From Bacteroidota bacterium (lineage in GTDB: Bacteria; Bacteroidota; Bacteroidia; Chitinophagales; Chitinophagaceae), in assembly GCA_018267545.1 (NCBI GenBank), contig JAFDYG010000474.1, positions 1 to 39,115 on the forward strand: a DNA stretch of 39,115 nt, written 5' to 3'. A program made the position numbers and the translations under genes. The notes below the pieces were generated by a model that was not told where the DNA came from, did not search any database, and was given only the letters and a program-made list of their open reading frames with translations. Below are positions 1 to 39,115 of this stretch, one piece after another (within the stretch, counting starts at the first letter, position 1; every line of letters starts with the position of its first letter).

Positions 1-656
1 AGAACCTGCGCAAGCAAGCGGCGGAGAGACTGGTGCAGAACATAAAAGACTACGGCTATCACCTGACGACCGGCTTCCTGGGCACACCCTATCTCTGTCA
101 CGTGCTGAGCCGCTATGGCTATACCGAGATCGCCTACCGGCTCCTGCTGCAGGAAAGCTATCCTTCGTGGCTATACCCGGTAAAGATGGGCGCAACCACG
201 ATCTGGGAACGCTGGGACGGTATCAAGCCCGACGGCAGCTTCCAGACGCCGGAGATGAACTCTTTCAACCACTATGCCTACGGGGCCATCGGGGACTGGA
301 TGTACCGGGTAGTAGCCGGCCTGGATACATACGAGGATGGAGTAGGCTACAAGCACAGCCGTATCGCTCCGCATCCGGGGGGCGGTCTTAGCCAGGCGGG
401 CGCCGACCTGGAGACCGTTTATGGCCGGTTGAGCTGCCACTGGCGGCAGGAAAAAGACGCCTTGTCGATCGACCTGGACATACCTGCCAATACAACTTCT
501 ACGTTTTATATTCCGACCCCGGAAGGCGGGCTGATCACCGAAGGAGGACAACCCCTGAAGGCCGGTCAGAACATCGAGGCCGTGGAGGGAGTCGAGAGAG
601 GGTACCTGATCGTGCGGCTGGGCTCAGGCGGGTATCATTTTAAAGTCTCTCAATAA
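1..656 (+). CDS. alpha-L-rhamnosidase (GH78), C-terminal part; 5' end outside the window
   Basis: GH78 enzymes hydrolyse terminal alpha-L-rhamnose from plant and microbial glycans. The frame is open from position 3 and stops at TAA 654-656, giving about 217 C-terminal residues. Recognisable pieces are the late helices of the (alpha/alpha)6 barrel (TTGFLGTPYL, ATTIWERWDG, NHYAYGAIGDWMYR) and then the C-terminal beta-sandwich (IAPHPGGGLSQAGADLETVYG region). In characterised GH78 enzymes the Glu of the WERW segment is thought to be the general base. The in-frame GTG at 33 is internal to the domain and is not a start. A cluster of inverted repeats follows the stop codon. The family call is from motif recognition and is strong; substrate and cell location cannot be judged from this fragment. 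Confidence 0.88.
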   Translation, partial: NLRKQAAERLVQNIKDYGYHLTTGFLGTPYLCHVLSRYGYTEIAYRLLLQESYPSWLYPVKMGATTIWERWDGIKPDGSFQTPEMNSFNHYAYGAIGDWMYRVVAGLDTYEDGVGYKHSRIAPHPGGGLSQAGADLETVYGRLSCHWRQEKDALSIDLDIPANTTSTFYIPTPEGGLITEGGQPLKAGQNIEAVEGVERGYLIVRLGSGGYHFKVSQ

Positions 657-666
657 CCTATTCGAC

Positions 667-688
667 TTGTCACCGATATCGGTGACAA
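667..688. promoter_or_regulatory. perfect 22-bp palindrome, possible operator
   Basis: Two half-sites TTGTCACCGAT meet head to head with no spacer, giving 11 perfectly paired positions on each side. The element lies 11 bases after the rhamnosidase stop and about 180 bases before the lpxR-like start. There is no T tract, so it fits a dimeric-regulator operator (LacI or GntR type) better than a terminator. The regulator is not identifiable here. Confidence 0.5.
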
Positions 689-715
689 CAATTGCTTATC
701 CTGTTTGTTCTGGCC

Positions 716-762
716 AATTGGACGGAGTCCAATTAGTACTTGAGGCCTTAGGCCGAAAGTAC
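716..762. other. two consecutive inverted repeats (possible structured RNA)
   Basis: The first arm pair is AATTGGAC (716-723) and GTCCAATT (727-734), a perfect 8-bp stem with a 3-base loop. The second is GTACTT-GA-GGCC (736-747) pairing with GGCC-GA-AAGTAC (751-762) around TTA. In RNA the two opposed GA dinucleotides could form tandem sheared G-A pairs. Neither stem is followed by a T run. Confidence 0.4.
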
Positions 763-777
763 AGACATAAGAGGTTT

Positions 778-815
778 GGCGATAAAAAATTATTTTTTTC
801 CAATTTTTTATCGCC
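778..815. terminator. AT-rich 14-bp inverted repeat, possible bidirectional terminator or attenuator
   Basis: The left arm 778-791 (GGCGATAAAAAATT) pairs perfectly with the right arm 802-815 around a 10-base loop rich in T. The arms contain A and T runs, so on either strand the hairpin resembles an intrinsic terminator with the run inside the stem. It sits 53 bases before the lpxR-like start and may end rhamnosidase transcription or act on the downstream leader. Confidence 0.4.
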
Positions 816-868
816 ACATAATGGCTAAGAATACCACCACCGACTAACACTAGCTAAACAGGCGGGTT

Positions 869-1921
869 ATGGGAAGAATTTTACTTTTTACGGTTTTTCT
901 TTTGGGTATTGGGCAGCTTTATGCGCAGGAAGTACAGGAAACGGATACGCTTACTCATCTGTTCCGTATTTACGAGGATGACGACTGTATCAATATTCTG
1001 GGTAATTTCTCCGACAATGCTTATACCAATGGAACGAGGCTGGATTATTTTTATATGCCTGCGCGTACGCCCCGTTTCTTTGTCGACCATATACTGCCGC
1101 ATGCAGGCAACAGCAGCAGGAATATCTATGGCTGGGGAATTACACAACTGATGTATACACCCGACGACCTCCTGAAAACAACGTATCAGCCTAACGACTA
1201 TCCCTATTCCGGTGCGCTCTTCGCCACCCACACGCTCTATTCTTATAATAAGGAAAAGAAATATTCGCTGCAAACCGAATTGGTTTTGGGCATGATCGGT
1301 CCTGCTTCCTTTGCAAAGCAGACCCAAAGATTCGTACACCGTATCGAGGGATTCGACATACCCATGGGCTGGGACCATCAGTTCAGCAATGACGTCCTTT
1401 TCAATATAAACTTCGCGGCGGAGAAGGAGCTCACCCATGTTGGCAATGGTCTTGAAGTAATTGGCGGAAGCCGCGCCTTTTTGGGCACCATGCAAAACGG
1501 GCTCGCGCTGTATCCCCTGATTCGTTTCGGCGGAATGACGCCATACTTCAATGGATTCATCAGTCAATATGCCAGCACTACGCGAAACAAAGAAGGCGAT
1601 AGAAAAGGGCAGTTTTACTTTTTTATAAAACCGGAAGTACAGCTTGTCCTGACTAACGCGATGGTGCAGGGCGGAATCTTTACGAAGAATCCCAATCTCA
1701 ACAGCGATGAAGAAAAAGTGTCAGTCAACGGACAAGTGCCAGCGCCGCCGCCCGCACTCCCCTACCCCGACCTCAACAAGCTCTATGCGTCTATCAGCTA
1801 TGGCGCCGTATTTACTATCAATAATTTTGGTTTGTCTTTTTCACAGTCGAGCAGCTCTGCTCAATTAAAAGGTTTGTATTGTCATCAAACAGGAAATGTA
1901 TCTCTTCATTTCAGCTGGTAA
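869..1921 (+). CDS. LpxR-family lipid A deacylase-like outer-membrane beta-barrel
   Basis: LpxR proteins are outer-membrane barrels that remove the 3'-acyloxyacyl group from lipid A. This 350-residue protein has a signal peptide (about residues 1-20, ending LYAQ) and the family's landmarks: the N-terminal DNAYTNGTRLDY segment (49-60), GWGITQLMYTPDDL (88-101), YPYSGALF (111-118) and GPASFAKQTQRFVH (144-157), where His157 matches the position of the LpxR active-site histidine. It ends in aromatic Trp, as barrels often do. A Pro-rich stretch near residues 290-300 is probably a loop. The ATG at 869 gives the only complete signal peptide. It stands alone between hairpin-rich intergenic DNA and the next barrel gene. 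Activity on lipid A is inferred from the family (DUF2219) only. Confidence 0.8.
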   Translation: MGRILLFTVFLLGIGQLYAQEVQETDTLTHLFRIYEDDDCINILGNFSDNAYTNGTRLDYFYMPARTPRFFVDHILPHAGNSSRNIYGWGITQLMYTPDDLLKTTYQPNDYPYSGALFATHTLYSYNKEKKYSLQTELVLGMIGPASFAKQTQRFVHRIEGFDIPMGWDHQFSNDVLFNINFAAEKELTHVGNGLEVIGGSRAFLGTMQNGLALYPLIRFGGMTPYFNGFISQYASTTRNKEGDRKGQFYFFIKPEVQLVLTNAMVQGGIFTKNPNLNSDEEKVSVNGQVPAPPPALPYPDLNKLYASISYGAVFTINNFGLSFSQSSSSAQLKGLYCHQTGNVSLHFSW

Positions 1922-2038
1922 ATTTTTTTTAAAATCTTTTCGAACCTTTTTCTCTCGCTTCCTGTTCTTAGTATTGTCAGCAACGAAAAAATAAGAATCA
2001 ACAGCTCGTATATATTGTAAACATAAAATCAACAGAAG

Positions 2039-2611
2039 ATGAAAACGACACGTAAGATTGGCGTAGTGACAGCCCTATTAGTAAGTTTAGCATTTGCCTC
2101 TCAAGCACAAGAACAACCCAAAAGCACTGCATCCGACAAACAGGAATTCAGACTAAGCGTAGGACCTGAAGTCGGAGTTCCCATCGGTCAATTCTCCAAC
2201 AATTATGGATGGTTCCTCGGCGGTTCGGTACAGGGTGAATTACCCGTAGCAAAGAACTTGTATGTCCTGCTCAATGCCGGCTATAACAATTTCTTTGTAA
2301 AGGATGGTAAGGTTATCGACCAGGACGTCCGCACGATACCCGTAAAGGCAGGTCTGAAGTATTTCTTCGTTCCTAATTTCCTTTATGTATCGGCTGAAGC
2401 CGGAGCTTCCTTCCTCGTCAATAAGAGCGATCTGAACGCGGACAAGTCAACAGCGTTTACGTATGCGCCCCAGGTAGGCGTATTGTTTCCGCTGGGTTCC
2501 AAGAACTACCTGGACGTCGGCTTCCGTTTCCAGGGTCAGGGTTCCTTTGCCAACAACGGGACTTATAGCAACTTCCTCGGTCTGCGGATAGCTTATACCT
2601 TTGGACTGTAG
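2039..2611 (+). CDS. small outer-membrane beta-barrel protein
   Basis: This 190-residue protein has a signal peptide (1-23, ending SQAQ) followed by alternating hydrophobic/polar strands such as FRLSVGPEVGVPIG, LYVLLNAGYNNFF, IPVKAGLKYFF and NFLGLRIAYTFGL. The terminal Phe-Gly-Leu and the eight or so strands suggest a small OmpA/OmpX-like barrel of the outer membrane beta-barrel domain families. No catalytic motif is visible, so its role is unknown. A weak promoter-like box (TAGTATTG, 1969-1976) lies about 60 bases upstream in a T-rich stretch. It is followed by two hairpins, the second a clear terminator, so it is probably monocistronic. Confidence 0.75.
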   Translation: MKTTRKIGVVTALLVSLAFASQAQEQPKSTASDKQEFRLSVGPEVGVPIGQFSNNYGWFLGGSVQGELPVAKNLYVLLNAGYNNFFVKDGKVIDQDVRTIPVKAGLKYFFVPNFLYVSAEAGASFLVNKSDLNADKSTAFTYAPQVGVLFPLGSKNYLDVGFRFQGQGSFANNGTYSNFLGLRIAYTFGL

Positions 2612-2668
2612 GCTTTAATGGGCGCCGCCCATTAATACACAGGCAATTTCTAAACTTCGATACGCCAG

Positions 2669-2696
2669 AGCTGCCCCCCAGGGGGCAGCTTTTTTT
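2669..2696 (+). terminator. Rho-independent terminator after the barrel gene
   Basis: AGCTGCCCCC (2669-2678) pairs with GGGGGCAGCT (2681-2690), followed by a T run to 2696. A second perfect inverted repeat, TAATGGGC/GCCCATTA (2616-2634), lies just after the stop codon but lacks a T run. Confidence 0.85.
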
Positions 2697-2741
2697 ATAA
2701 ACTCTTAATCTAGGTTAATGGGTGGGCATGCACTTTGATGG

Positions 2742-2749
2742 TAATTTTG
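2742..2749 (+). promoter_or_regulatory. Bacteroidota -7 box (TAATTTTG) for the YceI gene
   Basis: Perfect match to TAnnTTTG 47 bases before the ATG. No TTTG is found at the expected -33 spacing, so only half the promoter is supported. Confidence 0.4.
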
Positions 2750-2796
2750 TCATAGAAATTAATCAATTCATCGTTTAAACATTAAAAAATAACTTT

Positions 2797-3327
2797 ATGG
2801 CAACCAAATGGGTACTTGATCCTTCACACTCGGAAGTCCAATTCAAGGTAAAACACATGATGATCTCCAATATCAGCGGCGAATTCACCAAATTCAACGC
2901 CGACCTGGAAACGGAAGGCGACGATTTTATGACTGCCAAAGTGACTTTTACGGCCGATATCGACTCGATCTCCACCAAGAATGAGCAAAGGGACGGACAC
3001 CTGAAATCCGATGATTTCTTCAACGCCGCCCAGTTTCCCCAGCTGAAATTCGTGGCGACCAAATATGAAAACGTAGACAATGACGGTTCTTACGAAGTTT
3101 ACGGAGACCTGACCATCCGCGACGTCACCAAAACCGTCAAGTTCGACGCAGAATTCGGCGGTGTGATCGTCGACCCCTGGGGCGCTACCCGTGCAGGTAT
3201 CACCATCAGCGGTAAAATCAACCGTAAAGACTTCAACCTGAAATGGCACGCCGTTACCGAAGCCGGCAGCCTGGTCGTCAGCGACGACGTTCGTATCCAC
3301 GTAGCGCTGGAATTCGTTAAAGCATAA
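2797..3327 (+). CDS. YceI family protein, cytoplasmic form
   Basis: YceI proteins form a lipocalin-like barrel that binds long isoprenoid lipids; their physiological role is poorly defined. The 176 residues cover the whole domain: WVLDPSHSEVQFKVKHMMIS (5-24), the TADIDSISTKNEQRDGHLKS region in the middle, GDLTIRDVTKTV, and the closing VVSDDVRIHVALEF. Unlike E. coli YceI there is no signal peptide, so it should stay in the cytoplasm. The ATG at 2797 is the natural start because the family motif begins four residues later. It is preceded by a terminator and its own -7 box and is followed by a GC-rich hairpin, so it is likely a single-gene unit. Confidence 0.9.
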   Translation: MATKWVLDPSHSEVQFKVKHMMISNISGEFTKFNADLETEGDDFMTAKVTFTADIDSISTKNEQRDGHLKSDDFFNAAQFPQLKFVATKYENVDNDGSYEVYGDLTIRDVTKTVKFDAEFGGVIVDPWGATRAGITISGKINRKDFNLKWHAVTEAGSLVVSDDVRIHVALEFVKA

Positions 3328-3348
3328 TAATCACTATAGGTCAGTCGG

Positions 3349-3372
3349 GGCGAGCGGCATAGGCCGCTTGCC
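3349..3372 (+). other. GC-rich hairpin between yceI-like and ABC-F genes
   Basis: GGCGAGCGGC pairs with GCCGCTTGCC (one G-T pair) around the loop ATAG. No T run follows, so it may be a weak terminator or transcript-end stabiliser. It ends 10 bases before the next promoter box. Confidence 0.4.
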
Positions 3373-3382
3373 GCCGATTGCT

Positions 3383-3390
3383 TATATTTG
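3383..3390 (+). promoter_or_regulatory. -7 box (TATATTTG) immediately before the ABC-F start
   Basis: Perfect TAnnTTTG. Only four bases separate it from the ATG at 3395, so a transcript starting the usual few bases downstream would have almost no leader. No clear -33 TTTG is seen. Confidence 0.5.
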
Positions 3391-3394
3391 CGGC

Positions 3395-5308
3395 ATGCAT
3401 TATGTCTCTGTAGAAGGCCTCAGCAAATCCTATGGCGTCAAGCCGCTTTTTACCAATATTACGTTTCATATAGAGGAAGGCGATAAGATCGCCCTGGTCG
3501 CGCGCAATGGCAGCGGCAAATCTACCCTCCTGAAGATCCTCTCCGGCAAGGACACGGCCGACAGCGGAACCGTCTGGATCCACAAGGACGTTACCGTCGC
3601 TCTCTTCGAACAGGAGCCCGTTTTCGACGAAGCAAGGTCTATCCTGGACAATATTTTCCATCACAATCATCCCGTCATCAACGCCATCAAGGCCTATGAG
3701 GCCGCAAGCGACGAGGAAGACGTCGATAAGCTCACCGACGCAATCGTCAAGCTCGACGAATTGAATGCCTGGGACTTCGACACCAAGGTCAAACAGATCC
3801 TGGGCAAGCTCAATATCCATCACCTCAACCAGCCGACGGGCACCCTCTCCGGCGGTCAGCGCAAACGCGTCGCCCTCGCCAAGACCCTGATCGATATCGG
3901 CTTCGAGCACAAGCACGTGCTGCTGATCATGGACGAACCGACCAACCACCTGGACGTAGAGATGGTCGAATGGCTCGAACACTACCTAAATCAGGAAAAG
4001 GTCACCCTCCTGCTCGTTACCCACGACCGTTACTTCCTGGACAATGTCTCCGAAGAGATTTGGGAGATGGACGGCAGCACTCTCTTTGTCTATAAGGGGG
4101 ATTATGAGAATTACCTGGAGAAGAAGACCGCCCGGATCGAAAACGATACGGCGTCGATAGAAAAGGCCCGCAACACCTACCGGAAGGAATTGGAATGGAT
4201 GCGTAAGCAGCCCAAGGCCAGAACCACCAAGAGCAAGAGCCGCCAGGACAATTTCTATGTGGTCGAAGCCAGGGCCAAGCAGAAAATCGAAGACCAGCAG
4301 GTCGAGCTGCAGATGAAGATGAACCGGCTCGGGGGTAAAATCGCCGAATTAAAGAAGGTTTATAAAAGCTATGGTGAGAAAACCATCCTGAAGGGCTTCG
4401 ATTATACCTTCAAGAAGGGTGAACGGCTGGGCGTCATCGGGAAGAATGGCGTCGGGAAATCCACCTTCATCAATATCCTGCAGGGGCTGGAACAGCCGGA
4501 CAACGGGAAGGTCAATATCGGCGAGACCGTCATTTTCGGCAACTATTCCCAGCAGGGTCTCGTCGTCAAGGAAGACATGCGGGTCATCGAGTTCGTCAAG
4601 AATATCGCCGAAGTCTTTCCGCTGGCGGCAGGAGGCTCGCTCAGCGCGGCCCAGTTCCTCAACCTCTTCCTTTTTCCGCCCGAACAGCAATATACCTATA
4701 TCTCCAAGCTCAGCGGCGGCGAAAAGAGAAGACTGCACCTGCTGTCCATCCTCTTTCGCAATCCCAACTTCCTGATCCTGGATGAACCGACCAACGACCT
4801 CGACCTGCCGACCCTGGCCATCCTGGAAAATTTCCTCAGCGAATACCAGGGCTGTCTGCTGATCGTCTCCCACGACCGGTATTTTATGGACCGTCTGGTC
4901 GACCACCTGCTGGTATTGGAAGGCGACGGGTTCATCAGGGATTTCCCGGGCAACTATTCCCAATACCGGGAATGGGTAAAGCTGGATAATGAGGAGGCCG
5001 AGTTCCGTCCGCCGGGCGATGGCTATAAGCCTGCCCCTACCCCTGCGCCGGCTCAGGCCGCCAAACCAGCTGCCGCTCCGCCCCAGGAGAAAAAACAATT
5101 GTCCTACAAGGAGCGGAGAGAGTTCGAGAGCCTGGAAAAAGACATAGCCCAGCTGAACCAGGAGAAACAGACTATCACGGAAAAGCTCAACAGCGGCAGC
5201 GCTCCTTTCGAAGAGCTGCAGCAAATGTCCGTCCGGATCGGCGAGATCAGCCAGCTCCTGGACGACAAGGAGCTGCGCTGGCTTGAACTGAGCGAGATGG
5301 GCAGCTAA
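3395..5308 (+). CDS. uup: ABC-F family ATPase, Uup-like
   Basis: ABC-F proteins have two ATPase domains and no membrane part; they act on ribosomes, and Uup also affects branched DNA and transposon excision. From the ATG at 3395 the protein has 637 residues. ABC1 shows Walker A ARNGSGKST (36-44; the first Gly of the usual GxxxxGKS is Ala), signature LSGGQRKRVALA and Walker B LLIMDEPTNHLD. An arm/linker rich in Lys and Glu follows, then ABC2 with IGKNGVGKST, LSGGEKRRLHLL and LILDEPTNDLD. A Pro/Ala linker leads to a C-terminal coiled coil (YKERREFESLEKDI onward), the hallmark of Uup. The in-frame TTG at 3368 was rejected: MHYVSVEGLSKSYG is the standard N-terminus. Function as Uup rather than EttA or YheS rests on the C-terminal domain. 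Confidence 0.9.
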   Translation: MHYVSVEGLSKSYGVKPLFTNITFHIEEGDKIALVARNGSGKSTLLKILSGKDTADSGTVWIHKDVTVALFEQEPVFDEARSILDNIFHHNHPVINAIKAYEAASDEEDVDKLTDAIVKLDELNAWDFDTKVKQILGKLNIHHLNQPTGTLSGGQRKRVALAKTLIDIGFEHKHVLLIMDEPTNHLDVEMVEWLEHYLNQEKVTLLLVTHDRYFLDNVSEEIWEMDGSTLFVYKGDYENYLEKKTARIENDTASIEKARNTYRKELEWMRKQPKARTTKSKSRQDNFYVVEARAKQKIEDQQVELQMKMNRLGGKIAELKKVYKSYGEKTILKGFDYTFKKGERLGVIGKNGVGKSTFINILQGLEQPDNGKVNIGETVIFGNYSQQGLVVKEDMRVIEFVKNIAEVFPLAAGGSLSAAQFLNLFLFPPEQQYTYISKLSGGEKRRLHLLSILFRNPNFLILDEPTNDLDLPTLAILENFLSEYQGCLLIVSHDRYFMDRLVDHLLVLEGDGFIRDFPGNYSQYREWVKLDNEEAEFRPPGDGYKPAPTPAPAQAAKPAAAPPQEKKQLSYKERREFESLEKDIAQLNQEKQTITEKLNSGSAPFEELQQMSVRIGEISQLLDDKELRWLELSEMGS

Positions 5309-5365
5309 CCACGAGCAGACCCGGGCGCGGCTTCATTCAACCGTTCATCCATTATTGTGCTCCCG

Positions 5366-5398
5366 GTTGTCCGTTAACCGGTAAAGGCCCTATATTTG
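5366..5398 (+). promoter_or_regulatory. promoter of the M28 peptidase gene
   Basis: TATATTTG (5391-5398) matches the -7 consensus perfectly. GTTG (5366-5369) lies 21 bases upstream and matches three of four bases of the -33 box. The ATG is 50 bases downstream. Confidence 0.5.
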
Positions 5399-5448
5399 GC
5401 CCCGCTGGACGAAATCCGGCTATCCAACATTTCCAAAACAACATCTAA

Positions 5449-6948
5449 ATGAGAAGACTCCTTCTATTGCTGTCCGTATGTACGGCAGGCGTCGCACAGG
5501 CACAGAAGATCGCAGATCCCAGGCCTTTTGCGAAAACCATTTCCAGAGACGACCTCAAGAAGCATTTATTCATCGTCGCCAGCAAGGAATTCGAAGGCCG
5601 TGAAACGGCTACCGAAGGTCAGCGTAAGGCCGCTGCCTACATCGAAAACCAGTTCAAGTCTTTCGGTCTTCAGCCGGGCAACGGCAGCAGCTACCAGCTG
5701 AACTACCCCGTCTACCAGGACTCGCTGGAGTCGGCCGAGCTTAGCGTGGGCGATCAGGCATTTGCCCTCGACAAAGATTTCTTCGCCAGCGTCACGACCA
5801 ATAACACCGGAGAGCTGTTGAGCAGTGAGGTGGTCTTCGCCGGCTATGGCATCAGCGACAGCGTCCGCAATGACTATAAGGGCCTCGACGTAAGAGGTAA
5901 GATCGTGCTGGTGCTGGGTGGTCAACCCGGAGGCACTCCACAGCCCATGGGTAGAAGAGGCGGTAATTTCTACGCCAAACAGGAAGCAGCCCAGAAGAAC
6001 GGCGCCGCTGCGGTGCTGATTTTGCAGTCGAATGTTCCCCGCCAGCTTTTTGCCGCAAAGGGAAACATGTACCTGAGCGCGTATAAGAAAAACAACTATC
6101 CCAACAGCTTTTATATCACCGATAAGGTCGCACAGGCGATTATGGGCGACGACCTCAAGGCGGCGCAGGGTGGTACCCCACAGACCAAAACCTATCCGGT
6201 CAACGTAAGGATGGCTTTGCGGAAGAATATCCTCCACCTGCAAAGCAGCGACGTGCTCGGCTTCCTCGAAGGGACCGACCTGAAGGACCAGATCGTCGTC
6301 ATCTCCGCTCACTATGATCACCTGGGCAAGCGCGATACGGTCATCTTCTACGGCGCCGATGACGATGGTTCCGGAACGGTCAGCATCCTGGAGCTGGCGG
6401 AAGCCTTCTCCAAAGCCAAGGCAGCCGGCAAGGGCCCTCGCCGCAGCATCCTCTTCCTGGCCAACTCCGGTGAAGAGAAGGGACTTTTCGGCTCGCAGTA
6501 TTATTCCGAGCACCCCACCTATCCCCTGGATCATACTACGGTCGATCTGAATATCGACATGATCGGTCGTATCGACCCCAACCGTAAGGTCGGCGACTCC
6601 ACCAACTACGTGTATGTAGTGGGCAGCGACAAGCTTTCGACCGACCTCAAGCCCATCAGCGAAGGCAATAACAAGAAGTATACGAAGATGGAGCTGGATT
6701 ATAAGTTCGATGATCCTACGGACCCCGAGCGCATCTATTATCGGAGCGACCACTATAATTTTGCCCGTAAAGGCGTTCCCATCATCTTCTATTTCGATGG
6801 GATCCACAAAGACTATCACCGTCCTTCGGATACCCCGGACAAGATTAACTACGACATTATGGAGAAACGCGCCCAGCTGGTATTCTATACCGCCTGGGAG
6901 ATGGCGAACCGAAACGATATGCTGAAGCGGGACATTCCGCTGAATTAG
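5449..6948 (+). CDS. secreted M28 family zinc peptidase with PA domain
   Basis: M28 enzymes are co-catalytic zinc aminopeptidases or carboxypeptidases. The 499-residue protein has a signal peptide (1-18, ending AQAQ), an N-terminal segment with EGRETATEGQRKAAAYI, an inserted protease-associated domain (about 120-240) and the M28 core. Expected ligands are present: His288 (SAHYDH), bridging Asp305 (GADDDGSG), Glu342 as general base and Glu343 (SGEEKG), Asp370 (NIDMIG) and His457 (DYHRPSDTPD). It should be periplasmic or surface-exposed and degrade peptides. It has its own promoter and shares a bidirectional terminator with the convergent methyltransferase gene. Exact peptide preference cannot be inferred. 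Confidence 0.92.
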   Translation: MRRLLLLLSVCTAGVAQAQKIADPRPFAKTISRDDLKKHLFIVASKEFEGRETATEGQRKAAAYIENQFKSFGLQPGNGSSYQLNYPVYQDSLESAELSVGDQAFALDKDFFASVTTNNTGELLSSEVVFAGYGISDSVRNDYKGLDVRGKIVLVLGGQPGGTPQPMGRRGGNFYAKQEAAQKNGAAAVLILQSNVPRQLFAAKGNMYLSAYKKNNYPNSFYITDKVAQAIMGDDLKAAQGGTPQTKTYPVNVRMALRKNILHLQSSDVLGFLEGTDLKDQIVVISAHYDHLGKRDTVIFYGADDDGSGTVSILELAEAFSKAKAAGKGPRRSILFLANSGEEKGLFGSQYYSEHPTYPLDHTTVDLNIDMIGRIDPNRKVGDSTNYVYVVGSDKLSTDLKPISEGNNKKYTKMELDYKFDDPTDPERIYYRSDHYNFARKGVPIIFYFDGIHKDYHRPSDTPDKINYDIMEKRAQLVFYTAWEMANRNDMLKRDIPLN

Positions 6949-6954
6949 CACACT

Positions 6955-6992
6955 AAAGTAAAAAGCCGCCCCTGAGGGCGGCTTTTTACTTT
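6955..6992. terminator. bidirectional terminator with a perfect 17-bp stem
   Basis: The arms 6955-6971 and 6976-6992 pair without mismatch around CTGA. The A and T runs at the outer ends make it work on either strand. It overlaps the stop codon of the minus-strand methyltransferase gene (6986-6988), so it serves two convergent genes. Confidence 0.92.
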
Positions 6993-7975
6993 ATGATCTT
7001 ATAGCACCATCGGTATAGCTTTCCCTGAAAATCGAAAGGCGTCGTAGCCTTGGTAATATCTTTCCAGGAAGCAGCTGCGATCTTTTCAGCTTCCAGCTGA
7101 AACTTGCGATAGTTCGTGCTGAAGTAGAGGATGCCGCCGGGGCGCATCGCGTGCAGGGTCTTGTTGATCAGCTCGGCGTGATCGCGCTGGATGTCGAGGA
7201 AGTCCTTCATCCGTTTGCTGTTGCTGAAGGTGGGCGGGTCCATGACGACAAGGTCGTAGTAATTGGAGGGCGCTTCGTCCAGCCACTGCTTGACGTCGGC
7301 GTGGATGAAATTCGCTTCCGGCGCAGGCGAGGCAGCGGGAGCGTTTAGCTTCATGTTCTCCTCCGCCCAGTTGAGATAAGTCTTGGAGAGATCGACCGAA
7401 TCGACACGCTGGGCTCCGCCTGCGGCGGCGTATACGGAAAAGGAGCCGGTGTAGCAGAACAGGTTCAGCATCCGCCGGTCTTTGACCTCTTCGCGCACCA
7501 TGCCGCGGGTGATGCGGTGGTCGAGAAAGAGGCCGGTATCGAGATAGTCCGTGAGGTTGATCCGAAAAGACAGTCCCGCTTCCTTAGCGATAAAAAACTC
7601 CTGCTCGGTAGCCAGCTTCTCGTACTGTCCATGGCGGCCGGCTTTGCGCCGGCGTTCTCTATAATAGATCCGGTCGTCGGGTACGCCCAGCACCTCGCTG
7701 ATCGTCGGCAGACAGGATTCCAGCCAGGCTTCGTGCTCTTCTTCGGTCATGCCGTGGCGGCGCTGATATTCGGCGAGATAGACCTTGTCTTCATAGAATT
7801 CTATACAAAATGGAAACTCCGGCAGGTCGTGGTCATAGACCCGGTAGCAGGTCACTTCCTGACGGCGCGCCTGCTTCGACAGGTGCTTATACGTCTTCAC
7901 CAGCCTGTTCCTGAACATTTGCAGCTTCTCTTCACTGATGCGGGAGGGCTGAGAGGGTTTGTTTTCTTCACTCAT
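6986..7975 (-). CDS. RlmK-like class I SAM-dependent 23S rRNA methyltransferase
   Basis: The 329-residue protein resembles the C-terminal RlmK half of E. coli RlmKL, which makes m7G2069 in 23S rRNA. Evidence: the N-terminal FRNRLVKTYKHLSKQARRQ helix and CYRVYDHDLPEFPF segment, the RERRRKAGRHGQYEKL stretch, and the Rossmann core with LNLFCYTGSFSVYAA (SAM loop), VDSVDLS, FIHADVKQWL and the catalytic-type motif VVMDPPTFSNSKRM. The RlmL part is absent, so it is a stand-alone K-type enzyme. Its ATG overlaps the end of the upstream MFS gene by eight bases, which indicates translational coupling. The target base is inferred from similarity to RlmK; RlmI-like specificity is the alternative. Confidence 0.82.
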   Translation of the reverse strand: MSEENKPSQPSRISEEKLQMFRNRLVKTYKHLSKQARRQEVTCYRVYDHDLPEFPFCIEFYEDKVYLAEYQRRHGMTEEEHEAWLESCLPTISEVLGVPDDRIYYRERRRKAGRHGQYEKLATEQEFFIAKEAGLSFRINLTDYLDTGLFLDHRITRGMVREEVKDRRMLNLFCYTGSFSVYAAAGGAQRVDSVDLSKTYLNWAEENMKLNAPAASPAPEANFIHADVKQWLDEAPSNYYDLVVMDPPTFSNSKRMKDFLDIQRDHAELINKTLHAMRPGGILYFSTNYRKFQLEAEKIAAASWKDITKATTPFDFQGKLYRWCYKIIK

Positions 7976-9191
7976 GCACGGGAGTTTTATGTTGTCTTAA
8001 ATACCAAAAGCCGACGGAGGATAATGCGCAGAGCCCGCCCACGATCCACCACAGGGTACGAAAACCCGCGTATTGCGCCACCTGCGCACCGCCGGCCTGG
8101 CCGAAGACCTGGGCCACAGACCAGGCGATAGTATAGAGACCGGCGTACTGTCCGCGTGTAGCGGGCCGGGTGCGCGAAATCCAGAACGAGTTCATAAACG
8201 GCATCGAGGTTATTTCTCCAAGCGTCGTCAGCACCATGCAGAAAAAAGCAATAGGGATGGAAAGGGGCAGAATATTGAGCAGGATATAAGAAAAACCGAC
8301 AAGATTGACCCCATATAAGATATAGTAGAGCGGATCCCGCTTGCCTTCGAGCTTAAAGACGATCACCATTTCAAAAAAAGTGATGATCAGTCCATTCATG
8401 GTCATAAGCAGCCCGATCATGTATTCGGGCATGTGCAAGGTCGTTTTGTAAAATACGGGCAAGGTCGAAAAGAGCTGAAAGAAGCCGCACGCGAAGATGA
8501 TAAGATAGGTGATGAATCGCAAATAGACTACATCACGGTAAGGAGAAAGAGCGGGCGATTGTTCCTGCGCTTCGGAATCGGCATGTCCGTGTTCGGTCCT
8601 GCGTTCCATTGGAAAGAACCTGATCAGCAGCAAGACGCCCAGCAGGTTGGTCCCGCCGTCTACCCAAAACAGAAGGTGGTAGTTGATGGAGGCGAGAATA
8701 CCGCCAAGAGCTCCGCCGACCGCCCAGCCGAGATTGACCGCCAGGCGATTCAACGAATAGGAACGCGTCCTGTTCTCCGGCTTGCTATAATGGGCAATGG
8801 CCGTCGAGTTCGCCGGCCGGAAAGCTTCGTTGACCGTGCTCAGCAAAAAAGTGCAGATACAAATCAGCGGATAGCTGTGTACTTGTCCCAGCAGCATGAA
8901 TAAAAAACCGCCCCCGATAAGGGCTATTCGCTGGATCCATTGAAAGCCGTAACGATCGGTAAGCCTTCCGCCGAGAAATCCTCCGCAGACCGCACCGAAA
9001 CCAAAGATGCCCATGACGATCCCGGCCTGCCCGATATTATAGCCCATGGAGGGTTGCGTCAGGTAGATGGCCATAAAGGGCATGACCATCGTACCGCTGC
9101 GGTTGACCAACAGAACGAGCGACAGCAGCCAGGTAGACCGGGAGAGACCACTATAAGCGTTCTTGTATAAGGACAGTGTGCGGGCGATCAT
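7968..9191 (-). CDS. MFS transporter (drug-exporter-like, 12 TM)
   Basis: This 407-residue protein has twelve predicted hydrophobic segments. The MFS signature between TM2 and TM3 is visible as GGRLTDRYGFQWIQRIALIGG, and RPANSTAIAHY resembles the TM4-5 region of MdtH/YdeE-type exporters. The central loop is acidic (HADSEAQEQSP). It probably exports small molecules by proton antiport, but no substrate can be named. It forms a two-gene unit with the methyltransferase downstream, overlapping by eight bases. TACCTTTA on the minus strand (9212-9205) is a one-mismatch -7 box about 14 bases before the start, suggesting a very short leader. Confidence 0.85.
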   Translation of the reverse strand: MIARTLSLYKNAYSGLSRSTWLLSLVLLVNRSGTMVMPFMAIYLTQPSMGYNIGQAGIVMGIFGFGAVCGGFLGGRLTDRYGFQWIQRIALIGGGFLFMLLGQVHSYPLICICTFLLSTVNEAFRPANSTAIAHYSKPENRTRSYSLNRLAVNLGWAVGGALGGILASINYHLLFWVDGGTNLLGVLLLIRFFPMERRTEHGHADSEAQEQSPALSPYRDVVYLRFITYLIIFACGFFQLFSTLPVFYKTTLHMPEYMIGLLMTMNGLIITFFEMVIVFKLEGKRDPLYYILYGVNLVGFSYILLNILPLSIPIAFFCMVLTTLGEITSMPFMNSFWISRTRPATRGQYAGLYTIAWSVAQVFGQAGGAQVAQYAGFRTLWWIVGGLCALSSVGFWYLRQHKTPVHE

Positions 9192-9238
9192 AAGCGTTCG
9201 TTGGTAAAGGTAGTATAACGGCGCCGGAGTACCCCGGC

Positions 9239-9270
9239 AAAAAAAAACGCCTGCTGGACGGCAGGCGTTT
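9239..9270 (-). terminator. terminator of the DUF4197 gene
   Basis: On the minus strand AAACGCCTGC and GCAGGCGTTT pair around a six-base loop and are followed by a T run (A run 9239-9247 on the plus strand). Confidence 0.88.
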
Positions 9271-9288
9271 CAAGAGATTTTATTGTAA

Positions 9289-10029
9289 TTACTTTGAAGC
9301 GCCTCCAAATACTTTTTTGAGAAGATCGGTGACCTGGGCAGCGGGGTTCTGACGAATATTCTTCTCTTCCTGCGCCACGTAATAGAAGACTCCGGTGAGC
9401 GCTTTATCGGTAGCATAGGCAGGAAGGTCGCTGTTGACCTTGGTGACCAGCGGCATCTTATTATAGGTGTCGAAGAGAATCTTCCAGTACTTGGTCGCCC
9501 CGGTCTTCTGCAGCGAGGTATCGATCACGGGACGGAAGGCGGCCGTTAGCTGGGCGGAGGTTGTCTTCCGCAGGTAGCCGGTAGCGGCAGTATCGGCCCC
9601 CTTCAGGATACCCAGGCCATCCTGTACGGACATTCCCTTGATGGCATTCCAGAAGATGGGAGCGGCGGATTTGGCGGCGTCCTCCGCGGCCCGGTTCAGG
9701 CTGAGGATGGCGTCGTCGCATTGCTTGCCAAAGCCGGCGCTGCGCAGGGTCTTTTCGACCTTGGCGGCTTCGGGAGGCAGAAGTATTTTAACCGCTGCGT
9801 CTTTAAAAAAGCCGTCGACAGCGGACAATTTGCTGGTACTTTTATCGGTGCCCTTGGAGAGCGCTTCCTTGAGACCTGCTACGATATCGTCGGAGCTAAG
9901 CCCGTTGGCTCCTCCGCCTTTTACGGAGCTGAGGGCTTTCTTTGCGCCGCTCAGCAAACCACCTTGGGCATGCGCCATCATGGCGAAAAAGAGAAAAACG
10001 ACTAGGGCGTAGGAAAATTTCTTCATCAT
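9289..10029 (-). CDS. DUF4197 domain protein, exported
   Basis: The 246-residue protein has a signal peptide (1-22, ending MAHAQ) and then a mostly helical domain that matches the DUF4197 pattern: LSSDDIVAGLKEALSKGTDKS, DAAVKILLPPEAAKVEKTL, AAPIFWNAIKGMSVQDGLGIL, and a closing TDKALTGVFYYVAQEEKNIR. The function of the family is unknown. The Ser/Gly/Lys-rich segment before residue 45 is probably a flexible linker. Two ATG codons stand in tandem (10029 and 10026); either gives the same signal peptide. It is flanked by its own terminator and lies divergently from the FKBP gene. Confidence 0.85.
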   Translation of the reverse strand: MMKKFSYALVVFLFFAMMAHAQGGLLSGAKKALSSVKGGGANGLSSDDIVAGLKEALSKGTDKSTSKLSAVDGFFKDAAVKILLPPEAAKVEKTLRSAGFGKQCDDAILSLNRAAEDAAKSAAPIFWNAIKGMSVQDGLGILKGADTAATGYLRKTTSAQLTAAFRPVIDTSLQKTGATKYWKILFDTYNKMPLVTKVNSDLPAYATDKALTGVFYYVAQEEKNIRQNPAAQVTDLLKKVFGGASK

Positions 10030-10172
10030 GGTTGCTTTGTAGTTACAAATAGGGTTTAAAATTCGGACAAATACTGCTAAAGCTATGTTAAGGAACGCTA
10101 TATCATATTAAATATTGCGTATCAACATATTAAGAAGAATCCTCAAAAGTAGCACGTTCAATTTAAACCCCC

Positions 10173-10180
10173 TACCTTTG
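10173..10180 (+). promoter_or_regulatory. -7 box (TACCTTTG) for the FKBP gene
   Basis: Perfect TAnnTTTG 18 bases before the ATG at 10199, in the sequence between divergent genes. This argues that the in-frame codons upstream of 10199 are not translated. No clear -33 box is seen. Confidence 0.55.
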
Positions 10181-10198
10181 CGCGACAATACAATTACT

Positions 10199-10975
10199 AT
10201 GAATCTAAGCAAGAAACTTATTCTCTCATCCTTATTCGTATCCGCCGGGCTGTCCGTCTTGGCGCAGACCAAGCCCGCTACCCCTGCAGTTCATAAAACG
10301 GCCGGTACCGCTGCCACGGCAAGCGCACCTGCTATCAAGAACTCCCAGGATTCCCTGAGCTATGCCATTGGTCTGAGCGTAGCCAATTTCTACAAACAAA
10401 TGAACATTACCAATATCAATTCGGCGATGGTGACCCGCGCCATCAACGACGTCAATAAAAAGGGTGGAAAGCAGCTCATGACCGACGGATGTGCGGATTC
10501 CGTGATGCGGAATTTCATCATGAAGACCAAGTCCGACAAGGCCGCGGGTAATAAAAAGACCGGTCAGGACTTCCTCGCCGCCAATAAAAAGAAGCCTGGT
10601 GTCGTCGCCCTGCCCAGCGGTTTGCAGTATACGATCGTCAAGGAAGGAACGGGTCCCAAGCCCGGCCTGACAGACGTTGTAAAAGTACACTATCACGGCA
10701 CCCTGATCGACGGAAGGGTCTTCGATAGCAGCGTTGAAAGAGGCGAGCCCATCGAGCTGGCAGTCAACGGCGTTATTCCCGGCTGGACCGAAGCCCTGCA
10801 GATGATGCCCGTCGGCAGCAAGTGGAAATTATTCATTCCTTCCAATCTGGCTTATGGCGACCAGCAGGCTGGTCAATTGATTGCGCCGGGTTCTACGCTG
10901 GTTTTCGACGTGGAGCTGCTCGATATCGTCAAGAAGCCAAGTGCGGCCATGCCCGACAGCAGCGCTACGCACTAA
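10199..10975 (+). CDS. FKBP-type peptidyl-prolyl isomerase, Mip/FkpA-like, exported
   Basis: It catalyses cis-trans isomerisation of X-Pro bonds and probably helps fold envelope proteins. The 258-residue product has a signal peptide (about 1-23, ending VLAQ), an Ala/Thr/Pro-rich linker, an N-terminal helical dimerisation domain ([19 protein letters not shown] onward, as in Mip/FkpA) and a C-terminal FKBP domain: [62 protein letters not shown] and [10 protein letters not shown]. The catalytic-pocket residues Tyr, Phe-Asp, Val-Ile-Pro-Gly-Trp and Tyr-Gly are all present. The start was placed after the -7 box at 10173-10180; a longer frame from 10115 would add 28 residues that do not look like a signal peptide. 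It converges on the M1 peptidase gene with a 26-base gap. Confidence 0.92.
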
Positions 10976-11001
10976 TGCATGCCGAGGGCGGCGCGCCCAC
11001 T

Positions 11002-13581
11002 CTAGTGCACGCGCTCTGTTCTGAACAGCAGGTCTGTAGCTTGTAAAATCTTTGCCTTTAATTTAGGATTATAGTCCGGATGTTTCTCCAGGAAATTCCG
11101 GACTATTTTTATCTCCGAAGACGTCCTGCACCAACCAAAGCCAGCCTGCAGCCAGCTCTGCGGGAAGAAGACGTCTCCGGTCCGCTGGATGTCTTCGAGC
11201 CAGTCCAGGGAAGGTTGTAAATATTTCTCCGCCGATGCAGCCCGCAGCGGATGATGCAGATAGCCAATGGCCGTCAATACCCAGGCCTCTTTGCGCCGGG
11301 CCTCTGCCGACTGCAGGGTAGCAAAGAAACGGTCGCGCACCGCTTCGTCATTGGACAGCGAAGGCAGAAGGAATCGCAGCCTGTCCTGCCGGTCCTTGTT
11401 AGGAATACGGGAGAGCTGTTCCTGTAAGATCAATTGACTGCCCGGATAATTGCGGATGGCCAGTCCGGCGGCCAGACCCGTGTAGTCGTCTTCCGAAAGA
11501 ATGACTCCAGCCGGCGGACGCTGTTCTTTCCAGATGGTATAAAGGCTGTCCATCCCGGCACGGGTAGTTACGATATTGCTGAAGGTGCGAAAGAGCAGCT
11601 TCTTTACATTCTTTGCGCTCGCGGCCTCCATCGCCTGCCAGCATTCTTTCTCCAGGGTTCCGGCCAACGATTCCCTTTCAACGGGAGTGAGAAAACGCCA
11701 GAAGACCGACTGCAGCTGATCGAGGAGGACGTTGAGACTTTGCTCGACGGTCTCCCCGCTCAGCATATGACGCTGGTAGTCCAGAAGCTGACGCGGAGTC
11801 AGCACCCTTCCATTGAGCATGTTTTCGTAGAGATTGATATATTCGGCTGCCCGCGCCACGGGTCCTTTCCCGGCGGGGGCACCGGAGGAAAGAGAAAAAG
11901 CAACAGCCCCCGCGTCGACGGGGAAAACGCCATAACCCAGACCGGAGACGTTGAAAAGAATATACTGCGGCTTTGGCAATCCAGCGGCCTCGGGTACTTT
12001 AATCGATGAGGCATTGCTGTTGACTAGCAGTGTCTTGAAGCTGTCCGGATAGACCAGCATGACGTAAAATTGCTGCGGCCAAAATCTTTGCGAACCGTCT
12101 TCGCCTTTTTGCCGGATGGTCAGCTCGCCGATCTTTCCGTCTTTTTCCTTTAGCTCATACGAGAAGACCGGCCGTCCTGCGCCGTTGACCCATACTTCGT
12201 TCCAGGTGCGCAGGTCCAGTGACGTATGCCGCTGCAGGGCTTCGATCAGGTCGGGCCATGTGGCGTTTCCACCGGCATATTTCTTCAGGTAGTCGCGCAG
12301 TCCGTCGCGGAATGCGGAGACGCCCATCAATAGCTCCAGCTGCCGCATGACGATCGGCGCCTTGTGATAGATGATATTGCCGTAGAGAGAACCGGCCTCG
12401 TTGAGATTGTCCAGCTTCTGGCGGATGGGATGCGCGCCGGCGCTACGGTCGACGCTATAAGCCGCGGGATAGTGATAGGTCAGGAATTTGAGCGCATCGT
12501 TGTTATCATGGATGGTCAGGTTACCGATCATGTCGGCCATGAAATTTGCAAAGACCTCCTTCATCCAAACGTCGTTGAACCAGTCCATGGTCACGAGGTC
12601 GCCAAACCACATATGCGCAGTCTCATGCGCGAGCAGGTTGGACCTTGCGATTAGCTGCTCACGCGTTGCGCCCGAGTCGAGGAAGAGCGTATTCGCCTTG
12701 TACTGGATCGCGCCGGGGTGTTCCATTCCCCCGAACTGAAAGTCCGGGATGGCTACGAAGTCGAATTTTTGAAAGGGGTATTTTAGGGCTGTGTACGATT
12801 CTAAAAATTCCAGCGAGCTTCCTTCGATATGAAAGATCGTATCGGTGCTCAGGCGGATTTTGGTCGGGTCGGTTTCGCGGTAGAGCATGCGCATAGGCAG
12901 GCCATGAACGGTTTTGTCGGCAGCGGTAAATCTTCCCGCGGCAAAAGAAAAAAGGTAAGTGCTGATCCTGTCCGACGGACGAAACCGGAGAACCGTAAGG
13001 TCTTCCATACGGGAGGAATCCAGCAAAGAAGCATTCGCGATGGCCTGCCAGCCGGCGGGTTTGACGAGCGTGAGCTCGAAGACGGCTTTTAGATTGGGCT
13101 GATCGAAACAGGGGAAGAGCGTCCGGGCCCTATCGGGTACGAGCAGGGTATAGAGAAATTCTGTGTTGCGGTTGAGCGCAGCGTTTCCGGCGACAAAGCC
13201 CAGCTCGACGCTATTGGTTCCCTCCTGCAGCAACGAACCGGGTAGCTGGATATGCTCATTGGCATAGACGACCGGAGCGGTCTTTCCGTTGATGCGGATG
13301 ATATCGAGGAATTTCGGATCCGTTTTGAAGTCGAGCAGCAAAAAAGCGGGGCGCTGTACGAGACGGAAAGTCAGCTTTTCCTTTCCCCGTACGAGGCTGT
13401 CTTTCGCGAGGGGCAGATTAAAGAGAAGCTCGTAATGGATATCTTTTACCAGGGCTGCGCGTGTCTTCGCGAGCGGGAGAGAAACGCCGGGCTGCCCGAT
13501 GGAGTCGGGGATAGATTGTCCGCGAGTGATCAAACTGCAAAATAATACTCCAAAAAAGACTGCACGAAAAGCGATAGGCAT
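11002..13581 (-). CDS. M1 family metallopeptidase (aminopeptidase N-like), exported
   Basis: M1 enzymes remove N-terminal residues from peptides with one zinc ion. This 859-residue protein has a signal peptide (1-22, ending TRGQ), the N-terminal beta-saddle (TLFPCFDQPNLKAVFELTL), and a catalytic domain with HETAH (319-323) and Glu342 in WMKEVFANF, giving HEXXH-X18-E. The exopeptidase motif GxMEN is present as GGMEH (284-288), with His in place of Asn. A conserved Tyr follows in GNIIYHKAPIVM. The long C-terminal helical region is of the ERAP1_C-like type. Location is probably periplasmic. It lies divergent from the small gene at 13630 with 48 bases between starts. Confidence 0.92.
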   Translation of the reverse strand: MPIAFRAVFFGVLFCSLITRGQSIPDSIGQPGVSLPLAKTRAALVKDIHYELLFNLPLAKDSLVRGKEKLTFRLVQRPAFLLLDFKTDPKFLDIIRINGKTAPVVYANEHIQLPGSLLQEGTNSVELGFVAGNAALNRNTEFLYTLLVPDRARTLFPCFDQPNLKAVFELTLVKPAGWQAIANASLLDSSRMEDLTVLRFRPSDRISTYLFSFAAGRFTAADKTVHGLPMRMLYRETDPTKIRLSTDTIFHIEGSSLEFLESYTALKYPFQKFDFVAIPDFQFGGMEHPGAIQYKANTLFLDSGATREQLIARSNLLAHETAHMWFGDLVTMDWFNDVWMKEVFANFMADMIGNLTIHDNNDALKFLTYHYPAAYSVDRSAGAHPIRQKLDNLNEAGSLYGNIIYHKAPIVMRQLELLMGVSAFRDGLRDYLKKYAGGNATWPDLIEALQRHTSLDLRTWNEVWVNGAGRPVFSYELKEKDGKIGELTIRQKGEDGSQRFWPQQFYVMLVYPDSFKTLLVNSNASSIKVPEAAGLPKPQYILFNVSGLGYGVFPVDAGAVAFSLSSGAPAGKGPVARAAEYINLYENMLNGRVLTPRQLLDYQRHMLSGETVEQSLNVLLDQLQSVFWRFLTPVERESLAGTLEKECWQAMEAASAKNVKKLLFRTFSNIVTTRAGMDSLYTIWKEQRPPAGVILSEDDYTGLAAGLAIRNYPGSQLILQEQLSRIPNKDRQDRLRFLLPSLSNDEAVRDRFFATLQSAEARRKEAWVLTAIGYLHHPLRAASAEKYLQPSLDWLEDIQRTGDVFFPQSWLQAGFGWCRTSSEIKIVRNFLEKHPDYNPKLKAKILQATDLLFRTERVH

Positions 13582-13629
13582 GGTCGGAAATTGAACTTGG
13601 AAAATACGCCATTTCCACTAACTTGAGCC

Positions 13630-14067
13630 ATGATTAAGCCCATCCTTTTGTTGACCCTCCTTACCCTGTTTCGCAACTATCAGGATGTCAGAGTCCTCAC
13701 CTACTCGGTGGGAAAGGCTGATTCTACCGGCTATGAAAGCTTATCGTTCTGGATAAAGAGCAACCAGCGGGCCTATATCCGTTATACCCGCGGGCAGGAC
13801 GCAGAAGACGTCGAGCTCCTCTGGGCCGGTCGCGATTCGCTGGATGGCAGGCGGGGGTTCCGGGTTCGGGGAACGGCGCCGGACAGCATGAACTGGACCA
13901 TCGTCCCGCAGGAATATGCATTAATTGTAGCCGACAGGCGGAGCAGGAACCGGAAAGAATTTCATTGGGAAAACGAGAGAGCGGCATCTCCGGACTCTAC
14001 GTGTGACATTTGCGCACAAAATGAAAAACAAGCAATGGGCTGGCTACGGAAATACTTTATCCCATAA
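13630..14067 (+). CDS. small protein of unknown function with CxxC
   Basis: I do not recognise a family for this 145-residue protein. It begins with a hydrophobic stretch (MIKPILLLTLLTLF) that may be a short signal peptide or anchor, then a region of alternating strands (VRVLTYSVGKAD, QRAYIRYTRG, NWTIVPQEYALIVADRR). Near the C-terminus there is a CDIC motif (CxxC), followed by a basic-aromatic end. TAACTTGA lies four bases before the ATG and resembles a -7 box, so the mRNA may be nearly leaderless. A 9-bp inverted repeat (14035-14043 with 14068-14076) spans the stop codon and lies just before the convergent SPFH gene end. The reading frame is supported by codon position and by its fit between neighbours. 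Confidence 0.6.
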   Translation: MIKPILLLTLLTLFRNYQDVRVLTYSVGKADSTGYESLSFWIKSNQRAYIRYTRGQDAEDVELLWAGRDSLDGRRGFRVRGTAPDSMNWTIVPQEYALIVADRRSRNRKEFHWENERAASPDSTCDICAQNEKQAMGWLRKYFIP

Positions 14068-14085
14068 CCAGCCCATATAGAAATC

Positions 14086-15999
14086 TTAGTTCAGCTTATC
14101 ATCATCCGCCTTCTTCCTCAGCTGTTCGAGCAATTGCAGCCCTAATAAACCGCTGATCGGGTTACCTGCGTCACCGCCGTTGCCGCCGATAAGGATATCG
14201 GGCATGATCTTGATGTGCTGCTGGCCGATGGCTTCCATCACCTTCAGCTGGGTGAAGTTGTCGCCGCCCATGGCTTCGACCGCGAGCTTATACGATTCGG
14301 CCGAAGACTTACCGATAGCCAGGATCTTCTCAGCTTCTGCATTACCCGTAAGGGAAATCTTCTCTGCGTCGGCCTTGGCGATCCACTCGATCTTTTCCGA
14401 CTCGGCCTTGGCGAGCAGCCTGGTCTTTTCGGCCTCACCGCTGGCGAGCAGCTTGAGCCGGTCGGCTTCCGCGTTGGCCTGGAGACGTACGCTATTGGCG
14501 TCACCGGTAGCTTTCTTGACGGAAGCGTCGGCGATGCGTTCGGCGATGAGCACGCCCTGGTCGGCCTTTACGATATCTTTCTGGATCTCGGCGATGGCCG
14601 TTTCCTTCTCGAGACTTTGGCGTGTCTCCTGCGCCTTCATCTGGGTTTCATAAGTCACCTTCTGCTCTTCGGCGAGCTTACGGTCGGTCAGCGTCTTCAT
14701 CAGGCTTTCCGGCGGAACGATGTCCCCGATCAGGGTGTCCACGCCGTGAACGTTGTATTGTTCGAGCACCCGGCCGATGTGTTCCTTGGCCGACTGCTGG
14801 CGTTCCTTACGCGCGCCGAGGAAGGAGATCACGTCGCTGTCCTGGGCGGAGTTACGGAAGTAGTTCCCGATGGTCGGCTCGAGCACCTGGCTGACGAGGT
14901 TGACCATATTCCCGAAACGCGCGATGACCTTGGGCGCTTCTGTATTGGGGATATGAATGATCTGCGCAACGTCGAGGTTGAAGGGGAACCCGTCCTTGCT
15001 GCGGACAGTGATGGTCGAAAGATTTTTATCCAGCTGGTGCGCTTCGCTGCGTGCGCTGGCCCAGTTGAGCACGAGGTTAGTCGTGGGGACGTATTCTACC
15101 TTCAGGATATAGGGGTTAATGGGATACTTTCCGGGGCCTAACGGCTCCGACCATACGCCCTTGTTACCGCGGGCGACGATGTTCCCGTGCTTGAACTCTA
15201 CGCCGCTGAGGTCTTCGCCTTCGGTACCGACGAAGGAGATCACTACGCCTACGTAGCCGATGGGAATTTCGGTCATCTTCACCGATTCTACCTTGACGAA
15301 CCAGGGGTTCAGGAAGTAGGAGCCGGCCAGGATGACCTGTTCCTGCAAACCCTTGTATCCGCCGTTGTTGAGGAAGCTGTCGACGTCCTGGAATTTGTTG
15401 TGCCCGCCGATGATCTTGCCGGCGATCTGTCCTTCCTCGAGGGGTTTACCTTCGAGGGTCGTCACGATCCCGACGGTATTATCCGGGATGCTGATCATGT
15501 CGGCCACTTCGATCTCGAACAGAAACGTATTGATACGATAGGAACCGGGAGCGATGATGGCGGTCTGACGCCCTTTGCGGCCGCCGTTCTTGAGGAACGC
15601 TTCCGCGTCCTGGAAGGAGTCGCAGGCCACCTTACGAGCGAGGATCGAACCGGTTTCCAGCTCGGCGCCGTCGCGGGCCAATACCAGGCCGATCTTACCG
15701 GTAGGAATGACGGTGAAAGGCTGGAAGGTAACATCGTATTGCCAGAACCACTTCCCAAAATAGACGCCGGGGGCCAGGGTCTGCGCCTGAAAGCCGGCTT
15801 CGCCTTCTGTGGCGATGATACGGCCTTCGGGTAAGGATTGGCGTCCAACCAGTACGAATTTCTTGGTGACGAGGCCGATACGGTCTTCAGGGACGATGAT
15901 AACGCCGAAGAAGACGCGCAGGATCAACCGGTACATGATAAAAATTAACAGGGGGATGCCAATGATCAATCCCCATTTGATCAATAGAGAGGAGTCCAT
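14086..15999 (-). CDS. SPFH/flotillin-like membrane protein with four N-terminal repeat modules
   Basis: SPFH proteins (flotillins, stomatins) oligomerise at membranes and organise microdomains. The 637 residues start with one TM helix (about 8-30). Four tandem modules of about 60-75 residues follow: 36-98, 99-172, 173-246 and 247-305. Each opens with an I/V-G-x-V strand (IGLV, IGLVLA, VGIVTT, VGVVIS) and closes with a PG.Y or AGSY turn (APGVYF, APGSYRIN, LAGSYFLN, GPGKYPIN). Modules 2 and 3 are most alike (FQDAEAFLKNGGRKG and FQDVDSFLNNGGYKG). An SPFH/band-7 domain (306 to about 480) and a flotillin-type coiled coil rich in EAEK repeats come next, then a Gly-rich segment and a C-terminal helix. 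It has a good promoter and seems to be a single-gene unit. Confidence 0.85.
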   Translation of the reverse strand: MDSSLLIKWGLIIGIPLLIFIMYRLILRVFFGVIIVPEDRIGLVTKKFVLVGRQSLPEGRIIATEGEAGFQAQTLAPGVYFGKWFWQYDVTFQPFTVIPTGKIGLVLARDGAELETGSILARKVACDSFQDAEAFLKNGGRKGRQTAIIAPGSYRINTFLFEIEVADMISIPDNTVGIVTTLEGKPLEEGQIAGKIIGGHNKFQDVDSFLNNGGYKGLQEQVILAGSYFLNPWFVKVESVKMTEIPIGYVGVVISFVGTEGEDLSGVEFKHGNIVARGNKGVWSEPLGPGKYPINPYILKVEYVPTTNLVLNWASARSEAHQLDKNLSTITVRSKDGFPFNLDVAQIIHIPNTEAPKVIARFGNMVNLVSQVLEPTIGNYFRNSAQDSDVISFLGARKERQQSAKEHIGRVLEQYNVHGVDTLIGDIVPPESLMKTLTDRKLAEEQKVTYETQMKAQETRQSLEKETAIAEIQKDIVKADQGVLIAERIADASVKKATGDANSVRLQANAEADRLKLLASGEAEKTRLLAKAESEKIEWIAKADAEKISLTGNAEAEKILAIGKSSAESYKLAVEAMGGDNFTQLKVMEAIGQQHIKIMPDILIGGNGGDAGNPISGLLGLQLLEQLRKKADDDKLN

Positions 16000-16032
16000 C
16001 GTTATTGAAGTTTAGATTTTAGCTAAGTGAGG

Positions 16033-16064
16033 TAAATATACATTGTAGCGCAGCAGGAGGCAAA
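16033..16064 (-). promoter_or_regulatory. promoter of the SPFH gene
   Basis: On the minus strand TTTG (16064-16061) is followed after 20 bases by TATATTTA (16040-16033), a one-mismatch -7 box at correct spacing. The start codon is 33 bases downstream. The rest of 16000-16199 holds only a short direct repeat (AACGGTC, twice near 16155-16175). Confidence 0.6.
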
Positions 16065-16199
16065 TCGGGCGTCGGCAGCCGGCGCACCAGTGGAGCCTGT
16101 TGGTAACACAAAGTTTGTACAGCGGAAGGACTGGCGCAATGGAAATCGGGACGAACGGTCCTTCTAACGGTCAATAGGGTCCCAGGAAAGGGGAACGGT

Positions 16200-16230
16200 A
16201 AAAAAAGATCGCCCCGTTTCCGGGGCGATC
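16200..16230 (-). terminator. terminator of the SusC-SusD-lipoprotein operon
   Basis: GATCGCCCCG and CGGGGCGATC (16207-16230) form a 10-bp stem with a 4-base loop. On the minus strand seven T follow (A run 16200-16206). Confidence 0.92.
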
Positions 16231-16254
16231 AAACAGAAGGTTTTTATCTGATTA

Positions 16255-16755
16255 TCAACTTACTATAAGTACACGGACCGGTGTCGGGTAGATGATGGTG
16301 CCGTCATCCAGCGTGATGCGGAAGTAAAACCGGTTTACCAGCTCGGCGTTGGCGGCGGGTTTTTCGGTTTTATATACGGAGAGATAGGTCGAAATCGAGG
16401 TCTTGAAAGTCACCGTCTTTCCTCCGACCGGGATGGCTGCGACCGGGTAAAAGCCCGTCGTTCCTGCGCTCTGGATGGCGGTATAGCTGGTGCTGGTAGC
16501 CACCTTGGTAATTTCCTTGATGCTCCGGCTGCTGTTGCCCTGTAACGACAGGGTGATGGTAATGGCGCTGTCGCCGCTGAGCTTGGCCGTTACGGTAGGG
16601 TCCGGGCGATAGTCCACGGCATTGTCTACGCTTACCGGGTATAGCCCGGGATTATAATCGTCGTAGTTGGGACCGAAACCTTTTTGTTTGGAGCAGCTTG
16701 CAAACGCTATGATCAGGAGCAAGAGTCCTATATATCTTTTATTGAGTGTCAACAT
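16255..16755 (-). CDS. SusCD-associated lipoprotein of unknown function
   Basis: This 166-residue protein has a lipoprotein signal with the lipobox FAS-Cys21 followed by a short Gly/Asn/Tyr-rich region. The rest looks like one or two beta-sandwich units (VTAKLSGDSAITITLSLQG, KTVTFKTSISTYLSVYKT, FYFRITLDDGTIIYPTPVRVLIV). I cannot name a family with confidence; small sandwich lipoproteins often follow susD and bind substrate at the surface or complete the SusCD complex. It starts 30 bases after the susD stop and is the last gene before the operon terminator, so it is very likely co-transcribed with susC and susD. Confidence 0.72.
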   Translation of the reverse strand: MLTLNKRYIGLLLLIIAFASCSKQKGFGPNYDDYNPGLYPVSVDNAVDYRPDPTVTAKLSGDSAITITLSLQGNSSRSIKEITKVATSTSYTAIQSAGTTGFYPVAAIPVGGKTVTFKTSISTYLSVYKTEKPAANAELVNRFYFRITLDDGTIIYPTPVRVLIVS

Positions 16756-16785
16756 ATCTTTTCTGTTTAGAGTGATCGAATTTGT

Positions 16786-18246
16786 TTACTTAGCCCACCA
16801 CAGTTTTACGTTTACGAGCGGGCGGGGATTAGGCGCGTTAGGGTTGTTGGACAATTCACCGTTGGTATAGGGCAGACGGGTCGGAATTACAGTGGGGTCG
16901 TCGCCGCCGGGGTTATTCGGCAGGGCCAGGACGGGATAGCCGGTGCGGCGGTAATCGTTCCAGGCCTCGATGCCGTTGCCGACATTGGAGATATACTTCT
17001 GGGTGATGATCTGCTTACGCTTGTCCTCCGTGGTGCCCGCCAGGGTCACGATGGTAGGATTAGCCGTGAAATACGCCGTGATGTCGGCATCGGCCATTCC
17101 GATCTTCTGCATATGGGCCTTGATACCTGCCTGATAGTAAGCATTGGCGTCACCGGTAGTCCCCAGTACGAGGGCGGCTTCTGCCAGGATGAAGTTCACC
17201 TGGTAATTGGTCAGCAGGTGAAGGGAAGCGCTGCCTGTCGTTCCGACGAAGTAAGCGCCGTATTGTGAACGGGAAGCCTGTGCGGGAGCCGCGGTAGTCG
17301 TGCCGTTGTCGTAGCCGGTAAAGGCGCCGTTGGGTTTGGTGAACAGCCTGGCGAGACGTACCGTATCGTTGAGGCTGCGCATCAGGTTGAGGAACCGGAG
17401 GCTCAGCATCTGGTCGCCGGGTCGGTTGACATAATTGAATGAATAGATAGGATTCTGGTTACCTACGGAAGAGCCGAAGGGAACGTCGAAGTCCAGGGTG
17501 TTGGCATTGATAAAGTTGTTGCCGTCGATGACGCTCTGGATGGTGCTTTTGGCCACGGCCGCGTTGGTATTGCTCATCTGCATAGCGAATTTCAGCAGCA
17601 GGCTGTTACCGAAGCGTTTCCACTTGGTAGCGTCTCCGGCATAGACGATATCATCCTTGGTTGGCTTAAGCGCGTTATTGGGCTTGTCGAGATCGGCGAG
17701 ACCGCTCTTTACGAGGTCGAGCAGACCGGTGATGCCGAGAGTGGCGTTACCCTGATAGATGTCCTGCACCTTGTCGAAGCGGGGAGTGAGGAATTTCAGC
17801 CCTTGTCCGGCCTGAGAGTAGGGCACGTCTCCCCAAACGTCGGTCACCATAGAAAAGGCGTAGGCCATTTCGAGCTTGGCGATCCCGGAGTAAATGGGGC
17901 TGGTAGCCGAATCCAGGTTGATCAGGACGACCGAGTTGGCGATGGCTCCGTTGTATAGCTCACCGTTCCATTGGTTGTCGAAGGCGCCGCTGAAATTATA
18001 GACGTCATAGCTCGCGGTCTGGTTGGCAACGCCGGCAATGTGCTGTACGAGCGCCGAGCTAGCCCTGTTCAGGTCGTTACCGTTAGCAAAGGCAATGCCG
18101 ATCGTAGTGTTGGGCAGCAATACGGAAGGAGGGACCGAAGTAGGGTTATTCGGAGTGGAGTTGACGTCGAGATATTTTTTACAGGAGCCTAAAAGCAGTC
18201 CTGCAGTTAGCAACAGTACAAGATTTTTTATATTGGAGAATTTCAT
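16786..18246 (-). CDS. SusD/RagB-like outer-membrane lipoprotein (SusD-like_2 type)
   Basis: SusD-like lipoproteins form the lid of the SusCD importer and capture ligand at the cell surface. The 486-residue product has the lipobox LLLGS-Cys22 followed by KKYLDVNSTPNNPT, typical of the SusD-like_2 subgroup. Helical TPR-like segments follow (LEMAYAFSMVTDVWGDVPYSQA, WKRFGNSLLLKFAMQMSNTN, TNYQVNFILAEAALVLG), and the C-terminus carries GIEAWNDYRRTGYPVL, another subgroup hallmark. It begins 20 bases after the susC stop. SusD-like_2 members are often linked with peptide, protein or mixed substrates, but the ligand here is not predictable. Confidence 0.92.
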   Translation of the reverse strand: MKFSNIKNLVLLLTAGLLLGSCKKYLDVNSTPNNPTSVPPSVLLPNTTIGIAFANGNDLNRASSALVQHIAGVANQTASYDVYNFSGAFDNQWNGELYNGAIANSVVLINLDSATSPIYSGIAKLEMAYAFSMVTDVWGDVPYSQAGQGLKFLTPRFDKVQDIYQGNATLGITGLLDLVKSGLADLDKPNNALKPTKDDIVYAGDATKWKRFGNSLLLKFAMQMSNTNAAVAKSTIQSVIDGNNFINANTLDFDVPFGSSVGNQNPIYSFNYVNRPGDQMLSLRFLNLMRSLNDTVRLARLFTKPNGAFTGYDNGTTTAAPAQASRSQYGAYFVGTTGSASLHLLTNYQVNFILAEAALVLGTTGDANAYYQAGIKAHMQKIGMADADITAYFTANPTIVTLAGTTEDKRKQIITQKYISNVGNGIEAWNDYRRTGYPVLALPNNPGGDDPTVIPTRLPYTNGELSNNPNAPNPRPLVNVKLWWAK

Positions 18247-18266
18247 GATCTACTATTTAGTTTGAA

Positions 18267-21200
18267 TTAAAGACTAACTCTCAGGCTGGCGCCGACAGTG
18301 GTTGCATTGGGAGAACCCTGCAGGTCGAGACCGCGGATGTTACCCGCACCCTGTGTATTGACTTCGGGGTCGAAGAAGGCATTGGGCGCATAGTGCCAAA
18401 GGTTATTGGCGAATACCGAAAGCCGGACGTAGTTCAGCTTGGCCGCCTTGACCAGCTTAGAAGGCAGGTCATAGCCGATCGACACGTTCCGGAGCCGAAC
18501 CGCGGTTGCGTCGTATACGTTGAATTCGCTCTGCAAACCGCCCATTGCCTGCCAGTAGGTCTGTGCGGGGACCTCGATATTGTTCGGGATATATTTTCCA
18601 CCGGAGAGGATCACGCCGGGCAGGATCCAGGGCTTTTCACGATTGGCCGCCGTCCCTTCCCAGGCGCCGCGGGATTTGTAGGTCGCAGCAGTGAAGGAGA
18701 GTATCTGTCCGCCCTTGACGAAGTCGAACAGGAATCCCAGCGTGAAGGTTTTATACTTGAACGTATTGGTTACCCCCAGTGAATATTCGGGGTTCGGGTT
18801 GGACAAAATCTGGTTGGCAACTGTCGATGCATAAACGCCGGTGCCGGCATTGATGATACGCAGACCCGAAGCGCTGTCGATGGGGATCAGTCCGCCGATG
18901 ATGACACCATAAGGCTGTCCTACGCGAATGGAAGGAATGGAGCCGGTAAAGGCGCTTCCGGGAATCGAGAGGTTGGTGATGCCATCTGCCAGTGAAACTA
19001 CTTTGTTGACGACCTTGGTGAAGTTGCCGGTGATATCCCACTTGAAGCGGTTGGTCTGGACAGCGGTCACGTTGAGGGTCAGCTCCACACCCTTGTTGGT
19101 CATCTTACCCGTGTTCGTGGTGCGGGTAGAATAGCCCGAAGAAGGCGCAACGCCGACGTTTACGATCTGTGCGGTGCTGACGGTGTTGTAATAAGCTCCG
19201 TCCAGCGTTACCCTGTTCTTCCAGAAGCCGAGGTTGGCGCCCACTTCATACGCTGTCGTGAATTCGGGGGACAGTGTGGTCGGGGCGATACGGGAGCTGA
19301 CGCCGAAGCCGGCGATCGAACCGTAGGGGAAGTTGAAGCTGGCCACGTTGTTGCCGTATCCACCCTGTACATAGGTATTCTGCAGCTGGTAGGCGGGAGC
19401 GTCGTTACCCACGCGGGCGATGCTGGCGCGCACCTTACCGTAGCTAAGCACGTCGGAATTGAGCTTGAGGGCGTCGGTAAAGACGAAGCCGGCGTTGACC
19501 GAAGGATAGAAATAGGTGTTCTTGTTGGATGGAAGTGTAGAAGTCTGGTCGGCGCGGCCGGTCAGCTCGAGGAAGAGATAGCCTTTCCATGCCAGGGACA
19601 GCTGTGCATAATAGCCTACGAGTCTTCTTTTCGTGGTCGATTCGGCGGTACCGTTGGAAAATACCGTACCGTTGTTGATCTGGTAATAGCCCGGAATGGC
19701 CAGGGCGTCTGCCTGTGCTGTGATGGTTTGGCTCACACGCTGGTTGATATTCTGGCCGACGAGCGCCGTAACATCCAGGTCGGGATGGAGAAAGCCGTTC
19801 TTGTGCGCCGTAACGATCAGGTCTCCGTTGACCTCGCTGCGGAAGATGGAAGACTCCAAATCCAGACCGGCAGGAACACGGGCGCTGCTGATTGCGAAGA
19901 TCTGTTTGCGGCGGTCCGTGTAAGCATCTACGCCCAGACGATAGTTGACGTTCAGCCAGGAAGTGACGTCGTATCCGAGATTCACGCTACCCAGGAAGCG
20001 GTAAAGATTGCTCTTGAGCGGGTTCTTGTACGCATCGTAATAGGGGTTGTCGACGCCGGTAATCTGGTAGTTGTTGGTCCCGTCTGCATTCTGGTAGGTG
20101 CCTTTTGTCTTGTAAGAAGTCAGGTCCAGGCTACGGGTGAGTCCAAGGACGTTGCTCAGCGCGCTGTTCCCGTTACCACCCAGGATACCGTTCTGCAGGG
20201 TATTGGTAAAGGTGATCGAGCCGCCCAGCTTGATCTTGTTGCGCAGGATGGTGTTGCCGGCGAACTTTACGATGGTTCTTTTCAGACCCGTGTTCGGCAG
20301 GATACCGTTTTGGGACAGGTAGGCGCCGGAAAGCAGGAAATTCTGCTTGGCGTCCCCGCCGCTGATGGACAGGTTATTGTCGGAGATGGTCCCCGTTTCG
20401 AAGAAGTCCTTTATATTATTGGGATACGCCTGGTAAGCTACCGGCTGGCCGCCGACCAGCAGGCCGTTGGCGACGCTGGGTGTGGCCCCGAATTTCGGGC
20501 CCCAGCTGTTGGATGAGATGGGGTTGTAGATACCGGTCGAACCCTGACCGTATTGATTTTGTACGCGGGGAAGGCCTTCGGCGTATTGCTGGCTATAGGA
20601 ACTTCCGGCTACGATTTCGGACCTTCCTCCTACCCCACCCTTTTTGGTCGTAATGATGATGGCGCCGTTGGCGGCACGCGAACCGTAAAGTACGGCTGCG
20701 GCGGGGCCCTTGAGGATGTTCATCGACTCGATGTTATTTACGTCGATGTCCAGGGCGCGGTTGGCAGGCTGGTTATCACCCAGCGTACCGTTGGGGCCGC
20801 CATTGGTGCGGTCCACGTCATTGCTGATGGGAATACCGTCCACTACGAATAAGGGCTGGTTGTTATTCGTAAAAGAAGTGATACCCCGGATGTTGATGTT
20901 GACGGATGCGCCGGGGCTTCCGCTGGCGCCGACGATGTTGACGCCTGCCACCTGGCCCTGGAGGGCGTTGATCAGATTGACCGAGCCCTTGTCGGCTATC
21001 TGGTCGGCCTTAAGGTTCTGGGTCGCATAACCCAGGGAACGTTTGTCCCTGACGATACCGAGCGAGGTTACGACAACTTCCGAAAGAGTCTTGTCGGAAG
21101 CGACAAGAGAAACGCTGATGGTCGATTTTCCTGCGATATCGACCTCTTGCGTGGTCCAGCCTACGGCCGAGATAACGAGCGCTTTAGCGTTGGGGGAGGC

Positions 21201-21389
21201 ATTGACGGAAAAAGAACCGTCCATCTGGGAGCTGGTGCCCGTCCGGGTACCCTTGACGAGGATGGAAGCGTTGGCGATCGGCTTGCCTTCCGGGTCCAAA
21301 ATTTTTCCTGTGATGTTTCGGGATTGCGCAAAGAGAAGACAGGGTAGTAATAACATACTACCCCACAGCAATAGCAGTAGTTTTCTCAT
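18267..21389 (-). CDS. SusC/RagA-like TonB-dependent outer-membrane transporter
   Basis: This is the barrel of the SusCD importer, powered by TonB. The 1040-residue protein has a signal peptide (1-23), a carboxypeptidase-D-like regulatory domain (about 24-100: ITGKILDPEGKPIANASILVKG), the linker LSEVVVTSLGI that begins the SusC plug, the plug itself (INALQGQVAGVNIVG, NIRGITSF, PLFVVDGIPISND) and the barrel ending in LRVSL. No N-terminal anti-sigma-interacting extension is present, so regulation by an ECF sigma/anti-sigma pair is not suggested. The upstream region lacks a clear promoter; the best box (TAGTTTAG on the minus strand at 21453-21446) has one mismatch. A terminator separates it from the phosphorylase-like gene. 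Confidence 0.95.
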   Translation of the reverse strand: MRKLLLLLWGSMLLLPCLLFAQSRNITGKILDPEGKPIANASILVKGTRTGTSSQMDGSFSVNASPNAKALVISAVGWTTQEVDIAGKSTISVSLVASDKTLSEVVVTSLGIVRDKRSLGYATQNLKADQIADKGSVNLINALQGQVAGVNIVGASGSPGASVNINIRGITSFTNNNQPLFVVDGIPISNDVDRTNGGPNGTLGDNQPANRALDIDVNNIESMNILKGPAAAVLYGSRAANGAIIITTKKGGVGGRSEIVAGSSYSQQYAEGLPRVQNQYGQGSTGIYNPISSNSWGPKFGATPSVANGLLVGGQPVAYQAYPNNIKDFFETGTISDNNLSISGGDAKQNFLLSGAYLSQNGILPNTGLKRTIVKFAGNTILRNKIKLGGSITFTNTLQNGILGGNGNSALSNVLGLTRSLDLTSYKTKGTYQNADGTNNYQITGVDNPYYDAYKNPLKSNLYRFLGSVNLGYDVTSWLNVNYRLGVDAYTDRRKQIFAISSARVPAGLDLESSIFRSEVNGDLIVTAHKNGFLHPDLDVTALVGQNINQRVSQTITAQADALAIPGYYQINNGTVFSNGTAESTTKRRLVGYYAQLSLAWKGYLFLELTGRADQTSTLPSNKNTYFYPSVNAGFVFTDALKLNSDVLSYGKVRASIARVGNDAPAYQLQNTYVQGGYGNNVASFNFPYGSIAGFGVSSRIAPTTLSPEFTTAYEVGANLGFWKNRVTLDGAYYNTVSTAQIVNVGVAPSSGYSTRTTNTGKMTNKGVELTLNVTAVQTNRFKWDITGNFTKVVNKVVSLADGITNLSIPGSAFTGSIPSIRVGQPYGVIIGGLIPIDSASGLRIINAGTGVYASTVANQILSNPNPEYSLGVTNTFKYKTFTLGFLFDFVKGGQILSFTAATYKSRGAWEGTAANREKPWILPGVILSGGKYIPNNIEVPAQTYWQAMGGLQSEFNVYDATAVRLRNVSIGYDLPSKLVKAAKLNYVRLSVFANNLWHYAPNAFFDPEVNTQGAGNIRGLDLQGSPNATTVGASLRVSL

Positions 21390-21520
21390 GTGTGAGGGGT
21401 GTTTTGGTTAGTGAACTGTTTACGTTTCGGTAGTACGAATTTAACCTAAACTAACCGATTATTGATTTTTCATAGGTGAAATCTTTTACTAAAATTTTGC
21501 GAAGTGCACTAACGGTATCT

Positions 21521-21557
21521 AAAAAAAACGCGCTATCCCAGCAGGGAAGCGCGTTTT
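21521..21557 (-). terminator. terminator of the phosphorylase-like gene
   Basis: AAAACGCGCT and AGCGCGTTTT flank an inner TCCC/GGGA stem with one bulged base; on the minus strand a T run follows (A run 21521-21528). The rest of the 191-base gap is AT-rich and must hold the susC promoter. Confidence 0.9.
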
Positions 21558-21580
21558 AGCAGCTTTGATCTAACAGTATT

Positions 21581-23236
21581 CTATTTATATAATAATTCGT
21601 AATACTCGTGGGCCATTCTACCCGCATCGAATTGATAACGGACGTCCCTCATACCGTTCTTGGCTATCTGCCGCCAGGTATCGTACTTGTCGTAGTAGGT
21701 CGGGAGGATGTCTTTCTGGAGTATTTCATATAGCTTCTCGAAGTCGTAGTTGTCCTGCTCTTCGACGTGCATGTTGGCGTAATCGGCCTTGGGGACGACG
21801 AAGCCGTTATTGCCGTGGTTGACGAACTCGGGAATCCAGCCGTCGTCGGTGGAGAAATTGACCGCTCCGTTCATCGCCGCTGTCATGCCACTTGTGCCGG
21901 AGGCTTCGCGGGGTACACGGGGATTGTTGAGCCAGCAGTCGGCGGCTTGTTTCAGGCGTTTGGACAGGGCCATCTCATAGCCGATGACGACGGCCACGTT
22001 CTTATAATTCTTGCTGAGGTGTACGAGGTAGTTGAATTCGTTGATCGCCGGATAGTCCATGGGATAGGGCTTGCCGGCCCAGATGATCTGGACGGGATAC
22101 TTCGTGCTGTTCACCAGCTCGTTGAAGCGGTCCATGTTCCGGGTCAGGAAGCCGGCTCTTTTGTAGCCCGCAAAACGGCGCGCCCAGACGATGGTAAAGA
22201 CGTTCGGGTCGAAGAGCTTACCCGTCTGGTCGGCGACGATTTCGAAGCTTCTTTTCTTCATGTACTTTTTCCGGTCGTCCCACCAGTAGTCGTTGCCTTC
22301 TTCCATCTTGCGATACAGTTCCTTGTCGGCCCAGTAGCGCCAGTTTTGCGCGTTGGTGATGGAGATAATGGGACAGATGTCCTTATACTTGCTCCACATG
22401 GCCCGTGACACATTTCCATGCAGCTGGGAAACGCCATTGGCCAACCGGGCGAAGCGAAGGGCGACCAGCGAATGGTTGAAGGCGTCGTCTTCCAGACCTG
22501 TCAGCTTCTTGACCTCGTCTACGGACAATCCACAGAAGTAGCTCATCTTATGACAGAGATAGATGTCGTGCTTTTCGTTGCCCGCTTCTTCGGGCGTATG
22601 CGTAGTAAAGACCAGCCGCTTGCGGACCTCTTCGATGTTCCGGTTGTATTTCTGATAAAGATAGAAGGAAGCGCTGATGCCATGGGCTTCATTCAGGTGG
22701 TAGAGCTCGGGATTAAAGCCCAACTCGTCTACCAGCTTGGCCCCTCCTACTCCGAGCAGGATAAACTGAGCTACTTTGGTCGCCACGTTGGCGTCATAAA
22801 GCCGGTGGGTGATCGTTTGCGAGACGTAGTCGTTTTCCGGCAGGTCCGTGCTCAGCAGGAACAAGGGCGCGCTCTTGAAGGTTTCGGGATTGAGATACCA
22901 GACCTTTACCCACACCGGATGGTCGTGGATATTGACCTGGAATTTTATACCCGTGTCCTCGAGAAAGGAATATTGCTTCTCCATCCAGGTAACCTGGAGA
23001 GTTTGGTCCTGGTTTCGTGCCTGGTCGTAATATCCATATTTCCACAAGATGCCGATATTGATCATGTTCTGGCGTAATTCATACGCGCTCCGCAAGTGTG
23101 AGCCGGCCAGAAAGCCAAGGCCGCCGCTGTATATTTTCAAAGGCTGATGAACCGCGAATTCCATAGAGAAATAAGCCACTTTCTTCGAATACTGCTCAGC
23201 AACAGCGTAAGGAACCACGTAATTTTTAAAACTCAT
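21581..23236 (-). CDS. short alpha-glucan phosphorylase-like protein (GT35-related), PLP lysine replaced
   Basis: GT35 phosphorylases release glucose-1-phosphate from alpha-glucans and need PLP bound to a lysine. This 551-residue protein has the architecture of the short (TIGR02094-like) branch: VAYFSMEFAVHQPLKIYSGG, GGLGFLAGSHLRSA, HLNEAHGISASF, VFTTHTPEEAGNE, ARRFAGYKRAG (with the phosphate-site Arg and Lys) and EASGTSGMTAAMNG. In the last motif phosphorylases have Met-Lys, the PLP Schiff-base lysine; here codon 452 is ACA (Thr). The flanking residues are otherwise intact and the frame is undamaged, so it is not a pseudogene. It may be a glucan-binding or different glycosyl-transfer enzyme. 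It has its own terminator and is not part of the susCD unit. Confidence 0.82.
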   Translation of the reverse strand: MSFKNYVVPYAVAEQYSKKVAYFSMEFAVHQPLKIYSGGLGFLAGSHLRSAYELRQNMINIGILWKYGYYDQARNQDQTLQVTWMEKQYSFLEDTGIKFQVNIHDHPVWVKVWYLNPETFKSAPLFLLSTDLPENDYVSQTITHRLYDANVATKVAQFILLGVGGAKLVDELGFNPELYHLNEAHGISASFYLYQKYNRNIEEVRKRLVFTTHTPEEAGNEKHDIYLCHKMSYFCGLSVDEVKKLTGLEDDAFNHSLVALRFARLANGVSQLHGNVSRAMWSKYKDICPIISITNAQNWRYWADKELYRKMEEGNDYWWDDRKKYMKKRSFEIVADQTGKLFDPNVFTIVWARRFAGYKRAGFLTRNMDRFNELVNSTKYPVQIIWAGKPYPMDYPAINEFNYLVHLSKNYKNVAVVIGYEMALSKRLKQAADCWLNNPRVPREASGTSGMTAAMNGAVNFSTDDGWIPEFVNHGNNGFVVPKADYANMHVEEQDNYDFEKLYEILQKDILPTYYDKYDTWRQIAKNGMRDVRYQFDAGRMAHEYYELLYK

Positions 23237-23326
23237 AACAAATCCAAATTATTTGATCTATGTAACAAGTACGCAATATAACGGATAAATGGGATTTGAA
23301 TTGTCCCGCACGTCTCATCCTGTTTC

Positions 23327-24301
23327 TTAGGCTTTTTTAGCAGCCGGCTTCGGCCGGGCCTCTTTCGGCCGTGACTCCTTGCGGTGCTCGTAATACCCCT
23401 CGAAGAAGCACTTGATGTCCCGGTGTACGCCGCAGCCGCCTTGTTCCTTTAGCGTGATGCCACTGGAGCCGAATGTAAACTCAATCGCGCAGGGGTCGGA
23501 ATACGACTTATATCGTGCGACGCCCGGAGAGACGAATTTCGCTTCTCCTTTTAGCTCGCCCTTGCACGAGCCTTCTTCCTTTTCGAAATGAACGAAGAAG
23601 AGGAATCGGGAAGCGTCCCGTCCGTCGCGGATGGCGACGATATTTCTCTTGTCCTGCGCGTAGTCGCCCGAGAACTTGTGTTTCCGCGGCAGGGTGTCGA
23701 TGGGGTTGAAAACGGGTGTTATTTTGGCCTTGCCTTCGTTGGACTCGGTCAGGATGAGAACAAAGCCGGTCTCTTCGTTGAAAATATACGCATCCCGATG
23801 GAAAAGGATCTGGCCGTCTCCCGCTTTCCGCTGGTGGGATACGGTAAGGGTATATTTCGAATCCATGCTGGCCTGGCCGGTGACGCCGGGTTCGTTGTCG
23901 GAGTAGAGGATGGGGCGGGCCGTCGAAAACCGGTCCTTTTTGTCAAAGCAGATAATGTAGAGAACGCGCCGGTCCTTGGCGAGACCCTTTACAAACAGGT
24001 AGGTCTCCTGCTTGGGTACTTTTACCTTTCCAACGGCGTAGAGCCGGGGTTTGGCGCCCTTCCCGAACCAGCGGCTCAGGATGGTATCGGGGACCAGTCG
24101 GGTGAAGAGCTGGGGGTTGATGACCGAGTCTTTATGCTTAAAGATCGTATCTGTCACCTGGAAGGGCAGCTTCAGGTCCGGGACCAGGGTCAGAAACCCG
24201 GGGATATCAACCTCTTCATCGTTGTCCGATAGCGACGCCTTTTTGCTCTTACACGCGAAAAGCAATGAGGACAACACGATCAGCAACAGGAATTTATTCA
24301 T
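23327..24301 (-). CDS. lipoprotein of unknown function
   Basis: I do not recognise this 324-residue protein. It has a clear lipobox (LLFA-Cys17) followed by KSKKASLSDNDEEVD, an acidic patch that in Bacteroidota can favour surface export. The middle part is rich in predicted strands (KPRLYAVGKVKVPKQETYLFVKG, RVLYIICFDKKDRF, GFVLILTESNEGKAKITPVF) and may be a beta-propeller-like or sandwich fold. The C-terminal part holds CAIEFTFGSSGITLKEQGGCGVHRD with three Cys, and the protein ends in a Lys/Arg/Pro/Ala tail. It is read divergently from the DtxR-family gene with 124 bases between starts. Confidence 0.68.
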   Translation of the reverse strand: MNKFLLLIVLSSLLFACKSKKASLSDNDEEVDIPGFLTLVPDLKLPFQVTDTIFKHKDSVINPQLFTRLVPDTILSRWFGKGAKPRLYAVGKVKVPKQETYLFVKGLAKDRRVLYIICFDKKDRFSTARPILYSDNEPGVTGQASMDSKYTLTVSHQRKAGDGQILFHRDAYIFNEETGFVLILTESNEGKAKITPVFNPIDTLPRKHKFSGDYAQDKRNIVAIRDGRDASRFLFFVHFEKEEGSCKGELKGEAKFVSPGVARYKSYSDPCAIEFTFGSSGITLKEQGGCGVHRDIKCFFEGYYEHRKESRPKEARPKPAAKKA

Positions 24302-24386
24302 GGTCTAAAAGTAAACATTCGAAGCAAAGATTGGGCCGCGGGGGCTGGTTTTTTCGAAAATTTAACCTCCGGTATCCGGATTACTT

Positions 24387-24402
24387 TTTAGATTTGTCTA
24401 AA
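24387..24402. promoter_or_regulatory. palindromic DtxR/MntR-type operator
   Basis: TTTAGA (24387-24392) and TCTAAA (24397-24402) are inverted around TTTG. The form TTTAGnnnnnnCTAAA resembles binding sites of DtxR/MntR regulators. It lies 23 bases before the ATG of the DtxR-family gene and next to a near-consensus -7 box (TATATTTT, 24404-24411), which fits autoregulation. A second small inverted repeat, TCCGG-TAT-CCGGA, lies at 24368-24380. Confidence 0.6.
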
Positions 24403-24425
24403 TTATATTTTCGACGCACCTGAAT

Positions 24426-25106
24426 ATGAAAGTATCCGCCAGCAAAGAGAATCACCTCAAAGCCATCTTTCACCTGCAGCAAGAGCAGGGTATCGTGACG
24501 ACGAATGCGCTGGCGGCTGCCCTCAAGACCCGGCCGGCCTCCGTAACCGATATGCTAAAGAAGCTAAAAGACCAGAAGCTCCTGATCTACGAGCGTTATA
24601 AAGGGTTCAAGCTAAATGCAGAGGGGAAAAAGGCGGCGATACAGGTGATTCGCAAGCACCGGCTTTGGGAGTTTTTCCTGGTCAGGAAATTACAGTTCGG
24701 CTGGGAAGAGGTGCATGAGATCGCCGAGGAGCTGGAACACATCAGCAGCAGGAAGCTGGTGGATCGGCTGGACTCATTTTTGGGCTTCCCTGATACCGAT
24801 CCGCACGGCGACCCCATTCCCGACGGCCAGGGCCGGTTCCATACCCAGCGGCAGAAGTGTCTGTGCGAGCTGCCCTTGAACAAGGAGGTGCAGGTGTCGG
24901 GCATCGCCAGTCAGACTACAGAAATGCTGGAGGTCTTACAATACAATCACATCCAGCTGGGAACCCGGCTGGAGGTCAGGAAAAAATTCCCTTTCGACGA
25001 CTCCCTGGAAGTAAAGGTCCGGAACCGGCCGCCGGTAACGATCAGCGCCCAGGTGGCCAAAAATGTACTGGTAAAAGATGATGAACCATTTGCAGAAAAA
25101 CGTTAG
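24426..25106 (+). CDS. DtxR family metal-dependent transcriptional repressor
   Basis: DtxR/MntR/IdeR proteins bind DNA when loaded with Mn(II) or Fe(II). The 226 residues contain an N-terminal winged helix (ENHLKAIFHLQQE, TNALAAALKTRPASVTDMLKKLKDQKLL), the metal-binding and dimer domain (VIRKHRLWEFFLVRKL, EEVHEIAEELEHISS, FPDTDPHGDPIP) and a C-terminal FeoA/SH3-like domain (from about 150: LPLNKEVQVSGI). The candidate ligands His, Glu and Cys in these segments (including QKCLCEL) are present, but I cannot tell Mn from Fe preference. The gene overlaps the Nramp gene by 29 bases, which points to control of metal import. The palindrome in front suggests it represses its own operon. Confidence 0.9.
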   Translation: MKVSASKENHLKAIFHLQQEQGIVTTNALAAALKTRPASVTDMLKKLKDQKLLIYERYKGFKLNAEGKKAAIQVIRKHRLWEFFLVRKLQFGWEEVHEIAEELEHISSRKLVDRLDSFLGFPDTDPHGDPIPDGQGRFHTQRQKCLCELPLNKEVQVSGIASQTTEMLEVLQYNHIQLGTRLEVRKKFPFDDSLEVKVRNRPPVTISAQVAKNVLVKDDEPFAEKR

Positions 25107-26961
25107 CCTGAGCGAGGTACACGGCAGCATCGATACGACCACCCGGAAAGGTCCGTGGTGGAAGCAGCTTTTTGTTTTCTTCGGCCCCGCCTATCTCGTG
25201 AGCGTAGGCTATATGGACCCGGGAAACTGGGCTACGGACCTGGCCGGCGGCAGCCGCTTCGGCTATTCACTGATCTGGGTCTTATTGATGAGCAATCTTA
25301 TCGCCATCCTCCTTCAAAACCTGGCGGCGCGGCTGGGCATCGTGCGCGGACGCGACCTGGCGCAGGCCAACCGGGAGATCTATCCGTCCTATATCAATAT
25401 TCCCCTCTACGTCCTGGCGGAGATCGCCATCGCGGCCTGCGACCTGGCCGAAGTGCTGGGCATGGCCATCGGTCTCCAGCTGCTGACGGGTCTGCCGCTG
25501 GTTTATGGAGTTTGCATCACGGTGCTGGATACCTTCTTATTGCTCTTCCTGCAAAAGCTGGGCATGCGCCGCATGGAAGCCTTTGTCATCGGGCTGATCG
25601 CGGTCGTAGGCGGCTCCTTCCTGGTGGAGATCATCCTGGCCAAGCCCGCGTTAAAGGATGTTGCCAGCGGACTCGTTCCGCGGCTGCAGGGTAAGGAGGC
25701 GCTCTATATCGCCATCGGTATCATCGGCGCCACGGTAATGCCCCACAACCTATACCTGCATTCCGCCCTGGTACAGACCCGCAAGATCAAGCCGGGTGCG
25801 GAGCACGTCCGTAAGGCTTTGAAGATAAATTTTCTGGACAGCGCCGTCGCGCTCAACCTCGCCTTCCTGGTCAACGCCGCCATCCTGGTGCTGGCCGCCA
25901 CGGTTTTCTTCAAGACGGGGAATACGGACGTGGCGTCGATCAAGGACGCGCATCGCCTGCTGCCGATGCTGGGTACGGAGCTTGCGCCCAAACTATTTGC
26001 GATCGCGCTGATCGCCGCGGGTCAGAGCAGCACCCTGACAGGGACGCTTGCGGGACAGATTGTAATGGAAGGCTATCTCCAGCTGCGTATCAACCCGTGG
26101 GTGCGGCGTCTGCTGACCCGTCTGCTCGCCATCGTTCCGGCCGTCGTCGTGATCCTGCTCTTTGGTGAAAACGAAGTAGACGACCTGCTCGTTTTGAGCC
26201 AGGTGTTTCTGAGTGTTCAGCTCGGATTTGCGGTGATTCCTCTCATCCACTTCGTCAGCGACAAGACGACCATGGGGCAATTCCGAATCTCTCCGCTGAT
26301 CATGACGCTGGCCTGGGCCGCAGCAGCCCTGCTGGTCTATCTGAACATCCGGCTGGTGATAGAAGAAGCGGCTCCCTTCATGGCAGCCCCGGGACACCTG
26401 GTCTGGAAAGTGCTGATCGGCCTGGTCGGTCTGGCGGCCGTCCTCCTGCTCGCCTATATCACGCTGCATCCCTGGATCGAACGCAGGGTACAACGGGCTT
26501 CCCCCCAGCTTCACCGCTCTTCCGGCGGTCTGAACGACTGGACGGCGCCGGCTTTCCGCCATATCGCCATCGCCATGGATTTTAGCGAGCACGACCAGAA
26601 GCTGCTGGCCTATGCCGTGGGACAGGGGGGCAAGGACGCGCGTTATCTGCTCATCCACGTCGTGGAAAGCGTTTCGGCCAGGATCCTCGGAAAAGAAAGC
26701 GACGACTATGAAACGCGAAAGGACCAGGAACGACTGGATCAGTATAAATTACTCCTGAATCAGCGTGGCATCGAAAGCTATACGGCATTGGGCTTTCGTC
26801 ACCGGAGCCGCGAGATCGCAAGGCTCGTAAAAGAACACGGCGCGGACATGCTTGTCATCGGCTCGCACGGACACAGCGGTCTGAAAGATTTTATCTATGG
26901 GGAAACGGTCAATGCTGTTCGGCACGAATTAAAGATTCCGGTGCTGGTGGTGAGCTTATAA
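25078..26961 (+). CDS. Nramp divalent-metal transporter fused to a universal stress protein domain
   Basis: Nramp/MntH transporters import Mn(II), Fe(II) and similar ions with protons. The first 460 or so residues form about eleven TM helices with the metal-binding motifs DPGNW (TM1) and MPHNLYLHS (TM6). After a linker, residues about 492-627 form a UspA domain: HIAIAMDFSEHDQKLLAYA, LLIHVVES, DMLVIGSHGHSGLKDFIYG and VNAVRHELKIPVLVVSL, with the G-x2-G-x9-G nucleotide-binding pattern largely kept. The fusion suggests ATP-dependent tuning of transport on the cytoplasmic side. Two ATG codons stand in tandem (25078, 25081). The stop is only two bases from the stop of the convergent Crp-like gene, with no terminator between. 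Confidence 0.93.
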   Translation: MMNHLQKNVSLSEVHGSIDTTTRKGPWWKQLFVFFGPAYLVSVGYMDPGNWATDLAGGSRFGYSLIWVLLMSNLIAILLQNLAARLGIVRGRDLAQANREIYPSYINIPLYVLAEIAIAACDLAEVLGMAIGLQLLTGLPLVYGVCITVLDTFLLLFLQKLGMRRMEAFVIGLIAVVGGSFLVEIILAKPALKDVASGLVPRLQGKEALYIAIGIIGATVMPHNLYLHSALVQTRKIKPGAEHVRKALKINFLDSAVALNLAFLVNAAILVLAATVFFKTGNTDVASIKDAHRLLPMLGTELAPKLFAIALIAAGQSSTLTGTLAGQIVMEGYLQLRINPWVRRLLTRLLAIVPAVVVILLFGENEVDDLLVLSQVFLSVQLGFAVIPLIHFVSDKTTMGQFRISPLIMTLAWAAAALLVYLNIRLVIEEAAPFMAAPGHLVWKVLIGLVGLAAVLLLAYITLHPWIERRVQRASPQLHRSSGGLNDWTAPAFRHIAIAMDFSEHDQKLLAYAVGQGGKDARYLLIHVVESVSARILGKESDDYETRKDQERLDQYKLLLNQRGIESYTALGFRHRSREIARLVKEHGADMLVIGSHGHSGLKDFIYGETVNAVRHELKIPVLVVSL

Positions 26962-26963
26962 AC

Positions 26964-27569
26964 CTATCGCTTGGCGCGTATCAAATGCTTTAGCCTGCTA
27001 AAGGTCTCGGGTTTGATGTTGAGATAAGAAGCTATATACTTCTGCGGCACCCGCTGCACCATTTCCGGATGAGTGCTGATATAATCGATGAAACGCTCGC
27101 GGGTGCTCTTGTTCAATTGGTCCAGGTATCGGCGGTCCTTCATGACGAACAGCTGGGAGATCAGGAGACGGCCCAGGCGTTCCACCTTGGGAAATTGTTC
27201 GTAGAGCTGCTCCAGGCTATCGTAGGAAATAGAAAAGAAAGTGGTCGGCTCGATGGTCTCTACGATAGAACCGGAAGGTATTCGATTATGGAAGGAAAGT
27301 TCCGAATGGATGATATGGCCTTCGGAAGCCAGCTGGATGGTCACCTCGTTATTCTTTAGGGGCAGGTATTTCCGGGCTAGTCCCTTTGCGATGATATTCA
27401 AGTATCGTTCGACCTCTCCTTCCCGAATCACTTTTACGCGCTTATCGAACTCGCGGATCTCGATATAGGGCAGAAGCTGGCCGAACTCGGTCCTGTTCAG
27501 GGGAACGTATTCCGAGAGATAGTGCTGCAGCTTGTCCAGCGCGGTTCTATGAAAGTTGGCAGCGCTCAT
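26964..27569 (-). CDS. Crp/Fnr-like cyclic-nucleotide-binding-domain regulator A
   Basis: This 201-residue protein has an N-terminal cNMP-binding beta-barrel (REFDKRVKVIREGEVERYLNIIAKGLARKY, SEGHIIHSELSF) and a C-terminal helix-turn-helix (VPQKYIASYLNIKPETFSRLKHL). This short format is common in Bacteroidota, and the Arg needed for cAMP binding is not obvious, so the ligand is unknown. The start at 27569 was chosen because its ATG overlaps the TGA of regulator B (ATGA), a sign of coupling, and because upstream in-frame residues are Pro/Gly-rich and unlike the family. It is a clear paralogue of regulator B. Its targets are not identifiable. Confidence 0.85.
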   Translation of the reverse strand: MSAANFHRTALDKLQHYLSEYVPLNRTEFGQLLPYIEIREFDKRVKVIREGEVERYLNIIAKGLARKYLPLKNNEVTIQLASEGHIIHSELSFHNRIPSGSIVETIEPTTFFSISYDSLEQLYEQFPKVERLGRLLISQLFVMKDRRYLDQLNKSTRERFIDYISTHPEMVQRVPQKYIASYLNIKPETFSRLKHLIRAKR

Positions 27570-28168
27570 CGATAGACGTTTTTGGTGGCTGCCGGACGTT
27601 TTCTGAGCAGGTGCTTGAGCCGGCTGAAGGTCTCGGGTTTCATATTGAGATAAGACGCCAGGAACTTCTGCGGCACCCGTTGGACGAGGTCCGGGTTGTT
27701 CTCGTTGAACCGGAGAAACCTTTCCCGGGTATCCAGACGCATACATTCCAGCTCCCATTCCTCCTTCTGCAATACAAAGTGGGTAGTCAGCAGGCGGCCC
27801 AGCCTTTCGATTCGGGAGCTTTGCTGGTAAATCTTGTCCAGGTGCTCGCGGGAGAGGGAAAGCAGGACGGTGGGCTCGATCGTCTCGACATTGTAATTGG
27901 AGGGCGAGCCGGAAAGGAAAGAAGCCGAGGAGCTTACCAGCTGTCCTTCTTTGGCGATATTGGTGACGACTTCTGCGTTGCCTTTTTTAAAGTACATCAA
28001 TACCAGTCCCTTCACGACGAAATTCATGTATTGTTCTACCTCCCCTGCTTGTATTAGCTGGTGACGTTTATCGAAACTTCTGATAACGATGCTGTCGGCC
28101 AAAAAAGTAAATTCTTCATTGGTCAATGCTACGTACCCCGATACATATTGCCGTAACATGTCTAACAT
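27566..28168 (-). CDS. Crp/Fnr-like cyclic-nucleotide-binding-domain regulator B
   Basis: The 200-residue protein is a paralogue of regulator A. It has a cNMP-type barrel (IRSFDKRHQLIQAGEVEQYMNFVVKGLVL, EGQLVSSSASFLSG) and HTH VPQKFLASYLNMKPETFSRLKHLL. Shared blocks such as RLGRLL, TRERF and VQRVPQK show that the pair arose by tandem duplication. The longest frame would begin at 28363 inside the isocitrate dehydrogenase gene, so the start was set at 28168 (MLDMLRQYV); 28159 is an alternative. It is divergent from isocitrate dehydrogenase with 106 bases between starts and could act on that gene, which is inference. Confidence 0.84.
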   Translation of the reverse strand: MLDMLRQYVSGYVALTNEEFTFLADSIVIRSFDKRHQLIQAGEVEQYMNFVVKGLVLMYFKKGNAEVVTNIAKEGQLVSSSASFLSGSPSNYNVETIEPTVLLSLSREHLDKIYQQSSRIERLGRLLTTHFVLQKEEWELECMRLDTRERFLRFNENNPDLVQRVPQKFLASYLNMKPETFSRLKHLLRKRPAATKNVYR

Positions 28169-28188
28169 AGGCAGACAGAATCCATAAA

Positions 28189-28263
28189 TGTACGTAAACC
28201 GGACAAAAAAACCATCGGAAATCTCGTGATTATGCCTTACGTTTGCTCTCCTTTGTACGTAAA
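28189..28263. repeat. direct repeat TGTACGTAAA flanking the icd promoter region
   Basis: Two identical 10-bp copies (28189-28198 and 28254-28263) lie in the 106-base gap between the divergent regulator B and isocitrate dehydrogenase genes. A partial inverted copy (TTACGTTT) lies at the -7 box. They could be regulator half-sites. Confidence 0.4.
28238..28245 (+). promoter_or_regulatory. -7 box (TACGTTTG) for isocitrate dehydrogenase
   Basis: Perfect TAnnTTTG, 29 bases before the ATG. No -33 TTTG lies at the expected distance. Confidence 0.5.
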
Positions 28264-28274
28264 AAAGCAGAAAT

Positions 28275-29507
28275 ATGGCCAAAAAAATTAAAGTTGCAAA
28301 TCCGGTGGTAGAACTGGATGGGGATGAAATGACCCGCATAATCTGGAAGTTTATCAAAGACAAGCTGATTTTACCTTATCTCGACATCGACATCAAATAC
28401 TACGACCTGGGCGTCGAATACCGTGATCAAACGGATGATCAGGTGACCATCGATGCGGCCAACGCCATCAAGCAATATGGAGTAGGCATCAAGTGCGCAA
28501 CCATCACTCCCGATGAAGCGCGCGTAAAAGAATTCAATTTAAAGAGCATGTGGAAGAGCCCCAACGGGACCATCCGCAATATCCTGGACGGAACCGTCTT
28601 CCGCGAGCCTATCGTGATGCAGAACGTACCCCGTCTGGTTACCAACTGGACGGCGCCCATCATCGTCGGCCGTCACGCCTTCGGCGACCAGTATCGGGCC
28701 ACCGATACCGTTATCAAGGGCAAGGGCAAGCTGACCATGACCTTTACGCCCGAAGACGGCGGCGCTCCCCAGACCTTCGAAGTGTTCAACTTCAAGGGTG
28801 ACGGCGTTGCGCTGAGCATGTACAATACGGACGAGTCGATCAAGGGATTTGCCCGGAGCTGTTTCAACATGGCGCTTAGCAAGAAATGGCCGCTGTATCT
28901 GTCTACGAAAAATACGATCCTCAAGAAATACGATGGCCGCTTCAAGGACATCTTCGAAGAGATCTATCAGAATGAATTCAAGCAAAAGTTCCAGGAAGCC
29001 GGTATCGTTTACGAGCACCGCCTGATCGACGACATGGTCGCCAGCGCGCTGAAATGGAACGGCAACTTCGTTTGGGCTTGTAAGAACTACGACGGCGACG
29101 TACAAAGCGATTCAGTTGCCCAGGGCTTCGGCTCTCTGGGTCTGATGACATCCGTGCTGGTCACTCCCGACGGCAAGACGATGGAAGCAGAAGCAGCTCA
29201 CGGTACGGTAACGCGTCACTATCGCGACCACCAGGCCGGTAAGCCTACTTCGACCAATCCCATCGCGTCTATCTTCGCCTGGACCCGTGGTCTGGCTTTC
29301 CGTGGAAAGCTGGATGGCAACAAGGAGCTGATCGACTTTGCCGACGCGCTCGAAGCCGTTTGTATCGAGACGGTAGAAAGCGGCAAGATGACAAAGGACC
29401 TGGCTGTTTGCGTACACGGTAATAAAGTGGAGCACGGCAAGCACTTCCTCTATACTGAGGAATTCCTGGATGCGATCGATCAGAATTTGCAGAAGAAATT
29501 GAAATAA
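28275..29507 (+). CDS. icd: NADP-dependent isocitrate dehydrogenase, homodimeric eukaryote-like type
   Basis: It oxidises isocitrate to 2-oxoglutarate and CO2 in the TCA cycle and supplies NADPH. The 410-residue protein starts [18 protein letters not shown] and carries the isocitrate-binding SPNGTIRN segment, the substrate-side region around [12 protein letters not shown] with metal-binding Asp residues, and the NADP-binding [12 protein letters not shown]. Length and motifs match the type II (IDP) group, not the E. coli type. One detail differs from the common pattern: [11 protein letters not shown], where a Gly is usual in place of Asp. It has its own promoter and ends at a bidirectional terminator shared with the molybdenum operon. 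Confidence 0.95.
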
Positions 29508-29524
29508 GGGGTCGAGCCCCTCAT

Positions 29525-29555
29525 AAAAAAGCCCGGCACCCGCCGGGCTTTTTTT
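29525..29555. terminator. bidirectional terminator between icd and the nitrate/Moco operon
   Basis: GCCCGGC and GCCGGGC pair around ACCC, flanked by six A on the left and seven T on the right. It overlaps the stop codon of mobA (29554-29556), so it ends both convergent units. Confidence 0.93.
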
Positions 29556-30093
29556 ATGGAGTGTTGTAATTATTGAAAGCGGCGGGATTGATAACGGGCA
29601 ACCGGCGGGTCTTTCCCGTTCTTAGTAAAGTCTGCAGTCGTCCGTCGGGGGAAGCCCCTACCCTATCCAGGCCGCGGGCCGTATATATTCCACAAAAAGG
29701 CTGTAGCCAGCTTCCTTCTTCATAAGCATAGAAGTCAAAGTCGTTTTCCTTTTTGTAGCAGTACAGTATCGTCGTTATGGTTGGGTCATCCAGATCCAGC
29801 ATGTCGCAGGCAAGCAGGAAGATGTCGTTCCCGGCATAAAGCTGGTGTACACTAAATAAGCCATTCTGCGGGCCGGGCAGGTCGAGCGCATCGACGATCA
29901 GCTGCTCCGGCGGCAGGACGGTCCGATAGGCGGTTTCCTGTGTTCGATTGATCGAATAGACGACGGGGATTCCGAAGCGTTCCAGCTTACGTCCCATATG
30001 AAGGGCCCATGGCGTTCCTTCTTTCAAGATCAGTCCTTTATCTCTTCCCATGCGACGGCTTTCGCCTCCACACAGCACAAGGAAAAGCAGCAT
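29554..30093 (-). CDS. mobA: molybdenum cofactor guanylyltransferase MobA
   Basis: MobA transfers GMP from GTP to molybdopterin, making the guanine dinucleotide cofactor (MGD) used by NasA-type nitrate reductases. The 179-residue protein has the nucleotide-binding loop LCGGESRRMGRDKG (usually LAGGxSxRMGxDK), the central VDALDLPGPQNGLFSVH and the metal-site LLACDMLDLD. It is slightly shorter than E. coli MobA but covers the whole fold. It is the last gene of the operon, two bases after the Rdx-like gene. Its presence fits the need of the nitrate reductase for bis-MGD. Confidence 0.88.
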   Translation of the reverse strand: MLLFLVLCGGESRRMGRDKGLILKEGTPWALHMGRKLERFGIPVVYSINRTQETAYRTVLPPEQLIVDALDLPGPQNGLFSVHQLYAGNDIFLLACDMLDLDDPTITTILYCYKKENDFDFYAYEEGSWLQPFCGIYTARGLDRVGASPDGRLQTLLRTGKTRRLPVINPAAFNNYNTP

Positions 30094-30095
30094 AT

Positions 30096-30380
30096 TTATT
30101 TATTGGTATTGTCTGAATGTCCAAGGCTTTTTTGTGGATTGACCTTATCCCGGACCAGCTGCTTCAGCTCCTTGATCTCGGGAAAACGTCCTTCCCGGCG
30201 GCGGTCGAAAATCGGCTCGCCGTCGACCGAAATGATATAGGTTCCGGCAAGGGTCGCCGGCTGAAGGCTTACGGCCTGCAGGTCCTGGTTAAAGGTGGTG
30301 AGCAGCTCCTGTGCCATATAGGCGGCGCGAAGCAGCCAGCCGCACTGGGGGCAGTACTCGATGGTGATGGTCGGTTTCAT
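30096..30380 (-). CDS. SelW/Rdx family CxxC protein
   Basis: Rdx (SelT/SelW/SelH) proteins are small thioredoxin-fold redox proteins. The 94 residues include IEYCPQCGWLLRAAYMAQEL with Cys10 and Cys13, and the family's YIISVDGEPIFDRRREGRFPEIKELKQLVRD. The second position is Cys (TGC), not selenocysteine. It overlaps moaE by an ATGA junction and lies two bases from mobA, so it is co-expressed with molybdenum cofactor genes. A role in redox handling of sulfur or the cofactor is possible but unproven. Confidence 0.85.
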   Translation of the reverse strand: MKPTITIEYCPQCGWLLRAAYMAQELLTTFNQDLQAVSLQPATLAGTYIISVDGEPIFDRRREGRFPEIKELKQLVRDKVNPQKSLGHSDNTNK

Positions 30381-30832
30381 TGGTGATTACAGTTCTCGCT
30401 CCATTCCTTCGTTCCGTCGGCGTAGTATTCGCACTTCCAGATAGGAGCTTCGTGTTTTATGCGATCGATGATGTAGCGATTGGCCGCATAGGCTTCGCTT
30501 CGGTGGGCCGATGCCGTTATGACGACGACAGCCGTATCGCCTACGGTAACTTTGCCGGTACGGTGCTGGGCGATGGCGATTTTCAGGGACCATTTACTGC
30601 GGGCTTCGGCAAGTATCTCTTCGATCATCCGTATCGCCAAAGGCGCATAGGCTTCATATTCGAGGCCAAGCACGGACCTTCCTTTGTTGTTATCGCGTAC
30701 CTCACCGCTGAAGAGGACGACGGCGCCTGCGCCCGGATGGTGAGCACCAGACAGCAGACCAATCATGTCAATGGACTCGGCGGACAGAGGACTAACCTCC
30801 ACTGCTGGGCGGGATGATGACGACGATATCAT
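30377..30832 (-). CDS. moaE: molybdopterin synthase catalytic subunit MoaE
   Basis: MoaE joins with thiocarboxylated MoaD to convert cyclic pyranopterin phosphate into molybdopterin. The 151 residues show VVLFSGEVRDNNKGRSVLGLEYEAY, IAIAQHRTGKVTVGDTAVVVITASAHRSEAY and the substrate-site segment HEAPIWKCEYYADG with its catalytic Lys. The first 40 or so bases overlap the end of moaD in another frame; the start at 30832 keeps the strand VEVSPLSAESI, which is usual at the MoaE N-terminus. It overlaps the Rdx-like gene by an ATGA junction. Confidence 0.93.
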   Translation of the reverse strand: MISSSSSRPAVEVSPLSAESIDMIGLLSGAHHPGAGAVVLFSGEVRDNNKGRSVLGLEYEAYAPLAIRMIEEILAEARSKWSLKIAIAQHRTGKVTVGDTAVVVITASAHRSEAYAANRYIIDRIKHEAPIWKCEYYADGTKEWSENCNHQ

Positions 30833-31025
30833 GCTCTTCCAATTTAAACGTATTATCGATAAATCCCTCTCTTACCGCGAAGCGGCAGGTGGAGAGCAAT
30901 TCGCTGGCGCCTCCATTTATCCGTACGAGGGCTTCCTGCAATTGGTCTGTATTGCCAATTGTTTCTTCAAGCTCGAATTCGGGCTCGAAGTAGTCTTTCA
31001 ATTTTGCGTATACGTGAATTGTCAT
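30792..31025 (-). CDS. moaD: molybdopterin synthase sulfur carrier subunit MoaD
   Basis: MoaD is a ubiquitin-like sulfur carrier whose C-terminal Gly-Gly is thiocarboxylated. From the ATG at 31025 it has 77 residues, starting MTIHVYAKLKDYFEP and ending IIPPSSGG. A longer frame from 31058 would add MARKLRAGEDK, which is unlike the family. It overlaps moaE by 41 bases, a strong sign of co-translation of the two synthase subunits. Confidence 0.9.
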   Translation of the reverse strand: MTIHVYAKLKDYFEPEFELEETIGNTDQLQEALVRINGGASELLSTCRFAVREGFIDNTFKLEEHDIVVIIPPSSGG

Positions 31026-31060
31026 TTTATCCTCCCCGGCCCGAAGCTTTCGGGCCATTT

Positions 31061-32014
31061 TTATCCGCCAATATGTAACATACTTAAATCACTTCCGGTA
31101 AATCGTACCAATTGTTTCTGGGCGAGTGCCTGGGCCAGCTTCGTCTCCCATACGTCCGCACTCTCCTCCAGCTGCAGGGGAATCGGGTGGTTGCTGCTGA
31201 GGCAGCCATAGATGTTCCCGCTGCTATCCAGCCTTAGTCTATCGCAATCTCTGCAAAATGGCTCACTCTCGTTGGCGATGATCCCGATCACCTGTCCCTG
31301 TTCCGTTTTCCAATAGCGTGCCGTAGCAGCCATGGCGCGGTCCACCGGCTGCAGCGTATAACGGCTCGAAAGGATCTCCAGGATTTGGTCCCGGTTCAGC
31401 AGAAAACGATGCGCCTGGTCGTGCAGGTGACCCATCGCCATGATTTCCAGGAAGCGAATGGGTATCTTTCGCGAGAACGCAAATTCGGTGAGCGGCAGCA
31501 GCTGGGAATCGTTGAGTCCCTTCATGGCGACCGAATTGATTTTGACCGCCAGGCCTGCCTCCAGGGCCGCGTCGATGCCGCGAATGATGCGGTCCACGTG
31601 ATGGCGCCGGCTCATCCGGACAAAGACCTCCTCGTCGATGGCGTCCAGCGAGACATTGATCGACTGCATCCCGGCCTTCGCCAAAGGAAGCGCCATCCTT
31701 TCCAGCAGGAAGCCATTGGTCGTCAGCTTCAGCCGGGAGATGCCGCTCTCACGGATTCCCTTCACCAGCTCCACCAGCCCCGGATACAAAAGGGGTTCTC
31801 CGCCCGTGAGACGTACGGTGTCCAGGTCCAGCTGTGCGTGCAGCCGCCGGACGATGTCCAGCAGCTGAGCACCGGACAGCTGCTGTTCCTTACCCGACAC
31901 GTTAGCCTGCTTCAGCTCCGACTCTCCTGCGACGCAATATACGCAGCCCAGGTTACAGTGATGCAAAAGGCTTACCCGCAAGGTCTTGAATCTTCTCCCG
32001 TATACGTCGTTCAT
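31061..32014 (-). CDS. moaA: GTP 3',8-cyclase MoaA (radical SAM)
   Basis: MoaA carries out the first step of molybdenum cofactor synthesis, cyclising GTP with radical SAM chemistry. The 317-residue protein has the N-terminal cluster Cys20-x3-Cys24-x2-Cys27 (HHCNLGCVYC), VRLTGGEPLL, the C-terminal cluster CRDC-x13-C (FCRDCDRLRL) and the terminal HIGG, whose Gly-Gly is needed for activity in known MoaA. Its partner MoaC is not in this window. It lies 26 bases after the rubredoxin-like gene and 35 bases before moaD. Confidence 0.95.
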   Translation of the reverse strand: MNDVYGRRFKTLRVSLLHHCNLGCVYCVAGESELKQANVSGKEQQLSGAQLLDIVRRLHAQLDLDTVRLTGGEPLLYPGLVELVKGIRESGISRLKLTTNGFLLERMALPLAKAGMQSINVSLDAIDEEVFVRMSRRHHVDRIIRGIDAALEAGLAVKINSVAMKGLNDSQLLPLTEFAFSRKIPIRFLEIMAMGHLHDQAHRFLLNRDQILEILSSRYTLQPVDRAMAATARYWKTEQGQVIGIIANESEPFCRDCDRLRLDSSGNIYGCLSSNHPIPLQLEESADVWETKLAQALAQKQLVRFTGSDLSMLHIGG

Positions 32015-32040
32015 ATGCTGTTATAAAGGTACGATAGTCG

Positions 32041-33444
32041 TCAGTGAATCGCGGGGGTTTTTTCCGCCTGGTAAAAGCCGCTCCTGGCCTCCCCGCATAG
32101 GGGGCAGCTATAGTCCGGCGGGGTATGTTCAAAAGCGGTGCCAGGCGGAACGCCGCCTTCCGGGTCTCCATATTGTTCGTCATAGAGGGTCAGGCAATGT
32201 CCGCAGCGGAATATCGGCCCCGAAGGCGGCGGCCCGGGTGTGATTACGGCCAGGGGAGGTTCCTTTTCGCCCTGCAGCCGGTAAAATTCTTTACATAAAG
32301 ACACCAGGTAAGGATAAATGTTCTCCTTCTCCAGGTCTTTGCGGAAAAGAATATATTCTTTCGAATGCGGGTTAAAGCCGGCCGTATGCCAGAGCTCATA
32401 TCGATCCAGCAATTTCAGCTGCCCCGGTCTTATGCCTTCCTGCTTCCGTATAATGATCGAACCGGAAAGGCCGGACCCGCGCTGGGTCTTGATACAAAAA
32501 GTCAGTCCTTCGGTGCGGATATCGTCCTGGTCCAATAGCCGTACCAGGTAGCGCTTGAGGCGCAGTCCTTCCGGGCAAAAGTCTTCCATCTGCCAGTTCA
32601 GCTCGTTCGAAGCATGCCGTATATTCATCCGGTGAGTCCCGAGAATCGACTCCCAAAGTGGCAGGTCCTGGTCCTCGATGCCTTTAATCAACAGCGACTT
32701 CCAGGGGGTGGTATAGATCTGTCCGATCTTGGTCTGCAAACAAGCCAGGCATACAGCTTTTAGAAAGGATAGCGGGAATAGCTCCTCGCGGCGGTAGATG
32801 CCGAGCCAGCTTTTATTGCCATAGCGATTGAAGCCTTCATAATAAGGCACGCTGTACGGCGGCAGTCCGAGCGGGGCCAGCGATGGCTCGGGGTAGAGCT
32901 TTTCGCTCCAGTGCGGGTCTTCTTCTATCCATCTGCTGACGCGCGGAATATCGGGAGAATAAACACCGGCCTTCCAGGCGAAGAGCTCATTGGTCCCCGG
33001 TTGGCGGACATACAGATGCCAGTGGTTATTGATCGCAGAGCTGATGAAATTGATATGTCCTGTAAAGAAGGGAATCAGGGACTGGCTGCTTTCTACAAGG
33101 TTTATCTTCAGCCGGGGACGAAAGTCAAAGCCGGCCAGGATATCCTTATACAAGCCTTCGCTTACCCAGGGCGACTTTCCAAAGACGGACTCCGTCACAT
33201 AGGAGCTGACGATATTGGGATAGACTTCTTTACCCGTCTCGAAGAAGATACCGGCCTGCTCCAGCTCTCTGAAGAACACGTCTCCATAGGAATCGGCCAC
33301 TTTGCAGAATAGCTGCTGACGGGCCCCGAATTGCATGTCCGTGACCTTTGCACGGCCGGCGGCCTCTACAATCGTGTAGAGATCTCCGGCGGCGATGATG
33401 CCTCCGGGCAGATTGATCTTTACGATATGACTTTTACGGAACAT
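32041..33444 (-). CDS. nitrite/sulfite-reductase-like protein without siroheme-cluster cysteines, with C-terminal rubredoxin
   Basis: The 467 residues read as two ferredoxin-like/NIR_SIR half pairs followed by a rubredoxin. The N-terminus (VKINLPGGIIAAGDLYTIV, FGARQQLFCKV) matches the NIR_SIR ferredoxin-like half-domain. PNIVSSYVTES and the FRPRLKINLVESSQ region match the first NIR_SIR unit, and LFPLSFLKAVCLACLQTKIGQIY with RMNIRHASNELNW looks like the second pair. No C-x5-C or C-x3-C cluster motif is present, so it should not bind the siroheme-[4Fe-4S] centre. Residues 412-462 are a rubredoxin with iron ligands Cys414, Cys417, Cys447 and Cys450. It starts 25 bases inside the nitrate reductase gene. 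An electron-carrier or accessory role for nitrate reductase is my inference; a catalytic nitrite reductase is unlikely. Confidence 0.7.
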   Translation of the reverse strand: MFRKSHIVKINLPGGIIAAGDLYTIVEAAGRAKVTDMQFGARQQLFCKVADSYGDVFFRELEQAGIFFETGKEVYPNIVSSYVTESVFGKSPWVSEGLYKDILAGFDFRPRLKINLVESSQSLIPFFTGHINFISSAINNHWHLYVRQPGTNELFAWKAGVYSPDIPRVSRWIEEDPHWSEKLYPEPSLAPLGLPPYSVPYYEGFNRYGNKSWLGIYRREELFPLSFLKAVCLACLQTKIGQIYTTPWKSLLIKGIEDQDLPLWESILGTHRMNIRHASNELNWQMEDFCPEGLRLKRYLVRLLDQDDIRTEGLTFCIKTQRGSGLSGSIIIRKQEGIRPGQLKLLDRYELWHTAGFNPHSKEYILFRKDLEKENIYPYLVSLCKEFYRLQGEKEPPLAVITPGPPPSGPIFRCGHCLTLYDEQYGDPEGGVPPGTAFEHTPPDYSCPLCGEARSGFYQAEKTPAIH

Positions 33445-36400
33445 TCTTCGAGTATTTTTTTGATCTCGGCCTTACAGCTTCCGCAGCCGGTCCCCGCCCC
33501 GGTAGCCGCGGAAAGCGACGCCACGTCCATACAGCCCTCCTGAATCTTCTTTTCGAGGTTGCCGCTGCCCACGTTGTTGCAGCTGCAGACCAGCCGGCCC
33601 AGCACCGGTTCTGCACGGCTTCCGCTGCGCAGCAGGCTGAGCCGTTTGTCGCTGAGCTCGATACCTTCGACGATCCATTCGCGGAATTGACCGAACTCCT
33701 CTTTATCGCCAATCAGTATCGCGCCTACAAGCCGGTCCTGGTGAATGATGCACTTCTTATAGTAGCGCCGGGCCTTGTCGATAAAGACGATCTCTTCGTA
33801 TTCTTTTGAATTGGGGCACTCGGGCAGGCCGATGCTGCAGAGGTCGAAGCCGTGGATCTTGATGATGTTCATCGGTACGGAACCGGCGTAGTGACTGGCG
33901 ATATCGCCGCTGAGATAGCGCGCAAGAGCTTCCGCCTGCTGCTCGGCCGCGGCGGTAAATCCATACAGATTCCCATTATATTCCGCAATCTCTCCGATGG
34001 CGTGAATGGACGGGTCGCTGGTCTGCAGGCAGCCGTCGACTACGATGCCGCGACGGTGCTCGAGACCAGCCTCCTTGCCGATCTCGATATTGGGAAGGGT
34101 GCCGATTGCAAAGACCAGCAGCTCGCAGTCCAGTACCCGGCCGCTTCGCAGGCGGATACCCGTCAGCCGGCCCTGGCCGTAGAAAAGCTGAACCTCGTCG
34201 GTATAATAGACCTCGCAGCCCAGGTCGACGATCTCTTCGTGCAGAAGCTGCGAGCCAAGCGCATCCAGCTGACGGTCGAGGAAACGCGAGCTGCGATGGA
34301 CGATGCTGACGCGGATATCGCCTTCGCGTAAGGAAGCCGCCAGCTCCAATCCCAGCAAGCCGCCGCCTACGACGACAACGTGTCCGCCGGGAGCAACGCG
34401 TTCCCTGAATCGGTCGGCGTCTACACGGCTCCGTAAGGTAAAGATGCCTTCCAGTTCCGGGATGTTTTTTGGCAGGGCAGCCCGGCTGCCCGTCGCCAGG
34501 ATCAGCCGGTCATAGTGCGTTACGACGCCTGTGGAATCCAGCAAACACTTCTCCTTGCGGTCGATGCTCACGATGCTGACGCCCCTGCGCAGGTCGACGG
34601 AATGGTTCGTCTCTTCCTCGTCTGTCATGCGTACCAGCTGTTCCCATTGCTGTGCGCCGCTGATATAGTCCGGTAGCTGGACACGATTGTAGAAAGGAAG
34701 ATTTTCTCTGCTAAAGACGATGATCTCGTCTTCCTGGTTCAGGGCGCGGTAGCTACGGACGAATCCATGTGCGCCTGCGCCGGCTCCGACAATCACGATT
34801 CTTTCTTTTGGCTTTTGATAGCGCTGCACCTGTACGGCACAGAATTTAAAGTCGGGTTCTTTGGAGACGGGGTCGACCAGGTTATGGGTCAGGTTGTTTA
34901 CCCGGTTCAGGTCGTTACCCAGGATCTTACCCCAGTGCATGGGCAGAAAAACGGCGCCCCTCTTGATTGCGTCGGTCGGCTTCACCGGCACCCGCACTTC
35001 CCCGCGTCTCGACCGGACCACGACAATGTCGTTGGCAGTCAGTCCGAGCGAACGTACGTCCGAAGGATGCATCTCGAGGCAGGCCTGTGGGACGTGCTGC
35101 TTCAGCTTATTCACTTTACCCGTTTTGGTCATCGTATGCCATTGGTCGCGGATGCGGCCAGTGGTGAGGACAAACGGATAATCGCCGTCGGGAAGCTCAC
35201 TGTACAATTCGTCCCCTGCGGAGTGGAAGAAGGCCCTGCCCGAGGGGGTGAAGAATTTTTTATCCATAAACAGGCGAGGCGTTCCGCCGCCTGTGCTGCC
35301 GGCCGGATAAGGCCATTGCACAGAGCGCCGCCCGCGCAGGATCGTATAATCGAGACCGGAAATATCTATCGACGTGCCGGCCGTCAAGCCTGCGTGCTCG
35401 TGGAAGATGGCGGCTGCGTCGGCATAATCGAATCCGGGAAAGCCCATCTTCTGTGCCAGCCGGCAGAGGATCGTCGCGTCGGGCAGCGCCTCACCGGGTG
35501 CTTCGACTACCTTATCCAGCAGGCTGATCCTCCGTTCGGAGTTGGTCATCGTACCCTCTTTCTCCGTCCAGGCGGCGGCGGGCAGGATCAGGTCGGCATA
35601 GGCCAGGGTCTCCGGCTTATTGCTGACTTCCTGTACGACGACAAACCGGGCCTTTTTCAGGGCTTCTTCCGCCTTGCGGATATCGGGCAGGCTCACGAGG
35701 GGATTGGTCCCCATGATCCAGATGGCCTTGAGCCTGCCTTCGGCCATGGCTTCGAACATCTGCGTAGCCGTCAGACCGGGCTGTGCCGCAAGGGGGCCCG
35801 ATCCCCAATACTCCTGCACCTGCCGGCGATGCTCGGGATTGGAGAGGTCACGGTGAGCCGGCAGGAGATTGGCCAGTCCACCGGTCTCCCGGCCACCCAT
35901 CGCATTGGGCTGCCCGGTGAGCGAGAAGGGACCGGATCCGGGCCGGCCGATCTGTCCCGTCAGCAGATGCAGGTCGATGAGGGAAAGAATCTTATTTACG
36001 CCCTTAACGCTCTGGTTGAGACCCATCGTCCAAAAACTGATATGCCCTTCGGCTTCGCCGATCCAGGCGGCGGCCTGTCGGATATCTGCTTCGGGAAGGC
36101 CGCAGATCAGGGCGGCTTCTTCGACGGTTCGGGCGAACACCCGTATACGATAGTCCTCGAATTTCTCTGTATGCGAACGGATGAACTCCGGGCTAAAGGC
36201 TCCTGTCTCGATCAGGATCCGGCCAATGGCGTAGTGCAGGGTCATGTCCGTGCCGGGATTCAGGGGCAGGTGCAAGTCGGCAAGAGCGCAGCTATCCGTC
36301 CGCCGCGGGTCGGCGACGATGATGCGGACATGGGGATTGGCGGCCTTGTGCGCTTCTATGCGCCGCCAGAGAATGGGATGACACCAGGCGGGATTGGCTC

Positions 36401-36941
36401 CCGTCACGAAAAAGCAATCCGCCAGCTCGATATCCTCGTAGCTTAGCGGAACGCTGTCTTCGCCGAACGCCATTTTATGGGCGGCTACGGCGCTGCTCAT
36501 ACAAAGGCGGGAATTGCTGTCGATATTGTTGCTGCCGATGAAACCCTTCATCAGCTTGTTCACGACGTAGTACTCTTCCGTCAGGCATTGTCCGGACACA
36601 TAAAAGCCGACGGCATCCGGGCCATACTTGGCGATCAGGGTCTTGAAGACGGCGGCCGCCCGGTCCAGGGCCGTATCCCAATCGACGCGCTGCAGGGGCA
36701 TATGCCGCGCCGGCCGCATCTGCGGGTATAGCAGGCGATCGCTGCGGTCGTTGACGGTATGATGCAGATTAAGGCCCTTGCTGCAGAGCATGCCTTTGTT
36801 CACCGGATAGTCTGCGCTGCCTTCGACGGAGATCCGGCCTTTCTTATCCTTGTGTACGGTGACTCCACAGCCTACGCCGCAATAGCAACAAGTGGAGGAA
36901 AAACGTTCGGTGTGACGAGGGTTCGCAGACATATTCATCAT
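33420..36941 (-). CDS. nasA: assimilatory nitrate reductase NasA fused to NirB-like FAD/NAD and BFD [2Fe-2S] domains
   Basis: It reduces nitrate to nitrite in the cytoplasm. The 1173 residues contain: a [4Fe-4S] site Cys18-x2-Cys21-x3-Cys25...Cys53; the molybdopterin core with the Mo-ligand Cys of SRLCMSSAVAAHKMAFGE; a dinucleotide-binding C-terminal part of the NasA unit (LTTGRIRDQWHTMTKTGKV, MHWGKILGNDLN); a pyridine-nucleotide-disulfide-type FAD domain from about 712 (IVIVGAGAGAHGF) with an NAD motif near 852 (VVVVGGGLLGLE); and a BFD [2Fe-2S] domain from about 1114 (CSCNN...TGCGSC). It thus carries its own NAD(P)H-to-Mo electron path. Three ATG codons lie at the start (36941, 36938, 36932). 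It lies four bases after narK and overlaps the next gene by 25. Confidence 0.92.
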   Translation of the reverse strand: MMNMSANPRHTERFSSTCCYCGVGCGVTVHKDKKGRISVEGSADYPVNKGMLCSKGLNLHHTVNDRSDRLLYPQMRPARHMPLQRVDWDTALDRAAAVFKTLIAKYGPDAVGFYVSGQCLTEEYYVVNKLMKGFIGSNNIDSNSRLCMSSAVAAHKMAFGEDSVPLSYEDIELADCFFVTGANPAWCHPILWRRIEAHKAANPHVRIIVADPRRTDSCALADLHLPLNPGTDMTLHYAIGRILIETGAFSPEFIRSHTEKFEDYRIRVFARTVEEAALICGLPEADIRQAAAWIGEAEGHISFWTMGLNQSVKGVNKILSLIDLHLLTGQIGRPGSGPFSLTGQPNAMGGRETGGLANLLPAHRDLSNPEHRRQVQEYWGSGPLAAQPGLTATQMFEAMAEGRLKAIWIMGTNPLVSLPDIRKAEEALKKARFVVVQEVSNKPETLAYADLILPAAAWTEKEGTMTNSERRISLLDKVVEAPGEALPDATILCRLAQKMGFPGFDYADAAAIFHEHAGLTAGTSIDISGLDYTILRGRRSVQWPYPAGSTGGGTPRLFMDKKFFTPSGRAFFHSAGDELYSELPDGDYPFVLTTGRIRDQWHTMTKTGKVNKLKQHVPQACLEMHPSDVRSLGLTANDIVVVRSRRGEVRVPVKPTDAIKRGAVFLPMHWGKILGNDLNRVNNLTHNLVDPVSKEPDFKFCAVQVQRYQKPKERIVIVGAGAGAHGFVRSYRALNQEDEIIVFSRENLPFYNRVQLPDYISGAQQWEQLVRMTDEEETNHSVDLRRGVSIVSIDRKEKCLLDSTGVVTHYDRLILATGSRAALPKNIPELEGIFTLRSRVDADRFRERVAPGGHVVVVGGGLLGLELAASLREGDIRVSIVHRSSRFLDRQLDALGSQLLHEEIVDLGCEVYYTDEVQLFYGQGRLTGIRLRSGRVLDCELLVFAIGTLPNIEIGKEAGLEHRRGIVVDGCLQTSDPSIHAIGEIAEYNGNLYGFTAAAEQQAEALARYLSGDIASHYAGSVPMNIIKIHGFDLCSIGLPECPNSKEYEEIVFIDKARRYYKKCIIHQDRLVGAILIGDKEEFGQFREWIVEGIELSDKRLSLLRSGSRAEPVLGRLVCSCNNVGSGNLEKKIQEGCMDVASLSAATGAGTGCGSCKAEIKKILEECSVKVIS

Positions 36942-36945
36942 TTAG

Positions 36946-38274
36946 TTAAGCCGTCGCCGGCGCCGTCCTTCCGGGGAGGGACCTGTCTTCCTCCTTTTTA
37001 AACCGGATGACGGATATGAGAGCGGCGATTACCAATACGGTCAGGCCTATATAGGTAAAAGCTTCGGCATATGTAATATCTTCCGACTTGAACAGGAAGC
37101 CGAACATCATTCCCCCCAGGTTGCCTCCGGCGCCTACGACACCGCTTATGAGGCCTACGTTCCTTTCGTTGATGAAGGGTGTAATGCCGTAAACTGCGCC
37201 GTTGGCCATTTTCAGAAACAGGGCAAAAGTCAGCATACAGGCGATGGCAATGGGAAATGTCTGAGCGTGGGCGAAGGCGATCAGGCCCAGGCCTTCCAGC
37301 AGTAAGGCAGCGGCCAGCAGGTTGCCCTTGCCGCGCATGCCCCAGCGTATACCTGCCTTGTCGGATAGAATGCCTCCAAGGGCGCGGGCGAAGATGTTCA
37401 TAAAGCCGAAGAGGCCGGCCCAAAGCCCTGCGCTGGATTGCGAGAGGTGGAAATTGTCTACAAAATGCAGCGCTGCCACGTTATCGAAGGTAATCTCCAT
37501 CCCGAAGCACATAGCGTAGGCAAGAGTCAGCGCGACCACGCGCCAGTCGGCCAATACCGACCAGTCGGTGGAACCGCCGGCGGCAGGTCTTTCTATCTCG
37601 GAGTAGTTACCCGCCGGCGTATCCCTGGTATATCGATGATACAAATAGGCAACGGCCCACATCATAGCGGCAGGAACGATCATCGCATAACGCCATGCCA
37701 TATGCGGAGCATATCCGAAGCCAAGGATCGCCGAAAAGATCAGGGGCATGACCATGTTGGTGACACCGCCGCCGAGGTTGCCCCAGCCTCCGGTGATTGC
37801 ATTGGCAGTGCCCTTTATCTTCGAAGCGAACATCATCGAGGTATGAAACTGGGTAATGACGAAGGAGGCGCCGATCACGCCGATCGCCAGGCGGAATAAT
37901 AGAAAGCTCGTATAATTAGTAGCCAGCCCCACCAGCAGGACGGGGATGGAGCCAATCAGCAGGAGACGAACGGCGGTCTTTCTCGGACCGAACCGGTCGC
38001 AAAGCTTGCCGATGATCAATCGGGCAAGGATAGTCGAAGAAACGGAAGCAATGATGGTATTGCCTACCTGCGCTTTGGTCAGGCCCAGGTCCGCCCGGAT
38101 CGCCGGCATCAGGGGCGCAAGGCCGAACCAGCCGAAGAAACATACGAAGAACATCAGCCAGGTAATGTGGAAGGTCCGCATCTGGATCGTATCGAGGGAG
38201 AAGAGCCGGATGCGGTCGAGGGGCCTGTTGTCGCCGGTGGCCGTTGTTGGAGGAGTGTTGGTAGTGTTGTTCAT
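36946..38274 (-). CDS. narK: NarK/NasA-type MFS nitrate/nitrite transporter
   Basis: It moves nitrate (and perhaps nitrite) across the inner membrane. The 442-residue protein has twelve TM helices, a Thr/Pro-rich cytoplasmic N-terminus, and the nitrate signature in both halves: AITGGWGNLGGGVTNM in TM5 and GVVGAGGNLGGMMFGF in TM11, as well as the RxxxG and Arg-containing substrate helices (FRLAIGVIGASF, ITFDNVAALHF). The gene lies 11 bases after the barrel gene and four bases before the nitrate reductase gene. Confidence 0.93.
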   Translation of the reverse strand: MNNTTNTPPTTATGDNRPLDRIRLFSLDTIQMRTFHITWLMFFVCFFGWFGLAPLMPAIRADLGLTKAQVGNTIIASVSSTILARLIIGKLCDRFGPRKTAVRLLLIGSIPVLLVGLATNYTSFLLFRLAIGVIGASFVITQFHTSMMFASKIKGTANAITGGWGNLGGGVTNMVMPLIFSAILGFGYAPHMAWRYAMIVPAAMMWAVAYLYHRYTRDTPAGNYSEIERPAAGGSTDWSVLADWRVVALTLAYAMCFGMEITFDNVAALHFVDNFHLSQSSAGLWAGLFGFMNIFARALGGILSDKAGIRWGMRGKGNLLAAALLLEGLGLIAFAHAQTFPIAIACMLTFALFLKMANGAVYGITPFINERNVGLISGVVGAGGNLGGMMFGFLFKSEDITYAEAFTYIGLTVLVIAALISVIRFKKEEDRSLPGRTAPATA

Positions 38275-38285
38275 GGCAGTTAGGT

Positions 38286-39115
38286 TTATTTAGTCAGGAA
38301 ATCAGGTCTTATGTTCAGCTGCAGATAGGCCCAGGTGGCGGTGGTACGGGCTGTACCGGGAGTAATGCCCTTGGCGTATTCCATGCTGCGGGAAGCGGCG
38401 AGGCCGCAGAAGCCGGTCTCGACGGTCGTAACCTTGTTGAGCTGGTAATTGGCGATCAGGTCGATCTCGCTTCCCAGGCAGCTGGACACGGCGGAGCCCT
38501 TCGCGTCTTTTTGGGAGCGGGCGAGACCGAAATAATGATAGGCGAGCTCAAGCGTAAACCGGTTGTTGCGGGAAGCATATCGTCCTTTAAGGAACGGGTT
38601 ATTCAGCCCTCCCGTGGGAGAGCCTGTACCCGCATAGAAATAGTCCATATAACCCCAGAACTTGTGCGGGGTGCCGTACAGGGGGTCGAAGCGATGGCTG
38701 GTCGTAGAGGAAGAAAATGCGTCGTTGCCCGAAAGGTAATCCCAGCCGATCGTAACGGTGTATAGCTGGCGGTTGTAAGACAGGGACAGCGTGGACGTGT
38801 AAGCAGAAAGATCTAAGCCGTCACGGTCCTTGCCGCCCTGGTAGTAGAAGCCGGCCTGCAGACGCCAGTAATTGCGCCTGTCGAGGGGCGTATTCAATAA
38901 TAAGCCGGCGGTTACGCGGGCATTGACGCCTGGCTGGTTGAAGCGCCGGCCATACAGGTAACCGGTATCGGAGCCGGCGATGGTGCGGATCGAATCGGGT
39001 TTATAGCGGCCGAACTCATCGGCGAACACGAGTCCCGTCAGCTTGGCGCGCCGGATGCTGCGGGCTACGTATAGGTATTGCATCGATTTGTAGTCCTGAT
39101 TAGCTCCATTGGTGC
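38286..39115 (-). CDS. alginate-export-type outer-membrane beta-barrel, N-terminus outside the window
   Basis: The frame is open to the right edge of the window, giving about 275 C-terminal residues. Repeated amphipathic strands (YWRLQAGFYYQGG, STLSLSYNRQLYTVTIGWDYLSG, RFTLELAYHYFG, TTATWAYLQLNIRPDF) and the SHRFDPLYGTPHKFWGYMDYFY segment match the alginate_exp barrel family. In Bacteroidota these proteins often occur beside nitrate genes; a role as an outer-membrane pore for nitrate or nitrite is suggested by position only. It is the first visible gene of the nitrate block, 11 bases before narK. The operon promoter is outside the window. Confidence 0.75.
   Translation of the reverse strand, partial: TNGANQDYKSMQYLYVARSIRRAKLTGLVFADEFGRYKPDSIRTIAGSDTGYLYGRRFNQPGVNARVTAGLLLNTPLDRRNYWRLQAGFYYQGGKDRDGLDLSAYTSTLSLSYNRQLYTVTIGWDYLSGNDAFSSSTTSHRFDPLYGTPHKFWGYMDYFYAGTGSPTGGLNNPFLKGRYASRNNRFTLELAYHYFGLARSQKDAKGSAVSSCLGSEIDLIANYQLNKVTTVETGFCGLAASRSMEYAKGITPGTARTTATWAYLQLNIRPDFLTK

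Follow-up and report, generated by a model that had tools for sequence, protein, structure and literature searches.

A nitrate-assimilation locus from a Chitinophagaceae member of the Bacteroidota (assembly GCA_018267545.1, contig JAFDYG010000474.1) raises the question of what a 467-aa protein ending in a rubredoxin does beside a nitrate reductase that carries an FAD module of its own. The original prediction held that NirB had been split here, its front half being fused to NasA and its back half becoming a siroheme-less rubredoxin carrier. Features of the locus are given below as positions in the window, by which we mean the whole 39,115-nt stretch of DNA that was analysed.

38286..39113, minus strand: alginate-export-type porin, C-terminal part (family name via a Spirosoma relative)
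36946..38274, minus strand: NarK-type nitrate/nitrite MFS transporter (TIGR00886, 302.4 bits against a cut-off of 311.7)
33420..36941, minus strand: fused nitrate reductase, 1173 aa, catalytic part of NasA joined to an FAD/NAD(P)H and [2Fe-2S] module
36750..36899, minus strand: its Molybdop_Fe4S4 [4Fe-4S] domain, residues 15-64 (Pfam 9.3e-14)
35451..36737, minus strand: its molybdopterin oxidoreductase domain, residues 69-497 (Pfam 2.2e-67)
34836..35174, minus strand: its Molydop_binding domain, residues 590-702 (Pfam 5.8e-33)
33933..34802, minus strand: its Pyr_redox_2 FAD/NAD domain, residues 714-1003 (Pfam 5e-46)
33663..33875, minus strand: its Rubredoxin_C domain (rubredoxin-NAD+ reductase C-terminal type), residues 1023-1093 (Pfam 9.6e-20)
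33444..33593, minus strand: its single Fer2_BFD [2Fe-2S] domain, residues 1117-1166 (Pfam 4.8e-12)
32041..33444, minus strand: NIR/SIR-fold rubredoxin protein, 467 aa (ORF, Pfam, AlphaFold2 model, Foldseek)
32254..33444, minus strand: its predicted siroheme-less NirA/CysI-type core, residues ~1-397 (hhalign, Foldseek)
33310..33429, minus strand: its first NIR_SIR_ferr half-domain, residues 6-45, R42-Q43 invariant (Pfam, conservation)
32674..32772, minus strand: its putative second NIR_SIR_ferr half-domain, residues ~225-257 (two Pfam stretches, relative, model)
32740..32751, minus strand: its conserved C232-x-x-C235, off the siroheme-cluster positions (alignment, conservation)
32074..32211, minus strand: its rubredoxin domain, residues 412-457, Cys 414, 417, 447 and 450 (Pfam 7e-14, conservation)
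31061..32014, minus strand: MoaA, molybdenum cofactor synthesis (Pfam Radical_SAM and Mob_synth_C)
30377..30832, minus strand: MoaE (Pfam)
29554..30093, minus strand: MobA-like (Pfam NTP_transf_3)

The 1173-aa protein carries NasA-type molybdopterin domains with an N-terminal [4Fe-4S] (PF04879, PF00384, PF01568) followed by FAD/NAD and BFD [2Fe-2S] domains at its C-terminus, as predicted, and all six domain types scored above the Pfam gathering cut-offs. From these domains and the NarK/NirBD/Mo-cofactor context we identify it as a NasA-type nitrate reductase fused to an NADH-oxidising module, an assignment to be read alongside its scores below the cut-offs of the NCBIfam NasC and haloarchaeal NasA equivalog models and, likewise, of its best NCBIfam model, Fdh-alpha. 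The Rubredoxin_C match in the FAD part (70.8 bits) is no proof of rubredoxin docking, because NirB falls under the same domain name (37.6 bits); against the NorW model the FAD module scored 163 bits, below the cut-off of 392. The 1173-aa and 467-aa ORFs were recovered at the positions first reported and share 25 bases (33420-33444), in agreement with the overlap given there. The NarK-type transporter gene belongs to the same cassette as fused NasA. The N-terminal part of the porin sits on contig C100, which overlaps the window end, and the piece in the window had no Pfam or NCBIfam match. Intact NirB and NirD are also encoded on a contig overlapping the window end, and the cassette includes CobA, both in this genome and on the two annotated plasmids.

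We then examined the fold of the 467-aa protein. Pfam NIR_SIR_ferr matched it in two stretches just above the cut-off (9.9e-6, 25.6 bits against 24) and recurred in each of the seven relatives that were scanned, passing the cut-off in five; the second half was placed from stretch 243-279 of the homologue L017. The proposed profile check thus succeeded for NIR_SIR_ferr and failed for the NIR_SIR catalytic domain (PF01077), for which there was no Pfam detection. Comparison of the AlphaFold2 model (pLDDT 87.9) with known structures did give the expected fold match: the top Foldseek hit was M. tuberculosis NirA (1zj8, E 6e-18), ranks 1-31 were all sulfite or nitrite reductases, and the matches to NirA and to E. 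coli SiRHP (1aop), the best ones along the whole model, spanned about 450-470 columns. Global superposition on 1zj8 was poor (TM 0.48 by query length, rmsd 16.5).

Profile alignment with hhalign was assessed against 30 shuffled profiles, whose maximum score was 24.7. With a combined CysI/NirA profile, the homologue profile aligned along residues 7-397 (369 columns, at a low probability of 20%), an alignment of the whole core that hinged on combining the two families. A six-CysI profile alone covered core residues 7-273 (260 columns); with a five-NirA profile alone, the best alignment had 75 columns and paired the first half of the core with the second half of NirA, the whole-length alignment coming second, its score of 24.6 not exceeding that of the best shuffle. 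Single sequences performed less well (CysI, 39 columns; NirB, 136 columns, weak; NirA, 63 columns, weak), and global mode gave poor alignments of 190 and 31 columns. CysI and NirA profiles matched the core about equally (35.6 and 36.5), so descent from the NirA of a fused-NasA system is not singled out. In PDB-chain sequence searches, the C-terminus retrieved rubredoxins and the core nothing among the best 60 of 65 and 70 matches; RecA rows in one of these searches, which had no passing stretch, were treated as artefacts. Given the low hhalign probabilities and the profile dependence, the fold call rests on Foldseek and the two Pfam halves, which assign the protein to the NIR/SIR fold and give it, like NirA/CysI, two ferredoxin-like halves.

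Conservation was read from a 109-row set in which one protein occurred twice (L123 = L181), leaving 108 rows after removal, with L118 and L120 omitted as repeats. Alignment A2 comprised the window protein and 62 of the 80 loci described below, after near-copies and truncated rows had been removed by hand. At the positions aligned with the cluster cysteines, the 108 rows (window protein included) had Cys at 284 in none, at 290 in 61 and at 321 in none, and the fourth position was a gap; any Cys within residues 318-332 occurred in a single row. All 11 CysI and NirA-like comparison proteins retained the C-x5-C and C-x3-C motifs. Judged from these alignments, the siroheme-cluster cysteines are lost from the 467-aa protein, as had been proposed, and with the [4Fe-4S]-siroheme site gone it would be no nitrite reductase. 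The RQ motif of the NirA/CysI first half is retained. Among the four aligned basic motif positions, which we take to be the catalytic quartet of NirA/CysI, R42 (107 of 107 rows having a residue there) and K113 (104/108) are kept, position 76 is lost, the NRN-motif arginine being replaced (P76 in 87/108), and 111 is variable. C232 and C235 were each present in 106 of 109 rows, C290, C315 and C384 being much rarer, and together these five may form a second Fe-S or Zn site.

The 467-aa protein ends in a rubredoxin domain (PF00301) that has the two C-x2-C pairs. Its four cysteines, part of the original prediction, were conserved in 106 of 109 rows; the rows lacking the full set were the contig-truncated L071 and two identical rows of a single protein that has no rubredoxin and whose genome had no detected fused NasA or full NirB. 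Residues 401-410 of the AlphaFold2 model, between the confident core and the confident rubredoxin, had a mean pLDDT of 62, which suggests that the linker is probably flexible. The rubredoxin matched the NorV model weakly (4.3e-4, far below the cut-off).

Next, we surveyed the two genes across Bacteroidota, using a locus set that comprised 80 of 107 relatives from a pattern-limited scan and, for each gene surveyed, 395 Bacteroidota genomes taken as one draw. The fused NasA gene lay directly upstream of the rubredoxin-protein gene in 76 of 80 loci (73 full, 3 contig-cut), and both genes were within 1 kb in all 28 sampled genomes having both, so the two are found mostly together. In three Pinibacter loci the rubredoxin-protein gene lay away from fused NasA. 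The genomes with full NirB, 28 of 395, were exactly those with rubredoxin-bearing members, and they span eight families; 94 of the 123 genomes matching the 467-aa protein, with a best E no better than 3e-14, were excluded, and among the matches listed theirs were in the rubredoxin part. The presence/absence pattern amounts to one event on the tree, so the association with NirB may simply reflect inheritance of the cassette. Five of the 33 sampled genomes carrying the fusion had no rubredoxin protein, indicating that fused NasA is not strictly dependent on it; all five have, next to NasA, a NirA-like protein whose cluster motifs are intact. Outside Bacteroidota, the core was sought in a plasmid collection and by the pattern-limited scan; in the collection, 24 records matched, and the four that covered 80% or more of the query were all from Bacteroidota.

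These data bear on the proposed split of NirB, in which the FAD/[2Fe-2S] front half would have joined NasA and the 467-aa protein would derive from the NIR/SIR back half. The FAD-BFD module does resemble the NirB front half (31-34% identity), its match to the NirB model TIGR02374 ending at profile position 469 of 794, and the NirB back half aligned to the core above the shuffles (score 31.0), although over 137 columns at a low probability of 13%, as against the 369 columns obtained with the combined CysI/NirA profile. However, an intact 832-aa NirB (TIGR02374, 1018 bits) is encoded on the contig continuing the window; this NirB carries PF01077, two Fer2_BFD stretches and one NIR_SIR_ferr stretch, where the 467-aa protein has two of the last. 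In a midpoint-rooted tree with 43 fusion rows (L180 being a fusion row and no NirB) and distant, long-branched outgroups, the fused FAD modules formed one clade (100/100) apart from Bacteroidota and Pseudomonadota NirB, and the fusion also occurs without the 467-aa gene in the five genomes above. The intact NirB, the tree and the two halves largely refute a split, which we consider highly improbable.

We propose instead that the 467-aa protein is probably an electron-carrying helper. In principle, the electron path to Mo is already complete inside the fused polypeptide, whose own FAD and [2Fe-2S] could connect NAD(P)H with [4Fe-4S]/Mo. The NirA/CysI-type core, its cluster lost, would act as a docking body in what we infer to be a physical complex, and the rubredoxin on its flexible-looking linker would trade electrons with the fusion's FAD module, which resembles rubredoxin reductase, thereby increasing the supply to NasA or else handing them to an end acceptor within the NasA-NirB system. 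We give an even chance to the joint reading that the cassette of porin, NarK, fused NasA, rubredoxin protein, Mo-cofactor genes, NirB, NirD and CobA is a complete NAD(P)H-driven nitrate-to-ammonium system, and that the 467-aa protein is its non-catalytic NirA-fold accessory subunit, relaying electrons through the tethered rubredoxin. More tentatively, and with much lower confidence, an ancestral NirA of the fused-NasA system could have lost its siroheme cluster on NirBD uptake, turning into a link between NasA and NirB, either a redox arm tipped with rubredoxin or a subunit for nitrite hand-over; this reading fits because, in each of the five genomes that have fused NasA and lack the rubredoxin protein, a NirA-like protein with its cluster motifs intact adjoins NasA.

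Other roles would account for parts of these data. A retired nitrite reductase might serve as a scaffold bridging fused NasA and NirBD and handing over nitrite, the rubredoxin being structural or auxiliary. Its exact co-occurrence with full NirB and the retained R42 and K113 are consistent with this, but that co-occurrence is the one event on the tree, the NRN-motif arginine is replaced, NirB lies on a different contig from the pair in G214 and G250 (draft assemblies, so distance is not implied), and a pure scaffold would have no need of four conserved rubredoxin cysteines; we regard it as unlikely. Position would suit a maturation or assembly factor that inserts cofactor into fused NasA and stays outside the working enzyme, since the gene lies between NasA and the Mo-cofactor genes in the window and MoaA is downstream in 33 of 76 paired loci. 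The five genomes with the fusion and no 467-aa protein, the lack of any Pfam or NCBIfam match to known molybdoenzyme chaperone families, and a redox-type rubredoxin, unexpected in a chaperone, make this distinctly improbable.

Very unlikely, in our judgement, is a sink for NO, O2 or other side electrons, in which the fused FAD module would reduce the rubredoxin and this would feed a detoxifying reaction. The precedent is Bradyrhizobium Flp, which has been proposed to act for NasC as well as for a globin (PMC4724949), and the weak NorV match points the same way, but the idea is purely one of analogy. An active siroheme nitrite or sulfite reductase with unusual ligands, which the kept fold and CobA in the cassette and on both plasmids could suggest, was rejected on the missing cysteines, CobA being accounted for by NirB, and has next to no likelihood.

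Compared with NirA/CysI, the 467-aa protein shares the two ferredoxin-like halves and the RQ motif of the first half, and differs in its lost cluster cysteines, undetected PF01077, added rubredoxin and shorter core (~400 residues versus ~550). The catalytic part of fused NasA is 46-48% identical to that of plasmid NasA from Cupriavidus and Caballeronia, where the FAD partner is of the same superfamily; those two loci, however, encode the FAD protein and NasA in separate ORFs, and within about 13 kb they showed no relative of the 467-aa protein. As in NorV/NorW, a four-Cys C-terminal rubredoxin occurs with a NorW-related FAD module, but here the rubredoxin sits on a nitrite-reductase fold rather than on the flavodiiron core of NorV. 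A full-text search, which took in mostly literature outside subscription, yielded apparently no paper describing the 467-aa protein, and it appears unstudied. Where annotation was seen, its only RefSeq label was 'rubredoxin', an annotation that hides a cluster-less nitrite-reductase fold with a rubredoxin among the nitrate-assimilation genes of Bacteroidota. The protein offers a clean, testable example of what looks like an enzyme fold converted to electron transfer, relevant to the electron supply of assimilatory nitrate reductases in a phylum where this topic seems little studied.

Two minus-strand open reading frames were recovered at the coordinates of the original prediction, together with their 25-base overlap:

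33420-36941, minus strand, fused NasA, 1173 aa
32041-33444, minus strand, 467-aa rubredoxin protein

Pfam searches of the fused NasA recovered a complete NasA-type catalytic part and, behind it, Pyr_redox_2, Rubredoxin_C and a single Fer2_BFD domain, and the match of the NirB model to this protein was confined to the first 469 of 794 model positions. In the 467-aa protein, Pfam detected a rubredoxin at the C-terminus (7e-14) and NIR_SIR_ferr in two stretches, as in CysI and NirA-like proteins (NirB has one); no Pfam or NCBIfam model matched it over its whole length. The source genome is a draft in 553 contigs, placed by its nearest named relatives close to Puia/Flavitalea-type Chitinophagaceae.

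An AlphaFold2 model of the 467-aa protein, built with a 63-sequence alignment, reached a mean pLDDT of 87.9 and a pTM of 0.77, with pLDDT dropping to 62 between core and rubredoxin. M. tuberculosis NirA led its Foldseek matches over 460 columns (E 6e-18), and the first 31 ranks were without exception NirA, CysI or plant-type nitrite or sulfite reductases. The global superposition on NirA was poor (TM 0.48, rmsd 16.5), so the match reflects a shared chain of elements rather than a shared overall shape. The cores of 80 relatives and of the window protein, 81 in all, were joined in a profile. It aligned over 369 columns (core residues 7-397, score 36.1) with a profile built from six CysI and five NirA-like proteins together, and over 137 columns (score 31.0) with 33 NirB back halves, the maximum among 30 column-shuffled profiles being 24.7. 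Against CysI alone residues 7-273 were aligned, and against NirA alone the best alignment spanned just 75 columns and paired unlike halves; the whole-length sequence evidence is therefore weaker than the fold evidence. These results indicated that the 467-aa protein is a NirA/CysI-type protein.

The catalytic cluster site has been lost. In the profile alignment, the four CysI/NirA cluster cysteines fell on core residues 284, 290 and 321 and a gap; cysteine occurred at these residues in 0, 61 and 0 of 108 sequences, respectively, and anywhere within residues 318-332 in one of 108. Among the motifs that we take to bind substrate and siroheme in NirA/CysI, the RQ of the first ferredoxin-like half was invariant wherever the residues were present (109-row alignment), K113 was retained in 104/108 sequences, and the NRN-motif arginine position was proline in 87/108. 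All four rubredoxin cysteines were complete in all but three of the 109 rows (one contig-truncated row and one rubredoxin-less protein counted twice), and C232 and C235 were each found in 106 rows. Two relatives (L037:9001-10446 and L144) have a shortened rubredoxin whose middle part is gone, with all four cysteines kept.

The proposal that a NirB had been split into a NasA-fused front and a 467-aa back was not borne out: contig C100 of the same genome encodes an intact 832-aa NirB (TIGR02374, 1018 bits), together with NirD (TIGR02378, 106 bits) and CobA. Window positions 39086-39115 are identical to the first 30 bases of C100 (L027:1-30), and a porin gene is cut at the joint; its two pieces, one on either contig, match the corresponding halves of a relative's 519-aa porin. 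C100 thus most likely continues the window, with NirB in the same cassette as the pair, as in many relatives. A Crp/Fnr-type gene (L027:982-1665), a candidate nitrate or nitrogen regulator, separates MoeA from the porin and is encoded on the strand opposite to the cassette. An isocitrate dehydrogenase gene adjoins the cassette (28275-29507), and on a plasmid of Hymenobacter volaticus an NADP-dependent one follows the pair at a distance of about 4.7 kb (L193:19673-20905); such an enzyme perhaps supplies 2-oxoglutarate and NADPH.

Among 80 named-collection loci, 76 carried the fused NasA directly upstream of the rubredoxin gene (73 full, 3 contig-cut) at a median gap of 4 bases. NarK preceded the fusion in 72 of these 76, and a further NirB ORF was present in 43. 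At the unpaired locus L107 the gene starts 193 bases into its contig; in three Pinibacter loci (L067, L070, L072) it stands alone, with all four cysteines retained and the fused NasA elsewhere in the genome. On two annotated plasmids the pair carries the names 'nitrate reductase' and 'rubredoxin'; its neighbours there are nirD, cobA and an MFS transporter, assigned to the NarK family on one of them. The gene table, which is incomplete, lists nirB for one plasmid, and an N-terminal NirB piece was found on the other. The 'additional copy' of nirB reported to adjoin NarK in Dyadobacter may, going by accession order alone, be the fused NasA (PMC12584681).

Among 395 sampled Bacteroidota genomes, separate searches found the core in 29, fused NasA in 33 and full NirB above cut-off in 28; these 28, spanning 15 genera and eight families, were exactly those with both fused NasA and the rubredoxin-bearing protein. 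The remaining core homologue (G186; L181:63-1553) lacks any rubredoxin and lies at a contig edge, and searches of that genome found neither fused NasA nor full NirB. In each of the other five fused-NasA genomes the fusion is accompanied by a gene for a NirA-like protein whose C-x5-C and C-x3-C motifs are intact, with flavodoxin-type and FAD/NAD-type genes separating the two; some of these proteins were checked with Pfam. The two flavoprotein genes of this alternative cassette (L176-L180) look like a CysJ-type flavoprotein split in two, and the N-termini of the two pieces resemble each other over about 25 residues. In a tree of FAD modules, all 43 fusion rows formed one clade (100/100) of two branches, the five NirA-cassette genomes and the rubredoxin-linked fusions, with Bacteroidota and Pseudomonadota NirB outside; the pattern thus amounts to a single gain or loss rather than 28 separate events.

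By its domain content, the fused NasA would by itself carry the full path from NAD(P)H through FAD and [2Fe-2S] to [4Fe-4S]/Mo, which makes the rubredoxin protein an addition. We favor an accessory redox subunit, in which the dead NirA fold would dock and the tethered rubredoxin would act as the redox part. Comparative genomics argues that the fused NasA can do without this protein where NirA replaces NirB, so we give the reading an even chance. That the protein instead hands nitrite over to NirB seems unlikely to us, and a role as assembly factor less likely still. Less probable again would be an electron sink, for which there is a precedent in Bradyrhizobium, where a separate flavoprotein, Flp, is proposed to serve both NasC and a globin (PMC4724949).

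The only RefSeq name seen for the family was 'rubredoxin', and a literature search covering mainly open full texts listed no description of the 467-aa protein. The NIR/SIR fold and rubredoxin are each already known; what appears to be new is a NirA/CysI-type fold without its catalytic cluster, joined to a rubredoxin, in an assimilatory nitrate cassette.
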